This document shows, piece by piece, positions 1 to 48,792 of a stretch of 48,792 nt of DNA. The notes under the pieces were generated by a model that did no database searches, was not told the DNA's origin, and worked only from the letters and a program-made list of their open reading frames with translations. The stretch is taken from contig JAFSMP010000023.1 of the NCBI GenBank assembly GCA_017447875.1, positions 1-48,792 of the forward strand. The letters run 5' to 3'. The DNA comes from Paludibacteraceae bacterium (GTDB lineage Bacteria > Bacteroidota > Bacteroidia > Bacteroidales > Paludibacteraceae). The stretch's first letter is position 1; each line of letters opens with the position of its first letter. The position numbers and the translations under genes were made by a program.

Positions 1-2
1 AC

Positions 3-3000
3 GCCCGCAAGGGCTTCGTCCACCACCATGGTTGACAGCGGCGTATAAGGCAACCAGTTCCAGCCGTGCTCTATCATAACGCCCATCGAGTCGGAAGGCA
101 GCCGCTTGCCGCTAACGGAGAGCTGCGGGTCGAGGGTGGCGTTCGCCGTCTTGGTCGTCCGCAGGATACGCACTTTGTACATTTGGTTCACCGCGAGCTT
201 CAGCGGACCGTTGAAGATCGAGCCGGAGCTCTGGCTGAAGGTCTCCTGATCCTTGACAAGCACGTTCCAACCCTTGTATTGGGGCGTGAAGACGAGGTCG
301 CAGTACTCCGACGGCGGCTCTACGCCGAAGGCGATCCAGTTCCAGTTCTCGTGTACCGGAATGAGTTGCTCTACGCGGTCGGACTTGGTCCAGATAGCCG
401 GTGTGTTGAAATTACCGATCATCGTGTCCTGACGGAAGATGAGCGTCGTCCTTAGTCCTTGGTCACCTGGTACTTGTATATTCGCATCCGTGTAAGCGAT
501 GCCTTTGGAGGCATCCCAGATACGGAAGGAGATGGGTTGGTTCTGGTCGGCGTCGGGGGTGTCGGAGCCGTAGATGATCAGGGTCTCGTACGCCGCGCCG
601 CGTATCTTCTTCGGTGCAGCCACGCCGCGGCACTCGCCTCCAATGAAGGCAGCCACCATGCTCTCGGGGTTCTCCATCAGGATACCGCTGAGGTAAACCT
701 GTCCGATGATGGTCATGGAGTGGTCGTACTTAGTCGGGTCAACGGTCCAGTTAGGCGTCTCGCCGCGCACTTTCATGACGATACGGAGCGGTTCGAGGAT
801 GCCCTTGTTGCCCTGCACGCCTATCGTCACATCGTAGTTGCCTACCGGCACGAGCGGATTGACCGCAAAGCGCAAGGTCTTCGTCTTGAGCGGCTGGACA
901 TCGCTGACAGCTGACGGCTGATAGCTGATAGCTGACGGCTGATAGCTGACGGCTTCGTCGTTTATCAGACTCAGCCACGACGGCATGTTCTCCACCGTGT
1001 AGTACTCGGTCTGGCCGGACTTGTTCTCGATCGTCACATCGAAGGTGTAGTCCTCGCCGTACTGCTTGGTGATATTGACGGAGTCCTTAGCCCAGAGGAG
1101 TGTGTTCTGCTGCACGTAAGCGGTCCACTTGATGGGTTCGGACATGTTGCCATGCAGGTCGTGTACCTCCGCCATGGTTATATTGAGCGTCGTGCCCTCC
1201 AGGTCGCGCGCGGTGACTTCCGTTTCAGCGAGATTGATGACCACCTTGCGCTCGGATGCTACCGGCATTGCCGTGATACGGGTCTCGGAGGGTGCATTCT
1301 TGATTGGCGGAGTTTTTTTGACAGCCATGTATCTCTTCACCTGCACATCGCCGGCGTTGCCTGTGAGGGAACGCGGAGCCATGTTTTCCAGCGTTTCACC
1401 TTTGGTCGCCACACCGTTGATAGTGCTGTCTTTCTCGAACGGATAGTAGGCTACCAGTCCGCGCGAGTAGAGGTCGGCGGTGTCGATGGTGTTGTACATA
1501 TTGCTCAGAAGCCTGTCTTCGGAGAGCGTGGCTTTCCAAATACGCAGTTCATCGATGTAGGCATTGTCCGCGTTCTTGGCGAAGACGAGCGTTGAGCCGC
1601 TGAGGTTCGGTACATCCGCCTCGGCGATGACGGCAGTGCGTGCCCCGTCGAGGTAGAACGAAGCCGCCTGTCCGCGTACCACGTTGAGCGCGAAGTGGTG
1701 CCAGCCGGAGACGTCCGGGAAATCAGTATGGGAGGCTACTGTCCGTGACTTCACGCCGTAGTCCAACACGAGGTTCTTCGCCGTGTCATAACGCAGACAT
1801 AGTTTGTCGGCTTGCAGTTGCATATCGCCCATCACGGTCGGTATCGCCGTCTCAAAGACGGTATCTACCCCGTTGAAGAGCGCCGGATTATACCATAGCT
1901 CGATAGCATAACTGTCGCTCCTTCTTGTCGGTATGAGCGAGATATCCACCTGTGCGCCCGCCATGGAGTCCATACGTAGCGCGTAGTTGGTATTGATAAT
2001 ATCCCATGCGTCTTTGCCTATCAGGTTATGCGTGCGTCGCGCGTCAGCCGCCACGAAGCCGTGTCCCTCGTCCATGCGCCAATAGTTGGTCAGACCGTAG
2101 GTGTAGGTGTCCTTGGACACATACTTGTCGGCTGCCGAAGTAAGCGCATCACGGTAGATATTGTAAATCGCGAGGTCATGGATGTTCGCGTCGATAGGAC
2201 CGAGGTACAGGTAGTTGTCATCACTATAGCTCACTTTATCGATATCTATATCCGAAACAACTTGGTCGGTGAAGAGACGAATGGTCGAATCGCCGTACTG
2301 GGCAATCATATTGAAGGTCATGGTCTCCGCCTTGTAGTTCATGGCAAAGAAGGTCCATTCGTCCATCGGAACGGCTTTCTCGGAAGAGTATTTTGCGCCG
2401 GCGATATTGATTTCCACGAAGCCGTCCCGGTCAATCGAGAGTCCGAAGTTGCCGTCTTCCCCACCCTGACGCAGGATGGTACCATAGTCGTAGTGTTTGA
2501 GCCAGAACTCCATCGAGAAGTTACCGCTAAGGAAGAGCGGGTTCTCCGTCTTTACCTCTTCGCCGTAAGGTCTGATATGCATTGACACCTCGTGGTCGAT
2601 GGGCTGTCCGTTGAGTTTGGCGGTGACGATGATATTCTTGTCTCCCACGTAGCCGGGCACTATGTCTTCGTTGAATTCGACCGCGAGCTGTTCGCCTATA
2701 CCTAATATACCGTTTGCGGGCGCGGGCGTGTAGAGCGGACGCGGGAGCGTCATATCCTTGATTACCTTCGTCACCTCGCTATACGCATACACTTCCTCGT
2801 GTCCGTAGGGCGTCATGGTGAAGGCACGGAACTCATAGTCGCCCTCGGGGTAAGAGATATTATCCTCCATATCGACATTCAGCTTCAGGTCTCCTGTCGG
2901 CGGCAGCATTTCGCAATCCTTGCCCGACAGGTCTTCCTCATTAACCACCCATGTATGGAAGGTTGTCCACTGGGTGTTTCCAGCGAAGCGGTACTGCACA

Positions 3001-6000
3001 CCTACTTTCTTGAGGTTCTTGAACTGGCGGTTGATGCCCGATATTTTCATTTGCAGCAGTCCTTTGCCCGTCGTGGGGTCGGTATTGAGGACGGGGTTCG
3101 CTATCGTCAGATCGACGGGCGAGGAGGACGGTACGAAATGCGCGCTGAGTAAAGCTACATCGTAAATAGTCAACGGCTGATACTGCGAAGCAAACCATAG
3201 TTCGATGCTGTCGAAGTCGAGTATCGACTCATCGGTCTGACGGACGGTAATCACTTTCTGGGTAGTCTGGCCTTGTTCGAGATAGATAGCGCGGTCGGTG
3301 ATCGGCGTGCCGTCCATGAGGATCTCCAAGCCGTGGGGGTTCGTACTCTCGCTTATGCTGAGGTCATAGGAGAAGTTTCTGCCTTGGTTGGTATTGCCCA
3401 TGTTAGTGCAATAGAGTATCGCTGTGGCGGTCTGTCCGGCAGGGATGTCGGTCAGCGTGGTATGCTTGCCCGGTGCTTCGTTGACCTTGCCGATAGAGAT
3501 GAACGGTTGCTCCATTCGTACCGTAGTGTTGCCGAGCGGCAGGTATTGTCCCGCAGCGTTGGTGTAGTAGTGGGTGGAGTCGGCAGGCTCGTAGGGGTTG
3601 TAGGTCTGTCCTCCGAAGAGGGAGAAGATCTTACTGTTGTTGCCGCACTCCGCGTCGTACACATTCATCGAAATATCCACATCGCGGTTGCCGTCGGAGA
3701 GGACATACTCCCACTCCGTGAATCTTCCATTATCATCTCCCGTACCTGTAGTCTGTCCGCCTCCTACGGATGTCTCCAAGTTGGTCTGTATGCCGATGAA
3801 GGCAAAATTCTTGATTTGCCAGCCTTGTTTCCAACCGCCTAACGCCGAGATATTGTATGTTGTGGTCGATTGGTTGAGTCCGGTGGTGTCGTTGCGGTGG
3901 GTGTAGGTGCGGGACGAACCGCCGTCAATGGAATAGTTCTTGAAATTACCGCCGTTGATGGCTTTTATCTTCGCCTCTTCGTTGCGCCGGATGCAGTTTT
4001 GCCAAGCGGTAATCTGGTTGTTGCACCACTCTACGCTGTCCACCTCTTCCTTCTCGGGGTTTTGGGGTGCCACGAAGACGTATGTACCCGCCTCGCCATA
4101 GTTGGAGGCAGAGGGGTCGAGCCATGTGACGCATTTGGCGCGTTTGCCCGTATTGACGTATGAGCGTGCCGCCTGCTCACTTGCCACTTGGGTAAGGAAC
4201 TGCTTGCGCTGGTCTTTCCATTTCGGAATCATCACTTTCTCCAATTCGTACTGCGAATAAGCAAAGGAGGTGCTTACTTTTTCGCCCATTGCCAAAGCGT
4301 CGTCCAATACGATTTCGTACTTGCCGGTCTGCACGTTCTGCTTGATTTGCACCTTGCGGCAGGTACCGATAAGGATATTATTGGAGGTCCCTACATACAC
4401 ATCGCCTTTCGCGCCCACGTATGTTGTATTGCCGGAAGTGGAGACGGATTCGACGGTGGTCGTCTGGAAGACAGAGTCTTTCTTGTGCTCCGTGGACCAA
4501 GTGGATTTCGCTCCGGCAGTGATCTCCGTAGCTACTTTATTTGTATTGATAACTGCCACACCAATACCGGTAGCCGTAGTAACACTTGTACCTAACAGCA
4601 CATCCACCTTCAAGCTATGCTCTCCATTGACCTCCCAGCTGTCGTATTTCGTCACGGTGCGTACGGTACCTGTTTTGAGGGTGGTGTATGAGTGTGCTCC
4701 GTAGGGGTCGCGGAGGATGAATTTCACATTGTCCGGTCCTTTGGTAACGAAGTTGTTTCCGGTAGTGAGCGCGCCCAACACGATAGCATCCATCCGGTAG
4801 GGTTCGTAGGTGCGGTCGTCACGCTTGAGGGTGATATTGAAGTGGCGGCTGAAGGGTTTGACGATGTTGGGCAAGCCGACCGTCCATGGGATTCGTGCGC
4901 GCCCGTTCCGGTCAAGCGTGATCTTGTTGTACATCATCTCGTAGATTTCGCCGGGGGTGTATCGCGTAGAGTCCTCCGGCGCATCGTAGATCACTTGCTG
5001 GTAGGAAGACATCTCGTTTCCGATCGTCAGTTCCTGTCCGTTGAGGTTGACCGTGTCGGTGACGGGGAGGGCACCGTCATAGTTGGTGTAAGTCTCGTAG
5101 GCGTGTACCGCATATTCGACTCCGTCTAACATCTTATAGACCGGATAGCCGAACATATAATGTATGCCGAGGCTGTCCAAGGTATAGAGATTGCGCACGG
5201 TGTCGTTGTGCTCCTCGTCGATCGCAATGATGACGGAGTCGAGTCCGAACGCGCCTCCGGCGTGTCCCGTCTCCGCCACATCGACTTGCGGCGTGGAGTA
5301 ATAGGTCAGCACTTTCTTGGTGTTGTAGGAGTAGTGGTTATAGACCGTGTCTCCCTGCTCGGTCAGGCGGCAGATAGAGTCCGTCTGATCCAGACTGGGG
5401 TTGGTGAGGTCCACATCCGAGAGGGCGGTGAACTCTACGCCCCCGTTCTTCTCTACCACCACGCTCTGCATCACATACTTGAGCGGCGGGAGGAGGGCGG
5501 AGAACTCGCCCGTCAGGGAGTCGGTTACGATTTTGATATATTTCGCTTCCGCTGCGCCTGCGTCGGTCCATGCGTGGCTTCGGATAGAAGCGGTGTCGCT
5601 CTCGTAGGTGCGGACGGTCTTGGCAGGGGTGATATAGTCGTTCTCGCAGTTGAAGGAGAAGGAAGCGTTGTTGAGTTTGAGGGTGATGGTAGCCGCACCG
5701 ATATTGTTGTGCGACTCTCCGAAGCCGACCGGAATAGTGTCGTTGTATTTCGCACCGGCTACACGCCCGACGAAGTTAACGAGCGTCGAGTCGATGAAGT
5801 CATGCTGTACGCGGTCCGCGAAGTTGTAGGTGCCCTCTATCGGGAAGCGTCCGCCATCGACGAGGGTGTGTCCCATCAGTTGGGCTTCCACATAGTGTTC
5901 GCCGATCGGTACGCTGATGGAGTAGTAGCCGTTCGCGTCGGTCTGCAGCGCCTTGCCGTTGGCGCTGGCAGCCATACCGTCTATAGAGAGCTGGATGCCC

Positions 6001-9000
6001 TCGGCGGGTATGTTCGTGCCGGCATAGTAGATATGTCCGGTCATGGGGAAGGACGACTCGTCCGTGAAGTCGATATTGTTCATCGTGAGCACGTTCGGCG
6101 TGATCATGAACGAGCGTGAGGTGGGGTTGAACTTATGAATACCCTTCTCCGGCACGACGGTATAGGTGGAGCCGCTACCCAAGAACGGAATACCGCTGAT
6201 GGAGTAGTCGCCTGTTTCCGAAGTAACGCCGTAGCGCGACAGTTGTTCTTCGGCAGGCAGGATAACGGAAGGCGTTATGTTCTTGCCTACCGTAGCGTGC
6301 CGTCCGTTAGGCTGGTCGCTGAGGTAAGAGGCGTCGAAGGCATAACGCTCCAAACCTTCGTCCAAGGGCCAGTAGAGCGCCAAATCTTTCTCACGTCCGG
6401 TCAGCGTGCGGTCGAAGTAACTGTTTTTCTCAGCCTCTTCGAGTATCTTCTTGTACACACGCACCTCGGCGAAGTTGCCCTTGAACGCCTGCGCATCGGT
6501 GATACCCTCTGCACCGCCGAGCGAGAATGGCAACATAACGGGATCGCCCATGATAGCGAAGGTCTGTACCGCTCCCTTATCCACCTGCACGCTCATTCGG
6601 TTGCCGGTCTTGCTCAATGTCAGCAAGGAATACTTGCCGACAGGGAGTTTCACATCGAGAGAAGCTATTATTATATTATGTTTGAAATCAACGGGGGTAT
6701 AAGAACTTTCCCACGAACCGTCGCCACTATCCGTGAACGTCGTTTGTGTGAGAACACGCTCGCTCCAATAATCTGTATAATTGGAGCCATCCCAATGGAC
6801 CGTACTGCCAAAAGTGATTGTACCGCAAGTGCTAATACCCCAATATGTATCATCTTTATCATAATACGCTCGACCTACACAGTCGATACTTTCGTCGCCT
6901 TTTGTTGGTATCACTTTGGTCACGGAGTTTGCAATAGTGATGTTGCCGCATGAACCATATGTGCCTGATCCTATGCCGGGACTACGGTAACCTCCTGTTG
7001 CAATAATGGTACCCCCTGTGATGGTGATGTCGCCACAGGAGGTTTTATCATACCCTCCACCAATGCCCGCAGCACTACCGCCACCCTCAGCCGTAATATC
7101 ACCGCCCTCTATTACTATATTACCGCAGCTTATCTTAAACCCGCCTCCGATACCGCAGCCGTAGCCATTTGATGAGGCATTGAGTGAACCGGTACCCTTG
7201 ATGGTGAGCGTCTTGTTCTGAGCAATATAGATACCCGGATAGTACCAATGGAATCCTTTGATGGTATTGTTACCTTCCAACACAATGGTAGCATTCCCCG
7301 GACAGGTGATACCCGCCCATTTGTAATTTTCATTATTCGTACCATTGATGGTCACATTGCGAAGACATACGGTAGCCCCATCGGCAATGGAAATCTTGTA
7401 ATTGCCGTTCAAGGTGCCCATTAAGATATCTTTGTCCTGCGCCGTATAGTCGCCGGTAAGGGTAGAAAGATCAATAATTTTCTCTCCGTACCTCTCATAG
7501 CACAGATTATAGACGGAATCCGTGACAGTCCCGGCATTCTTTTTCAGAGTAATCAGTCCGACTCCCGGGATATTGGCGAGTACCGCTCCGTCGTTCATTC
7601 CTTCTTCGGGACGTACGAAGAACTGCACGGTATAATCCTTTTTGCTGCCGAAGATTTTTTCTATCTCCGTTTCGGACGCTTTCCATGCTATACCTTCCGA
7701 AGCGCCATAGACATACTGGGAGGTAGTCTTCACGGTGTTGCCGTTGCCCGTGTCCGCCGGTCGCAGCCATAGTCGTACTCCCGGAACGGCGGTACCGGTA
7801 CCGAAGCTGACGCGCCCGCCCACTGCACCGCGTGCCTGCGAGAAGCCCACGGCATAGAGTGTGCTTTGCAGCACTCCCGCCTCAAAGAGCTGGGCACGGT
7901 ACTCGTAGTAATAGCCCGGCATGGCGTTGATGTCATCGTAGGAGTAGTTGGCATCCGCGCCGTTGTAGGAATAGATCTGTATGAAATCGTCGTCGGAGTT
8001 GAGGTAGCGGCGGGAGATGATGAAGTTGCAGTTGGCAGTACCCGCCTGCTGCGCTTTCCACGCGAGTGTGACAACATTGGCGTGCACGCCCTTGGTGGCA
8101 GTAAAGTCAATGAGTTTGGCACCGGCTAAGAGTCCCGCCGTGACGGGCAGGCTCTCGAAGCGGTAGCCTCCCGCGAGTTCCAGACGGACCTTATACTGAT
8201 AGCGGACGATGGAGTTAGGCAGGTCTTTGTCTTCATACGGGAGTTTCACTCCGGCAGCCGGGTTGGCATCGCCGCTGGCGGTGTCGTACTCGCTCCATGG
8301 TCCGTCCGCCGTCGTGCGGCGAAGGATCTTGAACGTGACGGAAGCGTCATCTACCGGCACACGGCTGTATTGCCATGTCAGATACACGGAGCTCTTTTGG
8401 GTGGTGTCCTGCTGCAGGTTGTAGATAGTCACCACCGGGGCGGTGTTCACCAACGCCGAGTTAGAGCCTACCTTGGAGAGCAGGTCGTCAGAGAGGTTGT
8501 TGAGCGAAGCCTCGCTGATACCGGTATTGCCGATATAGTCGGAAGGTATATTGACTACCATATATTTATAATAGGTGCCTATCTCCGCATCGTCGTCGGT
8601 GAAAGTCATTGCGCCTCCGCTTGTTCTTGTGAGCGCGCCGCGTTTGCTCCACGAGGCGCCGGACTTGGGATTGCCGTTGGCGTCCGTCTGGATACGGTAG
8701 ATATAGGGCGTGACATCGAGGTAGTTGTTGTCCTTGGGGGTCGTCCAAGTCAGCACCGTCTGGTGGTCAAACTGGTGGTACTCGGTAGTGATAGCACCCG
8801 GAGCAGGCACAATCTTGAAGGCATCCTCCTTGGAGTCGGAGTTGGTGCGGCGGTTGAACCAGTTGCTCGGGTCCTTGACACCGTGGACCGCTGTCACCTT
8901 GTAATTGATGCGAGCGGGGTTGCCCACGCCGTCGGGGAAGGAGACCTCCTCGTTCTTCTCGTTCGAGCCCGCCTCGTAGGTCTTGGAGAGGGTGGCGGTG

Positions 9001-9755
9001 GTGCCGTCCTGTTTGACGAAGGTATAGACGACATCGTAGGTAGCCTGACGCATACGGACGGAGCTGAGTTTGCTGTCTATGTCGTTAGGCAGTTGGGGCA
9101 CGGTGAAGGTCAGTTTGTCGATGCCGGTGCGCTCGATCTTGTATGACTTCCAATCGTAGTCATACAGCCCGAGGTGGTCGCTCGTGCCTACCCATGACGA
9201 CAGCGTCTTGTCGTACCATTTGCCATCGGAGTGCTTGAAGTGGAAATAGATCTTCCAGCCGCCGCCTGCCATCTCGGATGAGTAGTAGAAATCGACTTTG
9301 GCGGTCATGTAGTGGTTGTCGCTGCCCCATTTTTTGAGCCAGTAACTGCTCTCGTCGGTGCCGATCTCGGAGCTGCCGGAGGAGTTGGTGAAATACGCCT
9401 TGGCGTTCGGCATCACTAACTGGGCTTTGACCTCGGCAGTCTCGTTCTCGTCGTCGCCTTCGTTGATGTACTTGAACTTCAAGAGGTCCACACTCTTGGA
9501 GCCGTTGGTAGCTGTGACCGTACCTTCCTGACAGTAGGTATTACCCCAGTCGAGGTCGGCGAGGAAGACCTCTAAATAGAGGTGGTCGGTGTAATGGGTG
9601 GCGGAGTACTTGTCCTCGTTGAGCACCCAGTCCGCCGCCATGGCGGCAGTAGTTCCCGCGGTCATGAGCAGCAGCATAGCCGCCACTCTCGCGCCACTCT
9701 CGCGCCACTCCGATAAGTGAGTAATCAGTCTTCCGACTGTCGATTTTGTTTTCAT
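3..9755 (-). CDS. Giant secreted multidomain surface protein, C-terminus beyond window
   Basis: An open frame runs without a stop from an ATG at 9755 to the left edge, giving 3,251 residues and continuing. Residues 1-40 look like a signal peptide ending AMA. Visible parts in order: fibronectin III-like segments (about 250-650), a glycine-rich block with GIGGG and ITGGT repeats that suggests a beta-helix (about 830-945), a LamG-like domain (about 1020-1155), a carboxypeptidase-regulatory-like beta sandwich with DANGYYSI (about 1237-1300), two more LamG-like domains (about 2400-2540 and 2600-2760), and tryptophan-rich NWNW segments near the left edge. It starts 44 bases after the fimbrillin-like gene and is probably cotranscribed. 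Such proteins are usually exported adhesin or glycan-binding proteins; a type IX sorting tail cannot be checked because the end is missing. Exact function unknown. Confidence 0.85.
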   Translation of the reverse strand, partial: MKTKSTVGRLITHLSEWRESGARVAAMLLLMTAGTTAAMAADWVLNEDKYSATHYTDHLYLEVFLADLDWGNTYCQEGTVTATNGSKSVDLLKFKYINEGDDENETAEVKAQLVMPNAKAYFTNSSGSSEIGTDESSYWLKKWGSDNHYMTAKVDFYYSSEMAGGGWKIYFHFKHSDGKWYDKTLSSWVGTSDHLGLYDYDWKSYKIERTGIDKLTFTVPQLPNDIDSKLSSVRMRQATYDVVYTFVKQDGTTATLSKTYEAGSNEKNEEVSFPDGVGNPARINYKVTAVHGVKDPSNWFNRRTNSDSKEDAFKIVPAPGAITTEYHQFDHQTVLTWTTPKDNNYLDVTPYIYRIQTDANGNPKSGASWSKRGALTRTSGGAMTFTDDDAEIGTYYKYMVVNIPSDYIGNTGISEASLNNLSDDLLSKVGSNSALVNTAPVVTIYNLQQDTTQKSSVYLTWQYSRVPVDDASVTFKILRRTTADGPWSEYDTASGDANPAAGVKLPYEDKDLPNSIVRYQYKVRLELAGGYRFESLPVTAGLLAGAKLIDFTATKGVHANVVTLAWKAQQAGTANCNFIISRRYLNSDDDFIQIYSYNGADANYSYDDINAMPGYYYEYRAQLFEAGVLQSTLYAVGFSQARGAVGGRVSFGTGTAVPGVRLWLRPADTGNGNTVKTTSQYVYGASEGIAWKASETEIEKIFGSKKDYTVQFFVRPEEGMNDGAVLANIPGVGLITLKKNAGTVTDSVYNLCYERYGEKIIDLSTLTGDYTAQDKDILMGTLNGNYKISIADGATVCLRNVTINGTNNENYKWAGITCPGNATIVLEGNNTIKGFHWYYPGIYIAQNKTLTIKGTGSLNASSNGYGCGIGGGFKISCGNIVIEGGDITAEGGGSAAGIGGGYDKTSCGDITITGGTIIATGGYRSPGIGSGTYGSCGNITIANSVTKVIPTKGDESIDCVGRAYYDKDDTYWGISTCGTITFGSTVHWDGSNYTDYWSERVLTQTTFTDSGDGSWESSYTPVDFKHNIIIASLDVKLPVGKYSLLTLSKTGNRMSVQVDKGAVQTFAIMGDPVMLPFSLGGAEGITDAQAFKGNFAEVRVYKKILEEAEKNSYFDRTLTGREKDLALYWPLDEGLERYAFDASYLSDQPNGRHATVGKNITPSVILPAEEQLSRYGVTSETGDYSISGIPFLGSGSTYTVVPEKGIHKFNPTSRSFMITPNVLTMNNIDFTDESSFPMTGHIYYAGTNIPAEGIQLSIDGMAASANGKALQTDANGYYSISVPIGEHYVEAQLMGHTLVDGGRFPIEGTYNFADRVQHDFIDSTLVNFVGRVAGAKYNDTIPVGFGESHNNIGAATITLKLNNASFSFNCENDYITPAKTVRTYESDTASIRSHAWTDAGAAEAKYIKIVTDSLTGEFSALLPPLKYVMQSVVVEKNGGVEFTALSDVDLTNPSLDQTDSICRLTEQGDTVYNHYSYNTKKVLTYYSTPQVDVAETGHAGGAFGLDSVIIAIDEEHNDTVRNLYTLDSLGIHYMFGYPVYKMLDGVEYAVHAYETYTNYDGALPVTDTVNLNGQELTIGNEMSSYQQVIYDAPEDSTRYTPGEIYEMMYNKITLDRNGRARIPWTVGLPNIVKPFSRHFNITLKRDDRTYEPYRMDAIVLGALTTGNNFVTKGPDNVKFILRDPYGAHSYTTLKTGTVRTVTKYDSWEVNGEHSLKVDVLLGTSVTTATGIGVAVINTNKVATEITAGAKSTWSTEHKKDSVFQTTTVESVSTSGNTTYVGAKGDVYVGTSNNILIGTCRKVQIKQNVQTGKYEIVLDDALAMGEKVSTSFAYSQYELEKVMIPKWKDQRKQFLTQVASEQAARSYVNTGKRAKCVTWLDPSASNYGEAGTYVFVAPQNPEKEEVDSVEWCNNQITAWQNCIRRNEEAKIKAINGGNFKNYSIDGGSSRTYTHRNDTTGLNQSTTTYNISALGGWKQGWQIKNFAFIGIQTNLETSVGGGQTTGTGDDNGRFTEWEYVLSDGNRDVDISMNVYDAECGNNSKIFSLFGGQTYNPYEPADSTHYYTNAAGQYLPLGNTTVRMEQPFISIGKVNEAPGKHTTLTDIPAGQTATAILYCTNMGNTNQGRNFSYDLSISESTNPHGLEILMDGTPITDRAIYLEQGQTTQKVITVRQTDESILDFDSIELWFASQYQPLTIYDVALLSAHFVPSSSPVDLTIANPVLNTDPTTGKGLLQMKISGINRQFKNLKKVGVQYRFAGNTQWTTFHTWVVNEEDLSGKDCEMLPPTGDLKLNVDMEDNISYPEGDYEFRAFTMTPYGHEEVYAYSEVTKVIKDMTLPRPLYTPAPANGILGIGEQLAVEFNEDIVPGYVGDKNIIVTAKLNGQPIDHEVSMHIRPYGEEVKTENPLFLSGNFSMEFWLKHYDYGTILRQGGEDGNFGLSIDRDGFVEINIAGAKYSSEKAVPMDEWTFFAMNYKAETMTFNMIAQYGDSTIRLFTDQVVSDIDIDKVSYSDDNYLYLGPIDANIHDLAIYNIYRDALTSAADKYVSKDTYTYGLTNYWRMDEGHGFVAADARRTHNLIGKDAWDIINTNYALRMDSMAGAQVDISLIPTRRSDSYAIELWYNPALFNGVDTVFETAIPTVMGDMQLQADKLCLRYDTAKNLVLDYGVKSRTVASHTDFPDVSGWHHFALNVVRGQAASFYLDGARTAVIAEADVPNLSGSTLVFAKNADNAYIDELRIWKATLSEDRLLSNMYNTIDTADLYSRGLVAYYPFEKDSTINGVATKGETLENMAPRSLTGNAGDVQVKRYMAVKKTPPIKNAPSETRITAMPVASERKVVINLAETEVTARDLEGTTLNITMAEVHDLHGNMSEPIKWTAYVQQNTLLWAKDSVNITKQYGEDYTFDVTIENKSGQTEYYTVENMPSWLSLINDEAVSYQPSAISYQPSAVSDVQPLKTKTLRFAVNPLVPVGNYDVTIGVQGNKGILEPLRIVMKVRGETPNWTVDPTKYDHSMTIIGQVYLSGILMENPESMVAAFIGGECRGVAAPKKIRGAAYETLIIYGSDTPDADQNQPISFRIWDASKGIAYTDANIQVPGDQGLRTTLIFRQDTMIGNFNTPAIWTKSDRVEQLIPVHENWNWIAFGVEPPSEYCDLVFTPQYKGWNVLVKDQETFSQSSGSIFNGPLKLAVNQMYKVRILRTTKTANATLDPQLSVSGKRLPSDSMGVMIEHGWNWLPYTPLSTMVVDEALAG
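908..954. repeat. Short word-like tandem repeat inside the giant gene
   Basis: Variants of the words GCTGATA and GCTGACGG alternate here for about 47 bases. On the minus strand they read in frame as a run of SYQPSA-type residues (about 2934-2950) between two domains of the giant protein. Similar words occur in clpB at 43724-43754. Confidence 0.7.
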
Positions 9756-9799
9756 AAATGTTATTGTTTTTAGTTTGTCAAATTATCTTATTTTGCTCT

Positions 9800-10924
9800 T
9801 TAGTTCTTCGTTAGTTTGAGCGGTGCTACTACGTACTCGCCTTCGTTGAGGGTGGCGGTAGCCGTGCCGGTGTAGGTGCCGTCAGTGGCGGCGCCGGTTG
9901 TGCTGGTGACGGTGAAGGAATAGGTTGCTCCCATGTCCGGAAACAACGCAACATAGACCTCCGTCGGGTTGCCGGTAGGGGTAATGGTGAGCGGGGTGCC
10001 ACCTTCGCCGGTGGTCTTCCAGTCCGGATCTACGGATACATCCCATGCGGATACGTTCTGCGCGATGGACACCGTGCCCTGTTGCGGATAAGTGTTGACA
10101 TAGTAGGCTTCGCCGCCAATTTTGATTTCAAGCGTGCTAATCGGGAGCGACGTACCCGGGTGGTTTTTGTCCTCAAAGGAGAACTTGCAGACCGTCATCA
10201 GGCTCTTCATCTCAGCCAATTCCGCATTGGCGGTGGTCTCCGTAACGGACACTACACTCGCGATACCGTATATATGGTGGAAATCCTTCGCCAAGGTTGC
10301 CAACGAACCGTCCTGTCCGGCTACGGAGATGGTATAGCTCGCTGTCAGTTGGCTCTCCACAAGCGAGACATCGATTGCCGACTTATCAATCTTCGGATAG
10401 ATAAGCGCCAATTGGTCATCCTCCGCACACCATACGCGGTCACCCGCGAAAGATGCTATACGCTCCGCCTTGTCCGCTTCGAGGACGCCGTAGAGGGGTT
10501 TCCCTCCATCGTCTTCATAGTAGTCTTCACTATAACTCAGATTGCGGTAGAACACCTCGTCGCCAATACTCCAAATAGCATCGAGCGTCCCTCCCTCATC
10601 TGTGATAGTCGCCTGCGGGAGACGTCTGACGGCTGATGCAGGTGTGACCTGGCTGACAGCTTGCTGCGTCACTATCAGCGTGCGGGGCTTGAGTTCCGCC
10701 TGCGGTTTGGGCTGGTCGGGGTTATTGGTAGAACAGGCCGTACCCAAGAACAGCAGTGACGAGCAGACGATGCCTGCCAGCCATGCAAAAGTCTGGGTAA
10801 AACCGCCGCCGGTGTTTTGTTTGTAACCGGAGATTTGCGCTTTGATACCTCCGCTGGCGCAGATGATCTGCTGCGGTGTGGTTGCCACGATCTCTATGCG
10901 TGGCTGAGTGTAGATTTTCTTCAT
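9800..10924 (-). CDS. Fimbrillin-like lipoprotein with unusual N-terminal extension
   Basis: This encodes 374 residues. A hydrophobic stretch at about 47-63 ends in a lipobox LGTAC with Cys64, so an outer-membrane or surface lipoprotein is expected. The following pattern (IWSIGDEVFYRN near 115, FAGDRVW near 155, LIYPK near 170) resembles fimbrillin-family pilins or pilus-tip proteins of Bacteroidales. Before the lipoprotein signal lie about 43 extra residues beginning MKKIYTQPRIEI. That resembles the free-standing small peptides (MKK.Y..P.IE) common in this order, so it may be a fusion. No ATG, GTG or TTG lies closer to the hydrophobic core. The gene precedes the giant surface gene by 44 bases, suggesting joint expression. 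The family call is moderate; assembly into fimbriae is not shown. Confidence 0.72.
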   Translation of the reverse strand: MKKIYTQPRIEIVATTPQQIICASGGIKAQISGYKQNTGGGFTQTFAWLAGIVCSSLLFLGTACSTNNPDQPKPQAELKPRTLIVTQQAVSQVTPASAVRRLPQATITDEGGTLDAIWSIGDEVFYRNLSYSEDYYEDDGGKPLYGVLEADKAERIASFAGDRVWCAEDDQLALIYPKIDKSAIDVSLVESQLTASYTISVAGQDGSLATLAKDFHHIYGIASVVSVTETTANAELAEMKSLMTVCKFSFEDKNHPGTSLPISTLEIKIGGEAYYVNTYPQQGTVSIAQNVSAWDVSVDPDWKTTGEGGTPLTITPTGNPTEVYVALFPDMGATYSFTVTSTTGAATDGTYTGTATATLNEGEYVVAPLKLTKN

Positions 10925-11056
10925 TATTTATGTAGTCAAAATTAACAATTATATACACGCAAGCGGCACCCGCGAATTACGGGCACCGCCTGTGATAGCG
11001 TTGCGTTGGCCTGTGGGTTGCTTACAATATGACTGCGGAGGCGAGGTATGCGAATA

Positions 11057-11065
11057 CCCCCCCCC
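11057..11065. repeat. C9 homopolymer upstream of fimbrillin gene
   Basis: Nine C in a row (G9 on the minus strand) lie about 130 bases upstream of the fimbrillin-like start, in a 194-base gap holding no gene. No convincing TAnnTTTG promoter with a -33 box was found here. Such tracts can change length by slippage. Confidence 0.6.
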
Positions 11066-11118
11066 ATATCAGAGAGGTAGCAGTTCGCTGATTATATTTG
11101 AGTATATTTAGCATATGC

Positions 11119-12609
11119 CTATTGATTATTGTCTATTATCTCCCAGTGACCACCTCGGTTTGAGCCGACACGGCGGATGATACCATCACGCTGAAGATTG
11201 TTGGTGAGAGCAATCAGATTCTTCTTTGCTATACCTATCGTCTCAGCCATCTGCGCGGTTGTTACTTTAGGATTCCTCTCAATCATCTCTACAATCATGA
11301 GTGCATAGCCATTCAATACTATAGTTACCTGTTTGGTAACTTTGCCATTAGATGTTTTAGTAATGGTTTTGGTTACGTTTTTGGTTACGTTACCGATAGA
11401 GGCGTAATCGTCTGTATTTGTATTGTTTATATGCTTTTTGGTTACGTTGTCGGTTACGCTTTTGGTTACATTACCTGTTTGCTCGGTAATGTTACCGTAT
11501 ATGTTTAAATCTCTGTGTATGGTAACGAGAGTTCCACTCATGAAGTTCTCAAAACCCGGTTCAGGCAATCCCGCCTCCTTGAACGACTGACACACCTTAG
11601 TAACACCACGTCCCCAAGACTCAATGAAACCGGCACGATAGAAGATATTAGCGATAAGCGGATTACGACGCACAGACATGTGCTCCTTACTCATCCGTTC
11701 CACACTAAAACCTTCCGGTAGATTGCCGTCGTTCCAAAACCAAATACGGTCATTGTAAATCTTCATCTGAATATCCTGCCCGAGATAATCACGGTGGATA
11801 ATAGCGTTATACACCAACTCACGCAAGGCATCCTCCGGCATCTCCAAGGGTTCGACGCGGTGCATTCCTTCATAGTGGATAGGACGGATAAGGTAGTCCT
11901 GACGCAGTTTCCACATCACTTCATCCGCCATTTGCAAAATGTTGCCTTCGATATTATCCTGATGCACCAAGTCCGTTTCATCCTTCACGAAACGACCTAT
12001 GCGGAAACGCGCATTGATAAAACGGCGTTGAGGATTCTTGCCAAACAGCAGGATAGCAGTATTCTTGAGATGCCCGTCTTCTGTCATCAAGTTAAGATTC
12101 TTCAGGACAACCTCAACAGGGTCATTCATTGCCTCTTTAGGCATTCTGTCTATGGGAATAGCATGACGGAGGAAATAGTCAATAGCTTTAGGGTCTATCT
12201 CATCCAGTTTCGCACCTTCACACTCCATATCGTCCCAAGTGCGTCCCATCTTCTTAAGAATGAGCGTTTGCAGACCGGAGCCTTTGACCTCTTGCAATGT
12301 TGAACCGCTACGATAATAGAACTTGCCCCGATAAGCCACAGGCTGCTCAGTAGCATCCACACATATGGAGATATACTCTTTACCATCCTCTGTGTGCAAG
12401 TCCACTTGGGCTAATACGCCGGTAGTCTGGTTGATCTGATTGGGAAGGTCAGCTAACAACTTAGTTGCATTGTTTATACCACATACCTGCCCATCGTCAT
12501 CAATGCCAATATACAATGTGCCACCTTGCGCATTGGCAAAGCCGCTAATGTATTGAAGGTATTCATCCTTCCATATACGTTTGAACTCGGTATGTTGATC
12601 CTCTTTCAT
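11119..12609 (-). CDS. AlbA/Schlafen-type ATP-binding transcriptional regulator
   Basis: The start is set at the ATG at 12609 (MKEDQHTEFK), because the 15 upstream residues overlap the promoter. The 496-residue product has an N-terminal AlbA_2/Schlafen-like domain (E-x-KR near residues 7-11, FANAQGGTLYIGIDDDG near 25-40), a central ATPase-type region with RELVYNAIIHRDY near residue 270, and a C-terminal winged helix (TTAQMAETIGIAKKNLIAL). Between them are tandem NVTK/SVTD/NVTK units around residues 380-430. NVT-type linkers are known in Bacteroidota members of this family. These proteins are thought to bind nucleic acid and regulate transcription; some are linked to phage or element control. 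It sits between the terminase and the surface genes, so host or phage ownership is unclear. Confidence 0.78.
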   Translation of the reverse strand: MKEDQHTEFKRIWKDEYLQYISGFANAQGGTLYIGIDDDGQVCGINNATKLLADLPNQINQTTGVLAQVDLHTEDGKEYISICVDATEQPVAYRGKFYYRSGSTLQEVKGSGLQTLILKKMGRTWDDMECEGAKLDEIDPKAIDYFLRHAIPIDRMPKEAMNDPVEVVLKNLNLMTEDGHLKNTAILLFGKNPQRRFINARFRIGRFVKDETDLVHQDNIEGNILQMADEVMWKLRQDYLIRPIHYEGMHRVEPLEMPEDALRELVYNAIIHRDYLGQDIQMKIYNDRIWFWNDGNLPEGFSVERMSKEHMSVRRNPLIANIFYRAGFIESWGRGVTKVCQSFKEAGLPEPGFENFMSGTLVTIHRDLNIYGNITEQTGNVTKSVTDNVTKKHINNTNTDDYASIGNVTKNVTKTITKTSNGKVTKQVTIVLNGYALMIVEMIERNPKVTTAQMAETIGIAKKNLIALTNNLQRDGIIRRVGSNRGGHWEIIDNNQ

Positions 12610-12643
12610 TGCAACTGATTGACTATGACTTGAAAAAATCGCA

Positions 12644-12675
12644 CAAAAGTACAAAAAAAGAATGAAATACGCAAA
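12644..12675 (-). promoter_or_regulatory. Bacteroidetes-type promoter for the AlbA regulator
   Basis: On the minus strand TTTG is followed after exactly 20 bases by TACTTTTG, about 35 bases before the ATG at 12609. The regulator therefore probably has its own promoter and does not depend on phage transcription. Confidence 0.7.
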
Positions 12676-12765
12676 TTTTTAGCCCATAAAAGTTTAAGTT
12701 TGTTAACTTTTTCGGGTTTTGATGACAAAATCCATAGATTTTGGGAATAAAAAGAGTATTTCTTG

Positions 12766-14385
12766 TTAGGAGACTCCGGAAACAGAGAATGTGGAAATGA
12801 CGGTCTGGGGGAACTTCTCACAGCCGATAAAGAGGGTGTCGAAAGCGTCCGTGCCGTCGGTGCGGTGTTGGAGCAAATCTTCCTCCGTCTCTGCCAGTTT
12901 CTCGCCTCCTTTGTCCTTGTGGAAGCCGTTCCGAGAGCGTGTCACTCCAGCCGTCTGGAGGGCCAGAATAAGGTCGTCGTTATTCTGCCGGTTGAAGAAC
13001 GGCATAAGGCGTTGCTTTCCGGCGAAAGCTTGGTTGATGAGAAGGTATTTCTCGTCGTGGCGCATAGGGTTGCCGAGATAGACGGACTCCACGCGCCAGC
13101 CGTGGCGTTCGAACTCGTGGCAAACCACCCAATGGAAATCCTGCGTGTTCACGGCGTAGTTTGAGCCAAGCGCGGTGGTATCGTAATAATAAACGACCGT
13201 TTTGTTACGATGAGCATGATAGTAGGTGCAAAAATCGTGGACGAGTGCCGGGATTTTCCGCTCAAACTTGGTGTAAAAAGATTTGATAACATTGAGGCGT
13301 TTGCCGTTGGGCTGCCCTGCAACAATCCAGTTGATATTGGCGTTGTAGTCCATACCGATGCAGATAGGTGCATCCGGATTAACATCCTTGTCGGCGCGGC
13401 AATCGAGGGCTGAAGGGTCGCACTCCCAGCCGAGCGAATCAAGGTACTCGAAATTGGAAGCATTGTACTTGTGTCCCTCACGCATAGAGGAGTAGAAGCC
13501 ATCTTTAGAGATGCCCAACTGCATACAGAGAATAGAAGTTTGGAAGGTTTTGGGCGTGAGGTCGCGCTTCATCTGCTTAATGTAGTTCTCGCCGAGAAGC
13601 TGCAAGTTTTCTATACTGGAATATTCCTTGTAATAGACCGCGACAGACCGCATCTGATTGAGGGCTTTATCAAGTGTGCGTATCTCCTTGCGCAGGTATT
13701 GGGGCGGCGTGATACCCTGCCGGTGGCACTCGCGCACTTTCTCTTTGAGGCGCCAAATCTCGTAAACGGTGGCTTCAATCGTCTGGATAAGTTCCTTATC
13801 CATTTTCTCCTTGTAGTGTAGAAACCATGAACCTGCCTTTGTCTGCGGCATATCTGACAAGATCATGACGGAGTGATTAAAGGAGTGCTTGCCAAAGTAG
13901 GACTTTATGCCACCATTGGCAGGGAGTGTTTCATCCTTCAATTTCTCGTAATCAATGAACTTGGCTTCGTCGATTAGCAGCCAAGAGAGAGTAAGGGAGT
14001 TAGAAGAACCGGGACGGTCCTGCGAGATAATGACCGCACGGCTGCCGTTGTAGAAGGACAGTACATGTTCGTACTCGGCAGGTTCAATGATTGCAGAGCC
14101 GAAGGATTTGGGCGGCTTGCGACCAATAACATAGTGTATGCCGTTTTCAAAGCCCCACCTTTTGAGTGCGGCGATAATGCCGGGAATGGTGTTCGTTAAG
14201 CCGTGCTTGAAAGTAGGCACGACAATGCCACCAGTACTGCCAGGCATTCGTTGCATATTGCGCAAAACGAATGGCGAGGCGATGCTGTCCGTTTTACCTG
14301 TACGACGGCCGGCCACAATAACGGTGGTGTTCGCTCCGATGAGCTGCGTTAAACGCTGTGGGGTGTTGAAATAGATTTTGGGCAT
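12766..14385 (-). CDS. terL: Phage terminase large subunit
   Basis: This encodes 539 residues of the packaging motor. It cuts concatemeric DNA and pumps it into the prohead through the portal. Visible motifs: Walker A AGRRTGKT at 25-32, Walker B LLIDEA at 136-141, and the first acidic residue of the RNase H-like nuclease in GMDYNANINW near residue 347. Length is within the usual 450-600. It is the last gene of the phage operon, 15 bases after the small-terminase candidate. In most phages the terminase lies upstream of portal and capsid, so its position at the 3' end is notable. No tail gene follows it. Confidence 0.92.
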   Translation of the reverse strand: MPKIYFNTPQRLTQLIGANTTVIVAGRRTGKTDSIASPFVLRNMQRMPGSTGGIVVPTFKHGLTNTIPGIIAALKRWGFENGIHYVIGRKPPKSFGSAIIEPAEYEHVLSFYNGSRAVIISQDRPGSSNSLTLSWLLIDEAKFIDYEKLKDETLPANGGIKSYFGKHSFNHSVMILSDMPQTKAGSWFLHYKEKMDKELIQTIEATVYEIWRLKEKVRECHRQGITPPQYLRKEIRTLDKALNQMRSVAVYYKEYSSIENLQLLGENYIKQMKRDLTPKTFQTSILCMQLGISKDGFYSSMREGHKYNASNFEYLDSLGWECDPSALDCRADKDVNPDAPICIGMDYNANINWIVAGQPNGKRLNVIKSFYTKFERKIPALVHDFCTYYHAHRNKTVVYYYDTTALGSNYAVNTQDFHWVVCHEFERHGWRVESVYLGNPMRHDEKYLLINQAFAGKQRLMPFFNRQNNDDLILALQTAGVTRSRNGFHKDKGGEKLAETEEDLLQHRTDGTDAFDTLFIGCEKFPQTVISTFSVSGVS

Positions 14386-14400
14386 ACTTGCGGCGATTGT

Positions 14401-15039
14401 TTAAGGGGCGGTAGGAGTAAGCGGCGGTTCGGTGTCCTCCGGCATGGGGAACAGTTCGGACTCTTCCAAATCGGCTTCCTCGAAACTGACATCCTCGATG
14501 TCCATGGACTCACGACGGTATTTCTCCTGCATCTTGCGGATTTTCTCCTTGAGGTTGGGAATAGGCTCGATACCGAGGACGCGAGGATCATCTGTAGCGG
14601 TGAACGGCTGAACGACAATCTTGTCATAAGGGATAGCCTGCTCGTCCTCCAAATCGACGCGATTAAATTTCGCGTATGAGGAGGCGGCTTTCTCCATGGT
14701 TTTCGTGTCCTTTCGAGCCTTTGCCATCTGATACGTTTCGAGTATCATTTCATTGTAGCGGTAACGGTGAAAATCGCGGCTTGCAGAAGCAAGGAGAGGC
14801 AGAAGGGTTTTGATAACCGAAAGATCGGAATAGGCTTGCGCGCGGCTCAGGCTGTAGCGAGACGCAGCCATGTCGATAAACTGCCTGTCCTTGCTATCCG
14901 GATTGGAGAGATACCAAGTGTACATATTGCGTAAGCGGACGAGCCGCTGCGCCTGTTCGGGATTGTATTTCTGCAGAAGCTCGTCCTCTGCAGTAAACAT
15001 GTCCCGGCGACAAAGTTCTATGATGGGTTGGCGTGGCAT
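14401..15039 (-). CDS. Probable terminase small subunit (DNA-binding)
   Basis: The 212-residue product starts at MPRQPIIELC. An upstream ATG at 15069 would add ten residues, but those are encoded by a GTAAATCGTAAAT word repeat, so the inner start is preferred. Residues about 50-80 hold a likely helix-turn-helix (YSLSRAQAYSDLSVIK), followed by helices and an acidic C-terminus (EEADLEESELF). The gene lies 15 bases before terL. A helix-turn-helix, an oligomerising middle and an acidic tail next to TerL fit a small terminase that recognises the packaging site. The 91-residue protein upstream is a competing candidate. Confidence 0.6.
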   Translation of the reverse strand: MPRQPIIELCRRDMFTAEDELLQKYNPEQAQRLVRLRNMYTWYLSNPDSKDRQFIDMAASRYSLSRAQAYSDLSVIKTLLPLLASASRDFHRYRYNEMILETYQMAKARKDTKTMEKAASSYAKFNRVDLEDEQAIPYDKIVVQPFTATDDPRVLGIEPIPNLKEKIRKMQEKYRRESMDIEDVSFEEADLEESELFPMPEDTEPPLTPTAP

Positions 15040-15044
15040 AAAGT

Positions 15045-15080
15045 CATTTACGATTTGGGCATTTACCATTTACGATTTAC
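15045..15080. repeat. ATTTACGATTTAC word repeat between two phage genes
   Basis: Three imperfect copies of ATTTACSATTT lie across the junction of the two small terminase-region genes and supply the stop codon region of one. The same kind of AT-rich word repeat appears at other gene junctions in the window. Confidence 0.55.
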
Positions 15081-15352
15081 TCGTCATCCTCCATGTCCAT
15101 GAGGTTGTTCCGGGCGTTTTGGAGAGCGAGCGGAGAGCCGACTTTCGCGAGCGTCATTTCCTGGGCATGGAGCTGCACCTTTGACATCGCCTTGCCCTTG
15201 TGGTAAGCGAGGTATGCAGGAGAGTCCTCGATGTGGATATCCGAACGCAGTTCCTCGGCGCGCAACTGGAGAATAACGGCAATGTCCGTGATGGTCATGT
15301 AGATAGAAGCGTAATACTCTATCTGCTGTAGTTGTTCGGGGCTGTAGGTCAT
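15077..15352 (-). CDS. Small helix-turn-helix protein of packaging module
   Basis: This encodes 91 residues from MTYSPEQLQQ. The start overlaps the stop of the preceding gene as ATGA, which decides the start and implies translational coupling. The pattern ITDIAVILQLRAEEL, then AYLAYHKGKAMSK, then AKVGSPLALQNA resembles the N-terminal helix-turn-helix and following helices of small terminases (an IA..L....L motif, then Y..GKA, then A..GSP.A). The acidic tail DMEDDE fits too. It could be a small-terminase component or a homologue acting with the next gene. No family name is claimed. Confidence 0.55.
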   Translation of the reverse strand: MTYSPEQLQQIEYYASIYMTITDIAVILQLRAEELRSDIHIEDSPAYLAYHKGKAMSKVQLHAQEMTLAKVGSPLALQNARNNLMDMEDDE

Positions 15353-15876
15353 GGCTGTGGGGTGTTTGGGGTTGTTTGTCCGGGCGTGATCCATTCCTCC
15401 GGATTCAAGCGGAGGTCGGTAAACAAATCGACGCCAATCTGGAAGCGTGCGCAAGCACAACCGCTGGCGAAATACTCCGGGATTTCGGTAAAACGTATGC
15501 GCGTATCGAGGTACAACTGACGCTCTTGGAGCTTCGTTTCCTCAAGGATAAGTTTCGACATGAATTGTCGGAACAGTTCGCGCATAGTTTCCATGCGGTT
15601 GGCGCGCAGATTGGGCTTGTCGATAGGATAACGCATAGCAAAGAAAACGGACTTAACGCGGCGCGTACGCGGCGAGTTGTTAAGATCTATGAAGCCTTCG
15701 GAAATGTCATCGACACAGACGAAAGCGGTTTGCGACTGCGAGCGTTCGAGCAACTGCTGAAAGTCAGCTGCTCCAGAGACGGTGCAAAAGCAGAATTTTT
15801 GTGCTTGTGCAAGGCGATTTGTTTGAGTAAGGGAGCGGAAAAACTCCGTGGCATCCCAGTTGGTGGCGGTGTTCAT
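15349..15876 (-). CDS. Phage head-completion or neck-type protein, unrecognised family
   Basis: The start used is the ATG at 15876 (MNTATNWDAT), giving 175 residues. The frame stays open upstream and coding-like sequence continues for about 20 residues, so a non-ATG start closer to 15950 is possible. The protein has no transmembrane segment or signal peptide. Features include FVCVDDIS near 52, a basic-hydrophobic VKSVFFAMRYP, and YFASGCACARFQIGVDLFTDL near the C-terminus, a beta-rich end reminiscent of tail-terminator or neck proteins. Its place between portal/connector genes and terminase supports a head-completion role, by inference only. Confidence 0.5.
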   Translation of the reverse strand: MNTATNWDATEFFRSLTQTNRLAQAQKFCFCTVSGAADFQQLLERSQSQTAFVCVDDISEGFIDLNNSPRTRRVKSVFFAMRYPIDKPNLRANRMETMRELFRQFMSKLILEETKLQERQLYLDTRIRFTEIPEYFASGCACARFQIGVDLFTDLRLNPEEWITPGQTTPNTPQP

Positions 15877-15949
15877 AAAATCTTTGATTTTCTGGAAACG
15901 GGCTTCGGCGAACTGCGAAAGCGTGCTTTCGTTCGCCTTGCTGCCGTTT

Positions 15950-16687
15950 TCATGATTGGTGCATTTGGCGTTTGAGTTCTTCCGCGTCGGCTGCCTGTGC
16001 GTCGAGTTCTGTAAGGGCGCGCCACACATCCATTTTAAGGACGGTTTCTTCTTTGGTAATGTCGCCCTTTGTGAGTGCGCGGATTTGGGTATCGACCAAC
16101 TCCTGCAAGTGCTTGCCGAGGTCGGTTTCCTGATTGAGGGGCGCAGTATGGAAGAAATGGGTAAAACGGCGCGCAAGGTGTTCCTTTGCAGAACCGAACC
16201 AATAGAAGATAGAGATATATTCCTCTGGGGAGAGGTGGAATTTCCTACTAGGTTCTGCCCCATAGAGAATGGCGGCAATATCGTACAGGTGGGAATTGTC
16301 ACCCGTAAAGAGAAAACCGGTGTAGAAGTTATCACATGAAATGTAATCCTCGAAAGATAGCCCTTGCAAATCTGCAGCACAAGCGGAGTGGCCGCAGATT
16401 TGAGGAAGGCGCACGGGGTACGTGGGGAGATGGTCGAGCCACGAGAGGAAGGGCAAGACTTCGGCTATCTGGAGAGCGGTAAGGTGCAACGGCTTTCCTT
16501 CGTGGCGAACGAAAAAGCCGTCACCTTCCGGAGAGATAACTTCGATGTGCGCCCACCGGAAAAGCACATAGGTTTTGATTTCATCTGCTGTGAACTTGTC
16601 AAGTGAAAGCAGATAGAACACGTAGCGCAGCTGCGCCGGTGTCAATTCCTGCCAGCAGGTAGGTAGTGTCAGATTGAGTGTTTGCAT
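15950..16687 (-). CDS. Phage structural-module protein of unknown function
   Basis: The start is placed at MQTLNLTLPTCW (16687), giving 245 residues; a further ATG at 16714 would overlap the previous gene. It is a soluble, mixed alpha/beta protein with many aromatic residues (YISIFYWFGSAKEHLARRFTHFF) and a helical C-terminus (ALTELDAQAADAEELKRQ). No catalytic motif was seen. It lies in an unbroken gene string between the connector-like gene and the neck-type gene, so it is probably a virion assembly protein. Family not recognised. Confidence 0.6.
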   Translation of the reverse strand: MQTLNLTLPTCWQELTPAQLRYVFYLLSLDKFTADEIKTYVLFRWAHIEVISPEGDGFFVRHEGKPLHLTALQIAEVLPFLSWLDHLPTYPVRLPQICGHSACAADLQGLSFEDYISCDNFYTGFLFTGDNSHLYDIAAILYGAEPSRKFHLSPEEYISIFYWFGSAKEHLARRFTHFFHTAPLNQETDLGKHLQELVDTQIRALTKGDITKEETVLKMDVWRALTELDAQAADAEELKRQMHQS

Positions 16688-16697
16688 AATATGAAGT

Positions 16698-17531
16698 TTA
16701 GAACCAATAACCATGACTTTCTTTCGTGTTTTGGAACGACGGCCGGCAGAAAAGTTGTGCGGTGGGTGACGATTGCCACTCGGGAAAATCGTCGGGATTT
16801 GACCGTATGTCGTTCACAAGACTTGTGAGCAAGACATAATTAAGCGGCTTTCCTGCCAAAAGTTCAATCTCTATGTTTTTGAGATTAACGACGATAGGCA
16901 GTTCCGAGGCAGTTAAGGACTGCCGAAGAACGTGCTGCCGAAAGCGCGCGTAAAGTGCTTCGGAGATGTACTTGGTAGCAAGTTCGTACTCGACAGAGAG
17001 AACCTGCTGCCGAAGCGTGCGGTAGTGTTCCCAAAGATCGCTCGTATGACCGGCAAGCCGTGACAACTCCAATGAGGGGAACAGCGTAGCCGAGAAATAG
17101 TGTCCTTGTGGTGTCTCGCACCAAGAGGCATTTTGGCAGAGTTGGAACAGCAATTGATCAATGAGGTTGTCGCGGAGGAGTAGCAAGGACTCGGAGAGGC
17201 GTGCCACTCGCTCCGCAGATGCGGGGGCTATATTGCCGTTACTAACTATGCCAAAGCCGGTGGAAGTTAGCACAAGGTCGAGCGACGGAAGGGCAGCACG
17301 AAAGGCATGTGCAACTATTGTTTGGCAGAGAAGGGCGCGTGTGGTTTCGTCGCCTTCCGCACCGGCACAAGTAGAAATGAAATCTCTACCTGTGATGTTT
17401 TCTGCCAGCCATTGTTCGGCATTATTCAAATGGAATTGCAGCTTATCGAAGAGCGAAATCTCGCCCTCGCAAGTTGCAAGGACATTCGGCAGGTACTGCC
17501 GTAATTGTTCATCGTTATTTATCAGCATCAT
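16698..17531 (-). CDS. Phage connector-type protein (DUF6712-like)
   Basis: This encodes 277 residues starting MMLINNDEQLRQYLPNV; the second ATG at 17528 is an equal candidate. It overlaps the end of the portal gene by 17 bases. The N-terminal pattern (EQLRQYLPNV, then LFDKLQFHLNNAEQWLAENI) resembles the DUF6712 family of Bacteroidales phages, recalled from memory and not searched. Mostly helical with no membrane segment. Proteins directly after the portal are often head-tail adaptors, which is the likely role here, unproven. Confidence 0.6.
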   Translation of the reverse strand: MMLINNDEQLRQYLPNVLATCEGEISLFDKLQFHLNNAEQWLAENITGRDFISTCAGAEGDETTRALLCQTIVAHAFRAALPSLDLVLTSTGFGIVSNGNIAPASAERVARLSESLLLLRDNLIDQLLFQLCQNASWCETPQGHYFSATLFPSLELSRLAGHTSDLWEHYRTLRQQVLSVEYELATKYISEALYARFRQHVLRQSLTASELPIVVNLKNIEIELLAGKPLNYVLLTSLVNDIRSNPDDFPEWQSSPTAQLFCRPSFQNTKESHGYWF

Positions 17532-18825
17532 GGTTATTGGTGGTTACTTGTTTTGCATCTTTGTGCTCATCGAGCGTGGTTAGCATAACAAATGGGCAAT
17601 CAGGAACTGCGCCAGCCCATTTGTTGAACCGAATAATTATCCTATGCGGCAGGAATAACAAATCGTGATAGGGCTTTTGGAGGGCCTGGGCGATAGTGTA
17701 CAGCTCCCGTTTGTCAGAACCGGAGTTGTTCGATTGGGACTTGCCCGGTACAGATCCAACGAGGTTGGAATGGACGCGCAAGGTAAAGCACTCCATATTG
17801 ACGGCTTCCTGATGGTCGCTTTCCCAATCGCCGCCCTCCTTGCTGTTGTCTATACGATTTATAACGACATCGTGCTGTTCCTTGCCGTCGGGAGAAATAT
17901 AGAAGGTAGAGAACCACACCTTTCCGGCGTTCTGCGCACCGGTAAGAAACTCGATGATGCGCTGCTTCTCCACGTTTACGCGAGCCTGCATCTTGATTGG
18001 ATCGGTAATGCCCTCGGCTTTGAAAATGCCATCCCAATACTTATTCGCCACCTCGATATGGTACTTTATCGGGGCGGAGTTTTCAAGTTTCGCCTTTTTG
18101 GCGGTGGCTATGAGTTGCTTGATATCATACCACTTGGACTTGAAAATCGAAGCGTAGTGCGGTATTGGGTAATATGTGCTGTCGGGTGTCGGGACTTTCG
18201 TAAGGATAGCGAACTTGCAACCGCCTTTGCCCCCGGCAATGCGTGTGCGCAAATCGTTCCATGGGGACGCAGGGTTAAGCAGAGGAATGTGCTCCACTTC
18301 GTCTGCTTGAACCGGTTTGCGCCAGTTCGCGTAAAGCACTTCCTTGATGACGCCGTCCTTATCTGCCTTTGTAAAACGGCAATAAGCAACCTCTTTGCGT
18401 AGGACGGTGACAACTTTGGTGCGCTGCTCATTTAATAAAATGACAGTTATGCACCAGCCGAAGTGCTTGAAATCCTGACACACACCGAGAAAATAGGATG
18501 CGAGGTTATTATCCAAGCAGAAATCCTCCACCTCCTCTTTAACGGCAGCAGTACAAGCTTCGGTGTTGTACTGGAGACCTGCGCCATAGCAGATTTCGGC
18601 GTTAAAGAGTTGGCAGGTGGAAAGGGTTTCGTCATCCTCAATTTTCTTGAGCACGTTATAGGGCATTTCGTCGTCCCCTCCCCAAGGAATATAGGACGTG
18701 TTCTTGTCAAGGACACGCTCGGGAATATCGGTGTCATCCTTGAACACCTGCGAACTGTCGGAGTGAAAGATGGCGCGAGCCTGTAGCTCCGGGACGATAG
18801 CAATAGAATCAAAAGAAAAATCCAT
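17515..18825 (-). CDS. Phage portal protein
   Basis: The 436-residue product fits a portal subunit, the dodecameric ring at one capsid vertex through which DNA is packaged. Supporting signs are the length, the position in the head module, and sequence typical of Bacteroidales prophage portals: SYIPWGGDDEMPYNVLKKIEDD near 45, a stem-like helical region, QARVNVEKQRIIEFLTGAQNAGKV near 280, and GKSQSNNSGSDKRELYTIAQ near 370. The C-terminus overlaps the next gene by 17 bases. It has its own promoter at 18846-18880, with an upstream motif shared with the capsid-module promoter. Confidence 0.78.
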   Translation of the reverse strand: MDFSFDSIAIVPELQARAIFHSDSSQVFKDDTDIPERVLDKNTSYIPWGGDDEMPYNVLKKIEDDETLSTCQLFNAEICYGAGLQYNTEACTAAVKEEVEDFCLDNNLASYFLGVCQDFKHFGWCITVILLNEQRTKVVTVLRKEVAYCRFTKADKDGVIKEVLYANWRKPVQADEVEHIPLLNPASPWNDLRTRIAGGKGGCKFAILTKVPTPDSTYYPIPHYASIFKSKWYDIKQLIATAKKAKLENSAPIKYHIEVANKYWDGIFKAEGITDPIKMQARVNVEKQRIIEFLTGAQNAGKVWFSTFYISPDGKEQHDVVINRIDNSKEGGDWESDHQEAVNMECFTLRVHSNLVGSVPGKSQSNNSGSDKRELYTIAQALQKPYHDLLFLPHRIIIRFNKWAGAVPDCPFVMLTTLDEHKDAKQVTTNNHDADK

Positions 18826-18845
18826 ATCTTGCAGTTTTTATGCTG

Positions 18846-18880
18846 CAAAGATACGGACTTTTATACGTGCGCGAAAAGAC
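18846..18880 (-). promoter_or_regulatory. Phage promoter for portal-packaging operon
   Basis: On the minus strand TATCTTTG follows a TTTT box after 20 bases, about 20 bases before the portal ATG at 18825. The region around -33 contains GTCTTTTCGCG, which is also present in the same place at 23763-23773, so the two promoters may answer to one phage regulator. Confidence 0.65.
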
Positions 18881-18881
18881 G

Positions 18882-19124
18882 CTAAAGAAATACCTCCAAG
18901 CCGTTGATGGAGAAGATACACACATCACGCACCTTGCGAATTTGGTTTGAATTGAGCAGTTTGATGGTGCGTGTGCCCTCATAATAATCATAGTGGAGGG
19001 ATATGCAGTTGTCATAGTGTAAAAGCTCTCCGGCGGTTTTGCCGGTGGAGCGCCAAACGACGAGGTCCACGGGGTCGGGACGGAGTAGCATGGCTTGTGC
19101 TGTGGAAATATGAATTGCGTTCAT
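18882..19124 (-). CDS. Small phage protein, unknown
   Basis: This encodes 80 residues (MNAIHISTAQAMLLRP). It overlaps the end of the PLD-like gene by ATGA, indicating coupled translation, and precedes the portal promoter. It has a predicted beta-rich fold with HYDNCISLHYDYYEGT and IFSINGLEVFL and no membrane segment. No family was recognised. The coupling suggests it works with, or is co-expressed with, the PLD-like protein. Confidence 0.6.
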   Translation of the reverse strand: MNAIHISTAQAMLLRPDPVDLVVWRSTGKTAGELLHYDNCISLHYDYYEGTRTIKLLNSNQIRKVRDVCIFSINGLEVFL

Positions 19125-19642
19125 GCGTTGTCTATTTTCTCTTTGAATAGTTCTGACAGGGGTACAGAATGGTTTTGGATAAGATCTTCCATGTCGGAGA
19201 GGAAGGTTTGAAATACATCCGGATTGGTTGTAACAATGGCGGATTCCATACGGTTGCCTCGTGTCAAGTTCTGCGAGGTAATGATGGAAACAGTATCGCC
19301 CTTGACAGAGCGAATGAGTATGACCTTGGAATGATTGTCGGCAAGGTACGTATGCTCAATGACCTGCGCGAGGAAAGTCCAGAGACGGAGCGTTTTGTTT
19401 GTCGCCTTAAAATCGAGCACAAGTCGGATTGTTTCGACTTTGCCCGATTTCGATATAAAATACAGGCGACGAAGAAACTCCTCGGAAATAGAGAAAGAGG
19501 TTTGCCAAATAGACGATTTGCCGACTTGGTTGAGTACCCATTCAACCACATCGGCTACTTGGAGCGTGTTCGTGAGATAACATTGCAACGGTGCAGTTGC
19601 AAGGGGCTTCAAGTAATCGTCTATTGCAACACCTCTTTTCAT
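19121..19642 (-). CDS. Phage-encoded phospholipase D-like (possible nuclease) protein
   Basis: The 173-residue product carries one PLD-type motif: H104-S-K106 in NHSKVILI, then Asn in SQNLTRGNR (125-130) and Glu133. This matches the H-K-N-E arrangement of single-domain PLD-family nucleases such as Nuc-like and BfiI-like proteins, which dimerise to form one active site. It starts within the end of the 184-residue gene and is coupled to the 80-residue gene. It could act on DNA during packaging or as an anti-competitor or defence nuclease. The family fold is moderately supported; the substrate is unknown. Confidence 0.62.
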   Translation of the reverse strand: MKRGVAIDDYLKPLATAPLQCYLTNTLQVADVVEWVLNQVGKSSIWQTSFSISEEFLRRLYFISKSGKVETIRLVLDFKATNKTLRLWTFLAQVIEHTYLADNHSKVILIRSVKGDTVSIITSQNLTRGNRMESAIVTTNPDVFQTFLSDMEDLIQNHSVPLSELFKEKIDNA

Positions 19643-20193
19643 ACCTTACCGTAACTGTCGTAGGCTTTCCAGTTAGCGTGGTATCGCTTGTCGAGCTCAA
19701 TGAGTTCTTTGAGGAAAGGATAACGCTCGCTGTCCGGGCATGTAGCGTTGGTAGTGGAAAGAACTACCAGCTTTGCATGTAGGGCGCGCATTTTCTGCAG
19801 CAGAGAAAGATTCTCGCTGTAGCGTGCCTGTATATCCTCGGGCAGCGTGTCATGATCGGCGCGTTTTCCTTTCTTAAACTCTTCAGCAGCCGCTTCCTTC
19901 TGCTTTCTAGTGCGAGTGGGAGCGTCCAGGTGGTCGCGCTTAATAATCGCGTTCACCTGCTGCTGCATTTGCTCGACCTGCGTATGCGTGAGGTCCTGCA
20001 AGCGGAACTTGAGGTATTTGCGAAGTTGGTACTCAATATCTTCCGCGTGCCGGGAGAGATTGCCCATAATATTACGATAGAGGATTTGGTTACCGGACAA
20101 CTGAAGCAGATACAGCGCACCTTGCTCCAAATTACGCTTGTCAGCAGGGGTATTGAGCCAATCCTGCACCTTCATTGTGAAATTGTGATCCAT
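19639..20193 (-). CDS. Helical phage protein, unknown
   Basis: The 184-residue protein starts MDHNFTMKVQDWLN; a second ATG at residue 7 is possible. It is strongly helical and charged, with coiled-coil-like stretches (QVEQMQQQVNAIIKRDH, YSENLSLLQKMRALHAKL) and a lysine/alanine-rich segment (TRKQKEAAAEEFKKGKRA). It ends with a four-base overlap onto the PLD-like gene. No enzyme motif was seen. Similar proteins are common in Bacteroidales prophages without an assigned function. It is probably a DNA-associated or assembly protein. Confidence 0.55.
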   Translation of the reverse strand: MDHNFTMKVQDWLNTPADKRNLEQGALYLLQLSGNQILYRNIMGNLSRHAEDIEYQLRKYLKFRLQDLTHTQVEQMQQQVNAIIKRDHLDAPTRTRKQKEAAAEEFKKGKRADHDTLPEDIQARYSENLSLLQKMRALHAKLVVLSTTNATCPDSERYPFLKELIELDKRYHANWKAYDSYGKV

Positions 20194-20230
20194 AATTGAA
20201 AATTGTTGCCGCCATCCTGCGGAGACGGCA

Positions 20231-20857
20231 TTACAAGTTATTGTTTATGCCGACAAAGAAAACAAGGTTCTTGCCGAGCGGTTCAAGCAAGCGATACATG
20301 GAAGATATGGTTGAGCCGGTGGTAACGAAATCATCAAAGATTATCAGATTGGGTTCGGTTGGGAGCGTACCTAAATCGAAATCCACGTTTACACGTTGGC
20401 GCGTGTGTGCAAGTGCTACATCCTCGTAATAAGGGATAGCGAGGTTGTGACCAATTTGCTCTGCAATACGACAGGCGAAGTTCTTGGTAAGATGTCTCCT
20501 TTTAGGAGTTGCACATATCGCCCAGTTACCAGAGGAAAGGTAGTGACCAAGGACTTTGCGGATAACATCCGTCATCTTGGTTGCGAACTTTTCAACCATA
20601 TCATCATCCGCTTTAATATCGGTAAGCAATCGCCCTTTGACAGACTTTTTCCAAAGGGTGATGACTGTTACACCGGCGTGCGGTGAGATAGCAATGCGTT
20701 CCTGAGAAAGGTCACACCGTGCGGCGGTGTCCTCTCCCTTGTGCCAGCCTTTGCGTTGTGTTTCGGCAAAGATGTCTTTAGGGGGAGCAGAAACGGCAGA
20801 GGCAGCTCCCGTAGAGGAACTGCCCATGCCTACATCAGAAGGAGAAAAGAGCGACAT
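20231..20857 (-). CDS. Phosphoribosyltransferase-fold protein (ComF-like) in phage capsid operon
   Basis: The 208-residue product has a clear PRPP-binding loop, LIIFDDFVTTGST at 171-183, preceded by YYEDVALAHTRQR, as in type I phosphoribosyltransferases and ComF-like proteins. The N-terminal 40 residues are low-complexity and the part before the loop contains AICATPKRRHL. The gene starts inside the stop of the preceding structural gene (TAATG), so it is translated with the capsid proteins. Type I enzymes normally salvage bases or nucleotides, while ComF-like proteins act in DNA uptake. Why a phage places it in its head operon is unclear. Confidence 0.7.
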   Translation of the reverse strand: MSLFSPSDVGMGSSSTGAASAVSAPPKDIFAETQRKGWHKGEDTAARCDLSQERIAISPHAGVTVITLWKKSVKGRLLTDIKADDDMVEKFATKMTDVIRKVLGHYLSSGNWAICATPKRRHLTKNFACRIAEQIGHNLAIPYYEDVALAHTRQRVNVDFDLGTLPTEPNLIIFDDFVTTGSTISSMYRLLEPLGKNLVFFVGINNNL

Positions 20858-21447
20858 TATTCACCCGGTGTTTGTGTCTGCTCGGAAGCAGGGTTAATCG
20901 TGTCCGTTTCGGTAATGATTTCGCCCTCATAGAACGGAGCCGGCACAACATCAGAAGCTTCAGCGTTGATGGTTGTGGAGGTTGTGCCAGTTGCACCTTG
21001 ACCGAGATCTTGGGCAACGGTGGCTTTCGTGTTCCACTTGTCCGAACCGATAACGCGGAATTTGCCTCGCATGTCCTCTACCAAGAACACATTATCTGTG
21101 TTGTTGATATAGGCGGCTGCAGCAGAAGCCTCCGGACCGACGGCAGGGTGTACAGCCGTGAGTTTGTTGAGCTGCGTTTGGCTCGGCACTTCTCCCTGCG
21201 CTTCGGAAGTGACTTGGCACTTATCCGGCAGCACATCGATGTGCTTCCAAGAGGCGTCGGCAGCCAAAGTGAAATTGCCTTGATAAACGGCAGATGTCGG
21301 GCGACCGTTCTCATCGACCGGCAGCGTTGGCCACTTTACAATTTCGCTTTTTGCGAGGTAATAGATACGACGCTTGATGCCCGGCAGTTCGGGTGTTCCC
21401 TGACACCAGTTAAGGGAGCGTTGCAGATTATTACATGTATTTGCCAT
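20857..21447 (-). CDS. Phage structural protein, possibly tube- or decoration-like
   Basis: This encodes 196 residues (MANTCNNLQRSLNW). It is beta-rich with a short central alanine run and TTST-type low-complexity near 155. Segments such as FTLAADASWKHIDVL and VFLVEDMRGKFRVIGSDKW suit a virion beta-barrel, for instance a tail-tube-like, head-tail joining or capsid-decoration protein. It lies directly after the major capsid gene and is joined to the PRTase gene by a one-base TAATG overlap. No family was identified with confidence. Confidence 0.55.
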   Translation of the reverse strand: MANTCNNLQRSLNWCQGTPELPGIKRRIYYLAKSEIVKWPTLPVDENGRPTSAVYQGNFTLAADASWKHIDVLPDKCQVTSEAQGEVPSQTQLNKLTAVHPAVGPEASAAAAYINNTDNVFLVEDMRGKFRVIGSDKWNTKATVAQDLGQGATGTTSTTINAEASDVVPAPFYEGEIITETDTINPASEQTQTPGE

Positions 21448-21477
21448 ATTGTGAAAAATTTAGATGTTACGAAATGG

Positions 21478-21535
21478 GCTTTGCCCAATGGCTACGCTCC
21501 GGCTATTACCTCGAAGTTTGACCAAAGGGCAAAGC
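21478..21535. repeat. Inverted repeat between capsid gene and next gene
   Basis: GCTTTGCCC at 21478-21486 pairs with GGGCAAAGC at 21527-21535. On the minus-strand transcript it forms a 9-bp stem in the gap after the major capsid stop. It could protect the capsid mRNA or reduce read-through; there is no T-run for a classical terminator. Confidence 0.5.
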
Positions 21536-21542
21536 GGAGAGG

Positions 21543-22637
21543 TTACTCTTGCCCCGTATCGGGGTTGCCCCCACCGTTGTTGTCGCCTCCAGCGTTCTCT
21601 CCGCCTGTTGTGCCTCCTGCATTGTCAGCAGGTGCAGCAGGTGTGGCAGGAGCGGCCGGGGTTGCGGTCTGCTCCGGCTCGGTGGCAAGTTCGATAGTTT
21701 TGAAACGGCGTTTGTCTATCGTTTCGAACTGTACACCGAAGAACATGGTTGCGATGAACGAGAGCATAAACGGATCATACTCCTTAACGAGGATAGAGGT
21801 TTCATCCGACATGTTGTCGTAGCCATAGAGCATGTTGCTCTTGGGCGAGATGTGGATGAAGTTCGAGCCGACTTTGTTGGCGAGCGGCACCATGACGAGG
21901 CGACCCTCCGAACCCTCTACTGCGTTCTGCTGATAACGGTTGTTATACGGCAGACCACCGTGAGTAAGTTGATAGGACTCGTTGTACATGTCCACAAGTT
22001 GCTGCGAGCAGTAGAGGTTCAACTGCTGTGCGCGGAGGTGCGGATCAAGCGTGAAAAGGATGTCTTTGAGAACATCGCAAGCGTTGGCACGAGTGATTTT
22101 CTCGGTAAGCTTGAGATAGTTGCCTCTGGCAACAGAAATGTTCTCGGCCTCAATCTCTTTTCGGGTAATGGTGTCGAAGCCATCAAAGAGATCCAAAGTG
22201 GTTTCCCCATCCGGGTTGCGTACGCCTGCCCAGATAGCCTCATTGAGGTGGAAGGAAAGCGACTTTGCCATAAAAGCGAGGACGTGCTTTGCCGTTGGGG
22301 TTTGCATCTGTCCATCGCCTTTGGTAGGACCTTCGCCGAGCAATGTCTGAATTGCGCGGTTCGGCTCGAAGTCGGCGATTACAGAACCGAAGAAGGTTTC
22401 CAGCGTGCGGAAATCCAACTTGAGGTTGTTATTAGAGCGGCGTTTAGGGTTGTAAGGACCAAACTGTGCGTCAAAGTCCATCGTACCAACTCGCTCCTTA
22501 TAACGGATACCCGGGCGACCTGTCATGTGCTTGAGGGTATCCATGCTTCCCAAAATCGGGAGCATGAGCAGTTCCTTGCGGTACTTGACCGCTGCTTCCT
22601 GATACTGCTCTAACGTAAAAACTAATTTACCAGCCAT
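21543..22637 (-). CDS. Major capsid protein
   Basis: This encodes 364 residues. The position directly after the protease-scaffold, the length, and a tail of alanine-proline-glycine low complexity (about 325-364) support the head shell protein. The core has segments such as YKERVGTMDFDAQFGPYN, LHLNEAIWAG-like helices and MLYGYDNMSDETSILVKEYDPFMLSFIATMFFGVQ, consistent with an HK97-type fold in Bacteroidales phages. The sequence is too divergent to show an HK97 signature by eye. Glycine-rich C-terminal tails sometimes extend from the capsid surface. Confidence 0.75.
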   Translation of the reverse strand: MAGKLVFTLEQYQEAAVKYRKELLMLPILGSMDTLKHMTGRPGIRYKERVGTMDFDAQFGPYNPKRRSNNNLKLDFRTLETFFGSVIADFEPNRAIQTLLGEGPTKGDGQMQTPTAKHVLAFMAKSLSFHLNEAIWAGVRNPDGETTLDLFDGFDTITRKEIEAENISVARGNYLKLTEKITRANACDVLKDILFTLDPHLRAQQLNLYCSQQLVDMYNESYQLTHGGLPYNNRYQQNAVEGSEGRLVMVPLANKVGSNFIHISPKSNMLYGYDNMSDETSILVKEYDPFMLSFIATMFFGVQFETIDKRRFKTIELATEPEQTATPAAPATPAAPADNAGGTTGGENAGGDNNGGGNPDTGQE

Positions 22638-22664
22638 ATTGTTACGAATTAAGGGGGTTAGCTA

Positions 22665-23717
22665 TTAGGGCAGCATATCAAACAATGCCTGTGCATCGTT
22701 CATCACGCGCACCTGCTCCTCAATCTCGTTCGTAGGCGTGGGCGCGTTGCCGTTGTTCAACACTTGGGATGTTTTGTCCCCGGGCTTGGCGGCGAGAAGG
22801 GCTGCTTGCTCATCGACCTTGGCTTGGAGATCCTTGATGGACTGGTCGCGTTGAGCAATGACATTATCCTTCTCGGTGGCGGTGGCTTGCAATTTGTCGG
22901 CTTGATCTTTGAGGAAAGCCTCCAAGGTGGAGCATTGTGCTTCCGTAAGGGAACACTTGCCATCCGCGAACTGCAGCGCATCTATAGCGAGAGCGGCTGC
23001 AAGCAAAGGAAATAATTTGTTCATAGGTTCAATATTTTGGGGTTGTTTGTCTTGCGAACGGAACAAATTAGCGATGGCATTGAGGAACTTGGAGAATTGC
23101 GAATTACCCTCGACAGGCAGATTGGGGATAGGCATACCGACAGAAGCCATAGCAGAGGCTACGGCATCGGTGAGCACCGGGGCTTGGTCCTCATCGGCGT
23201 TGGTGATCTCATCCACGAAGCCCCAATCAAGAGCTTCTTTAGCAGAGAGCCAGCCGCCAACTTTCATAAGTGCCAGGAGTGCATCCGCATCTTTCTTGCA
23301 CTTACGGGAATACATGCCTGCAACATTGGCATCCATCTTCTCCAAATCTGTTTTGAGTTGTTCGAGGGAAGCGATTTGGGAAGCCAGTTGGTCGGCATTG
23401 AGCTGCGCCCATTGGAAAAATTCCGCAGAGCATTTGTGTGCAAGGTACATTGCACTTGCGTCCATGGTGATACGTTTCGCACCGAGGGAAGCGATTGTAG
23501 CTGCCGAGGCGTTCATGCCCACGAAATGGACGGTAACATCACCGTGGTTGCGGAAAGAAGAAGCAATGGAAAGAGCGGTGGCGAGAGAGCCACCGAGAGA
23601 ATCAATAAGCACATGAACCGGTTTGCCTGCGTTCTTGTTCAGAACGTAATCAACATAGTTCTTGTCGAAATCGTAGCCTCCTACGAAACCTTTGAGGTGG
23701 AGATGGTAATTTTGCAT
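22665..23717 (-). CDS. Prohead protease fused to scaffold (ClpP/S49-like)
   Basis: The 350-residue product has a ClpP/SppA-type domain in residues 1-175: VLIDSLGGSLATA at 37-49, likely nucleophile Ser71 in GMNASAATIAS, and likely His94 in YLAHKC. Residues 230-330 form an alanine-rich and coiled-coil segment (DKLQATATEKDNVIAQRDQSIKDLQAK) typical of scaffolding proteins. The enzyme would cut the scaffold and capsid termini during head maturation. An internal ATG in the same frame (Met232, at 23024) could make a separate 119-residue scaffold, as in lambda C/Nu3. It lies 27 bases before the capsid gene and is driven by a promoter at 23739-23773. Confidence 0.82.
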   Translation of the reverse strand: MQNYHLHLKGFVGGYDFDKNYVDYVLNKNAGKPVHVLIDSLGGSLATALSIASSFRNHGDVTVHFVGMNASAATIASLGAKRITMDASAMYLAHKCSAEFFQWAQLNADQLASQIASLEQLKTDLEKMDANVAGMYSRKCKKDADALLALMKVGGWLSAKEALDWGFVDEITNADEDQAPVLTDAVASAMASVGMPIPNLPVEGNSQFSKFLNAIANLFRSQDKQPQNIEPMNKLFPLLAAALAIDALQFADGKCSLTEAQCSTLEAFLKDQADKLQATATEKDNVIAQRDQSIKDLQAKVDEQAALLAAKPGDKTSQVLNNGNAPTPTNEIEEQVRVMNDAQALFDMLP

Positions 23718-23738
23718 CGCTAAATTGAATTAACGACG

Positions 23739-23773
23739 CAAAGGTACTGCGTTTACGCGCTACGCGAAAAGAC
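23739..23773 (-). promoter_or_regulatory. Phage promoter for capsid module
   Basis: On the minus strand TACCTTTG follows TTTT after 20 bases, about 20 bases before the protease ATG at 23717. The -33 region GTCTTTTCGCG and flanking TTTAC/GTAAA words match the portal promoter at 18846-18880. Confidence 0.68.
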
Positions 23774-23779
23774 GGTAAA

Positions 23780-24205
23780 TCAGGCGATAGAACACGCCAC
23801 AAGTGCTTTTATAGACTGGTATTTTACTTCGTAGGAGATAGCATTGGGTTCGGCATCCGGCAAACCGAAACCTCTACTGACACCGATTTGGGGGAATGGT
23901 GCTTCCTTTGCACCGAGGATATAGGTGCGGTTCATAACATCGGTAATGACGAATGCGACCGGGTGGTCCTCCGGCAACTCGACTTGTGACTGAAATGTCA
24001 AAGTAGCTGTTTCGGCAGTACCGTTGTTTTCGTTGGTGTTCTCCACTATGCAGGTACACTCACCCGTGAATGGGAGCGGAGTGAGTTTAGCGAAAATCAT
24101 AATGGGCATTTTCGCTACAGCCTGCATAGCTATGTTATTGTTCAAGTTGTCGGAAAAAACGTAAGCGAGCGACTTGATACCGGGGAGAGCAAATTGGTTA
24201 TTCAT
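23780..24205 (-). CDS. Phage virion-associated protein, unknown
   Basis: The 141-residue product (MNNQFALPGIKSLAYVF) is beta-rich without signal or membrane segments. Motifs such as CTCIVENTNENNG, HPVAFVITDVMNRTYILGAKEAPFPQI and SYEVKYQSIKALVACS suggest a compact beta-sandwich or barrel. It directly precedes the capsid promoter. Structural or tube-like roles are possible. No name is justified. Confidence 0.55.
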   Translation of the reverse strand: MNNQFALPGIKSLAYVFSDNLNNNIAMQAVAKMPIMIFAKLTPLPFTGECTCIVENTNENNGTAETATLTFQSQVELPEDHPVAFVITDVMNRTYILGAKEAPFPQIGVSRGFGLPDAEPNAISYEVKYQSIKALVACSIA

Positions 24206-24241
24206 AACTTCTCTACACTTTGGAACAGTTCTGCCACACCT

Positions 24242-24799
24242 CTACACGTTGAAGTGCTTTGGATTTTTGCGGCTCGAATCCGAACGTTTTTTGCGCGAAT
24301 TTATCTTGTATGTAATGTCGCGTTTGCGTTGATAGCGTTTCGCGATGGCGTTCCAGTTCGGTTCGTCACAGGTTATGCCGTGCTTCTCCATGAAAGCCCA
24401 TATAGCATGATCCTGCCGATTGAGGCGCACCCGGAAGGTGTGCAACTCCTGCCACAAGCAAATATCAAAGGACTCCAGTATAGCGTTCTGCAGTTCCAGT
24501 TTGGCGTGAGGACCGATATAGTTGAAAACGCGTGGATCTCGATCCGAGTAATAGGGAATAGCCAAAGCCAAGGTAGCGTCAGCAGGAATTGGCTCCGGAA
24601 CATCAGAAGGCTGTTTCTGTAGCACACGGTGCAAAACCTGCGATTCATACGAACCGCGAACCGGCTCCACCGGAGTAAGAGCAGGGATTGGCTGATTGGG
24701 GCAGATGTCATCCTCCCGATGACGAACTTTTCTGCACGTGTGCGCATACCATTGTGCGAGGTATGGCGGCAGGGATAAATATACACAAATAGCACTCAT
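24242..24799 (-). CDS. Phage protein of unknown function with WNAIAKRYQRKRD motif
   Basis: This encodes 185 residues beginning MSAICVYLSLPPYLAQW. The C-terminal WNAIAKRYQRKRDITYKINSRKK is basic and helical and may bind nucleic acid. Related proteins occur in Bacteroidales prophages, as far as I recall, with no function. It has its own promoter (24825-24856) and stands between the accessory cassette and the head module, so it may be the first gene of the late region, possibly regulatory. Confidence 0.6.
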   Translation of the reverse strand: MSAICVYLSLPPYLAQWYAHTCRKVRHREDDICPNQPIPALTPVEPVRGSYESQVLHRVLQKQPSDVPEPIPADATLALAIPYYSDRDPRVFNYIGPHAKLELQNAILESFDICLWQELHTFRVRLNRQDHAIWAFMEKHGITCDEPNWNAIAKRYQRKRDITYKINSRKKRSDSSRKNPKHFNV

Positions 24800-24824
24800 A
24801 GCGTAAGTTTTTACGTTTTGAGTG

Positions 24825-24856
24825 CAAAGATAGCGGAAATAAACTGAATATCAAAA
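24825..24856 (-). promoter_or_regulatory. Promoter of the 185-residue phage gene
   Basis: On the minus strand TTTTG, then 19 bases, then TATCTTTG, lie 25 bases before the ATG at 24799. It lacks the GTCTTTTCGCG element of the other two late-region promoters. Confidence 0.6.
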
Positions 24857-24918
24857 GAAATCCCTTCCAAAGAACGGAAAGTATCTACACTTTACAAACT
24901 TTGGAATTTTTTGAGGAA

Positions 24919-24951
24919 AAAGCGAGCGGTCTGGTATCAGCTGCGAGCGTC
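24919..24951. repeat. Cassette 3' repeat, copy C1
   Basis: A 33-base sequence starting AAAGCGAGCGGTCTGG and ending GCGAGCGTC recurs at 27168-27201 with few changes. It lies about 40 bases beyond the ardA stop, just as the other copy lies about 35 bases beyond the 79-residue gene. Confidence 0.7.
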
Positions 24952-24963
24952 CCGATATGGGAA

Positions 24964-24982
24964 GGGCAGCATTGCGCTGCCC
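24964..24982 (-). terminator. Hairpin after ardA
   Basis: GGGCAGC and GCTGCCC form a 7-bp stem with a 5-base loop directly after the ardA stop codon. A T-run is lacking, so it may protect the transcript 3' end rather than terminate fully. Confidence 0.45.
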
Positions 24983-24987
24983 CTCTC

Positions 24988-25551
24988 TCATGCTCGGAAG
25001 ATGTACCCATCGACCTCGGTATAATCTCCGCCCGTATCGAGCGAGCGCCAAACGGCTGAATAATCAATGCAGCATTGGAGCCATTGAGGAAGATTTTTGA
25101 AGTAGCCGCACTCCTCGCAAAGGTTCTCGGCGAAATCTTCGGGGCTATCGTATTTGCCCTCGTAGCGTTCCTCGAAATCTTCGAGCGTGCCCTCATCCCA
25201 ATAGCTCAGATAAGCCTCGTAAGCCTCGCGGCGTTCCTCGCTCAGTTCGGCATATTCTTTGATTTTGTCGAACGTGCTTTCGCCCATGCAGCCTTCACAA
25301 TACCATTGTTCGGGGAAGTGCTCGTAATCTTGGAACATGAGTTCTGCATCCTGCTCATCCGCGTGCAGGCGGTTGCAAAACTCCATGAAATCGTGGTAGG
25401 TTTCAAAGGTTGATAAATCAATCCACATGCCGTACAAACTGCCGCGGTTGTACTTGGCATAGGTGCCACAATAGACGGCTGGGTTGCTGTTTTCGTAGTG
25501 TGCTGCGTGTTCGCGAATTTCGTTCTTTGTCAGCGGTTCTCTGTAGTTCAT
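24988..25551 (-). CDS. ardA: Antirestriction protein ArdA
   Basis: The start chosen is the ATG at 25551 (MNYREPLTKNEI), because upstream codons do not look related. The 187-residue product shows ArdA signatures: VYCGTYAKYNRGSLYGMWIDLS near the N-terminus, LHADEQDAELMFQDYEHFP, and a very acidic overall composition. ArdA mimics bent B-DNA and blocks type I restriction enzymes, letting mobile DNA survive entry. It is the last gene of a cassette with an ArdC-like gene and a small gene, bounded by repeats RA and C1. Four cysteines (YCEGCMG, LCEECGY) might form a small metal site in this version. Confidence 0.88.
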   Translation of the reverse strand: MNYREPLTKNEIREHAAHYENSNPAVYCGTYAKYNRGSLYGMWIDLSTFETYHDFMEFCNRLHADEQDAELMFQDYEHFPEQWYCEGCMGESTFDKIKEYAELSEERREAYEAYLSYWDEGTLEDFEERYEGKYDSPEDFAENLCEECGYFKNLPQWLQCCIDYSAVWRSLDTGGDYTEVDGYIFRA

Positions 25552-25607
25552 AATTTTAGGGATTTTGTGCCCTTTGGGGGATTGCTCCCCCTTGGGGCGG
25601 TTAAACA

Positions 25608-25979
25608 TTATGCGTTTGCGTTCTCGAAATGTACTTGCTCGCGTGAAAATTTGAATGCTACGGGGCAATAAGTGAAGCCTTTTTTGCTCTCTACCGGTGC
25701 GCCCCAAAATAAGTAGGCGTGCTGACCTTTGCGGACGTTTGCCCCTCTTGCTTTCCACCCCTCAAAGGTATCAAGTTCCTGTTCTTGGAGGTTGTAACTC
25801 TCGCGGAGCAACTGATTAAGGGTGAAATCGGTTCTTCCGGCTTGCTTTGCAAGTTCTGCCAAACTATTGCAAAGGGTTTTCAGACCTGCGCGCAAAGTTG
25901 CTGCTTTGCTTGCGTTCTCTACTGCTGCCGCTTGTGCGGTGGTGGTGTTCTCGACTTGGTTTTTCTTTGTACGTGCCAT
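25608..25979 (-). CDS. ArdC N-terminal-like antirestriction protein
   Basis: The start is at MARTKKNQVEN (25979), giving 123 residues. The C-terminal half (DTFEGWKARGANVRKGQHAYLFWG, then GFTYCPVAFKFSREQV) matches the N-terminal domain pattern of ArdC-like proteins, which bind single-stranded DNA, but the metalloprotease part of full ArdC is absent. It precedes ardA by 56 bases in the same cassette. The likely role is protecting incoming DNA. The domain call is moderate. Confidence 0.65.
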   Translation of the reverse strand: MARTKKNQVENTTTAQAAAVENASKAATLRAGLKTLCNSLAELAKQAGRTDFTLNQLLRESYNLQEQELDTFEGWKARGANVRKGQHAYLFWGAPVESKKGFTYCPVAFKFSREQVHFENANA

Positions 25980-26016
25980 AGTTGTAAAAATTTGATTGTT
26001 ATACATTAGTTATTGA

Positions 26017-26190
26017 TTAGTGCCATGTTTGGCTTGTGTACTCAAAATCTTCGTATTCCTCGTAAATATCGCCCCAACTCGGTTCTTCATTTGCGGTAAT
26101 GCTGGAGCGGTGAGCAACCTTTACTAAACCTTGATTGTTAGCGGAGAGGTTATCGAAACCGAGACCAAAAGAAATAGTTAGCTGTGCCAT
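26017..26190 (-). CDS. Small protein at head of antirestriction cassette
   Basis: The 57-residue acidic protein starts MAQLTISFGLGFDNL. No motif was recognised. It precedes the ArdC-like gene by 37 bases. Small acidic proteins next to ardA can be anti-defence factors, but nothing here proves this. Confidence 0.5.
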   Translation of the reverse strand: MAQLTISFGLGFDNLSANNQGLVKVAHRSSITANEEPSWGDIYEEYEDFEYTSQTWH

Positions 26191-26250
26191 GATTGTATGA
26201 ATTTTAGAGTTTAACATTTGCGTATAAAGCAGTTAGCGTTTGATATAACC

Positions 26251-26448
26251 TTTACGGTGCTTTACAAGTGTTCCGTGGGAGTGTTTGCAAGGTTTTCGTG
26301 AAAAAATACTACCATCGGTGCAAGAACTGACCAAAGGGAGGTCTTGCGCCGGAATAATGTGTGGAGATTTTTTTAGTGACAATCGGAACGGCGAAACTCT
26401 GCGTGACCTTTCAAATCAACGTAGCGGTAACTAACTTTGCACCGGAAA
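26251..26448. repeat. Cassette 5' repeat RA (198 bp)
   Basis: Nearly identical to 27805-28001, with about 20 differences over 198 bases. It lies 61 bases upstream of the antirestriction cassette start. It holds no supported gene. On the plus strand both copies keep TAACTTTG 20 bases after CTTTC, a weak promoter match pointing away from the cassette, into the repeat-rich noncoding block. Confidence 0.85.
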
Positions 26449-26697
26449 GGATGTATCAGATAAACGCGGACTCGCTGCGTACGGTAACAAATGCTGAACG
26501 CGCCCGGAAATTGTACTGTCTGGAGCAGAGCAACCAAATTTCTGTCTCGGGTTCGATGAAAAAAACTCTCCGCAGACAAGCAAGAAGAAAAAGAAAAAAA
26601 ATGGGGATGGGGAAAAAGCACTCTCTCCCTGCAGGCATGGGTGGTAGTTTCCCGTAATGCGAGGCGACTTGCGCCGGTACTTGGTAGGCAGCATATA

Positions 26698-26732
26698 GCG
26701 ATCAGAACTGAATACTTGGAAGTCTGTCGCCA
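26698..26732. repeat. 35-bp repeat, copy 1
   Basis: Starts AGCGATCAGAACTGAA and ends AAGTCTGTCGCC. It matches 26866-26900 at 31 of 35 positions. Confidence 0.75.
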
Positions 26733-26865
26733 TTTGCTGCCGGGTTGCGCTTAGTGGAAGCCCACCAAGCAGCGACACCAACTACTGGCGCGAAGCCTGC
26801 ACTACAGGAAACGGTATGCGAGGAATGAGACCGGAACAGCAAAGCGTAGGGAGTGGAAGAGGCGC

Positions 26866-26900
26866 AGCGGTCAGAACTGAACACTTGGAAGTCTGCCGCG
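26866..26900. repeat. 35-bp repeat, copy 2
   Basis: Partner of 26698-26732, separated from it by 133 bases. The shared core is TCAGAACTGAA then ACTTGGAAGTCTG. Confidence 0.75.
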
Positions 26901-27167
26901 AGCCTTAACGACCAGAGCCTTGCCGTGTAGATTGATTGACGAGCTGCGAGGGTGACTGCAGGGGAAGAGTGCTTTGGTGCGTCGGGGAGCCGGACGCTCG
27001 CAGGGAGTAGAAACAGCCGTTACAGCAAAGGGCTGTAGTCACCCACCGGAGGTAGATGCAGCCACCGGCAGGTAGAGTGAAGGGCGCAGCTGCTTGGTCA
27101 GGGCGCACAAACGACGAAGAAAAATGGCAGACCGTAGGTAGATGTCCAAGGAATTGATCCGGGAGAG

Positions 27168-27201
27168 AAAGCGAGCCGTCTGGGGAACAGCGGCGAGCGT
27201 C
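27168..27201. repeat. Cassette 3' repeat, copy C2
   Basis: Second copy of C1 (24919-24951). It begins AAAGCGAGCCGTCTGGG and ends GCGAGCGTC. It lies 35 bases past the stop of the 79-residue gene. Confidence 0.7.
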
Positions 27202-27235
27202 ATGGGTCGGAAAGTGGAGGGTTGCCCCTCCGCTT

Positions 27236-27475
27236 TCACTCCGTGATTGGTTTCTGGTTGCGCGGGCTTTTGCCTTGTGCGCGTTTTGCAAGTTCAGAAA
27301 ACGCAAGGCAATTCAAGCCGTAAATTTTCCAATACTGCTCGTTATCTTTTGCAAGTTCTAACGAGGTGTGATTAGTTACAAACTCCATGTGTGACATGAT
27401 TGTTTGACAAGACGAGAGAATAGACTCAAGCTGCTCTTCTGTGCAGCGGACGAGGATTTGAGAAATAGGTATCAT
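27236..27475 (-). CDS. Small phage accessory protein, unknown
   Basis: This encodes 79 residues starting MIPISQILVRCTEEQLE. It is helical (EQLESILSSCQTIMSHMEFV) with a basic C-terminus (RAQGKSPRNQKP). It follows the 100-residue gene by 11 bases, so the two form a unit bracketed by repeats RB and C2. No family was recognised. By analogy with the neighbouring cassette it may serve entry or anti-defence, which is inference. Confidence 0.5.
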   Translation of the reverse strand: MIPISQILVRCTEEQLESILSSCQTIMSHMEFVTNHTSLELAKDNEQYWKIYGLNCLAFSELAKRAQGKSPRNQKPITE

Positions 27476-27486
27476 ACTTGTAAAAA

Positions 27487-27789
27487 TTAAAAATTGTATT
27501 TATAATCTTCGGCTCTCATAGCCATTACTAAATCAAGTTCTTTTTGGCGTTTCTGCTCTGCTTTGAGTTCGCGCTCCAACTGCGCATATAACCAAGCACC
27601 GCGCCCAAACATTAAATCGTACTCTATATCTTGTGACGCTTTGAAATCGGCTGCGCTGCAATCATAGCTAACAACTTTTTTCTTTTCGCTCTTGTGGCTT
27701 TCTTTAACCACCGGAGCGGCTTCTGTTGGTTCGCTCCATAGCAGAGGAAGTTCGGGAAGGGATTGCTGATGTGAAATGTGCTTGTACAT
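27487..27789 (-). CDS. Small phage accessory protein, unknown
   Basis: This encodes 100 residues starting MYKHISHQQSLPELPLLW. A proline-rich and charged N-terminal half leads to a helical end (YAQLERELKAEQKRQKELDLV). It begins 16 bases from repeat RB, a place equivalent to the first gene of the antirestriction cassette. No motif was recognised. Confidence 0.5.
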   Translation of the reverse strand: MYKHISHQQSLPELPLLWSEPTEAAPVVKESHKSEKKKVVSYDCSAADFKASQDIEYDLMFGRGAWLYAQLERELKAEQKRQKELDLVMAMRAEDYKYNF

Positions 27790-27804
27790 AATTGATGAAT
27801 TTTA

Positions 27805-28001
27805 TTTACGGTGCTTTACAAGTGTTCCGAGTAGTGTTTGCAAGGTTTTCGTAAAAAAATACTACCATAGGGGCGAGGAGTGACCGAAGGGAGGTCTTGC
27901 CCCGAAATAATGTGTGGAGATTTTTTTAGCGACAATCGGAGCGGCGAAACTATGCGCGACCTTTCAAACCAACGGAGCGGTAACTAACTTTGCGCCGGAA
28001 A
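27805..28001. repeat. Cassette 5' repeat RB (197 bp)
   Basis: Near copy of RA (26251-26448), placed immediately upstream of the second accessory cassette. Conserved parts include TTTACGGTGCTTTACAAG, GGAGGTCTTGC, an A/T-rich centre and GGTAACTAACTTTGC. Confidence 0.85.
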
Positions 28002-28260
28002 TAGGTTCATAGGACAAGCACTAATCAGCGAGCCAAGAACTTCACTATGGGAGCGATCCAAAGCAGAGGTGGGAAAGCCCAAGAGCCAGCACATGCAGCC
28101 AAAGGCAAATGTAGAGGCAGGAATAAGAACGGTAGTGCCTGCCGTTTCCGCGCCGCGAGCTCCTTACTGCCAGGAGTGAAACGGATGGTGCTTTCCGCGT
28201 TAGGGATTGGAAGGGCATACTTGGTACGAAGTGCGGCCACCCCTGCAAAGCCCGGCGGTG

Positions 28261-28500
28261 CAGTCTCCGAGGAAATCACGGCTACCAAAGCAGTCTCCAA
28301 GAATTTTACGGCTGGTGCAAGCCGGTAGTCTCCGAGCGATTACGCTGTAAGGGGTCGGGTTGCAGGAGTGAAACGACCGCTTGCGGTCTGCAACTTGCCC
28401 CCGCAACAGTCGCATAGTAAATAGCGGCTACCGGCCTGCGCCAGTCTCCGAGGAAAATACGGCTGCCTTGGTAGTCCTTGGGGGATTTGCGGCTGCACCG
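28261..28500. repeat. Degenerate 30-bp tandem repeat (block B)
   Basis: Units at 28261-28290, 28291-28320, about 28325-28350, 28441-28470 and 28471-28500 share the pattern AGTCTCCGAGGAAATYACGGCT. The period is exactly 30 bases within the two runs. On the minus strand the units can be read as 10-residue SRxFLGDxxx repeats, but the frame is not continuous, so coding is unproven. The remaining block 28003-28260 holds no supported gene. Confidence 0.65.
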
Positions 28501-28562
28501 AAACGCCCAAAATAATTGAGAACTGCAAAATTCCGTCACCTTGGTAACTTTCTGCGTCAGCC

Positions 28563-28708
28563 CCGATAAATACAGGGAACTTGCGAGGTGTCGAAAAGTT
28601 ACAAGAGGTTACCAAAAGTTACAAAAGGTTACCAAAAGTTACAAATTAAGTAACCTTCTAATATCCGATAAATACAAGGCAAACGGCGAAAAGTTACAAA
28701 GTTACCGT
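28563..28708. repeat. Iteron-like repeats, possible replication origin
   Basis: Two full and one partial 20-bp unit (AAAAGTTACAARAGGTTACC) occupy 28594-28643. Further GTTAC words follow at 28690-28706. A second repeat, CCGATAAATACA plus similar flank, occurs at 28565 and 28665. The site lies next to the primase-helicase gene, so an origin bound by that protein or a partner is plausible. Confidence 0.55.
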
Positions 28709-28748
28709 GTTTTTGTTCGCTGTTTTTCCGTGCGAATGGGGATGAAAT

Positions 28749-28781
28749 AAAAAACGTGCCTACTCGTCGCGAGCAAGCACG
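28749..28781 (-). terminator. Intrinsic terminator after primase-helicase
   Basis: On the minus strand CGTGC...GCACG encloses a second stem CTCG/CGAG and is followed by six T. It lies about 35 bases after the primase stop, so early transcription should end before the iteron region. Confidence 0.75.
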
Positions 28782-28813
28782 TCCACAGAAGAAAAAAAAC
28801 TAGGCTCTCACAC

Positions 28814-31276
28814 CTAGAGAAGTGTGGGTTCTGGCGGTAACTGAGGCGTAGGTGGCGGAGTGGTTTCAGCTTTCTGTGTAATAAGCCGGTGCATATAGGC
28901 ATACTCCTTTTCATCAAGGAAAGCTTTTGCCTTAAAAACAAAGGCTTTGGCTTTATCCTTATAGTAACCAATCAGCGTTTTGCCCTCATTTGACTCAAAG
29001 TAATACGGGATCTTAATGTAGCGCGTTTTGTTGATGCCGTCGGTATCAACTGCGTCCGGGACTTTGAGGTTCATGCGCAGGTAGGAGCGGATGGTATCAG
29101 AGGGCATACGCTGTATTTCCGGCACCATTGTTTTGAGAACATTGATAGAAATGACATACTCCTCTTTGGGGAAATCAAGGAAGAGCGTTTTAACGGCCTC
29201 CTTAATCTCCTTGACCGGCACAGGCTGCTGCGACGCTTTCAGATCGAGCAAAGCTTGTGTCTCAATCATTTCTTCCGTGAACCACATACGGCTTTTCGAC
29301 TCTTTCACGTGCATCTGACGCGAGATAAGGAAGGAGAGAAAGCCGGGTATCTCATCACAAATAAGAGGGAGAATTTCAGGGACTACCTCTGCTTCCGGAA
29401 TCGGCGAAATCTTACGCACCCAAAAACGGATCTCATCCTCCTGGGTGTAGATGAAGCGAGTTTCATTGTTGGAGCAGAGAACGTATTTCGTGAAATTCTC
29501 AATCTCCTCATGGTCTTTGCCCTTGCGCTGCATAGGCATACGTTTGGCGGTGGACATCATCTTCAGGCGTTCGGTAACCTTGGTATTGTCCTCCAGCGAT
29601 GTTTCATCGACTCCGACTATCAGCTTGCCGCTGACAAGGGCGTTAAATTCAGAGGTGATTTCGCTATTACCCACGATAATTGCATTGCTGCCGTACATTT
29701 CCCGGAGCAGATCCAGAAACGAGGTTTTACCAGTACCGCGTTCGTTGCTGACGAGGCAAAGGATTGGCAGGATTTGCATGGGCTTCAGATAGAGCAACTG
29801 CATATAATCGTAGCCGAGTTCGACCTGCTCCCCAAAGATATGCTCCATGAGGGCCTTGATATGGGGAAATGGTCCGGCTTGCGCCTCGTAGTTAAGTGGG
29901 TTGTAGAGGTTAAAGCAATCGGCAACTACCGCTTTGTAATCAATATGCGAAGGGTAATTGATAAAAGCCTTGTACTTATGGATGTTGGCGATTTGGTCAC
30001 GACCGAAATCATCTATAATCGTTTGCTTGCGGCGAGGGACTAACTTGGTTTCAAGTTGGCCGGTGCGGATGTTGGGCTTCTGAATCATCTCGAAATAATC
30101 ATCACCGACGCGAACGAAATCCTTAATAGCAAGCGGCATAGCGCGCTGCACTTTCTCTTCTGACTTGTCATAGAGATAGACCATACGCTCGTAGATAAAT
30201 TCGGACTCTCCGATTATATCTGCCCAATGCTTATAGAAGCTGTCTATCGAATCAAGGAAGAAGTGCTTTTTGAGACGCTTAAACTGATCACGCACGTTCA
30301 TCCGGAAGAAATACCGACCGTTGATGTCATCTTCTGTAAGGTCCTTGAGTATTTCTGCCGATTTCCCCTTATAGGCAGGGGTAAGAAGGAGATCATCGAG
30401 ACCTTTGGGATGGTCGATAAGGGAATCTGATTTAACGTGTGCAAACTCAATCTGAACTGCCGAGAAATCGATTAGCAAATCTCGCGTGTTCATAATAGCA
30501 TTATAGAAAATGCGAGGACGCCGGGAAAGATCTCGTTTCTTGGCGAAATCTTTCATGGAGATATTGAGGCAGTCGCCATCGTAGAGAAGGACCACCTTTC
30601 TCACATGGCAGGTATTGATGAGCAGTTTAATGTCGTTGTGCAGTTCGTGTGTGCTGCTGTCGGCATAATGGGTAATAGAGCCGAGACCGACCACACAAAA
30701 GCCGTGCAAACTGGCGCACATGGACTTGAAATAGCCCTCCGTGAGGATTAGGGTATCAATGTCCTCTTTCTTCCGGAACTTTTCAAGAAGATTGGGCGGA
30801 AAGAACGGATAAATGCCTTGCCCCTTGGGAAAGCGGTACTTGGGCGCATCCTCATCCTTGATATTCTGCGGTGCAATACGCGTAACAAAGTAGTCTTTGA
30901 GACGCGTGATGCTGCTTTGATCGAATGTCTTGCCCATGTTGGGGTCGGGGTAGCTGACTATCCAACCGTTCAAAGTATAAACGCGAATACGAATGTTGCC
31001 TTCCTCATCTTCTGAAAAGATGTCGAAAGTACCGCTACCGTCGCGAAAATCCGCTCCTGTTTCATAGCGCAGTTTAATGCGGTTCTGTTTAGGAGTAAGC
31101 CCAATCTCATCGAATATACGGCGTTGGAAATAGGAACGGCCATCTGACGGCTGTTCCTGTGTCGGCTCGTCCTTGGGCGTGTCCTTAGGCGTGTCCGACT
31201 GTTCCAGCTCCGGAGACTGTTCCGAAGAAAGCTGTGGGGCGGTAGGCTCTATGATATCACCTTGATTTTGAACCAT
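28814..31276 (-). CDS. Phage primase-helicase (TOPRIM-like plus SF3/D5-like ATPase)
   Basis: This encodes 820 residues. The N-terminal third has a TOPRIM-like pattern (TLILTEGYFKSM near 192-205, then VVLLYDGD near 225-235), as in phage primases of the DUF3854 type. The C-terminal half has a helicase core: Walker A SNERGTGKTSF near 508-518, Walker B LIVGVDETSL near 550, and a sensor-like VLCSNNE near 595. Such fused proteins start and drive replication of phages and satellites. The first 45 residues are disordered and acidic and the last 15 proline-rich. It overlaps the upstream small gene by 20 bases and lies beside iteron-like repeats. Confidence 0.85.
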   Translation of the reverse strand: MVQNQGDIIEPTAPQLSSEQSPELEQSDTPKDTPKDEPTQEQPSDGRSYFQRRIFDEIGLTPKQNRIKLRYETGADFRDGSGTFDIFSEDEEGNIRIRVYTLNGWIVSYPDPNMGKTFDQSSITRLKDYFVTRIAPQNIKDEDAPKYRFPKGQGIYPFFPPNLLEKFRKKEDIDTLILTEGYFKSMCASLHGFCVVGLGSITHYADSSTHELHNDIKLLINTCHVRKVVLLYDGDCLNISMKDFAKKRDLSRRPRIFYNAIMNTRDLLIDFSAVQIEFAHVKSDSLIDHPKGLDDLLLTPAYKGKSAEILKDLTEDDINGRYFFRMNVRDQFKRLKKHFFLDSIDSFYKHWADIIGESEFIYERMVYLYDKSEEKVQRAMPLAIKDFVRVGDDYFEMIQKPNIRTGQLETKLVPRRKQTIIDDFGRDQIANIHKYKAFINYPSHIDYKAVVADCFNLYNPLNYEAQAGPFPHIKALMEHIFGEQVELGYDYMQLLYLKPMQILPILCLVSNERGTGKTSFLDLLREMYGSNAIIVGNSEITSEFNALVSGKLIVGVDETSLEDNTKVTERLKMMSTAKRMPMQRKGKDHEEIENFTKYVLCSNNETRFIYTQEDEIRFWVRKISPIPEAEVVPEILPLICDEIPGFLSFLISRQMHVKESKSRMWFTEEMIETQALLDLKASQQPVPVKEIKEAVKTLFLDFPKEEYVISINVLKTMVPEIQRMPSDTIRSYLRMNLKVPDAVDTDGINKTRYIKIPYYFESNEGKTLIGYYKDKAKAFVFKAKAFLDEKEYAYMHRLITQKAETTPPPTPQLPPEPTLL

Positions 31277-31598
31277 AGAACTGTTTTATTCTGTCGCAGA
31301 TATTAACCATTTCTGCGGCAGCGATGGCTTCAAAAGCAAAGAAATCAAGGTTGGTAGATATGCCCTTGAAAGCCACCTCGAAAATGTAGCAGTTGGTGAA
31401 GATTTGAGAATCGACCAAAAACAGCTGCTTTTGGAAATAGGATATTGGTGCCAGGTTCTCCGTCTCATCCATCACGTCCATTATCTCCTTCGGTGATAGC
31501 TGACCATCGAAACGGTCATACACTATAAAGCACCGAACTGGGCTGTTGAGATCAGAGAATATAGAGAAGTGGCGGTCAGCACAAATTAGCTTGCTCAT
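31257..31598 (-). CDS. Small early phage protein, unknown
   Basis: The start is placed at MSKLICADRHFSIF (31598), giving 113 residues. It overlaps the primase by 20 bases and the preceding gene by 23 bases. No motif was recognised; a mixed alpha/beta protein with FIVYDRFDGQLSPKEIMDVM. Tight overlap with the primase suggests a replication accessory role. Confidence 0.5.
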   Translation of the reverse strand: MSKLICADRHFSIFSDLNSPVRCFIVYDRFDGQLSPKEIMDVMDETENLAPISYFQKQLFLVDSQIFTNCYIFEVAFKGISTNLDFFAFEAIAAAEMVNICDRIKQFYGSKSR

Positions 31599-31845
31599 AG
31601 GGGTACATTTTTTTGTATTTCTCATAAATTGACTGAACGAGCGGAACTTCCGCCTTGGTCCATCCGGTGCCGTTCTTCATGCGAGTGTAGAACGTGGACT
31701 TTCCCCATCCGGTGGCGTTCATCACCTCAAAGATAAACTCCTCTTTGATTTCCCGGTCGAGAGAGCGGTAATAGTCCCAATAGACCTTTCCGGCATCAAC
31801 ACAATTCGAGCTTTTTCTGGTAGTTGTAACCTTTTGCATACTCAT
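31576..31845 (-). CDS. Small putative DNA-binding phage protein
   Basis: This encodes 89 residues; the start may be Met1 (31845) or Met3 (31839). The segment FIFEVMNATGWGKSTFYTRMKNGTGWTKAE looks like a helix-turn-helix with STFYTRM as recognition helix. The protein encoded just upstream has a similar plan (ILKFCKVSKSCYYLWSNG), so the two may be diverged duplicates. The overlap with both neighbours marks one early operon. Confidence 0.55.
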   Translation of the reverse strand: MSMQKVTTTRKSSNCVDAGKVYWDYYRSLDREIKEEFIFEVMNATGWGKSTFYTRMKNGTGWTKAEVPLVQSIYEKYKKMYPYEQANLC

Positions 31846-32050
31846 ATACTTTGGGATAATTATACTTAAATGCTATGCCATTTATGACCTCTCTTCGCTT
31901 CAACGAAGGGGTTGCGCCACCATTAGACCATAAATAGTAGCATGATTTGGAAACCTTGCAGAACTTCAAAATCGCACTTTTTACTGCCGATTTGTCGTCT
32001 TTTGATACGATTTGAATGAAATTCTTAAATCTTTCGTCATTTTTTTTCAT
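31796..32050 (-). CDS. Small putative DNA-binding protein, first gene of leftward operon
   Basis: The start is at MKKNDERFKNFI (32050), giving 84 residues; a longer frame upstream would run through the promoters. AVKSAILKFCKVSKSCYYLWSNGGATPSLKRREVI resembles a helix-turn-helix. It stands opposite the XRE-type gene across a promoter region with two facing promoters, the position of a Cro-like or early regulator. It overlaps the next gene by about 45-50 bases. Confidence 0.55.
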   Translation of the reverse strand: MKKNDERFKNFIQIVSKDDKSAVKSAILKFCKVSKSCYYLWSNGGATPSLKRREVINGIAFKYNYPKVYEYAKGYNYQKKLELC

Positions 32051-32055
32051 TTTTT

Positions 32056-32087
32056 TTTGGTTATTTTGGAAAAATTGTGTACCTTTG
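32056..32087 (+). promoter_or_regulatory. Rightward promoter of the XRE repressor
   Basis: TTTG at 32056-32059, a 20-base spacer, then TACCTTTG at 32080-32087. The expected start is near 32094, leaving a leader of about 115 bases before the ATG at 32209. Transcription passes through the leftward promoter. Confidence 0.75.
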
Positions 32088-32103
32088 CGGCGGTTTTTGG
32101 TTG

Positions 32104-32135
32104 CAAAGATAATACATTTTGAATTATTGTGCAAC
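32104..32135 (-). promoter_or_regulatory. Leftward early promoter facing the repressor promoter
   Basis: On the minus strand GTTG, 20 bases, then TATCTTTG (complement of 32104-32111). The start is expected near 32097, giving a leader of about 47 bases before the ATG at 32050. The two -7 boxes are only 16 bases apart and face each other, so polymerases would exclude one another. Confidence 0.72.
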
Positions 32136-32208
32136 TTTTTGCACGAAAAAATTAGAAAAAATATCATTTTTCCACCGAAAATGCCATATAAACTCAAAAT
32201 ATTCGCAA

Positions 32209-32544
32209 ATGAACGAGCAAATTACAGATAGAGTGAATGACTATCTTCGCATCAAAAACATCAAAAAAGTGGAGGTAGCGAAGCAAATTGGTTGGGGGCA
32301 AGCCAAACTAATTTCGCAGCTGAATGGGACGAGGGGAATATCAGTAGAGTTGCTATGTGCGCTTTTTGAGCAGTACCCGGATATGAATAAGGAATACATC
32401 TTCTCCGGCAAGGGTAATCCGATTATTGATGCAGAGGCGGATCTTTTGCCGTCTGACGCACTCCAGCAGGTGGAGGAGATGAAGATTAGGCTGCGAGAAA
32501 AAGATGCACAGATAAAGGTTTTAAAGAGCCTTATCAAAAAATAA
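32209..32544 (+). CDS. XRE-type helix-turn-helix repressor of the phage element
   Basis: The start is the ATG at 32209, giving 111 residues (MNEQITDRVNDYL). The N-terminal 65 residues have a classic helix-turn-helix: KKVEVAKQIGWGQAKLISQLNG. The C-terminus, LQQVEEMKIRLREKDAQIKVLKSLIKK, is a coiled coil for dimerisation. It is the only gene of the element on the plus strand and diverges from the early operon, the arrangement of a lysogeny repressor. It lacks a peptidase domain of the LexA/CI type, so release from repression would need an antirepressor or another signal. Confidence 0.8.
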   Translation: MNEQITDRVNDYLRIKNIKKVEVAKQIGWGQAKLISQLNGTRGISVELLCALFEQYPDMNKEYIFSGKGNPIIDAEADLLPSDALQQVEEMKIRLREKDAQIKVLKSLIKK

Positions 32545-32551
32545 TAACGAA

Positions 32552-32567
32552 CGTGCGAGCGCGCACG
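32552..32567. terminator. Hairpin after the repressor gene
   Basis: CGTGCG and CGCACG form a 6-bp stem with a 4-base loop seven bases past the stop; only a short T-run (TTTT) follows. A weak terminator at best. Confidence 0.4.
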
Positions 32568-32578
32568 AAGTTTTGCAA

Positions 32579-32611
32579 GGTTGGAAAATTGTTGGAAAAT
32601 GGTTGGAAAAA
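32579..32611. repeat. Three tandem GGTTGGAAAAT repeats near the attachment region
   Basis: Three imperfect 11-12 base units (GGTTGGAAAAT) stand about 200 bases from the att-like repeat. Repeats in this place are often integrase or excisionase arm sites; that is inference. Confidence 0.5.
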
Positions 32612-32648
32612 CTATATATCATTTTTTTGGAAAAAAGTTGCCCAAAAA

Positions 32649-32680
32649 TTTGCATATATCAATAATTTTTAGTACCTTTG
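32649..32680 (+). promoter_or_regulatory. Strong promoter with no gene downstream
   Basis: TTTG, 20 bases, then TACCTTTG, preceding a stretch with no open frame and ending at a terminator about 200 bases later. It starts with TTTGCATATAT, like the divergent promoters at 40 and 45 kb. Confidence 0.72.
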
Positions 32681-32815
32681 CATAGTTTTTCCAAGTGAGG
32701 AAAATCGTGTAAAAAACGGGTAAAGCCCGTGTGAACGAAAACAATTTTTTTGAAATATTAACCCGCTGAACAGGCGTGGAAATTATACCCAAAAGGCGTT
32801 TGAAAGTACCGGGGG

Positions 32816-32836
32816 TTCGAATCCCTCACTCTCCGC
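32816..32836. repeat. att-like repeat copy 1 (tRNA-Ser 3' end)
   Basis: A 21-base sequence from TTCGAATCCC to CTCTCCGC, identical to 32963-32983. It is the T-loop to acceptor end of a serine-type tRNA. Integrated elements often leave such a copy at the edge. Confidence 0.65.
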
Positions 32837-32838
32837 TT

Positions 32839-32882
32839 AAAAAGATTAGGGGCATCCCAATGGGACGCTCCTAATTCTTTTT
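32839..32882 (+). terminator. Strong terminator, usable in both directions
   Basis: A long imperfect stem (AAAAAGATTAGGGGC pairing with GCTCCTAATTCTTTTT, inner TCCC/GGGA) with a T-run. It sits directly behind att-like copy 1, as in a normal tRNA gene. Confidence 0.8.
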
Positions 32883-32962
32883 AGAGAAGTCCGAGGGCCT
32901 TCTCAGCCCCCGATCGGTGGGTTCTTATCTCGCTTCGCTCGAACGATTATTGCTTTGCAATT

Positions 32963-32983
32963 TTCGAATCCCTCACTCTCCGC
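32963..32983. repeat. att-like repeat copy 2 (tRNA-Ser 3' end)
   Basis: An exact second copy of the 21-base tRNA 3' end. Upstream sequence differs from copy 1, so the identity stops sharply at the T-loop. This copy and the terminator after it are probably the original chromosomal tRNA end. Confidence 0.65.
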
Positions 32984-33020
32984 AAGAAAAAGGACATCTA
33001 TTAAGGGTGTTCTTTTTTTT
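32984..33020 (+). terminator. Terminator behind att-like copy 2
   Basis: AGGACATC pairs with GGTGTTCT (with G-T pairs), followed by eight or more T. Confidence 0.65.
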
Positions 33021-33045
33021 TATTTTATAAAAAATCAATTTTTTT

Positions 33046-33077
33046 CTTGCGTATATGAAAAAAAAGTAGTACCTTTG
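33046..33077 (+). promoter_or_regulatory. Promoter of the InlB-repeat/DPP IV operon
   Basis: CTTG at 33046-33049, 20 bases, then TACCTTTG at 33070-33077. The start is expected near 33083, about 15 bases before the ATG at 33099. Confidence 0.75.
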
Positions 33078-33098
33078 TACGCGAAAAAATATGCAGGT

Positions 33099-34352
33099 AT
33101 GAAATACTTACTCATTTTATTGACCTTGATGACGTTTACCGTGAAGGACAAGAACTCGGTGATGGCAGACGGTCAATGGCCGTACGATATGGATGCAAGC
33201 TATTCGTGTTCGTATCAAAAAGGCACCGTGCGTGCAGGGGATGTCGCTACCTTGACCGTGACCGGTTTGAGCGGTATCACGGTGGAGAAAGTGGAGGTCT
33301 ATGTACGTTCGAACAAGACAGAGGGTGCCGGACAATTTACTATTGGAGTCAACGGAAATACGGTAGCCTCCAAGTCGGGTTCTCTTAAGGACTGGACCGG
33401 AGCCTATGACGCGGAGAACTACCACGCCATATCGGTCTTGAATAAAGCCTGTTCCGAGGTGCAGACGCTTACCGTCACCCTCACCGGCATCGTCAATTCG
33501 CTCTATATCGAGAAATATGTCATCTCGTATGGTATGTATTCTGCGCGTACGGTGACACTTATGTATCAGAACAATGTGTTCGTTACGCTCAAAGAAGAGG
33601 CGGGCGGACAAGGTGTCACGATGCCTACGGGTCCTGAAGTGGAGGGCTGGTGGTTCGTAGGATGGAGCAAGCAGGGATGCGAGAACATCGAACCGGAGGC
33701 GGAACTGATACGATCGAATAAGAAATTTTACCCTTCGGAAGACTGCACGCTTTGGGCGATTTACAAATATATCGCGGAGGACGAGATGGTGTATGAATCC
33801 GAACTGCGGTCGGGCGATTATCTGTATATCAATCAAACGCTGAATATCGCTTTAACCGGTATCCCTTCCAAAGGAAGGATGGCGTATGCCCCGACGGACC
33901 TGTTTGATCCGGCACAAGTGTATACTATTGATTTTCAGGGAACCGATACCGCCTATATCACCCATGCGCAGACCGGTACGCCTATCGGATACGAGGGTAC
34001 GGAACTGGCACTCAAACGCTCTCCGTGGTTGGTGTATCGCGAAGGAGTACAGACGCTCTTCTACACTATTGTCAATACCAAGAAATATGTGCTATGGCAT
34101 CATATACCGGATTTGCGTACACATGAATACTATGCGGGACTTTTTCAAGCGGATGAGTTGAGCGGAGCACCGGTGGCACTGTGCATGCCGGGAGTAGAGA
34201 AGGATCCCGTGTACAGTTGTTATCCTGAAGGAGAGATGGGACTAGATCAGGTGGAGGGTGAAAGGATAAAGGTGAAAGGAGAGTGGGTGTTCCCCTTCGG
34301 ACCCTATGATTTGATGATAGAAAACGGAAAGAAATACTTAATTTTGCGATGA
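33099..34352 (+). CDS. Secreted protein with InlB/Listeria-Bacteroides repeat
   Basis: The start is at MKYLLILLTLMTF (33099), giving 417 residues; an upstream TTG frame would run through the promoter. Residues 1-20 form a signal peptide. Residues about 30-145 look like a beta-sandwich, and 148-215 hold one InlB B-type repeat (VTLMYQNNVFVTL, then GWWFVGWS, ending DCTLWAIYKY). The C-terminus has GEWVFPFGPYDLMIENGKKYLIL. It overlaps the DPP IV gene as ATGA and is translationally coupled to it. A short word-repeat insertion (VEGERIKVKGE, near 387-397) is present. It is probably a cell-surface or periplasmic protein; binding partner unknown. Confidence 0.78.
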   Translation: MKYLLILLTLMTFTVKDKNSVMADGQWPYDMDASYSCSYQKGTVRAGDVATLTVTGLSGITVEKVEVYVRSNKTEGAGQFTIGVNGNTVASKSGSLKDWTGAYDAENYHAISVLNKACSEVQTLTVTLTGIVNSLYIEKYVISYGMYSARTVTLMYQNNVFVTLKEEAGGQGVTMPTGPEVEGWWFVGWSKQGCENIEPEAELIRSNKKFYPSEDCTLWAIYKYIAEDEMVYESELRSGDYLYINQTLNIALTGIPSKGRMAYAPTDLFDPAQVYTIDFQGTDTAYITHAQTGTPIGYEGTELALKRSPWLVYREGVQTLFYTIVNTKKYVLWHHIPDLRTHEYYAGLFQADELSGAPVALCMPGVEKDPVYSCYPEGEMGLDQVEGERIKVKGEWVFPFGPYDLMIENGKKYLILR

Positions 34353-36325
34353 GAAGTTTATTGATTATACTATCTGTGCTGCAAGGTATTCTTGCAGGAG
34401 ATTACAATGCGAAGACCCTGTCGGTTGCTGAACAAGACAGTATCCTGAACGGCATCAGTGAACAGCGGTACCGTCTGGTGAGTGAGAACGAAGAGAAGAT
34501 CTTCCGGCATTCGTCGGTGGCGGACTGGTACATCGTCGATACCCAGAAGAACAGCCGTAAGCAGTTAGGCGCAGGTCTGAACTTAGGCAAAGTACGGGAC
34601 GCAGTGATGAGTCCGAACGGACGTTACGTAGCGTTTGCGAAAGACAATAACCTCTATATCCATAAACTCGATTTCGGCACCGAGATAGCAGTCACCAAGG
34701 ACGAGAACACCGATATCATCAACGGTGTGGCGGACTGGTTATACGAAGAAGAGTTCGGTACGACGGCCCTGTTTGCATGGTCTCCCGATTCGAAGATGCT
34801 GGCGTTCGTCAAACTGGATGAACGGGAAGTGCCGGGTTTCAGTTGGCAGAACTACCTCGGCGGGCAATACCCGACAGCCGATACCTTGCGTTACCCCAAA
34901 GCGGGCTGTACCAACGCGAAAGCGAGTGTGTGCGTGTATGACGTGCCGACGAAGGGTATCCTGAAGATGCAGGTAAACCCCAAGGACGAGGATGTCTATT
35001 TCCCGCGTCTGAAATGGATCAATGAGACCACAGTGATGGTACTCAGACTCAATCGCGACCAGACGAAGATGGAGGTCCTTTCATGCAATGCCAAGTCTAC
35101 TGTGGCGAACCTGCTCTATACCGAAGAGAGTAAGAAATACTTCGTTAACTACGAGCTCTTCGACCAGTGGCAGTGGCTGACTGACGGACGTATGATCGTC
35201 CTCAGTGAGAAAGACGGCTGGCAGCGGGCGTACCTGTATAACGCACAAGGTATGGAGATCAAGGCGCTCACACCTGAAGACATGGATGTCATGGCCATCT
35301 ACGGCGTGAATGAGAAGACCCAGACGCTCTTCTACCAGGCCGCTCCGACACCCTCTACCCGGCATATCTACGGACTGAACCTCAAGAAAGGAACGATCAC
35401 GCAAGTCACCAAAGAAGAAGGGATGTGGTCGGCACGTTTTGCGAAAGACTGCAACAGCTCCATCCTCTGCCATCAGTCCTTCGACACCCCCAACGAGTAT
35501 ATCTATTCGTCCAAAGACAAATGGAATATCATCGAAGATAACGCAGACGTCAAAGCGGCTTGGCAGGCAAACAAACTTCCCGAACCGCAACTATTGCGTA
35601 TCAATAACGGTAACGGCCAGGAACTCGAAGCTATGCTCCTTTCACCGGCAACCGGTAACCCCTCACCCCTAATTCTCATGCACTACAGCGGTCCGCAGAG
35701 CCAGCGTGTGCTGAACCGTTGGCGCAAGCGTTTTGAGTACGCATTGGTGGAAGCCGGTTATGCCGTACTAATCGTCGATCCTCGTGGCACGGACTGCCGT
35801 GGTCGGGCTTGGCGAAATGAGACCTATATGTCGTTAGGTCAGAAAGAGGCGGAAGACCTGATAGCAGCAGCACGTTGGGCAGCAAACCGACCGGACATTG
35901 ACGGCGAACGCATGGCGATTCTCGGTTGGAGTTACGGTGGCTACCAGACGCTGATGACGATGAGTCAGAAGAACCATCCGTTCAAAGCCGGTGTGGCGAT
36001 TGCACCCGTGACCGATTGGAAGTTATACGACAGTGCGTACACCGAGCGTTACATGCGTCGGCCGCAGGTGAATGATCGTGGCTACGACGAGGCATCGCTG
36101 CTCAACAAAGCAGCAGACCTCACGGGTAATGTGCTCATTATTCATGGTACGGCAGATGATAACGTGCATGTGCAGCAGACGATGCAGTATATTGATGCCC
36201 TCGTGCGGGCAGACAAGCAGTTTGAGATGCAACTGTACCCGGACGATAACCATTTTCTCAAGAAAGGCAATAACGCCTCGCATATGCATAACAGAGTGCT
36301 TCAGTTTTTGCAGAAAAACCTCTAA
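34349..36325 (+). CDS. Dipeptidyl peptidase IV (S9 family)
   Basis: The 658-residue product has a signal peptide (MRSLLIILSVLQGILAG), a beta-propeller domain with the Glu-Glu motif (E133-E134 in WLYEEEFG) that binds the substrate N-terminus, and an alpha/beta hydrolase domain. The triad is visible: Ser528 in GWSYGG, Asp603 in GTADDN, His635 in DDNHF. It releases X-Pro or X-Ala dipeptides from peptides, probably in the periplasm, feeding peptide uptake. It is coupled by a four-base overlap to the InlB-repeat gene and followed by transporter and kinase genes in one direction. Confidence 0.93.
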   Translation: MRSLLIILSVLQGILAGDYNAKTLSVAEQDSILNGISEQRYRLVSENEEKIFRHSSVADWYIVDTQKNSRKQLGAGLNLGKVRDAVMSPNGRYVAFAKDNNLYIHKLDFGTEIAVTKDENTDIINGVADWLYEEEFGTTALFAWSPDSKMLAFVKLDEREVPGFSWQNYLGGQYPTADTLRYPKAGCTNAKASVCVYDVPTKGILKMQVNPKDEDVYFPRLKWINETTVMVLRLNRDQTKMEVLSCNAKSTVANLLYTEESKKYFVNYELFDQWQWLTDGRMIVLSEKDGWQRAYLYNAQGMEIKALTPEDMDVMAIYGVNEKTQTLFYQAAPTPSTRHIYGLNLKKGTITQVTKEEGMWSARFAKDCNSSILCHQSFDTPNEYIYSSKDKWNIIEDNADVKAAWQANKLPEPQLLRINNGNGQELEAMLLSPATGNPSPLILMHYSGPQSQRVLNRWRKRFEYALVEAGYAVLIVDPRGTDCRGRAWRNETYMSLGQKEAEDLIAAARWAANRPDIDGERMAILGWSYGGYQTLMTMSQKNHPFKAGVAIAPVTDWKLYDSAYTERYMRRPQVNDRGYDEASLLNKAADLTGNVLIIHGTADDNVHVQQTMQYIDALVRADKQFEMQLYPDDNHFLKKGNNASHMHNRVLQFLQKNL

Positions 36326-36355
36326 TTGAAAATTCAAAATTTAAAATTAATAGTT

Positions 36356-37609
36356 ATGAGTAAAGAACAATCTAATTCTTTGAAAATCATCACGATCGTT
36401 GCGATGATGTTCCTCTACGCAATGATCTCGTTTGTGACCAACTTAGCCGCTCCGGTAGGTAAGATCTGGGGTGCTTCGTTCGAAGACCCGGCTCAAGCTG
36501 AACGCATGGGTATGTTAGGCAACCTGTTTAACTTCCTGGCGTACTTGATCATGGGTATTCCGGCAGGAAATTTCTTGGCAAAGCACGGTTACAAGAAAAC
36601 TGCACTGACCGCTATCTTCTTGGGATTCATCGGAATCGCTATCCAGTGGCTGAGCGGTGTGTTTGACAGTTTCGGTGTCTATCTGGGCGGTGCCCTCATC
36701 TGCGGTTTCTGCGTGTGTATGTTGAATACGGTAGTCAACCCCATGCTCAACCTCTTGGGCGGCGGTGGAAACCGTGGTAACCAGTTGAACATGATCGGTG
36801 GTACACTGAACTCCGTGTCCGGTTCATTGACGCCGATGCTGGTCGGTGCGATCATCGGCGAGAGCTTGGCAGGCAAGGGTATCGACGATGTCAATATCAT
36901 GTTGTACATGGCGATGGGCGTGTTCGCTCTCTTGTACCTGATCATCCGTGTGACACCGATTGCTGAACCCCAACAGGTCAGCGATAACGTGGTGTACGAA
37001 CGCAGTCCGTGGTCGTTTCGTCATCTCACCTTAGGTGTCATAGCGATCTTCTTCTACGTCGGTGTCGAGGTAGGTATCCCCGCTACGCTGATCAGTTACT
37101 TAACACCGAAAGTGGGCTTTGCTGCAGCAGGCCTGATAGCCGGTCGGTACTGGGTTCTGATGCTCGTGGGCCGTTTTGTCGGTTCGGCTATTGGTGGTAA
37201 AGTGAGCAGTAAGACTATGGTGACCATCGTCTCCTGTGTGGCATTGGCTCTGATGGGAGCTGCGATGCTGATGGGTGACAGTATCATGGCTAAGACCTAC
37301 GTACAAGGCGCAGTGATAGCCGTTCCGTTGGCATCCACGCTGCTCGTGCTCTGCGGTCTGTGTACCTCGGTCATGTGGACCTCTATCTTCAATATGGCCA
37401 CCGAAGGACTCGGTAAATACACCGCCAAAGCATCGGGTATCTTTATGATGATGGTAGTCGGCGGTGGTGTCGTACCGTATATCCAGAGTATCGTAGCAGC
37501 ACATAACTGCCTGATCAGTTATATCGTGCCGTTCATCAGTGTGGCATATATCCTCTTCTATGCCCTTATCGGAAGTAAAAATGTTAACAAAGATATAAAA
37601 ATCGATTAA
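36356..37609 (+). CDS. MFS sugar transporter (glucose/galactose or fucose permease type)
   Basis: The start is at MSKEQSNSLKII (36356), giving 417 residues, with about twelve hydrophobic segments. A motif-A-like loop GNFLAKHGYKKT follows helix 2. NPMLNLLGGGGNRGNQLNMIGGTLN corresponds to the conserved loop of FucP/GluP-type permeases. It imports a sugar by proton symport across the inner membrane. It lies three bases before the ROK kinase, which presumably phosphorylates the imported sugar. The 30-base gap before it is an AT-rich word repeat with no promoter seen. Confidence 0.87.
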   Translation: MSKEQSNSLKIITIVAMMFLYAMISFVTNLAAPVGKIWGASFEDPAQAERMGMLGNLFNFLAYLIMGIPAGNFLAKHGYKKTALTAIFLGFIGIAIQWLSGVFDSFGVYLGGALICGFCVCMLNTVVNPMLNLLGGGGNRGNQLNMIGGTLNSVSGSLTPMLVGAIIGESLAGKGIDDVNIMLYMAMGVFALLYLIIRVTPIAEPQQVSDNVVYERSPWSFRHLTLGVIAIFFYVGVEVGIPATLISYLTPKVGFAAAGLIAGRYWVLMLVGRFVGSAIGGKVSSKTMVTIVSCVALALMGAAMLMGDSIMAKTYVQGAVIAVPLASTLLVLCGLCTSVMWTSIFNMATEGLGKYTAKASGIFMMMVVGGGVVPYIQSIVAAHNCLISYIVPFISVAYILFYALIGSKNVNKDIKID

Positions 37610-37612
37610 ATC

Positions 37613-38569
37613 ATGAAAAAGTACGCATTAGGTATCGACTTGGGCGGCACCGGCACCAAGTACGGTTTGGTAAACGAAGAAGGAAAGGTTCTTCGCAGTA
37701 ACTCTATTCCTACCCAGCAATATCCGGACATCGACGAGTACTGCGATGTGCTCTGCGCAGGGCTTAAGCGTCTGGTAGAAGACGAAGGTCTAACGATGAG
37801 TGACATCGTTGGCGTAGGTTGCGGTGCTCCGAACGCTAATTTCTATTCGGGTTGCATCGAGCAGGCTCCGAACCTGCCGTGGAAAGGTGTCGTACCTTTC
37901 GCTAAGCTCATCAGCGAGCGCATGGGTGTGAAGTGCACCATCACCAACGACGCCAACGCTGCTGCACAAGGTGAGATGATCTACGGTTCGGCGCGTGGTA
38001 TGAAGAACTTCATCGTTGTCACCCTCGGCACCGGTGTCGGATCCGGTATCGTGATCGACGGTAAACTGCTCTACGGTCATGACGGTTTTGCCGGTGAACT
38101 GGGTCACTGCAAGATCGACCATAGTGGCAACGGCCGTCTCTGCGGTTGTGGTCAGAAGGGTTGTATCGAGGCATACGCTTCGGCTACCGGTGTGGCTCGT
38201 ACAGCCAAAGAGATCGTCACCGCTACGACTCAACCGACACTGCTCCGTAACGTGGAAGACATCGATCATATCACCTCCAAAGATGTGTTTGATGCTGCAG
38301 AGAAGGGTGATCTCGTGGCTAAGGAGATCTTCGACTACACCGGTCATCTGCTCGGTCAGAAACTCGCTGACTACGTGCATTTCTCCAGTCCCGAAGCCAT
38401 CATCCTCTTTGGTGGTCTGACCAAGTCCGGTCACTGGATCATGGACCCGATCCGTGAGGCATTTGAAGAGAACCTTATGCCGATATGGAAAGGTAAGATC
38501 CCGGTATCCATCTCCATCCTCAAAGACAGCGACGCCGCTATCCTCGGTGCCTCCAGTCTCGCTTGGTAA
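37613..38569 (+). CDS. ROK-family sugar kinase (probable glucokinase)
   Basis: The 318-residue product has the ATP phosphate-binding motif DLGGTGTKYG at 9-18, a catalytic Asp in TNDANAAAQGE near 107-115, a second phosphate loop in TLGTGVGSGI, and the ROK zinc-binding site GELGHCKI...CGCGQKGCIEAYAS near 162-188. It phosphorylates glucose or a related hexose at C6 in the cytoplasm. It is joined to the transporter upstream (3-base gap) and to the deacetylase downstream (TAATG overlap). Substrate choice between glucose and other hexoses is not fixed by these motifs. Confidence 0.9.
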   Translation: MKKYALGIDLGGTGTKYGLVNEEGKVLRSNSIPTQQYPDIDEYCDVLCAGLKRLVEDEGLTMSDIVGVGCGAPNANFYSGCIEQAPNLPWKGVVPFAKLISERMGVKCTITNDANAAAQGEMIYGSARGMKNFIVVTLGTGVGSGIVIDGKLLYGHDGFAGELGHCKIDHSGNGRLCGCGQKGCIEAYASATGVARTAKEIVTATTQPTLLRNVEDIDHITSKDVFDAAEKGDLVAKEIFDYTGHLLGQKLADYVHFSSPEAIILFGGLTKSGHWIMDPIREAFEENLMPIWKGKIPVSISILKDSDAAILGASSLAW

Positions 38570-39159
38570 TGGGTGTAATTAAATCTATACTACAACGTCT
38601 CTACCCATGCGGCAAATGCCGCGTGGGTAAGGCGGTGTATCTCACCTTTGATGATGGACCCATACCTGAAGTGACGCCGAAAGTATTGGCCATCTTAGCC
38701 AAATACAACGTGAAAGCCACCTTCTTCATGGTGGGTGAGAACATCGACAAGCACCCCGATGTATTTGAGCAAGTCGTCCAAGCCGGGCATTCGATAGGAA
38801 ACCACACCTATAATCACATGAAAGGCTGGCGTGTTTCCACCGCCGAATATATCGCCAATGTGAAGAAGTTTCCAAAGGAAACAAAGTTGTTTCGACCGCC
38901 TTACGGACGAACCTGGATATGGCAACGAAAGGCAGTCAAGCGCTTAGGCTACGAGATCTACCTATGGGATGTGCTCACACGCGATTACAATCCTCATCGC
39001 ACACCCGAAGCGATGTTAGCGCAGATCAAACGCCAGACGCGACTGGGCTCAATCATCAATTTTCATGACTCCGTCAAGTCCAACGAACGGATGTTAACCG
39101 TCCTCCCGCAAGCCATCGAATGGCTACAAAAAGAGGGCTACGAAATAGCCCCCCTTTAA
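38569..39159 (+). CDS. Polysaccharide deacetylase (NodB/CE4)
   Basis: The start is the ATG overlapping the kinase stop (38569), giving 196 residues. Motifs: YLTFDDGP (metal-binding Asp and catalytic base, near 24-31), GHSIGNHTYNH (two zinc His, near 76-86), and LFRPPYGRTW near 107-116. C-terminal motifs IYLWDVLTRDYNP and GSIINFHDS complete the family set. It removes acetyl groups from a glycan, probably peptidoglycan or a GlcNAc polymer. An N-terminal signal is not obvious. Likely the last gene of the five-gene operon. Confidence 0.88.
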   Translation: MGVIKSILQRLYPCGKCRVGKAVYLTFDDGPIPEVTPKVLAILAKYNVKATFFMVGENIDKHPDVFEQVVQAGHSIGNHTYNHMKGWRVSTAEYIANVKKFPKETKLFRPPYGRTWIWQRKAVKRLGYEIYLWDVLTRDYNPHRTPEAMLAQIKRQTRLGSIINFHDSVKSNERMLTVLPQAIEWLQKEGYEIAPL

Positions 39160-39203
39160 CTTCTAACAGTGAAACGGTCTCACTTCTAACAGCGAAGCGG
39201 TCT
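39160..39203. repeat. 21-bp tandem word repeat between convergent genes
   Basis: Two copies of CTTCTAACAGYGAARCGGTCT (39160-39180 and 39183-39203) fill the gap between the deacetylase and panB, and the second overlaps the panB stop codon. Confidence 0.75.
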
Positions 39204-40017
39204 AGTAGCTTTCTTCTGCCGAAGGGAAGCTATTGTCTTTTACGGCTTCTACGTACGTCTCCACCGCGTTCTTCACTTGTGCGCCCAGCGAAGCAAAATG
39301 ACGAAGGAACTTAGGCTTGAATCCTTGGTTCAGACCTAACATATCGTGCAGCACCAGCACCTGACCGTCGCAGCCATTACCGGCACCGATACCGATAACC
39401 GGACAACTCACCGCCTTCGTCACACGCTCTGCCAAGGCCGCAGGGATCTTCTCCAGTACAATACTGAAACAGCCCGCCTCGTCCAGTAACTTCGCGTCAT
39501 GTAGCAACTTCTCCGCCTCTGCTTCTTCTTTAGCCCGCAGTCCGTAGCCGCCGAACTGGTTCACACTCTGCGGCGTCAGACCCAAATGACCCATCACCGG
39601 CACTCCTGCCTGAATCATATGACGGATAGCTGGCAGAATCTCCTCGCCGCCTTCGAGTTTTACAGCATCGCAGCCGCTCTCTTTGAGGATCTTGATAGCG
39701 TTTCTTACCGCCTCTTCTTCGCTCACCTGGTAACTACCAAACGGCATGTCGCACACTACCAGTGCATGCTCAGCAGCACGAACGACTCCCTTGGTCAGGA
39801 AAATCATCTCATCCACCGTGATCGGCAGTGTGTATTGGTTACCGCACACCACATTGCTCGCACTGTCACCCACCAGCAGCATGTCTATACCCGCTTCGTC
39901 CACCAGCGAAGCCAGCGTGAAATCATAACTCGTTAACATGGCGATCTTCTCGCCGTTCACCTTCATCTGACGCAGTTTGGCTGTCGTCATTCGGCTATTT
40001 TGTACGTGTACACTCAT
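39202..40017 (-). CDS. panB: 3-methyl-2-oxobutanoate hydroxymethyltransferase
   Basis: The start is at MSVHVQNSRM (40017), 20 bases after a good promoter, giving 271 residues, the usual size. PanB adds a hydroxymethyl group from methylene-THF to ketoisovalerate, the first committed step of pantothenate and CoA synthesis. Seen motifs: MLTSYDFTLASLVDEAGIDMLLVGDS, CDMPFGSYQ, VKLEGGEE, PVMGHLGLTPQSV and the catalytic-region GIGAGNGCDGQVLVLHDMLGL. Asp and Glu residues for magnesium lie in GDS and LEGG. It is alone on this strand, divergent from the FecCD permease. Confidence 0.95.
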   Translation of the reverse strand: MSVHVQNSRMTTAKLRQMKVNGEKIAMLTSYDFTLASLVDEAGIDMLLVGDSASNVVCGNQYTLPITVDEMIFLTKGVVRAAEHALVVCDMPFGSYQVSEEEAVRNAIKILKESGCDAVKLEGGEEILPAIRHMIQAGVPVMGHLGLTPQSVNQFGGYGLRAKEEAEAEKLLHDAKLLDEAGCFSIVLEKIPAALAERVTKAVSCPVIGIGAGNGCDGQVLVLHDMLGLNQGFKPKFLRHFASLGAQVKNAVETYVEAVKDNSFPSAEESY

Positions 40018-40037
40018 AATTTTTTCAAAAAATCGCA

Positions 40038-40068
40038 CAAAGGTACTGCTTTTTTTGCATATATGCAA
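40038..40068 (-). promoter_or_regulatory. panB promoter
   Basis: On the minus strand TTG, 20 bases, TACCTTTG. Its TTG is one arm of the palindrome TTGCATATATGCAA (40055-40068) that also supplies the opposite promoter. Confidence 0.8.
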
Positions 40069-40085
40069 TTTTTTTTGTAATTTTG
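40054..40085 (+). promoter_or_regulatory. FecCD permease promoter
   Basis: TTTG at 40054-40057, 20 bases, TAATTTTG ending at 40085. Only eight bases separate it from the ATG at 40094, so the transcript should be leaderless or nearly so. Confidence 0.78.
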
Positions 40086-40093
40086 CAGCGGAA

Positions 40094-41056
40094 ATGCGAA
40101 GAAATACAGTCATATTTATCATTTTAGGTCTCTTTTTAGCCATTCTTTTCTGCCTCGATGTATGTAGCGGCAGTATTTGGCTGTGGCCATTCGGTGACCT
40201 TACGCCCATGGAGCACAATATCCTCCATGCGATCCGTTTGCCCAAAGCGATCACCGCTATCTTAGCCGGTGCAGCGTTGTCTGTATCCGGTTTGATTATG
40301 CAGACGCTCTTTCGCAATCCTCTGGCAGGACCGTACACCCTCGGTGTCTCGTCCGGTGCCAGCCTCGGTGTGGCACTGTTGACGATGTTGTCCGGTGTTA
40401 CGGGTTACGGGTTACAGGTTATAGGTATTCCTTTCGCAGCGTGTATCGGCGCTATCTCGGTGCTTTTGCTCGTACTGGCCGTTAGTCGTCGCGTGACAAG
40501 TAATGTGAGTCTGCTTATCGTCGGTCTGATGTTCGGTTCGATAGCCGGTGCTCTTGTCAGTCTCTTGCAGAACTTCGCGAATCCCGATGCCCTCAAACTC
40601 TTCATCGTCTGGACCCTCGGTTCACTCAGCAGCGTAGGGTGGGGAGATATGCCGATGTTGGCTTCTATCCTTGTCTTAGGAGCTCTCTTTGTATTACTGG
40701 CACTCAAACCCCTCAACGGCCTGCTTTTAGGTGAAGACTACGCCCGCGGACTCGGCATCGACGTCGCGCGTACGCGTTTATATATCGTGTTGGCAACGGG
40801 TCTCTTGGCCGGTGGTGTCACCGCTTTCTGCGGACCTATCGCCTTCATCGGTGTAGCGGTACCGCATATCGCACGAGGGATCTTCCTTACCTCTAACCAC
40901 CGCCTTACTGCACCCGCTTCGGCCCTCATAGGAGCCTGCCTGCTGTTGATCTGTGACCTGCTGTGCTCGCTCTTCATCTACCCCCTGCCAATCTCCACCG
41001 TCTCCGCCCTCTTCGGCGCACCGGTGATCATTTGGATAATCCTAAAAAACAAATAG
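40094..41056 (+). CDS. FecCD/BtuC-type iron-siderophore or cobalamin ABC permease
   Basis: The start is at MRRNTVIFIILG (40094), giving 320 residues. It has eight to ten membrane segments and typical family sequences: LRLPKAITAILAGAALSVSGLIMQTLFRNPLAGPYTLGVSSGA and CGPIAFIGVAVPHIAR near the coupling region. It is the inner-membrane channel for iron complexes, haem or vitamin B12. No binding protein or ATPase is next to it; a GH43 gene follows after two bases. Upstream it diverges from panB. A short GTTACGGGTTACAGG word run encodes residues near 102-110. Confidence 0.9.
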   Translation: MRRNTVIFIILGLFLAILFCLDVCSGSIWLWPFGDLTPMEHNILHAIRLPKAITAILAGAALSVSGLIMQTLFRNPLAGPYTLGVSSGASLGVALLTMLSGVTGYGLQVIGIPFAACIGAISVLLLVLAVSRRVTSNVSLLIVGLMFGSIAGALVSLLQNFANPDALKLFIVWTLGSLSSVGWGDMPMLASILVLGALFVLLALKPLNGLLLGEDYARGLGIDVARTRLYIVLATGLLAGGVTAFCGPIAFIGVAVPHIARGIFLTSNHRLTAPASALIGACLLLICDLLCSLFIYPLPISTVSALFGAPVIIWIILKNK

Positions 41057-41058
41057 TT

Positions 41059-42555
41059 ATGAAACGTTTCATCTTGGCATTATTGGTGCTCCTCTCACCT
41101 CTCACCGCTAACCTCTCACCGTTATTCGCTTACACGAATCCCCTCTTGCCCTTTGATTTCTCCGATCCGGACGTCATTCGGTTGGGTAAGTATTATTACA
41201 TGACCTATAGCACTTTTGCTTCCACGCCAGGCTTGGAGATCTTGCGTTCGGAAGACGCGTTGCATTGGAACGTGGTGGATGCCGCCCTGCCGGACACCAT
41301 TCCCGGCTATGGTCACCAGGACGCTTGTCCGGAAGGATGTGGCGTGTGGGCTCCGTCGATCCGTTTTCACGAGGGACGTTTCTATATCTATTACGGCGAT
41401 CCCGACATCGGTATCTTCTGTATCCGTTCGGCTGCCAAGACCGAGCAGATCCCTTGCAAATGGGAACAGGCTGTGTTAGTAAAACCCGGCAAAGGACTGA
41501 TCGATCCCTGTCCGCTGTGGGACTCCAACGGCCGTTGTTACCTCGTCCATGCGTTTGCAGGCTCTCGTGCCGGTTTCAAGTCCGCACTTGCTATTTGCGA
41601 ACTGTCGCAAGACGGTCTGTCGGTTATTCATGACGATGAGATCGTCTTTGACGGTCATCCCGATAACCCTACCGTGGAAGGTCCCAAGTTTTACAAACGC
41701 AACAGCTGGTATTATATCTTCTGTCCCGCCGGCGGTGTATCTACCGGTTGGCAGCTCTGTCTGCGCAGCCGTTCGCCTTACGGACCGTACGAAGCGAAAC
41801 GTGTGTTGGAGCAAGACACCACTGCCATCAATGGCCCTCACCAAGGTGCATGGGTCGAAGACTGGTTCTTCCATTTTCAGGATGTAGGTGCCGCGGGACG
41901 AATCGTTCACATGCAACCCCTCAAATGGCATCGCCATTGGCCGGTGATCGGAAACGAAGGAGTGCCTGTTGCTGCCCATAAATACGAAGGAAATCCTACT
42001 GCCGAAGGTATTGTCATTAAAGAGGTGCGCGATGAGTTTGATACGCGTTTTATCTCGCCCTTTTGGCAATGGAGCGGCAATAGAAACGGTCTGTACAAAT
42101 ATTGCAATGTCGACTCCTCCTACCTACGTCTGTTCACATACCCGGCGGACTCGATTCAGGTAGCGCCGAACAAACTCTTACGTAAGATTCCGGCTAACAC
42201 GGCCTTTACCTTCGAGGCACGCATGCGGTTCACACCGAATCCCAAAAACAAAGACCATGAAGAGGCTGGTCTGATCATCTACGGTCGCCAATCACGAACA
42301 TTGCCCATCCCGGGGGATGGACAATGGTGGTACGCTCGTATCGTCATGAATGAGAAGCATATGTGTCGTTGCTACCTCTCGCAAGACGGGCGTTTCTGGA
42401 AACTGATCGGCGATGAGTTCCAAGCTGTTCCGGGCGTCTGGGTCGGCGCACGCGTCGGTTTCTATTCCACGCGTGACCGTCAACCCGTCAACGATGCCGG
42501 CTATCTCGACATCGACTGGTTCTCCGGACGACCGGTGAACAACCAGCAACCTTAA
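41059..42555 (+). CDS. Glycoside hydrolase family 43 (xylosidase/arabinofuranosidase type)
   Basis: The start is at [12 protein letters not shown] (41059), giving 498 residues with a signal peptide of about 24. The five-blade propeller begins [18 protein letters not shown], whose Asp is the usual general base. [16 protein letters not shown] near 209-224 holds the probable acid Glu, and [10 protein letters not shown] the middle Asp. A C-terminal beta-sandwich (about 325-498) starts [16 protein letters not shown], as in GH43 proteins with a GH43_C2-like domain. It would cut xylose or arabinose side chains from plant glycans in the periplasm or at the surface. It ends with a stop overlapping that of clpB. 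Confidence 0.88.
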
Positions 42556-44600
42556 TTGCGGAACTGTAACTCACCCTCTTTCAGTTCGACGATGACCGGC
42601 CGTTTGGAATCTACCTTACCGCCGATGATCTGTTTGCTCAACTCGTTGAGAACCAGCCGTTGTAAGGCTCTCTTCACGGGTCGTGCACCGAACTGCGGGT
42701 CATAGCCTTCCTTGGCGATAAACCGGATAGCATCGTCCGTCACACGCAGGTCGATACCTTGCTCTTCCAACATCTTGTGGATTCGGCTCACTTGCAGACC
42801 GACCACCGCTTGGATGTCCGCTTCGGTCAACTCACCGAAATGGATGATCTCATCGATACGGTTGATGAACTCCGGCCGTACACTCGCCCGTAACTGCTCT
42901 TCCGTCAGGTTCGAGGTCATGATAATCAAGGTGTTCTTGAAGTTCACTACGCGACCCTTGTTATCCGTCAACCGACCGTCATCCAGCACTTGCAGCAACA
43001 CGTTGAACACGTCCGGGTGGGCTTTCTCGATCTCATCGAACAGCACGACAGAGTAGGGTTTGCGTCGAATCGCTTCGGTCAACTGGCCACCCTCATCGTA
43101 GCCCACATATCCCGGAGGCGCACCGATCAGTCGCGTCGCACTGAACTTCTCCTGGTACTCACTCATATCGATACGCGTGATCATGTTCTCGTCGTCGAAC
43201 AGGTAATCCGCTAGCGCCTTTGCCAACTCGGTCTTACCAACACCCGTCGTACCTAAGAAGATAAAACTGCCGATCGGTCGCTTTGGGTCTTGTAACCCGG
43301 CACGGCTTCTGCGAATAGCGTCACTCACCGCCTCGATAGCCTCGTTCTGACCAATAATACGCTTATGCAACTCTTCCTCCAGGTGCAGTAACTTATCCCG
43401 CTCGCTCTGCAGCATTTTCGCTACAGGTATACCCGTCCAGCGTGCTACAACCTCTGCGATATCGTCTTCATCGACCTCCTCTTTGATCAAGGCCTCATTA
43501 CTGATCGCATGCAGCGCGTCTTGTGCAGCTTTGATGTTCGCCTCCGCCGCAGGAATCTGACTGTAGCGTATCTCTGCCACTTTGCCATAATCACCCTCAC
43601 GTTCAGCCACCTCCGCCTGATGTTTCAAACCCTCGATACGCGCTTTCTCGTTCTGAATAGTCGCCACGTATCCTTTCTCCTTGTTCCAGCGCTTATTCAG
43701 CTCTTCACTCTGTTTTTTGAGTTCTGATAACTGACTACTGATCACTGATAACTTAGCATCGTCCTTATCCCGCTTAATAGCCTCGCGCTCAATCTCCAAC
43801 TGCTTGATCTGACGATCCAGCGTATCGATCTCTTCCGGCTTCGAGTCCACTTCCAAACGTAACTTGGCCGCTGCCTCGTCCACCAGGTCAATCGCCTTAT
43901 CCGGTAAAAAACGATCCGTGATATACCGCGCACTCAAGGTCACTGCCGCAATGATCGCGTCGTCTTTGATACGTACCTTGTGATGGGTCTCGTACCGCTC
44001 TTTCAAACCACGCAGAATACTGATCGTAGCCGCCTCGTCCGGTTCGTCTACCATCACCTTCTGGAAACGCCGTTCCAGCGCCTTATCGGTCTCGAAATAC
44101 TTCTGATACTCATCCAACGTCGTCGCACCGATAGCCCGCAGATCACCTCGTGCCAAAGCCGGTTTCAAGATATTGGCCGCGTCCATGGCTCCGCTGCTCT
44201 TACCGGCACCCACCAGCGTGTGGATCTCATCGATAAACAGGATGATCTCACCCGCGGCAGCCACCACTTCGTTCACCACGCCCTTCAGACGCTCTTCGAA
44301 CTCACCCTGATACTTGGCACCTGCAATCAACGCACCCATATCCAGCGAGTAAATCTGTTTCTTTTTCAGGTTCTCCGGCACGTCCCCACGCACAATACGG
44401 TGCGCAAGACCTTCCGCAATAGCTGTCTTACCCACACCCGGCTCACCGATCAATATCGGGTTGTTCTTCGTACGCCGACTCAGGATCTGCAGCACCCGCC
44501 GTATCTCATCGTCACGGCCGATCACCGGATCCAATTTTCCCTCCCGAGCTCGCTCGCAGAGGTTAATAGCAAATTTCTGTAAATTTTCATTCTGGTTCAT
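42552..44600 (-). CDS. clpB: ClpB-type disaggregase lacking the N-terminal domain
   Basis: The 682-residue product starts in the linker before the first AAA domain: [20 protein letters not shown]. Walker A of D1, GEPGVGKT, is at 52-59, against about 206 in E. coli ClpB, so about 150 residues (the Clp_N domain) are absent. D2 Walker A GTTGVGKT and Walker [13 protein letters not shown] are intact, and the middle coiled coil is present. The D2 segment between TSNL and RPEF has 9 residues where E. coli has 29. ClpB works with DnaK to dissolve protein aggregates. The gene follows plsC by 56 bases and is preceded by a 13-bp palindrome. Its stop overlaps that of GH43. Confidence 0.9.
43724..43754. 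repeat. Word repeat within the clpB middle domain
   Basis: CTGATAACTGACTACTGATCACTGATAA reads in frame on the minus strand as [11 protein letters not shown] within the middle-domain coiled coil. It resembles the repeat at 908-954. Confidence 0.55.
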
Positions 44601-44654
44601 AGTTGTATGTTTTTAGTGTTCTGCTAAATACTATACAAACTATGTTCCAAACGA

Positions 44655-44667
44655 TGTCAGACTGACA
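44655..44667. promoter_or_regulatory. 13-bp palindrome upstream of clpB
   Basis: TGTCAGACTGACA is a perfect inverted repeat. It overlaps the last codons and stop of plsC and lies about 55 bases before the clpB start. A TTTGG/TATTTAGC pair downstream could be a weak promoter. A candidate operator for a stress regulator; the regulator is unknown. Confidence 0.5.
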
Positions 44668-45313
44668 AAATGGCAGAGTTATACCAATTTTCGAGTTTCT
44701 CGTTAAACGCCCGCTTGTCCAGCGTCTGTGCCCAAGTTTTCACATCTTCCGTGTGGTCCTCAAACACCATCGTCACCGTCCTGCGCCATTTCCATTGCTT
44801 GGGTTGTAACTTCGAGAACCGACTGCTCTCCAATCCGCGCATTCTACAAAGGATCACGCGCACGCCCGTAGGCAACGCACGGCACACCTCATAGGCCATC
44901 CGTCGGTTACCGATCACCTCCTTATCCACCGTCTTCACATGCCCGCTCGGATAGAAACAGATCTCCTTACCTGCTGCCAGACTGTCGATAGCAATCTGAC
45001 TCAACTGACTTGCCGCGGCAACACCCTCCTCACGACTCATGGCGCTCTTCTGCAGATCCGGCACTTCAATAGCGTCCGCCAATCGTAGCACCCGACCGTA
45101 CAACCAGTGCCGCATGAACAACTCATCCGTCATAGGCCGTATCGGCAACCACCATTCTTCGCTGAAAAGAATCAGCGGATCCACGTACGCCGTGTGGTTC
45201 GGCAGCACCAGGTGCACCTTCCTGTCACGCAACACTTCCTCGCCCGTCACACGCACGTCATAGTGCCAATGAAAGAAAAAACGGACGATTTTTCCTAACG
45301 TAAATCGATTCAT
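44657..45313 (-). CDS. plsC: 1-acylglycerol-3-phosphate acyltransferase family (PlsC-like)
   Basis: The 218-residue product has the HX4D catalytic motif as NHTAYVD at about 39-45. The usual substrate-binding motif FPEGT is changed to FYPSGH, with Ser in place of Glu. It transfers an acyl chain to lysophospholipid or a related acceptor at the inner membrane; the changed motif allows another acceptor. The ATG lies only four bases behind a good TAATTTTG box, so translation is probably leaderless. It is followed by clpB on the same strand. Confidence 0.8.
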   Translation of the reverse strand: MNRFTLGKIVRFFFHWHYDVRVTGEEVLRDRKVHLVLPNHTAYVDPLILFSEEWWLPIRPMTDELFMRHWLYGRVLRLADAIEVPDLQKSAMSREEGVAAASQLSQIAIDSLAAGKEICFYPSGHVKTVDKEVIGNRRMAYEVCRALPTGVRVILCRMRGLESSRFSKLQPKQWKWRRTVTMVFEDHTEDVKTWAQTLDKRAFNEKLENWYNSAILSV

Positions 45314-45317
45314 GCTG

Positions 45318-45348
45318 CAAAATTACTGCTTTTTTTTCATATACGCAA
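45318..45348 (-). promoter_or_regulatory. plsC promoter
   Basis: On the minus strand TTG, 20 bases, TAATTTTG, ending four bases from the ATG at 45313. Confidence 0.75.
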
Positions 45349-45355
45349 AAATATA

Positions 45356-45387
45356 TTTGCATATATGCATTTTTTTTTGTAATTTTG
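45356..45387 (+). promoter_or_regulatory. M16 peptidase promoter
   Basis: TTTG, 20 bases, TAATTTTG. The start is expected about 15 bases before the ATG at 45408. The -33 box lies in the palindrome TGCATATATGCA, as at 40 kb. Confidence 0.75.
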
Positions 45388-45407
45388 CAGGCAAATTGGT
45401 AAAATCT

Positions 45408-48320
45408 ATGTCTATGAAACGATTTTTTATAGCTCTGGCGCTCATCGCCACATCCTTTAGCCTCGCGGCGAAAGAGTATCCTTATCAGTCTGTTCCGGGT
45501 GACCCCATGCAGGCACGTATCTACACCCTTGACAATGGTCTCACCGTCTATCTGACCCAAAACAAAGCCAAACCGGTCATCCTCACCTACGTCGTCGTAC
45601 GTGCCGGTGCGCAGAATGACCCGCTGGAGTCCACCGGTCTTGCTCACTACCAGGAGCACCTTATGTTCAAAGGCACCGACTCCTACGGTACTACCAACTA
45701 CGAGGCGGAGTTACCGAATCTCCTTGCCATCGACTCGCTCTATGAGGTTTATGGCGCTACCACCGATCCCGAGCAACGCAAAGCGATCTATCATCTGATC
45801 GACTCTTTCTCCTACGAAGGCTCCAAGATCGCCGTTGCCAATGAGTTCGACAAGCTCATGTCCGGTATCGGTGCTACCGGTGTCAATGCCTATACCGGTG
45901 CGTCCAACACCTGCTATCATGAGGTCATCCCCAACACCGAATTGGCTCGCTGGGCCATCGTAGAGTCCGATCGGTTCCAGAACCTCGTGATCCGTGGTTT
46001 CCACACCGAACTCGAGGCCGTGTACGAGGAGTTTAATATGTATTCCACCATGGATGTACAGAAAGTGCTCCTGGCCATCGACCAGACCCTCTATCCCGCC
46101 GTTCCGTACCGCCAGCACACCGTGCTCGGCACTCAGGAACACCTCAAGAACCCCAGTATCCGTAACATCCGTAAGTTCTACGACACCTATTATCGACCCA
46201 ACAACGTTGCCATCTGTCTCTCCGGTGACTTTGAGTACGACGAGGCGATCGAGGTTATCGACCATTATTTCGGCAAGTGGGAACCCAAGTCCATCCCTGC
46301 GCCGAAACAATATACCCAGCCAGCCCTCCCTGCTCACAAAGACACCGTTGTCTATGGCAATGAGGCACCCGAACTGTGGCTCGCATGGAAAATGCCGGGT
46401 ATAGCGCACGAAGATGCCACCGCTATCGATGTCCTCAACACTGTCCTCCAGAACGGCAAGTGCGGCTTGATGGACGTGGACATCGAGCAGAAACAGCTCC
46501 TTCTCTCCGCACGCGGAATGGTGCTGCCGGAAGGCGATTACTCCACCTTCTTCCTCATGGGTTCACCCAAGCAGAAGCAGAAACTCGAAGACGTGCGTAA
46601 GATCTTGCTCGCCGAGATAGAGAAACTCAAACGAGGCGAGTTCTCCGAAGAACTGCTCAGCGCCATCGTCCGCAATGACAAACGCAACGAACTGCTGGAA
46701 ATGCAATACAACGAAGGCCGTATCGATAAGTTCATCAACTCCTTCGTCTATCATATCCCCTACGCCGACATCGTCAACGACATGGATCGCAAGGAGAAGA
46801 TCACCAAAGAAGATATCGTGCGCGTAGCGAATAAGTACTTCACCGACTCCTACGCTTGCGTCTTCAAGCAGAACGGACCCGACGCCAACCCGCCCAAAAT
46901 CGAGAAACCGGCGATCACACCCATCGAGATGAACCGCGAGCAGTCCTCGCTCTTCTACCAGTCTTTCATGGCGATCGAGACCGAGCGACCCAGACCGCAG
47001 TTCCTTGATTTCAACAAGGATCTCAGCCGTTCTGTCCTATCGAACGGTGTCGAACTGCTCTATCGCCAAAACACTGAGAATGAGCTGTCTGACCTCTCTT
47101 TCGTGGCGCATATCGGCACAGACGCGCAGCCCGAACTCAAGTACGCCGCGTCCATGCTCAACTATCTCGGTACCGCGACGCTCTCCACCGAGGACTACCA
47201 GCGTGCCCTCTACGCACAAGCCGCTGAAGTGAACATCGGTACCGCGGAGAATGACACCTATTTCTACCTCCACGGACTTGCCGAGTCGCTGCCCACCGCC
47301 CTTGCCCTCATGGAGGATCATGTGCTCACCGCACAACCCAACAAGAAGATCCTCAAGGAACTGGTCGGCGATGAGATCAAGCAGCATGCCGATGCCAAGA
47401 AAGATCAGCAGGCATGTTTCTCACAACTCGTGCAATACGGCATGTACGGACCCGACGTCCTTCGTCAGCAGACCCTCGTGCCCGCCAAACTCAAAGCCCT
47501 CAAAGCACCCGCACTCCTTCAGACCATCCGTGAGGTCGTACCGGTCATCGAGCGGGTAGAGTACTACGGACCTCTTTCTGAAGAAGAAGTAAAATCCCTG
47601 CTATCTTCCTCCAAATTCCTGGCACAAGCGAATGCCGATGCTCGACAAGCTCTTACCGATTCCCGTATCCGCATGGCTACGGTCGAGATGCCCGAAGTGC
47701 TTGTCGTTCCCTATGACGCCAATAATGTCTTTATCATGGCGTACGCCAACTCCAACGAGATATACGACCCGCGCGAACTGGCACTCACCATGCTCTTCAA
47801 TGAGTATTTCGGCGGCTCTATGGGCGGTATCGTCTTCCAGGAAATGCGCGAATCCCGTGCCCTCTGTTACACCGCTTGGGCCGGCTACAGCTCACCTGCA
47901 TACAAAGGCGATGCTTACTATATCACTAAAGGCGTGCTCTCGCAAAACGATAAACTCCAGGAGTGTATCCTCACGCTCAATGCCATCTGTGACAGTATGC
48001 CGCTTTCCCAAACAGCCTTCGATAATGCCATGGCTTCCGCCATCCAGCAGATAGGCCAAAGACGCTACGTGCGTGAGCAGCCGATACAGGCATACATCCA
48101 GTTCACCCAACGCGGTTGGGACCATGACCTCTATCGCGAAGCCTACGAGGAAATACAACGCCTCACCCTCAAGGACCTCGAAGCCTTCGCAAAAGCACGC
48201 ATGGCGAACCGTACCTACCGCTATATGGTACTCGGCAATCCCAAAGAACTCGACATGAATTACCTCTCTACCATCGCGCCGGTACGTAAATTGACCATCA
48301 AGGATATCTTCATCTATTGA
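45408..48320 (+). CDS. M16 zinc metallopeptidase (pitrilysin family), two-half form
   Basis: The start is at MSMKRFFIALAL (45408; Met3 at 45414 is possible), giving 970 residues. A signal peptide ends near AKE. The inverted zinc motif HYQEH is at 80-84, and the distal Glu lies in ELEAVYEEF near 202-210. The second, inactive half includes RESRALCYTAWAGYSSP near 817-833. Such proteins are periplasmic peptidases that degrade peptides in a clam-shell chamber. It has its own promoter, divergent from plsC, and a terminator follows. Confidence 0.92.
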   Translation: MSMKRFFIALALIATSFSLAAKEYPYQSVPGDPMQARIYTLDNGLTVYLTQNKAKPVILTYVVVRAGAQNDPLESTGLAHYQEHLMFKGTDSYGTTNYEAELPNLLAIDSLYEVYGATTDPEQRKAIYHLIDSFSYEGSKIAVANEFDKLMSGIGATGVNAYTGASNTCYHEVIPNTELARWAIVESDRFQNLVIRGFHTELEAVYEEFNMYSTMDVQKVLLAIDQTLYPAVPYRQHTVLGTQEHLKNPSIRNIRKFYDTYYRPNNVAICLSGDFEYDEAIEVIDHYFGKWEPKSIPAPKQYTQPALPAHKDTVVYGNEAPELWLAWKMPGIAHEDATAIDVLNTVLQNGKCGLMDVDIEQKQLLLSARGMVLPEGDYSTFFLMGSPKQKQKLEDVRKILLAEIEKLKRGEFSEELLSAIVRNDKRNELLEMQYNEGRIDKFINSFVYHIPYADIVNDMDRKEKITKEDIVRVANKYFTDSYACVFKQNGPDANPPKIEKPAITPIEMNREQSSLFYQSFMAIETERPRPQFLDFNKDLSRSVLSNGVELLYRQNTENELSDLSFVAHIGTDAQPELKYAASMLNYLGTATLSTEDYQRALYAQAAEVNIGTAENDTYFYLHGLAESLPTALALMEDHVLTAQPNKKILKELVGDEIKQHADAKKDQQACFSQLVQYGMYGPDVLRQQTLVPAKLKALKAPALLQTIREVVPVIERVEYYGPLSEEEVKSLLSSSKFLAQANADARQALTDSRIRMATVEMPEVLVVPYDANNVFIMAYANSNEIYDPRELALTMLFNEYFGGSMGGIVFQEMRESRALCYTAWAGYSSPAYKGDAYYITKGVLSQNDKLQECILTLNAICDSMPLSQTAFDNAMASAIQQIGQRRYVREQPIQAYIQFTQRGWDHDLYREAYEEIQRLTLKDLEAFAKARMANRTYRYMVLGNPKELDMNYLSTIAPVRKLTIKDIFIY

Positions 48321-48321
48321 T

Positions 48322-48337
48322 GCGCACATGCGTGCGC
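48322..48337. terminator. GC hairpin after M16 gene
   Basis: GCGCAC and GTGCGC form a 6-bp stem with loop ATGC two bases after the stop codon. No T-run. Confidence 0.45.
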
Positions 48338-48374
48338 GTTCCTTATATATACACGTACACGTATAGCGATTTTA

Positions 48375-48404
48375 CTGCCCGAAACACCCGTTTTGGGCAG
48401 TTTT
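48375..48404 (+). terminator. Intrinsic terminator before the rRNA operon
   Basis: CTGCCC pairs with GGGCAG and inner AAAC with GTTT (loop ACCC), followed by TTTT. It separates M16 transcription from the rRNA promoter. Confidence 0.8.
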
Positions 48405-48510
48405 CATAAATACAACACAAAATCATAAAAATTCGACAAAACAAAACTATGCTGAAAATCAAGCATTTAACAAAGAAAGTGATTTTTTTTGCATTTTTTT
48501 TGCTAAAATA

Positions 48511-48542
48511 TTTGGTCAGTTCAAAAATTTGTTGTACCTTTG
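48511..48542 (+). promoter_or_regulatory. rRNA operon promoter
   Basis: TTTG at 48511-48514, exactly 20 bases, then TACCTTTG at 48535-48542. An A/T-rich tract lies upstream. Confidence 0.85.
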
Positions 48543-48548
48543 CATCCG

Positions 48549-48756
48549 CTTTCGCTCAAAAAACGGGGCACGCCCCAAAAGAGCAGAAGAATGATCTTTG
48601 AAAAGATGTCTATTCATAACAAGATTGTAGTACAAGAACTGAGAAAGAAATAATTCTTAATTTTTAATTTTGAATTTTTAATTTCAAATTTAGGTTCCCG
48701 ATTTAATTCTACACTTGATAAATCGATTATTCTGAGCTATCTTATAAATTTCTTTT
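48549..48756 (+). other. rRNA leader
   Basis: About 210 bases between promoter and 16S. It contains the inverted repeat ATCTTTGAAAAGAT and, at about 48657-48692, an AT-rich word run of AATTTTTAATTTTGAA type. No gene is seen. Confidence 0.6.
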
Positions 48757-48792
48757 ACAACGAAGAGTTTGATCCTGGCTCAGGATGAACGC
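48757..48792 (+). rRNA. rrs: 16S ribosomal RNA, 5' end only
   Basis: GAAGAGTTTGATCCTGGCTC followed by AGGATGAACGC is the conserved 16S start. Aligning to E. coli places base 1 near 48757. The gene continues past the window. Confidence 0.95.

Follow-up and report, generated by a model that had tools for sequence, protein, structure and literature searches.

Accessory-gene cassettes bounded by short conserved elements in a probable exchange slot of a Bacteroidales prophage family

Integron cassettes are mobile, stand in arrays and mostly share one orientation, and their attC sites combine conserved ends (RYYYAAC ... GTTRRRY) with a hairpin that varies in sequence yet remains paired. In lambdoid phages, known for boundary (linker) sequences and morons, the edges of modules are marked by short intergenic sequences that are conserved, and homologous swapping guided by such boundaries has been proposed for these phages. 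The gain and trading of cargo by temperate phages is usually put down to rare events of illegitimate recombination. Closest to the locus analyzed here are the gene cassettes and attC sites of integrons (PMC2727003, PMC6393395), the dif modules of Acinetobacter plasmids, whose short flanking XerC/XerD sites move genes with host recombinases as the enzyme (PMC6449649, PMC12907356), and the anti-defence islands of plasmid leading regions (PMC11541004).

The window, i.e., the whole stretch of DNA analyzed, comprises 48,792 nt of Paludibacteraceae bacterium (Bacteroidales; GCA_017447875.1, contig JAFSMP010000023.1), and the region studied spans positions 24,919-28,562. Its genes identify the window as a prophage, hosted by a Bacteroidales bacterium of the gut. 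Genes for a terminase (PHROG match, E = 1.2e-8) and a Clp-type head protease (PF00574) lie in one array, the arrangement that marks a tailed-phage prophage, and a Pfam scan of 37 distinct proteins of the window detected no conjugation genes. In searches of viral contigs, ORF79 and ORF100 each matched one locus, on the same contig, the primase matched four loci at 39-42% identity, and the ArdC-like protein had no match.

The region contains two sets of small genes, read on the minus strand like the noncoding elements described below. One set consists of ORF100 (27487-27789) and ORF79 (27236-27475), the other of ORF57 (26017-26190), a gene encoding an ArdC-like protein (25608-25979) and ardA (24988-25551). 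A copy of repeat R lies ahead of each set (R_B, 27805-28001; R_A, 26251-26448, directly before ORF57) and a copy of repeat C at its end (C2, 27165-27201, located 3' of a hairpin; C1, 24916-24951, following ardA), confirming the order noncoding block, R, small genes and C reported by the first-pass annotation. The repeats bounding the two units are real: the R copies align over 198 columns at 90.4% identity (269 bits) and the C copies over 37 columns at 83.8% (37.4 bits), and none of 100 dinucleotide shuffles of one unit, compared with the other unit, reached the R or C score (best, 27.4 bits). Elsewhere in this genome, at about 162-377 of C39, R occurs a third time together with the block that adjoins it (93% identity to R_A, 88% to R_B). 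The proposal that two anti-defence cassettes are exchanged at R and C themselves would draw support from the agreement between the copies of each repeat, from ArdA in one unit and from an ArdC-like paralogue that, in relatives, lies beside the other gene pair. We regard this proposal as very improbable, since gene order after R is kept in 19 loci of the synteny set of relatives, window not counted: ORF57 follows R in all of them, and ArdA is present beyond wherever the contig extends that far (in a few cases split or incomplete). ORF100 is likewise retained across relatives and ORF79 mostly so, with no ORF79 match in G318 and G412; C was matched in that set only in L028, at both operon ends. 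R is thus best read as a duplicated leader common to two small-gene sets that keep their place in relatives, and C as an operon-end repeat, known among the compared loci from the window and this one close relative. Positions 26191-28050 had no blastn match in the phage and plasmid collections.

ArdA is an antirestriction protein (PF07275, 98.3 bits versus a cut-off of 27), and the ArdC-like protein scored 16.5 bits against PF08401, below the cut-off of 22.6. ORF100 is a phage gene of unassigned function. The small ORF79 protein is predicted with confidence to be all-helical (pLDDT, 93); comparison of its model with solved and viral structures gave no hit at E = 0.001 (best E values, 0.65 and 0.24), and sequence comparison gave nothing convincing (best E, 0.49). 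A link of this pair to anti-defence, as first suggested, gains some support from L020 and other loci, in which a paralogue of the window's ArdC-like protein (128 residues in L020; 28% identity, E = 2e-6) adjoins ORF100 and ORF79.

In most mapped relatives, the main cargo slot is bounded on its left by the end of ORF79. Of the 12 loci readable on both sides, 10 carry 3.7-25 kb of variable cargo in the interval from ORF79/ORF100 to the repeat-rich block, the window and G353 being cargo free. Cassettes in relatives hold one to several genes, measure about 0.8 to >10 kb, and occur singly or in arrays of two or three, with an element designated E_R at the 5' side and a left-type element (A_L, E_L or others) at the 3' side. 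No cargo was recognized in the window between E_R and R_B (28003-28196, assigned to neither strand); at the matching point, the relative L116 (primase, 94% identity) has other genes, including an HsdM-like start. In L116, cargo enters after the primase, and this is the sole site for which filled and empty states were found in one backbone. Sampled cargo genes encode BspA-type LRR, alpha-amylase, GNAT, PAD_porph, AraC, Fic, WYL, REase-ARP and AlbA proteins, and cargo proteins of 1555-3274 residues also occur. By eye, some cassettes have promoter-like sequence of their own. The sampled cargo is mostly surface and metabolic, with some defence-like genes, and does not consist chiefly of anti-defence cassettes as had been supposed. 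The region resembles the plasmid leading-region islands in its ArdA and ArdC-like genes clustered behind repeated leaders, but differs in being a prophage whose sampled variable cargo is mostly not anti-defence. The first-pass annotation also tentatively likened the repeats ahead of the antirestriction genes to the single-strand promoters of such regions, which would be foldable and lie in a transfer region beside oriT; as noted above, the scanned window proteins included no conjugation gene. The idea of a swappable slot is partly supported: accessory cassettes are probably exchanged here, at points marked by short conserved noncoding sequences, but the identification of these points with R and C finds no support.

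E_R (28197-28256 in the window) is an element of ~60-71 bp that has conserved flanks and a variable hairpin and ends in CCCTAACGC; cargo in relatives begins directly 3' of this element. The left part of the window's E copy (type II; 28257-28510) contains ~24-35 bp repeats around CAGCCGTAAAATTCTCGGAGACTGC and has a 79% identical copy in the same genome (C11:6104-6413) between UmuC-like and tail-like genes, as named on reading. E_R was found in 67 distinct contexts, 49 of which have CCCTAAC followed by at least 150 bp and fall into 20 downstream clusters, a crude grouping in that one cluster of 15 merges unlike cargo. With one representative per cluster, 15 of the 16 last positions through CCCTAAC are 95-100% identical (the remaining one, 75%), the next three (GCG) are 90-100% identical, and identity then drops to 30-65%; part of this invariance is built in, because the ends of E_R had been fixed by the initial search patterns, the model derives from the sequences so found, and only CCCTAAC matches were counted. 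The left partners of E_R are diverse, with 19 of 67 left unclassed, and in L148, L150, L152 and L153 the junction falls within the element. E_R is not a dispersed REP-like repeat, with only 0-5 matches per genome at E = 0.01 and any match in 48 of 101 genomes.

The E_R hairpin appears to vary in sequence while remaining paired, with 39 double-change cells versus 11.2 +/- 2.6 in shuffles (0 of 500) and pair types GC31/AU9/UA8 and UA27/GC15/CG2, whereas RNAalifold on the gapped alignment returned no pairs. A candidate pseudoknot (AGGGGUU with AAUCCCU) is paired in 94.9% of cells and hardly varies; its strand order is like that of HDV-like ribozymes, and no Rfam ribozyme matched. Strand signals conflict, a fixed C.A in the stem favouring antisense and G.U pairs in the outer helix favouring sense. 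A variable but paired terminal hairpin with conserved ends, in a family whose cassettes form arrays mostly in one orientation, recalls integrons. However, type I E sites have the order GTT...AAC, opposite to the AAC...GTT of attC (by eye, starting TTGGGCGTT and ending CCCTAACGC), and cassettes here can hold several genes and reach >10 kb. None of 12 array-bearing or E-bearing genomes had an integron integrase above the TIGR02249 cut-off (best, 90 versus 265 bits), as was also the case for matches in 14 control genomes, and identity with integrons was rejected on that ground.

A_L (26988-27140), a conserved element of ~150 bp, follows cargo in relatives and ends at GTCCGGCT; cargo often stops at this element. 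The adjacent block, A_R (26450-26987), is noncoding and carries a 24-bp dyad twice (26703-26726 and 26872-26895), whereas relatives have up to four copies per block, and internal repeats of the noncoding blocks were confirmed (families D2, D5 and D6). The iteration of the dyad two to four times and gene-sense folding scores of z = -6.1 in the window (-6.8 on repetition) and -5.5 in L020, with 20 shuffles each, raised the idea of a large structured phage RNA with repeated hairpins. We consider this improbable and rejected it, because scores are inconsistent between copies (just -2.0 and -2.3 on the same strand in L028 and C39), a coding control (-3.4 and -3.7) matches most of them, and Rfam is empty: Rfam 15 gave 0 matches in the window at gathering score and, at E up to 5, a single microRNA hit (E = 4.6) in 26200-28600. 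An iterated protein-binding site explains the block equally well.

Comparison of relatives bears on how the cassettes move. G318 and G468a carry a 9.6-kb gene at 99.6% identity, yet the alignment of their primases covers only 24%, at 67% identity. G468a and G420 are 99.2% identical over 9.9 kb starting exactly at E_R, before which identity is 20-42% per 40 bp, the backbone comparison being partial because the G420 contig has no primase. G468a and G318 share 99.2% identity over 11.7 kb, ending inside A_L; in G318 and G412, whose backbones are much alike (primase, 92%), extra genes separate E_R from the 9.6-kb gene, and this shared block accordingly starts 18 bp before the start codon of the gene and not at E_R. 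Hybrid A_L|E_R junctions occur at the short core GGCTTKRC in six genomes, as GGCTTGAC in L100, L107 and L144 and as CTTTGC in L117, L143 and L149. The same cassette genes are found in L114 and L115, where no tested phage protein matched, and a 12-kb cassette stretch of L105 had no megablast match to phages.

Boundary positions, arrays, the genes of one cassette in unlike backbones and hybrid junctions at GGCTTKRC are thus displayed by the relatives, and the short conserved elements at cassette ends suggest a gene-capture system. We favour, with some confidence, the reading that the region is an accessory-gene slot of a Bacteroidales prophage family, whose cassettes are traded via E_R and A_L/A_R. 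The two gene sets, R_B-ORF100-ORF79 and R_A-ORF57-ArdC-like-ArdA, share the duplicated leader R, with the noncoding boundary elements between and ahead of both; cassettes would be exchanged between phages by recombination in or at these elements, E_R and A_L acting as recombination sites and E_R as a folded hairpin, and movement may extend to chromosomal contigs. Counted against this reading, no recombinase was linked to the elements and no excised circle was found.

A quite plausible alternative, though one to which we give somewhat less than even weight, is that the conserved elements E_R and A_L are of an ordinary intergenic kind (terminator, leader or processing hairpins), between which homologous recombination over 70-150 bp tracts of co-resident prophages swaps the contents, no dedicated recombinase being required. 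E_R lies directly after the capsid gene in five loci (L022, L033, L104, L106 and L111), and the next phage gene follows with no cargo between in L104, L106 and L111, so E_R may be an ordinary intergenic element merely hosting recombination. The hairpin variant, read by eye, is tied to neither flank, upstream or downstream, and exact E_R matches in the sets searched were confined to this genus plus one viral contig, both of which agree with such swapping. Hybrid junctions with only about 8 bp in common and the G468a/G420 block beginning exactly at E_R argue against it. The locus resembles lambdoid boundary sequences and morons in its conserved short edges and in cargo unlike the phage core, but differs in its tandem cassettes, hybrid left/right junctions, covarying hairpin and the presence of the same cassette genes where no tested phage protein matched.

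E_R and A_L could even be the sites of an integron-like cassette system of gut Bacteroidales that, as far as the literature consulted shows, is undescribed. A phage, chromosomal or Xer recombinase would read the shape of the hairpin rather than its sequence and load prophages and chromosomes with cassettes, 9.6-kb genes included; we hold this bolder proposal to be rather unlikely. The dif modules are similar in having gene modules with short flanking elements, but their XerC/XerD sites are of 28 bp, versus 60-150 bp with the core GGCTTKRC here. The relatives show standard, reusable cassette edges and arrays, and within one gut genus an intact cassette of >10 kb has apparently moved between unlike prophages in recent times. 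Were the edges true sites, two short DNA elements would be enough to put prophage cargo capture to a direct test; if they are not, the family would offer a clear example from nature of module exchange guided by boundaries.

The window contig (C52) belongs to a 2.2-Mb MAG and carries the R/C region between the primase and the head genes of a prophage. The minus-strand genes between ~12.7 and 24.2 kb include phage head genes, namely a terminase-like gene (12766-14385, minus strand; PHROG E 1.2e-8) together with DUF6712 and Clp-type protease genes, the protease (22665-23717, minus strand) being identified by family scan. The DUF5906 primase gene is located at 28814-31276, and host-type genes are found from 32955 onward. 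An AlbA/Schlafen-type gene lies near the terminase gene (11119-12636); its relative in C39, another contig of the same genome, is cargo there (L014:2805-4424, 26% identity), and a similar 48-bp stretch is present upstream of both genes. Contig C11 of this genome harbors a fragment of a second related prophage (L013; terminase protein 80% identical), with a type II E element behind a gene read as UmuC-like.

The dyad of block A, a noncoding block whose A_R part spans 26450-26987, was matched by the pattern AGAACTGAAYACTTGGARGTCTG in 3 viral contigs and 21 genome-contig stretches. Among 358 family genomes, 20 had this dyad, every one of them in a single genus. The other carriers of block A in the window's genus are recorded as Bacteroidales or Paludibacteraceae MAGs, several of ruminant gut origin. 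Most loci reaching far enough keep the order block A, R, ORF57, ArdA, orf185, orf141, protease, and capsid, with the exceptions of L033, L038, and L044, in which ArdA is split or cut, and L045, in which an AlbA-type gene replaces orf185. Four genomes have contigs of 3,681 to 3,716 bp (L026, L031, L032, and L037) whose ends fall at comparable positions near block A; these are probably assembly breaks at shared sequence.

The R (198-bp) and C (operon-end) repeats reported in the first-pass annotation are real and outscore all 100 shuffled controls. A third copy of R is present in C39, R precedes ORF57 in 19 loci of relatives, and in L020 a diverged copy is followed by a 128-aa gene, ORF100, and ORF79. 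A promoter-like motif of Bacteroidetes type (TAnnTTTG) was placed by eye within R. We read R as a leader common to the two gene sets. C is located behind a hairpin, just past the last gene of each of both sets; among the loci of relatives surveyed, it was matched only in L028. The 9-mer GCGAGCGTC occurs inside C1 and C2 (24943 and 27193, plus strand), in the orientation opposite to that of its copy near the end of the A_L element (about 26993-27001, minus strand).

Both ORF100 and ORF79 are phage genes retained in relatives. L020-type phages have a paralogue of the ArdC-like protein, itself with no ArdC match in Pfam, encoded next to the two genes, making an anti-defence role plausible by association only. 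ORF79 is predicted to be all-helical, and structure searches with the predicted fold returned no informative match. In a second ORF79-like gene (L106:8354-8515, L108:1421-1582, and L112:7109-7270), the first half resembles, by eye, the beginning of methionine sulfoxide reductase A, and the second half is ORF79; the three genomes have this recombinant junction in common.

Variable cargo was surveyed in the 12 loci having the ORF79, ORF100, or E side and block A on one contig, one-sided loci being left out: the window, G353 (L110), C39, G323 (L111, entered with L020 as one locus), G479, the two prophages of G468, G423, G472, G412, G318, and viral contig L024. Cargo of ~3.7 to 25 kb was found between these sides in 10 of the 12 loci, and none in the window and G353. 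ORF79 was unmatched in G318 and G412, and the G318 contig breaks off within block A. Scans identified GNAT, AraC, REase-ARP, Fic, WYL, PAD_porph, BspA LRR, alpha-amylase, and AlbA/HATPase families; HxlR-, cupin-, and radical-SAM-like cargo was named by reading, without a scan. Giant proteins of 1,555 to 3,274 residues were found repeatedly (a scan covered 1,832 residues of one). In L116, whose primase is 94% identical to that of the window, other genes follow the cargo-boundary element E_R (28197-28256 in the window), where the window has no recognised cargo; this gene set includes an HsdM_N match below the cut-off (21.3 versus 24.5 bits). At the phage edge in L099 (3024-4825), and by reading in L102 and L103, an AAA_21 gene adjoins an RloB-like gene. 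The L099 pair, which adjoins a prophage having the same cargo slot, resembles the two-gene PARIS defence layout.

Of 178 genus genomes, 33 contained the exact E_R pattern; of 295 order genomes, one did, namely the window's own. The pattern was also found in one viral contig. At E 0.01, a covariance model matched 48 of 101 genus genomes (0 to 5 matches each). The 72 model matches in the fetched loci represent 67 distinct stretches, with E_L (31), A_L (5), type II (5), L4 (4), L6 (3), or unclassed sequence (19) as left neighbours; inspection by eye showed L143, counted among the unclassed, to be an A_L hybrid. Copies in which CCCTAAC is followed by 150 bp or more numbered 49 and fell into 20 downstream clusters. 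With one representative per cluster, identity up to CCCTAAC was 95 to 100% at 15 of 16 positions and 75% at one, the invariance of CCCTAAC itself arising from the selection of matches containing it; past this motif, GCG was 90 to 100% identical, followed by a drop to 30 to 65%. An E_R copy directly follows the capsid gene in L022, L033, L104, L106, and L111 (a weaker match in L109), with the next phage gene at once behind it in L104, L106, and L111. Split-looking copies occur in L153 and L154, as two partial matches ~190 bp apart with similar sequence in between, and as pairs of model matches in G404 and G409.

E_R can be drawn as a hairpin, in which two inner stem pairs switch among 59 distinct sequences (GC 31, AU 9, and UA 8; UA 27, GC 15, and CG 2). 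The whole structure gave 39 double-changed cells versus 11.2 ± 2.6 in shuffles (reached in 0 of 500) and 2 to 6 in slid controls, in an alignment fitted to a model built with that stem; an earlier 27-sequence alignment gave 13 versus 3.5 ± 1.4. A C.A pair drawn in the stem forms in no sequence, and RNAalifold returned no pairs on the gapped alignment.

On the other side of the cargo, A_L (~150 bp; 26988-27140) has a sharp left edge behind the cargo and ends in GTCCGGCT, beyond which the sequence diverges. Junctions between A_L and E_R carry either GGCTTGAC, as in A_L (L100, L107, and L144), or CTTTGC, as in E_R (L117, L143, and L149), indicating at least two crossover forms within one short core (GGCTTKRC). 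G468a and G420 have 9.9 kb in common at 99.2% identity, starting at E_R, with A_R and R behind A_L in both; on the left side of E_R, their 40-bp segments are 20 to 42% identical. The ~8-bp hybrids and this shared block starting at E_R favour a recombinase acting at the core as a candidate mechanism. Profile searches of 12 array- or E-bearing genomes detected no integron integrase over the cut-off; tyrosine recombinases (11 matches in the window's genome, present in one of three viral records) included none tied to E_R/A_L sites. Homologous recombination via the 60- to 150-bp edges, the other candidate, is favoured by the post-capsid E_R copies and the varied left partners.

The gene for a 3,211-aa protein and its neighbours are present in G318, G412, G468, and G420, and also in G474 over the retrieved part of its contig. 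A block of 11.7 kb, ending within A_L, is 99.2% identical between G318 and G468a; their primases are 67% identical over just 24% aligned. This block starts 18 bp ahead of the start codon of the giant gene rather than at E_R, because G318 and G412, which have much alike backbones (primase 92%), contain further genes in between. The cassettes of G474 and G480 are surrounded by genes without a match to any phage protein tested. Sequence comparison thus supports movement of the cassettes as units, whichever mechanism may be at work.
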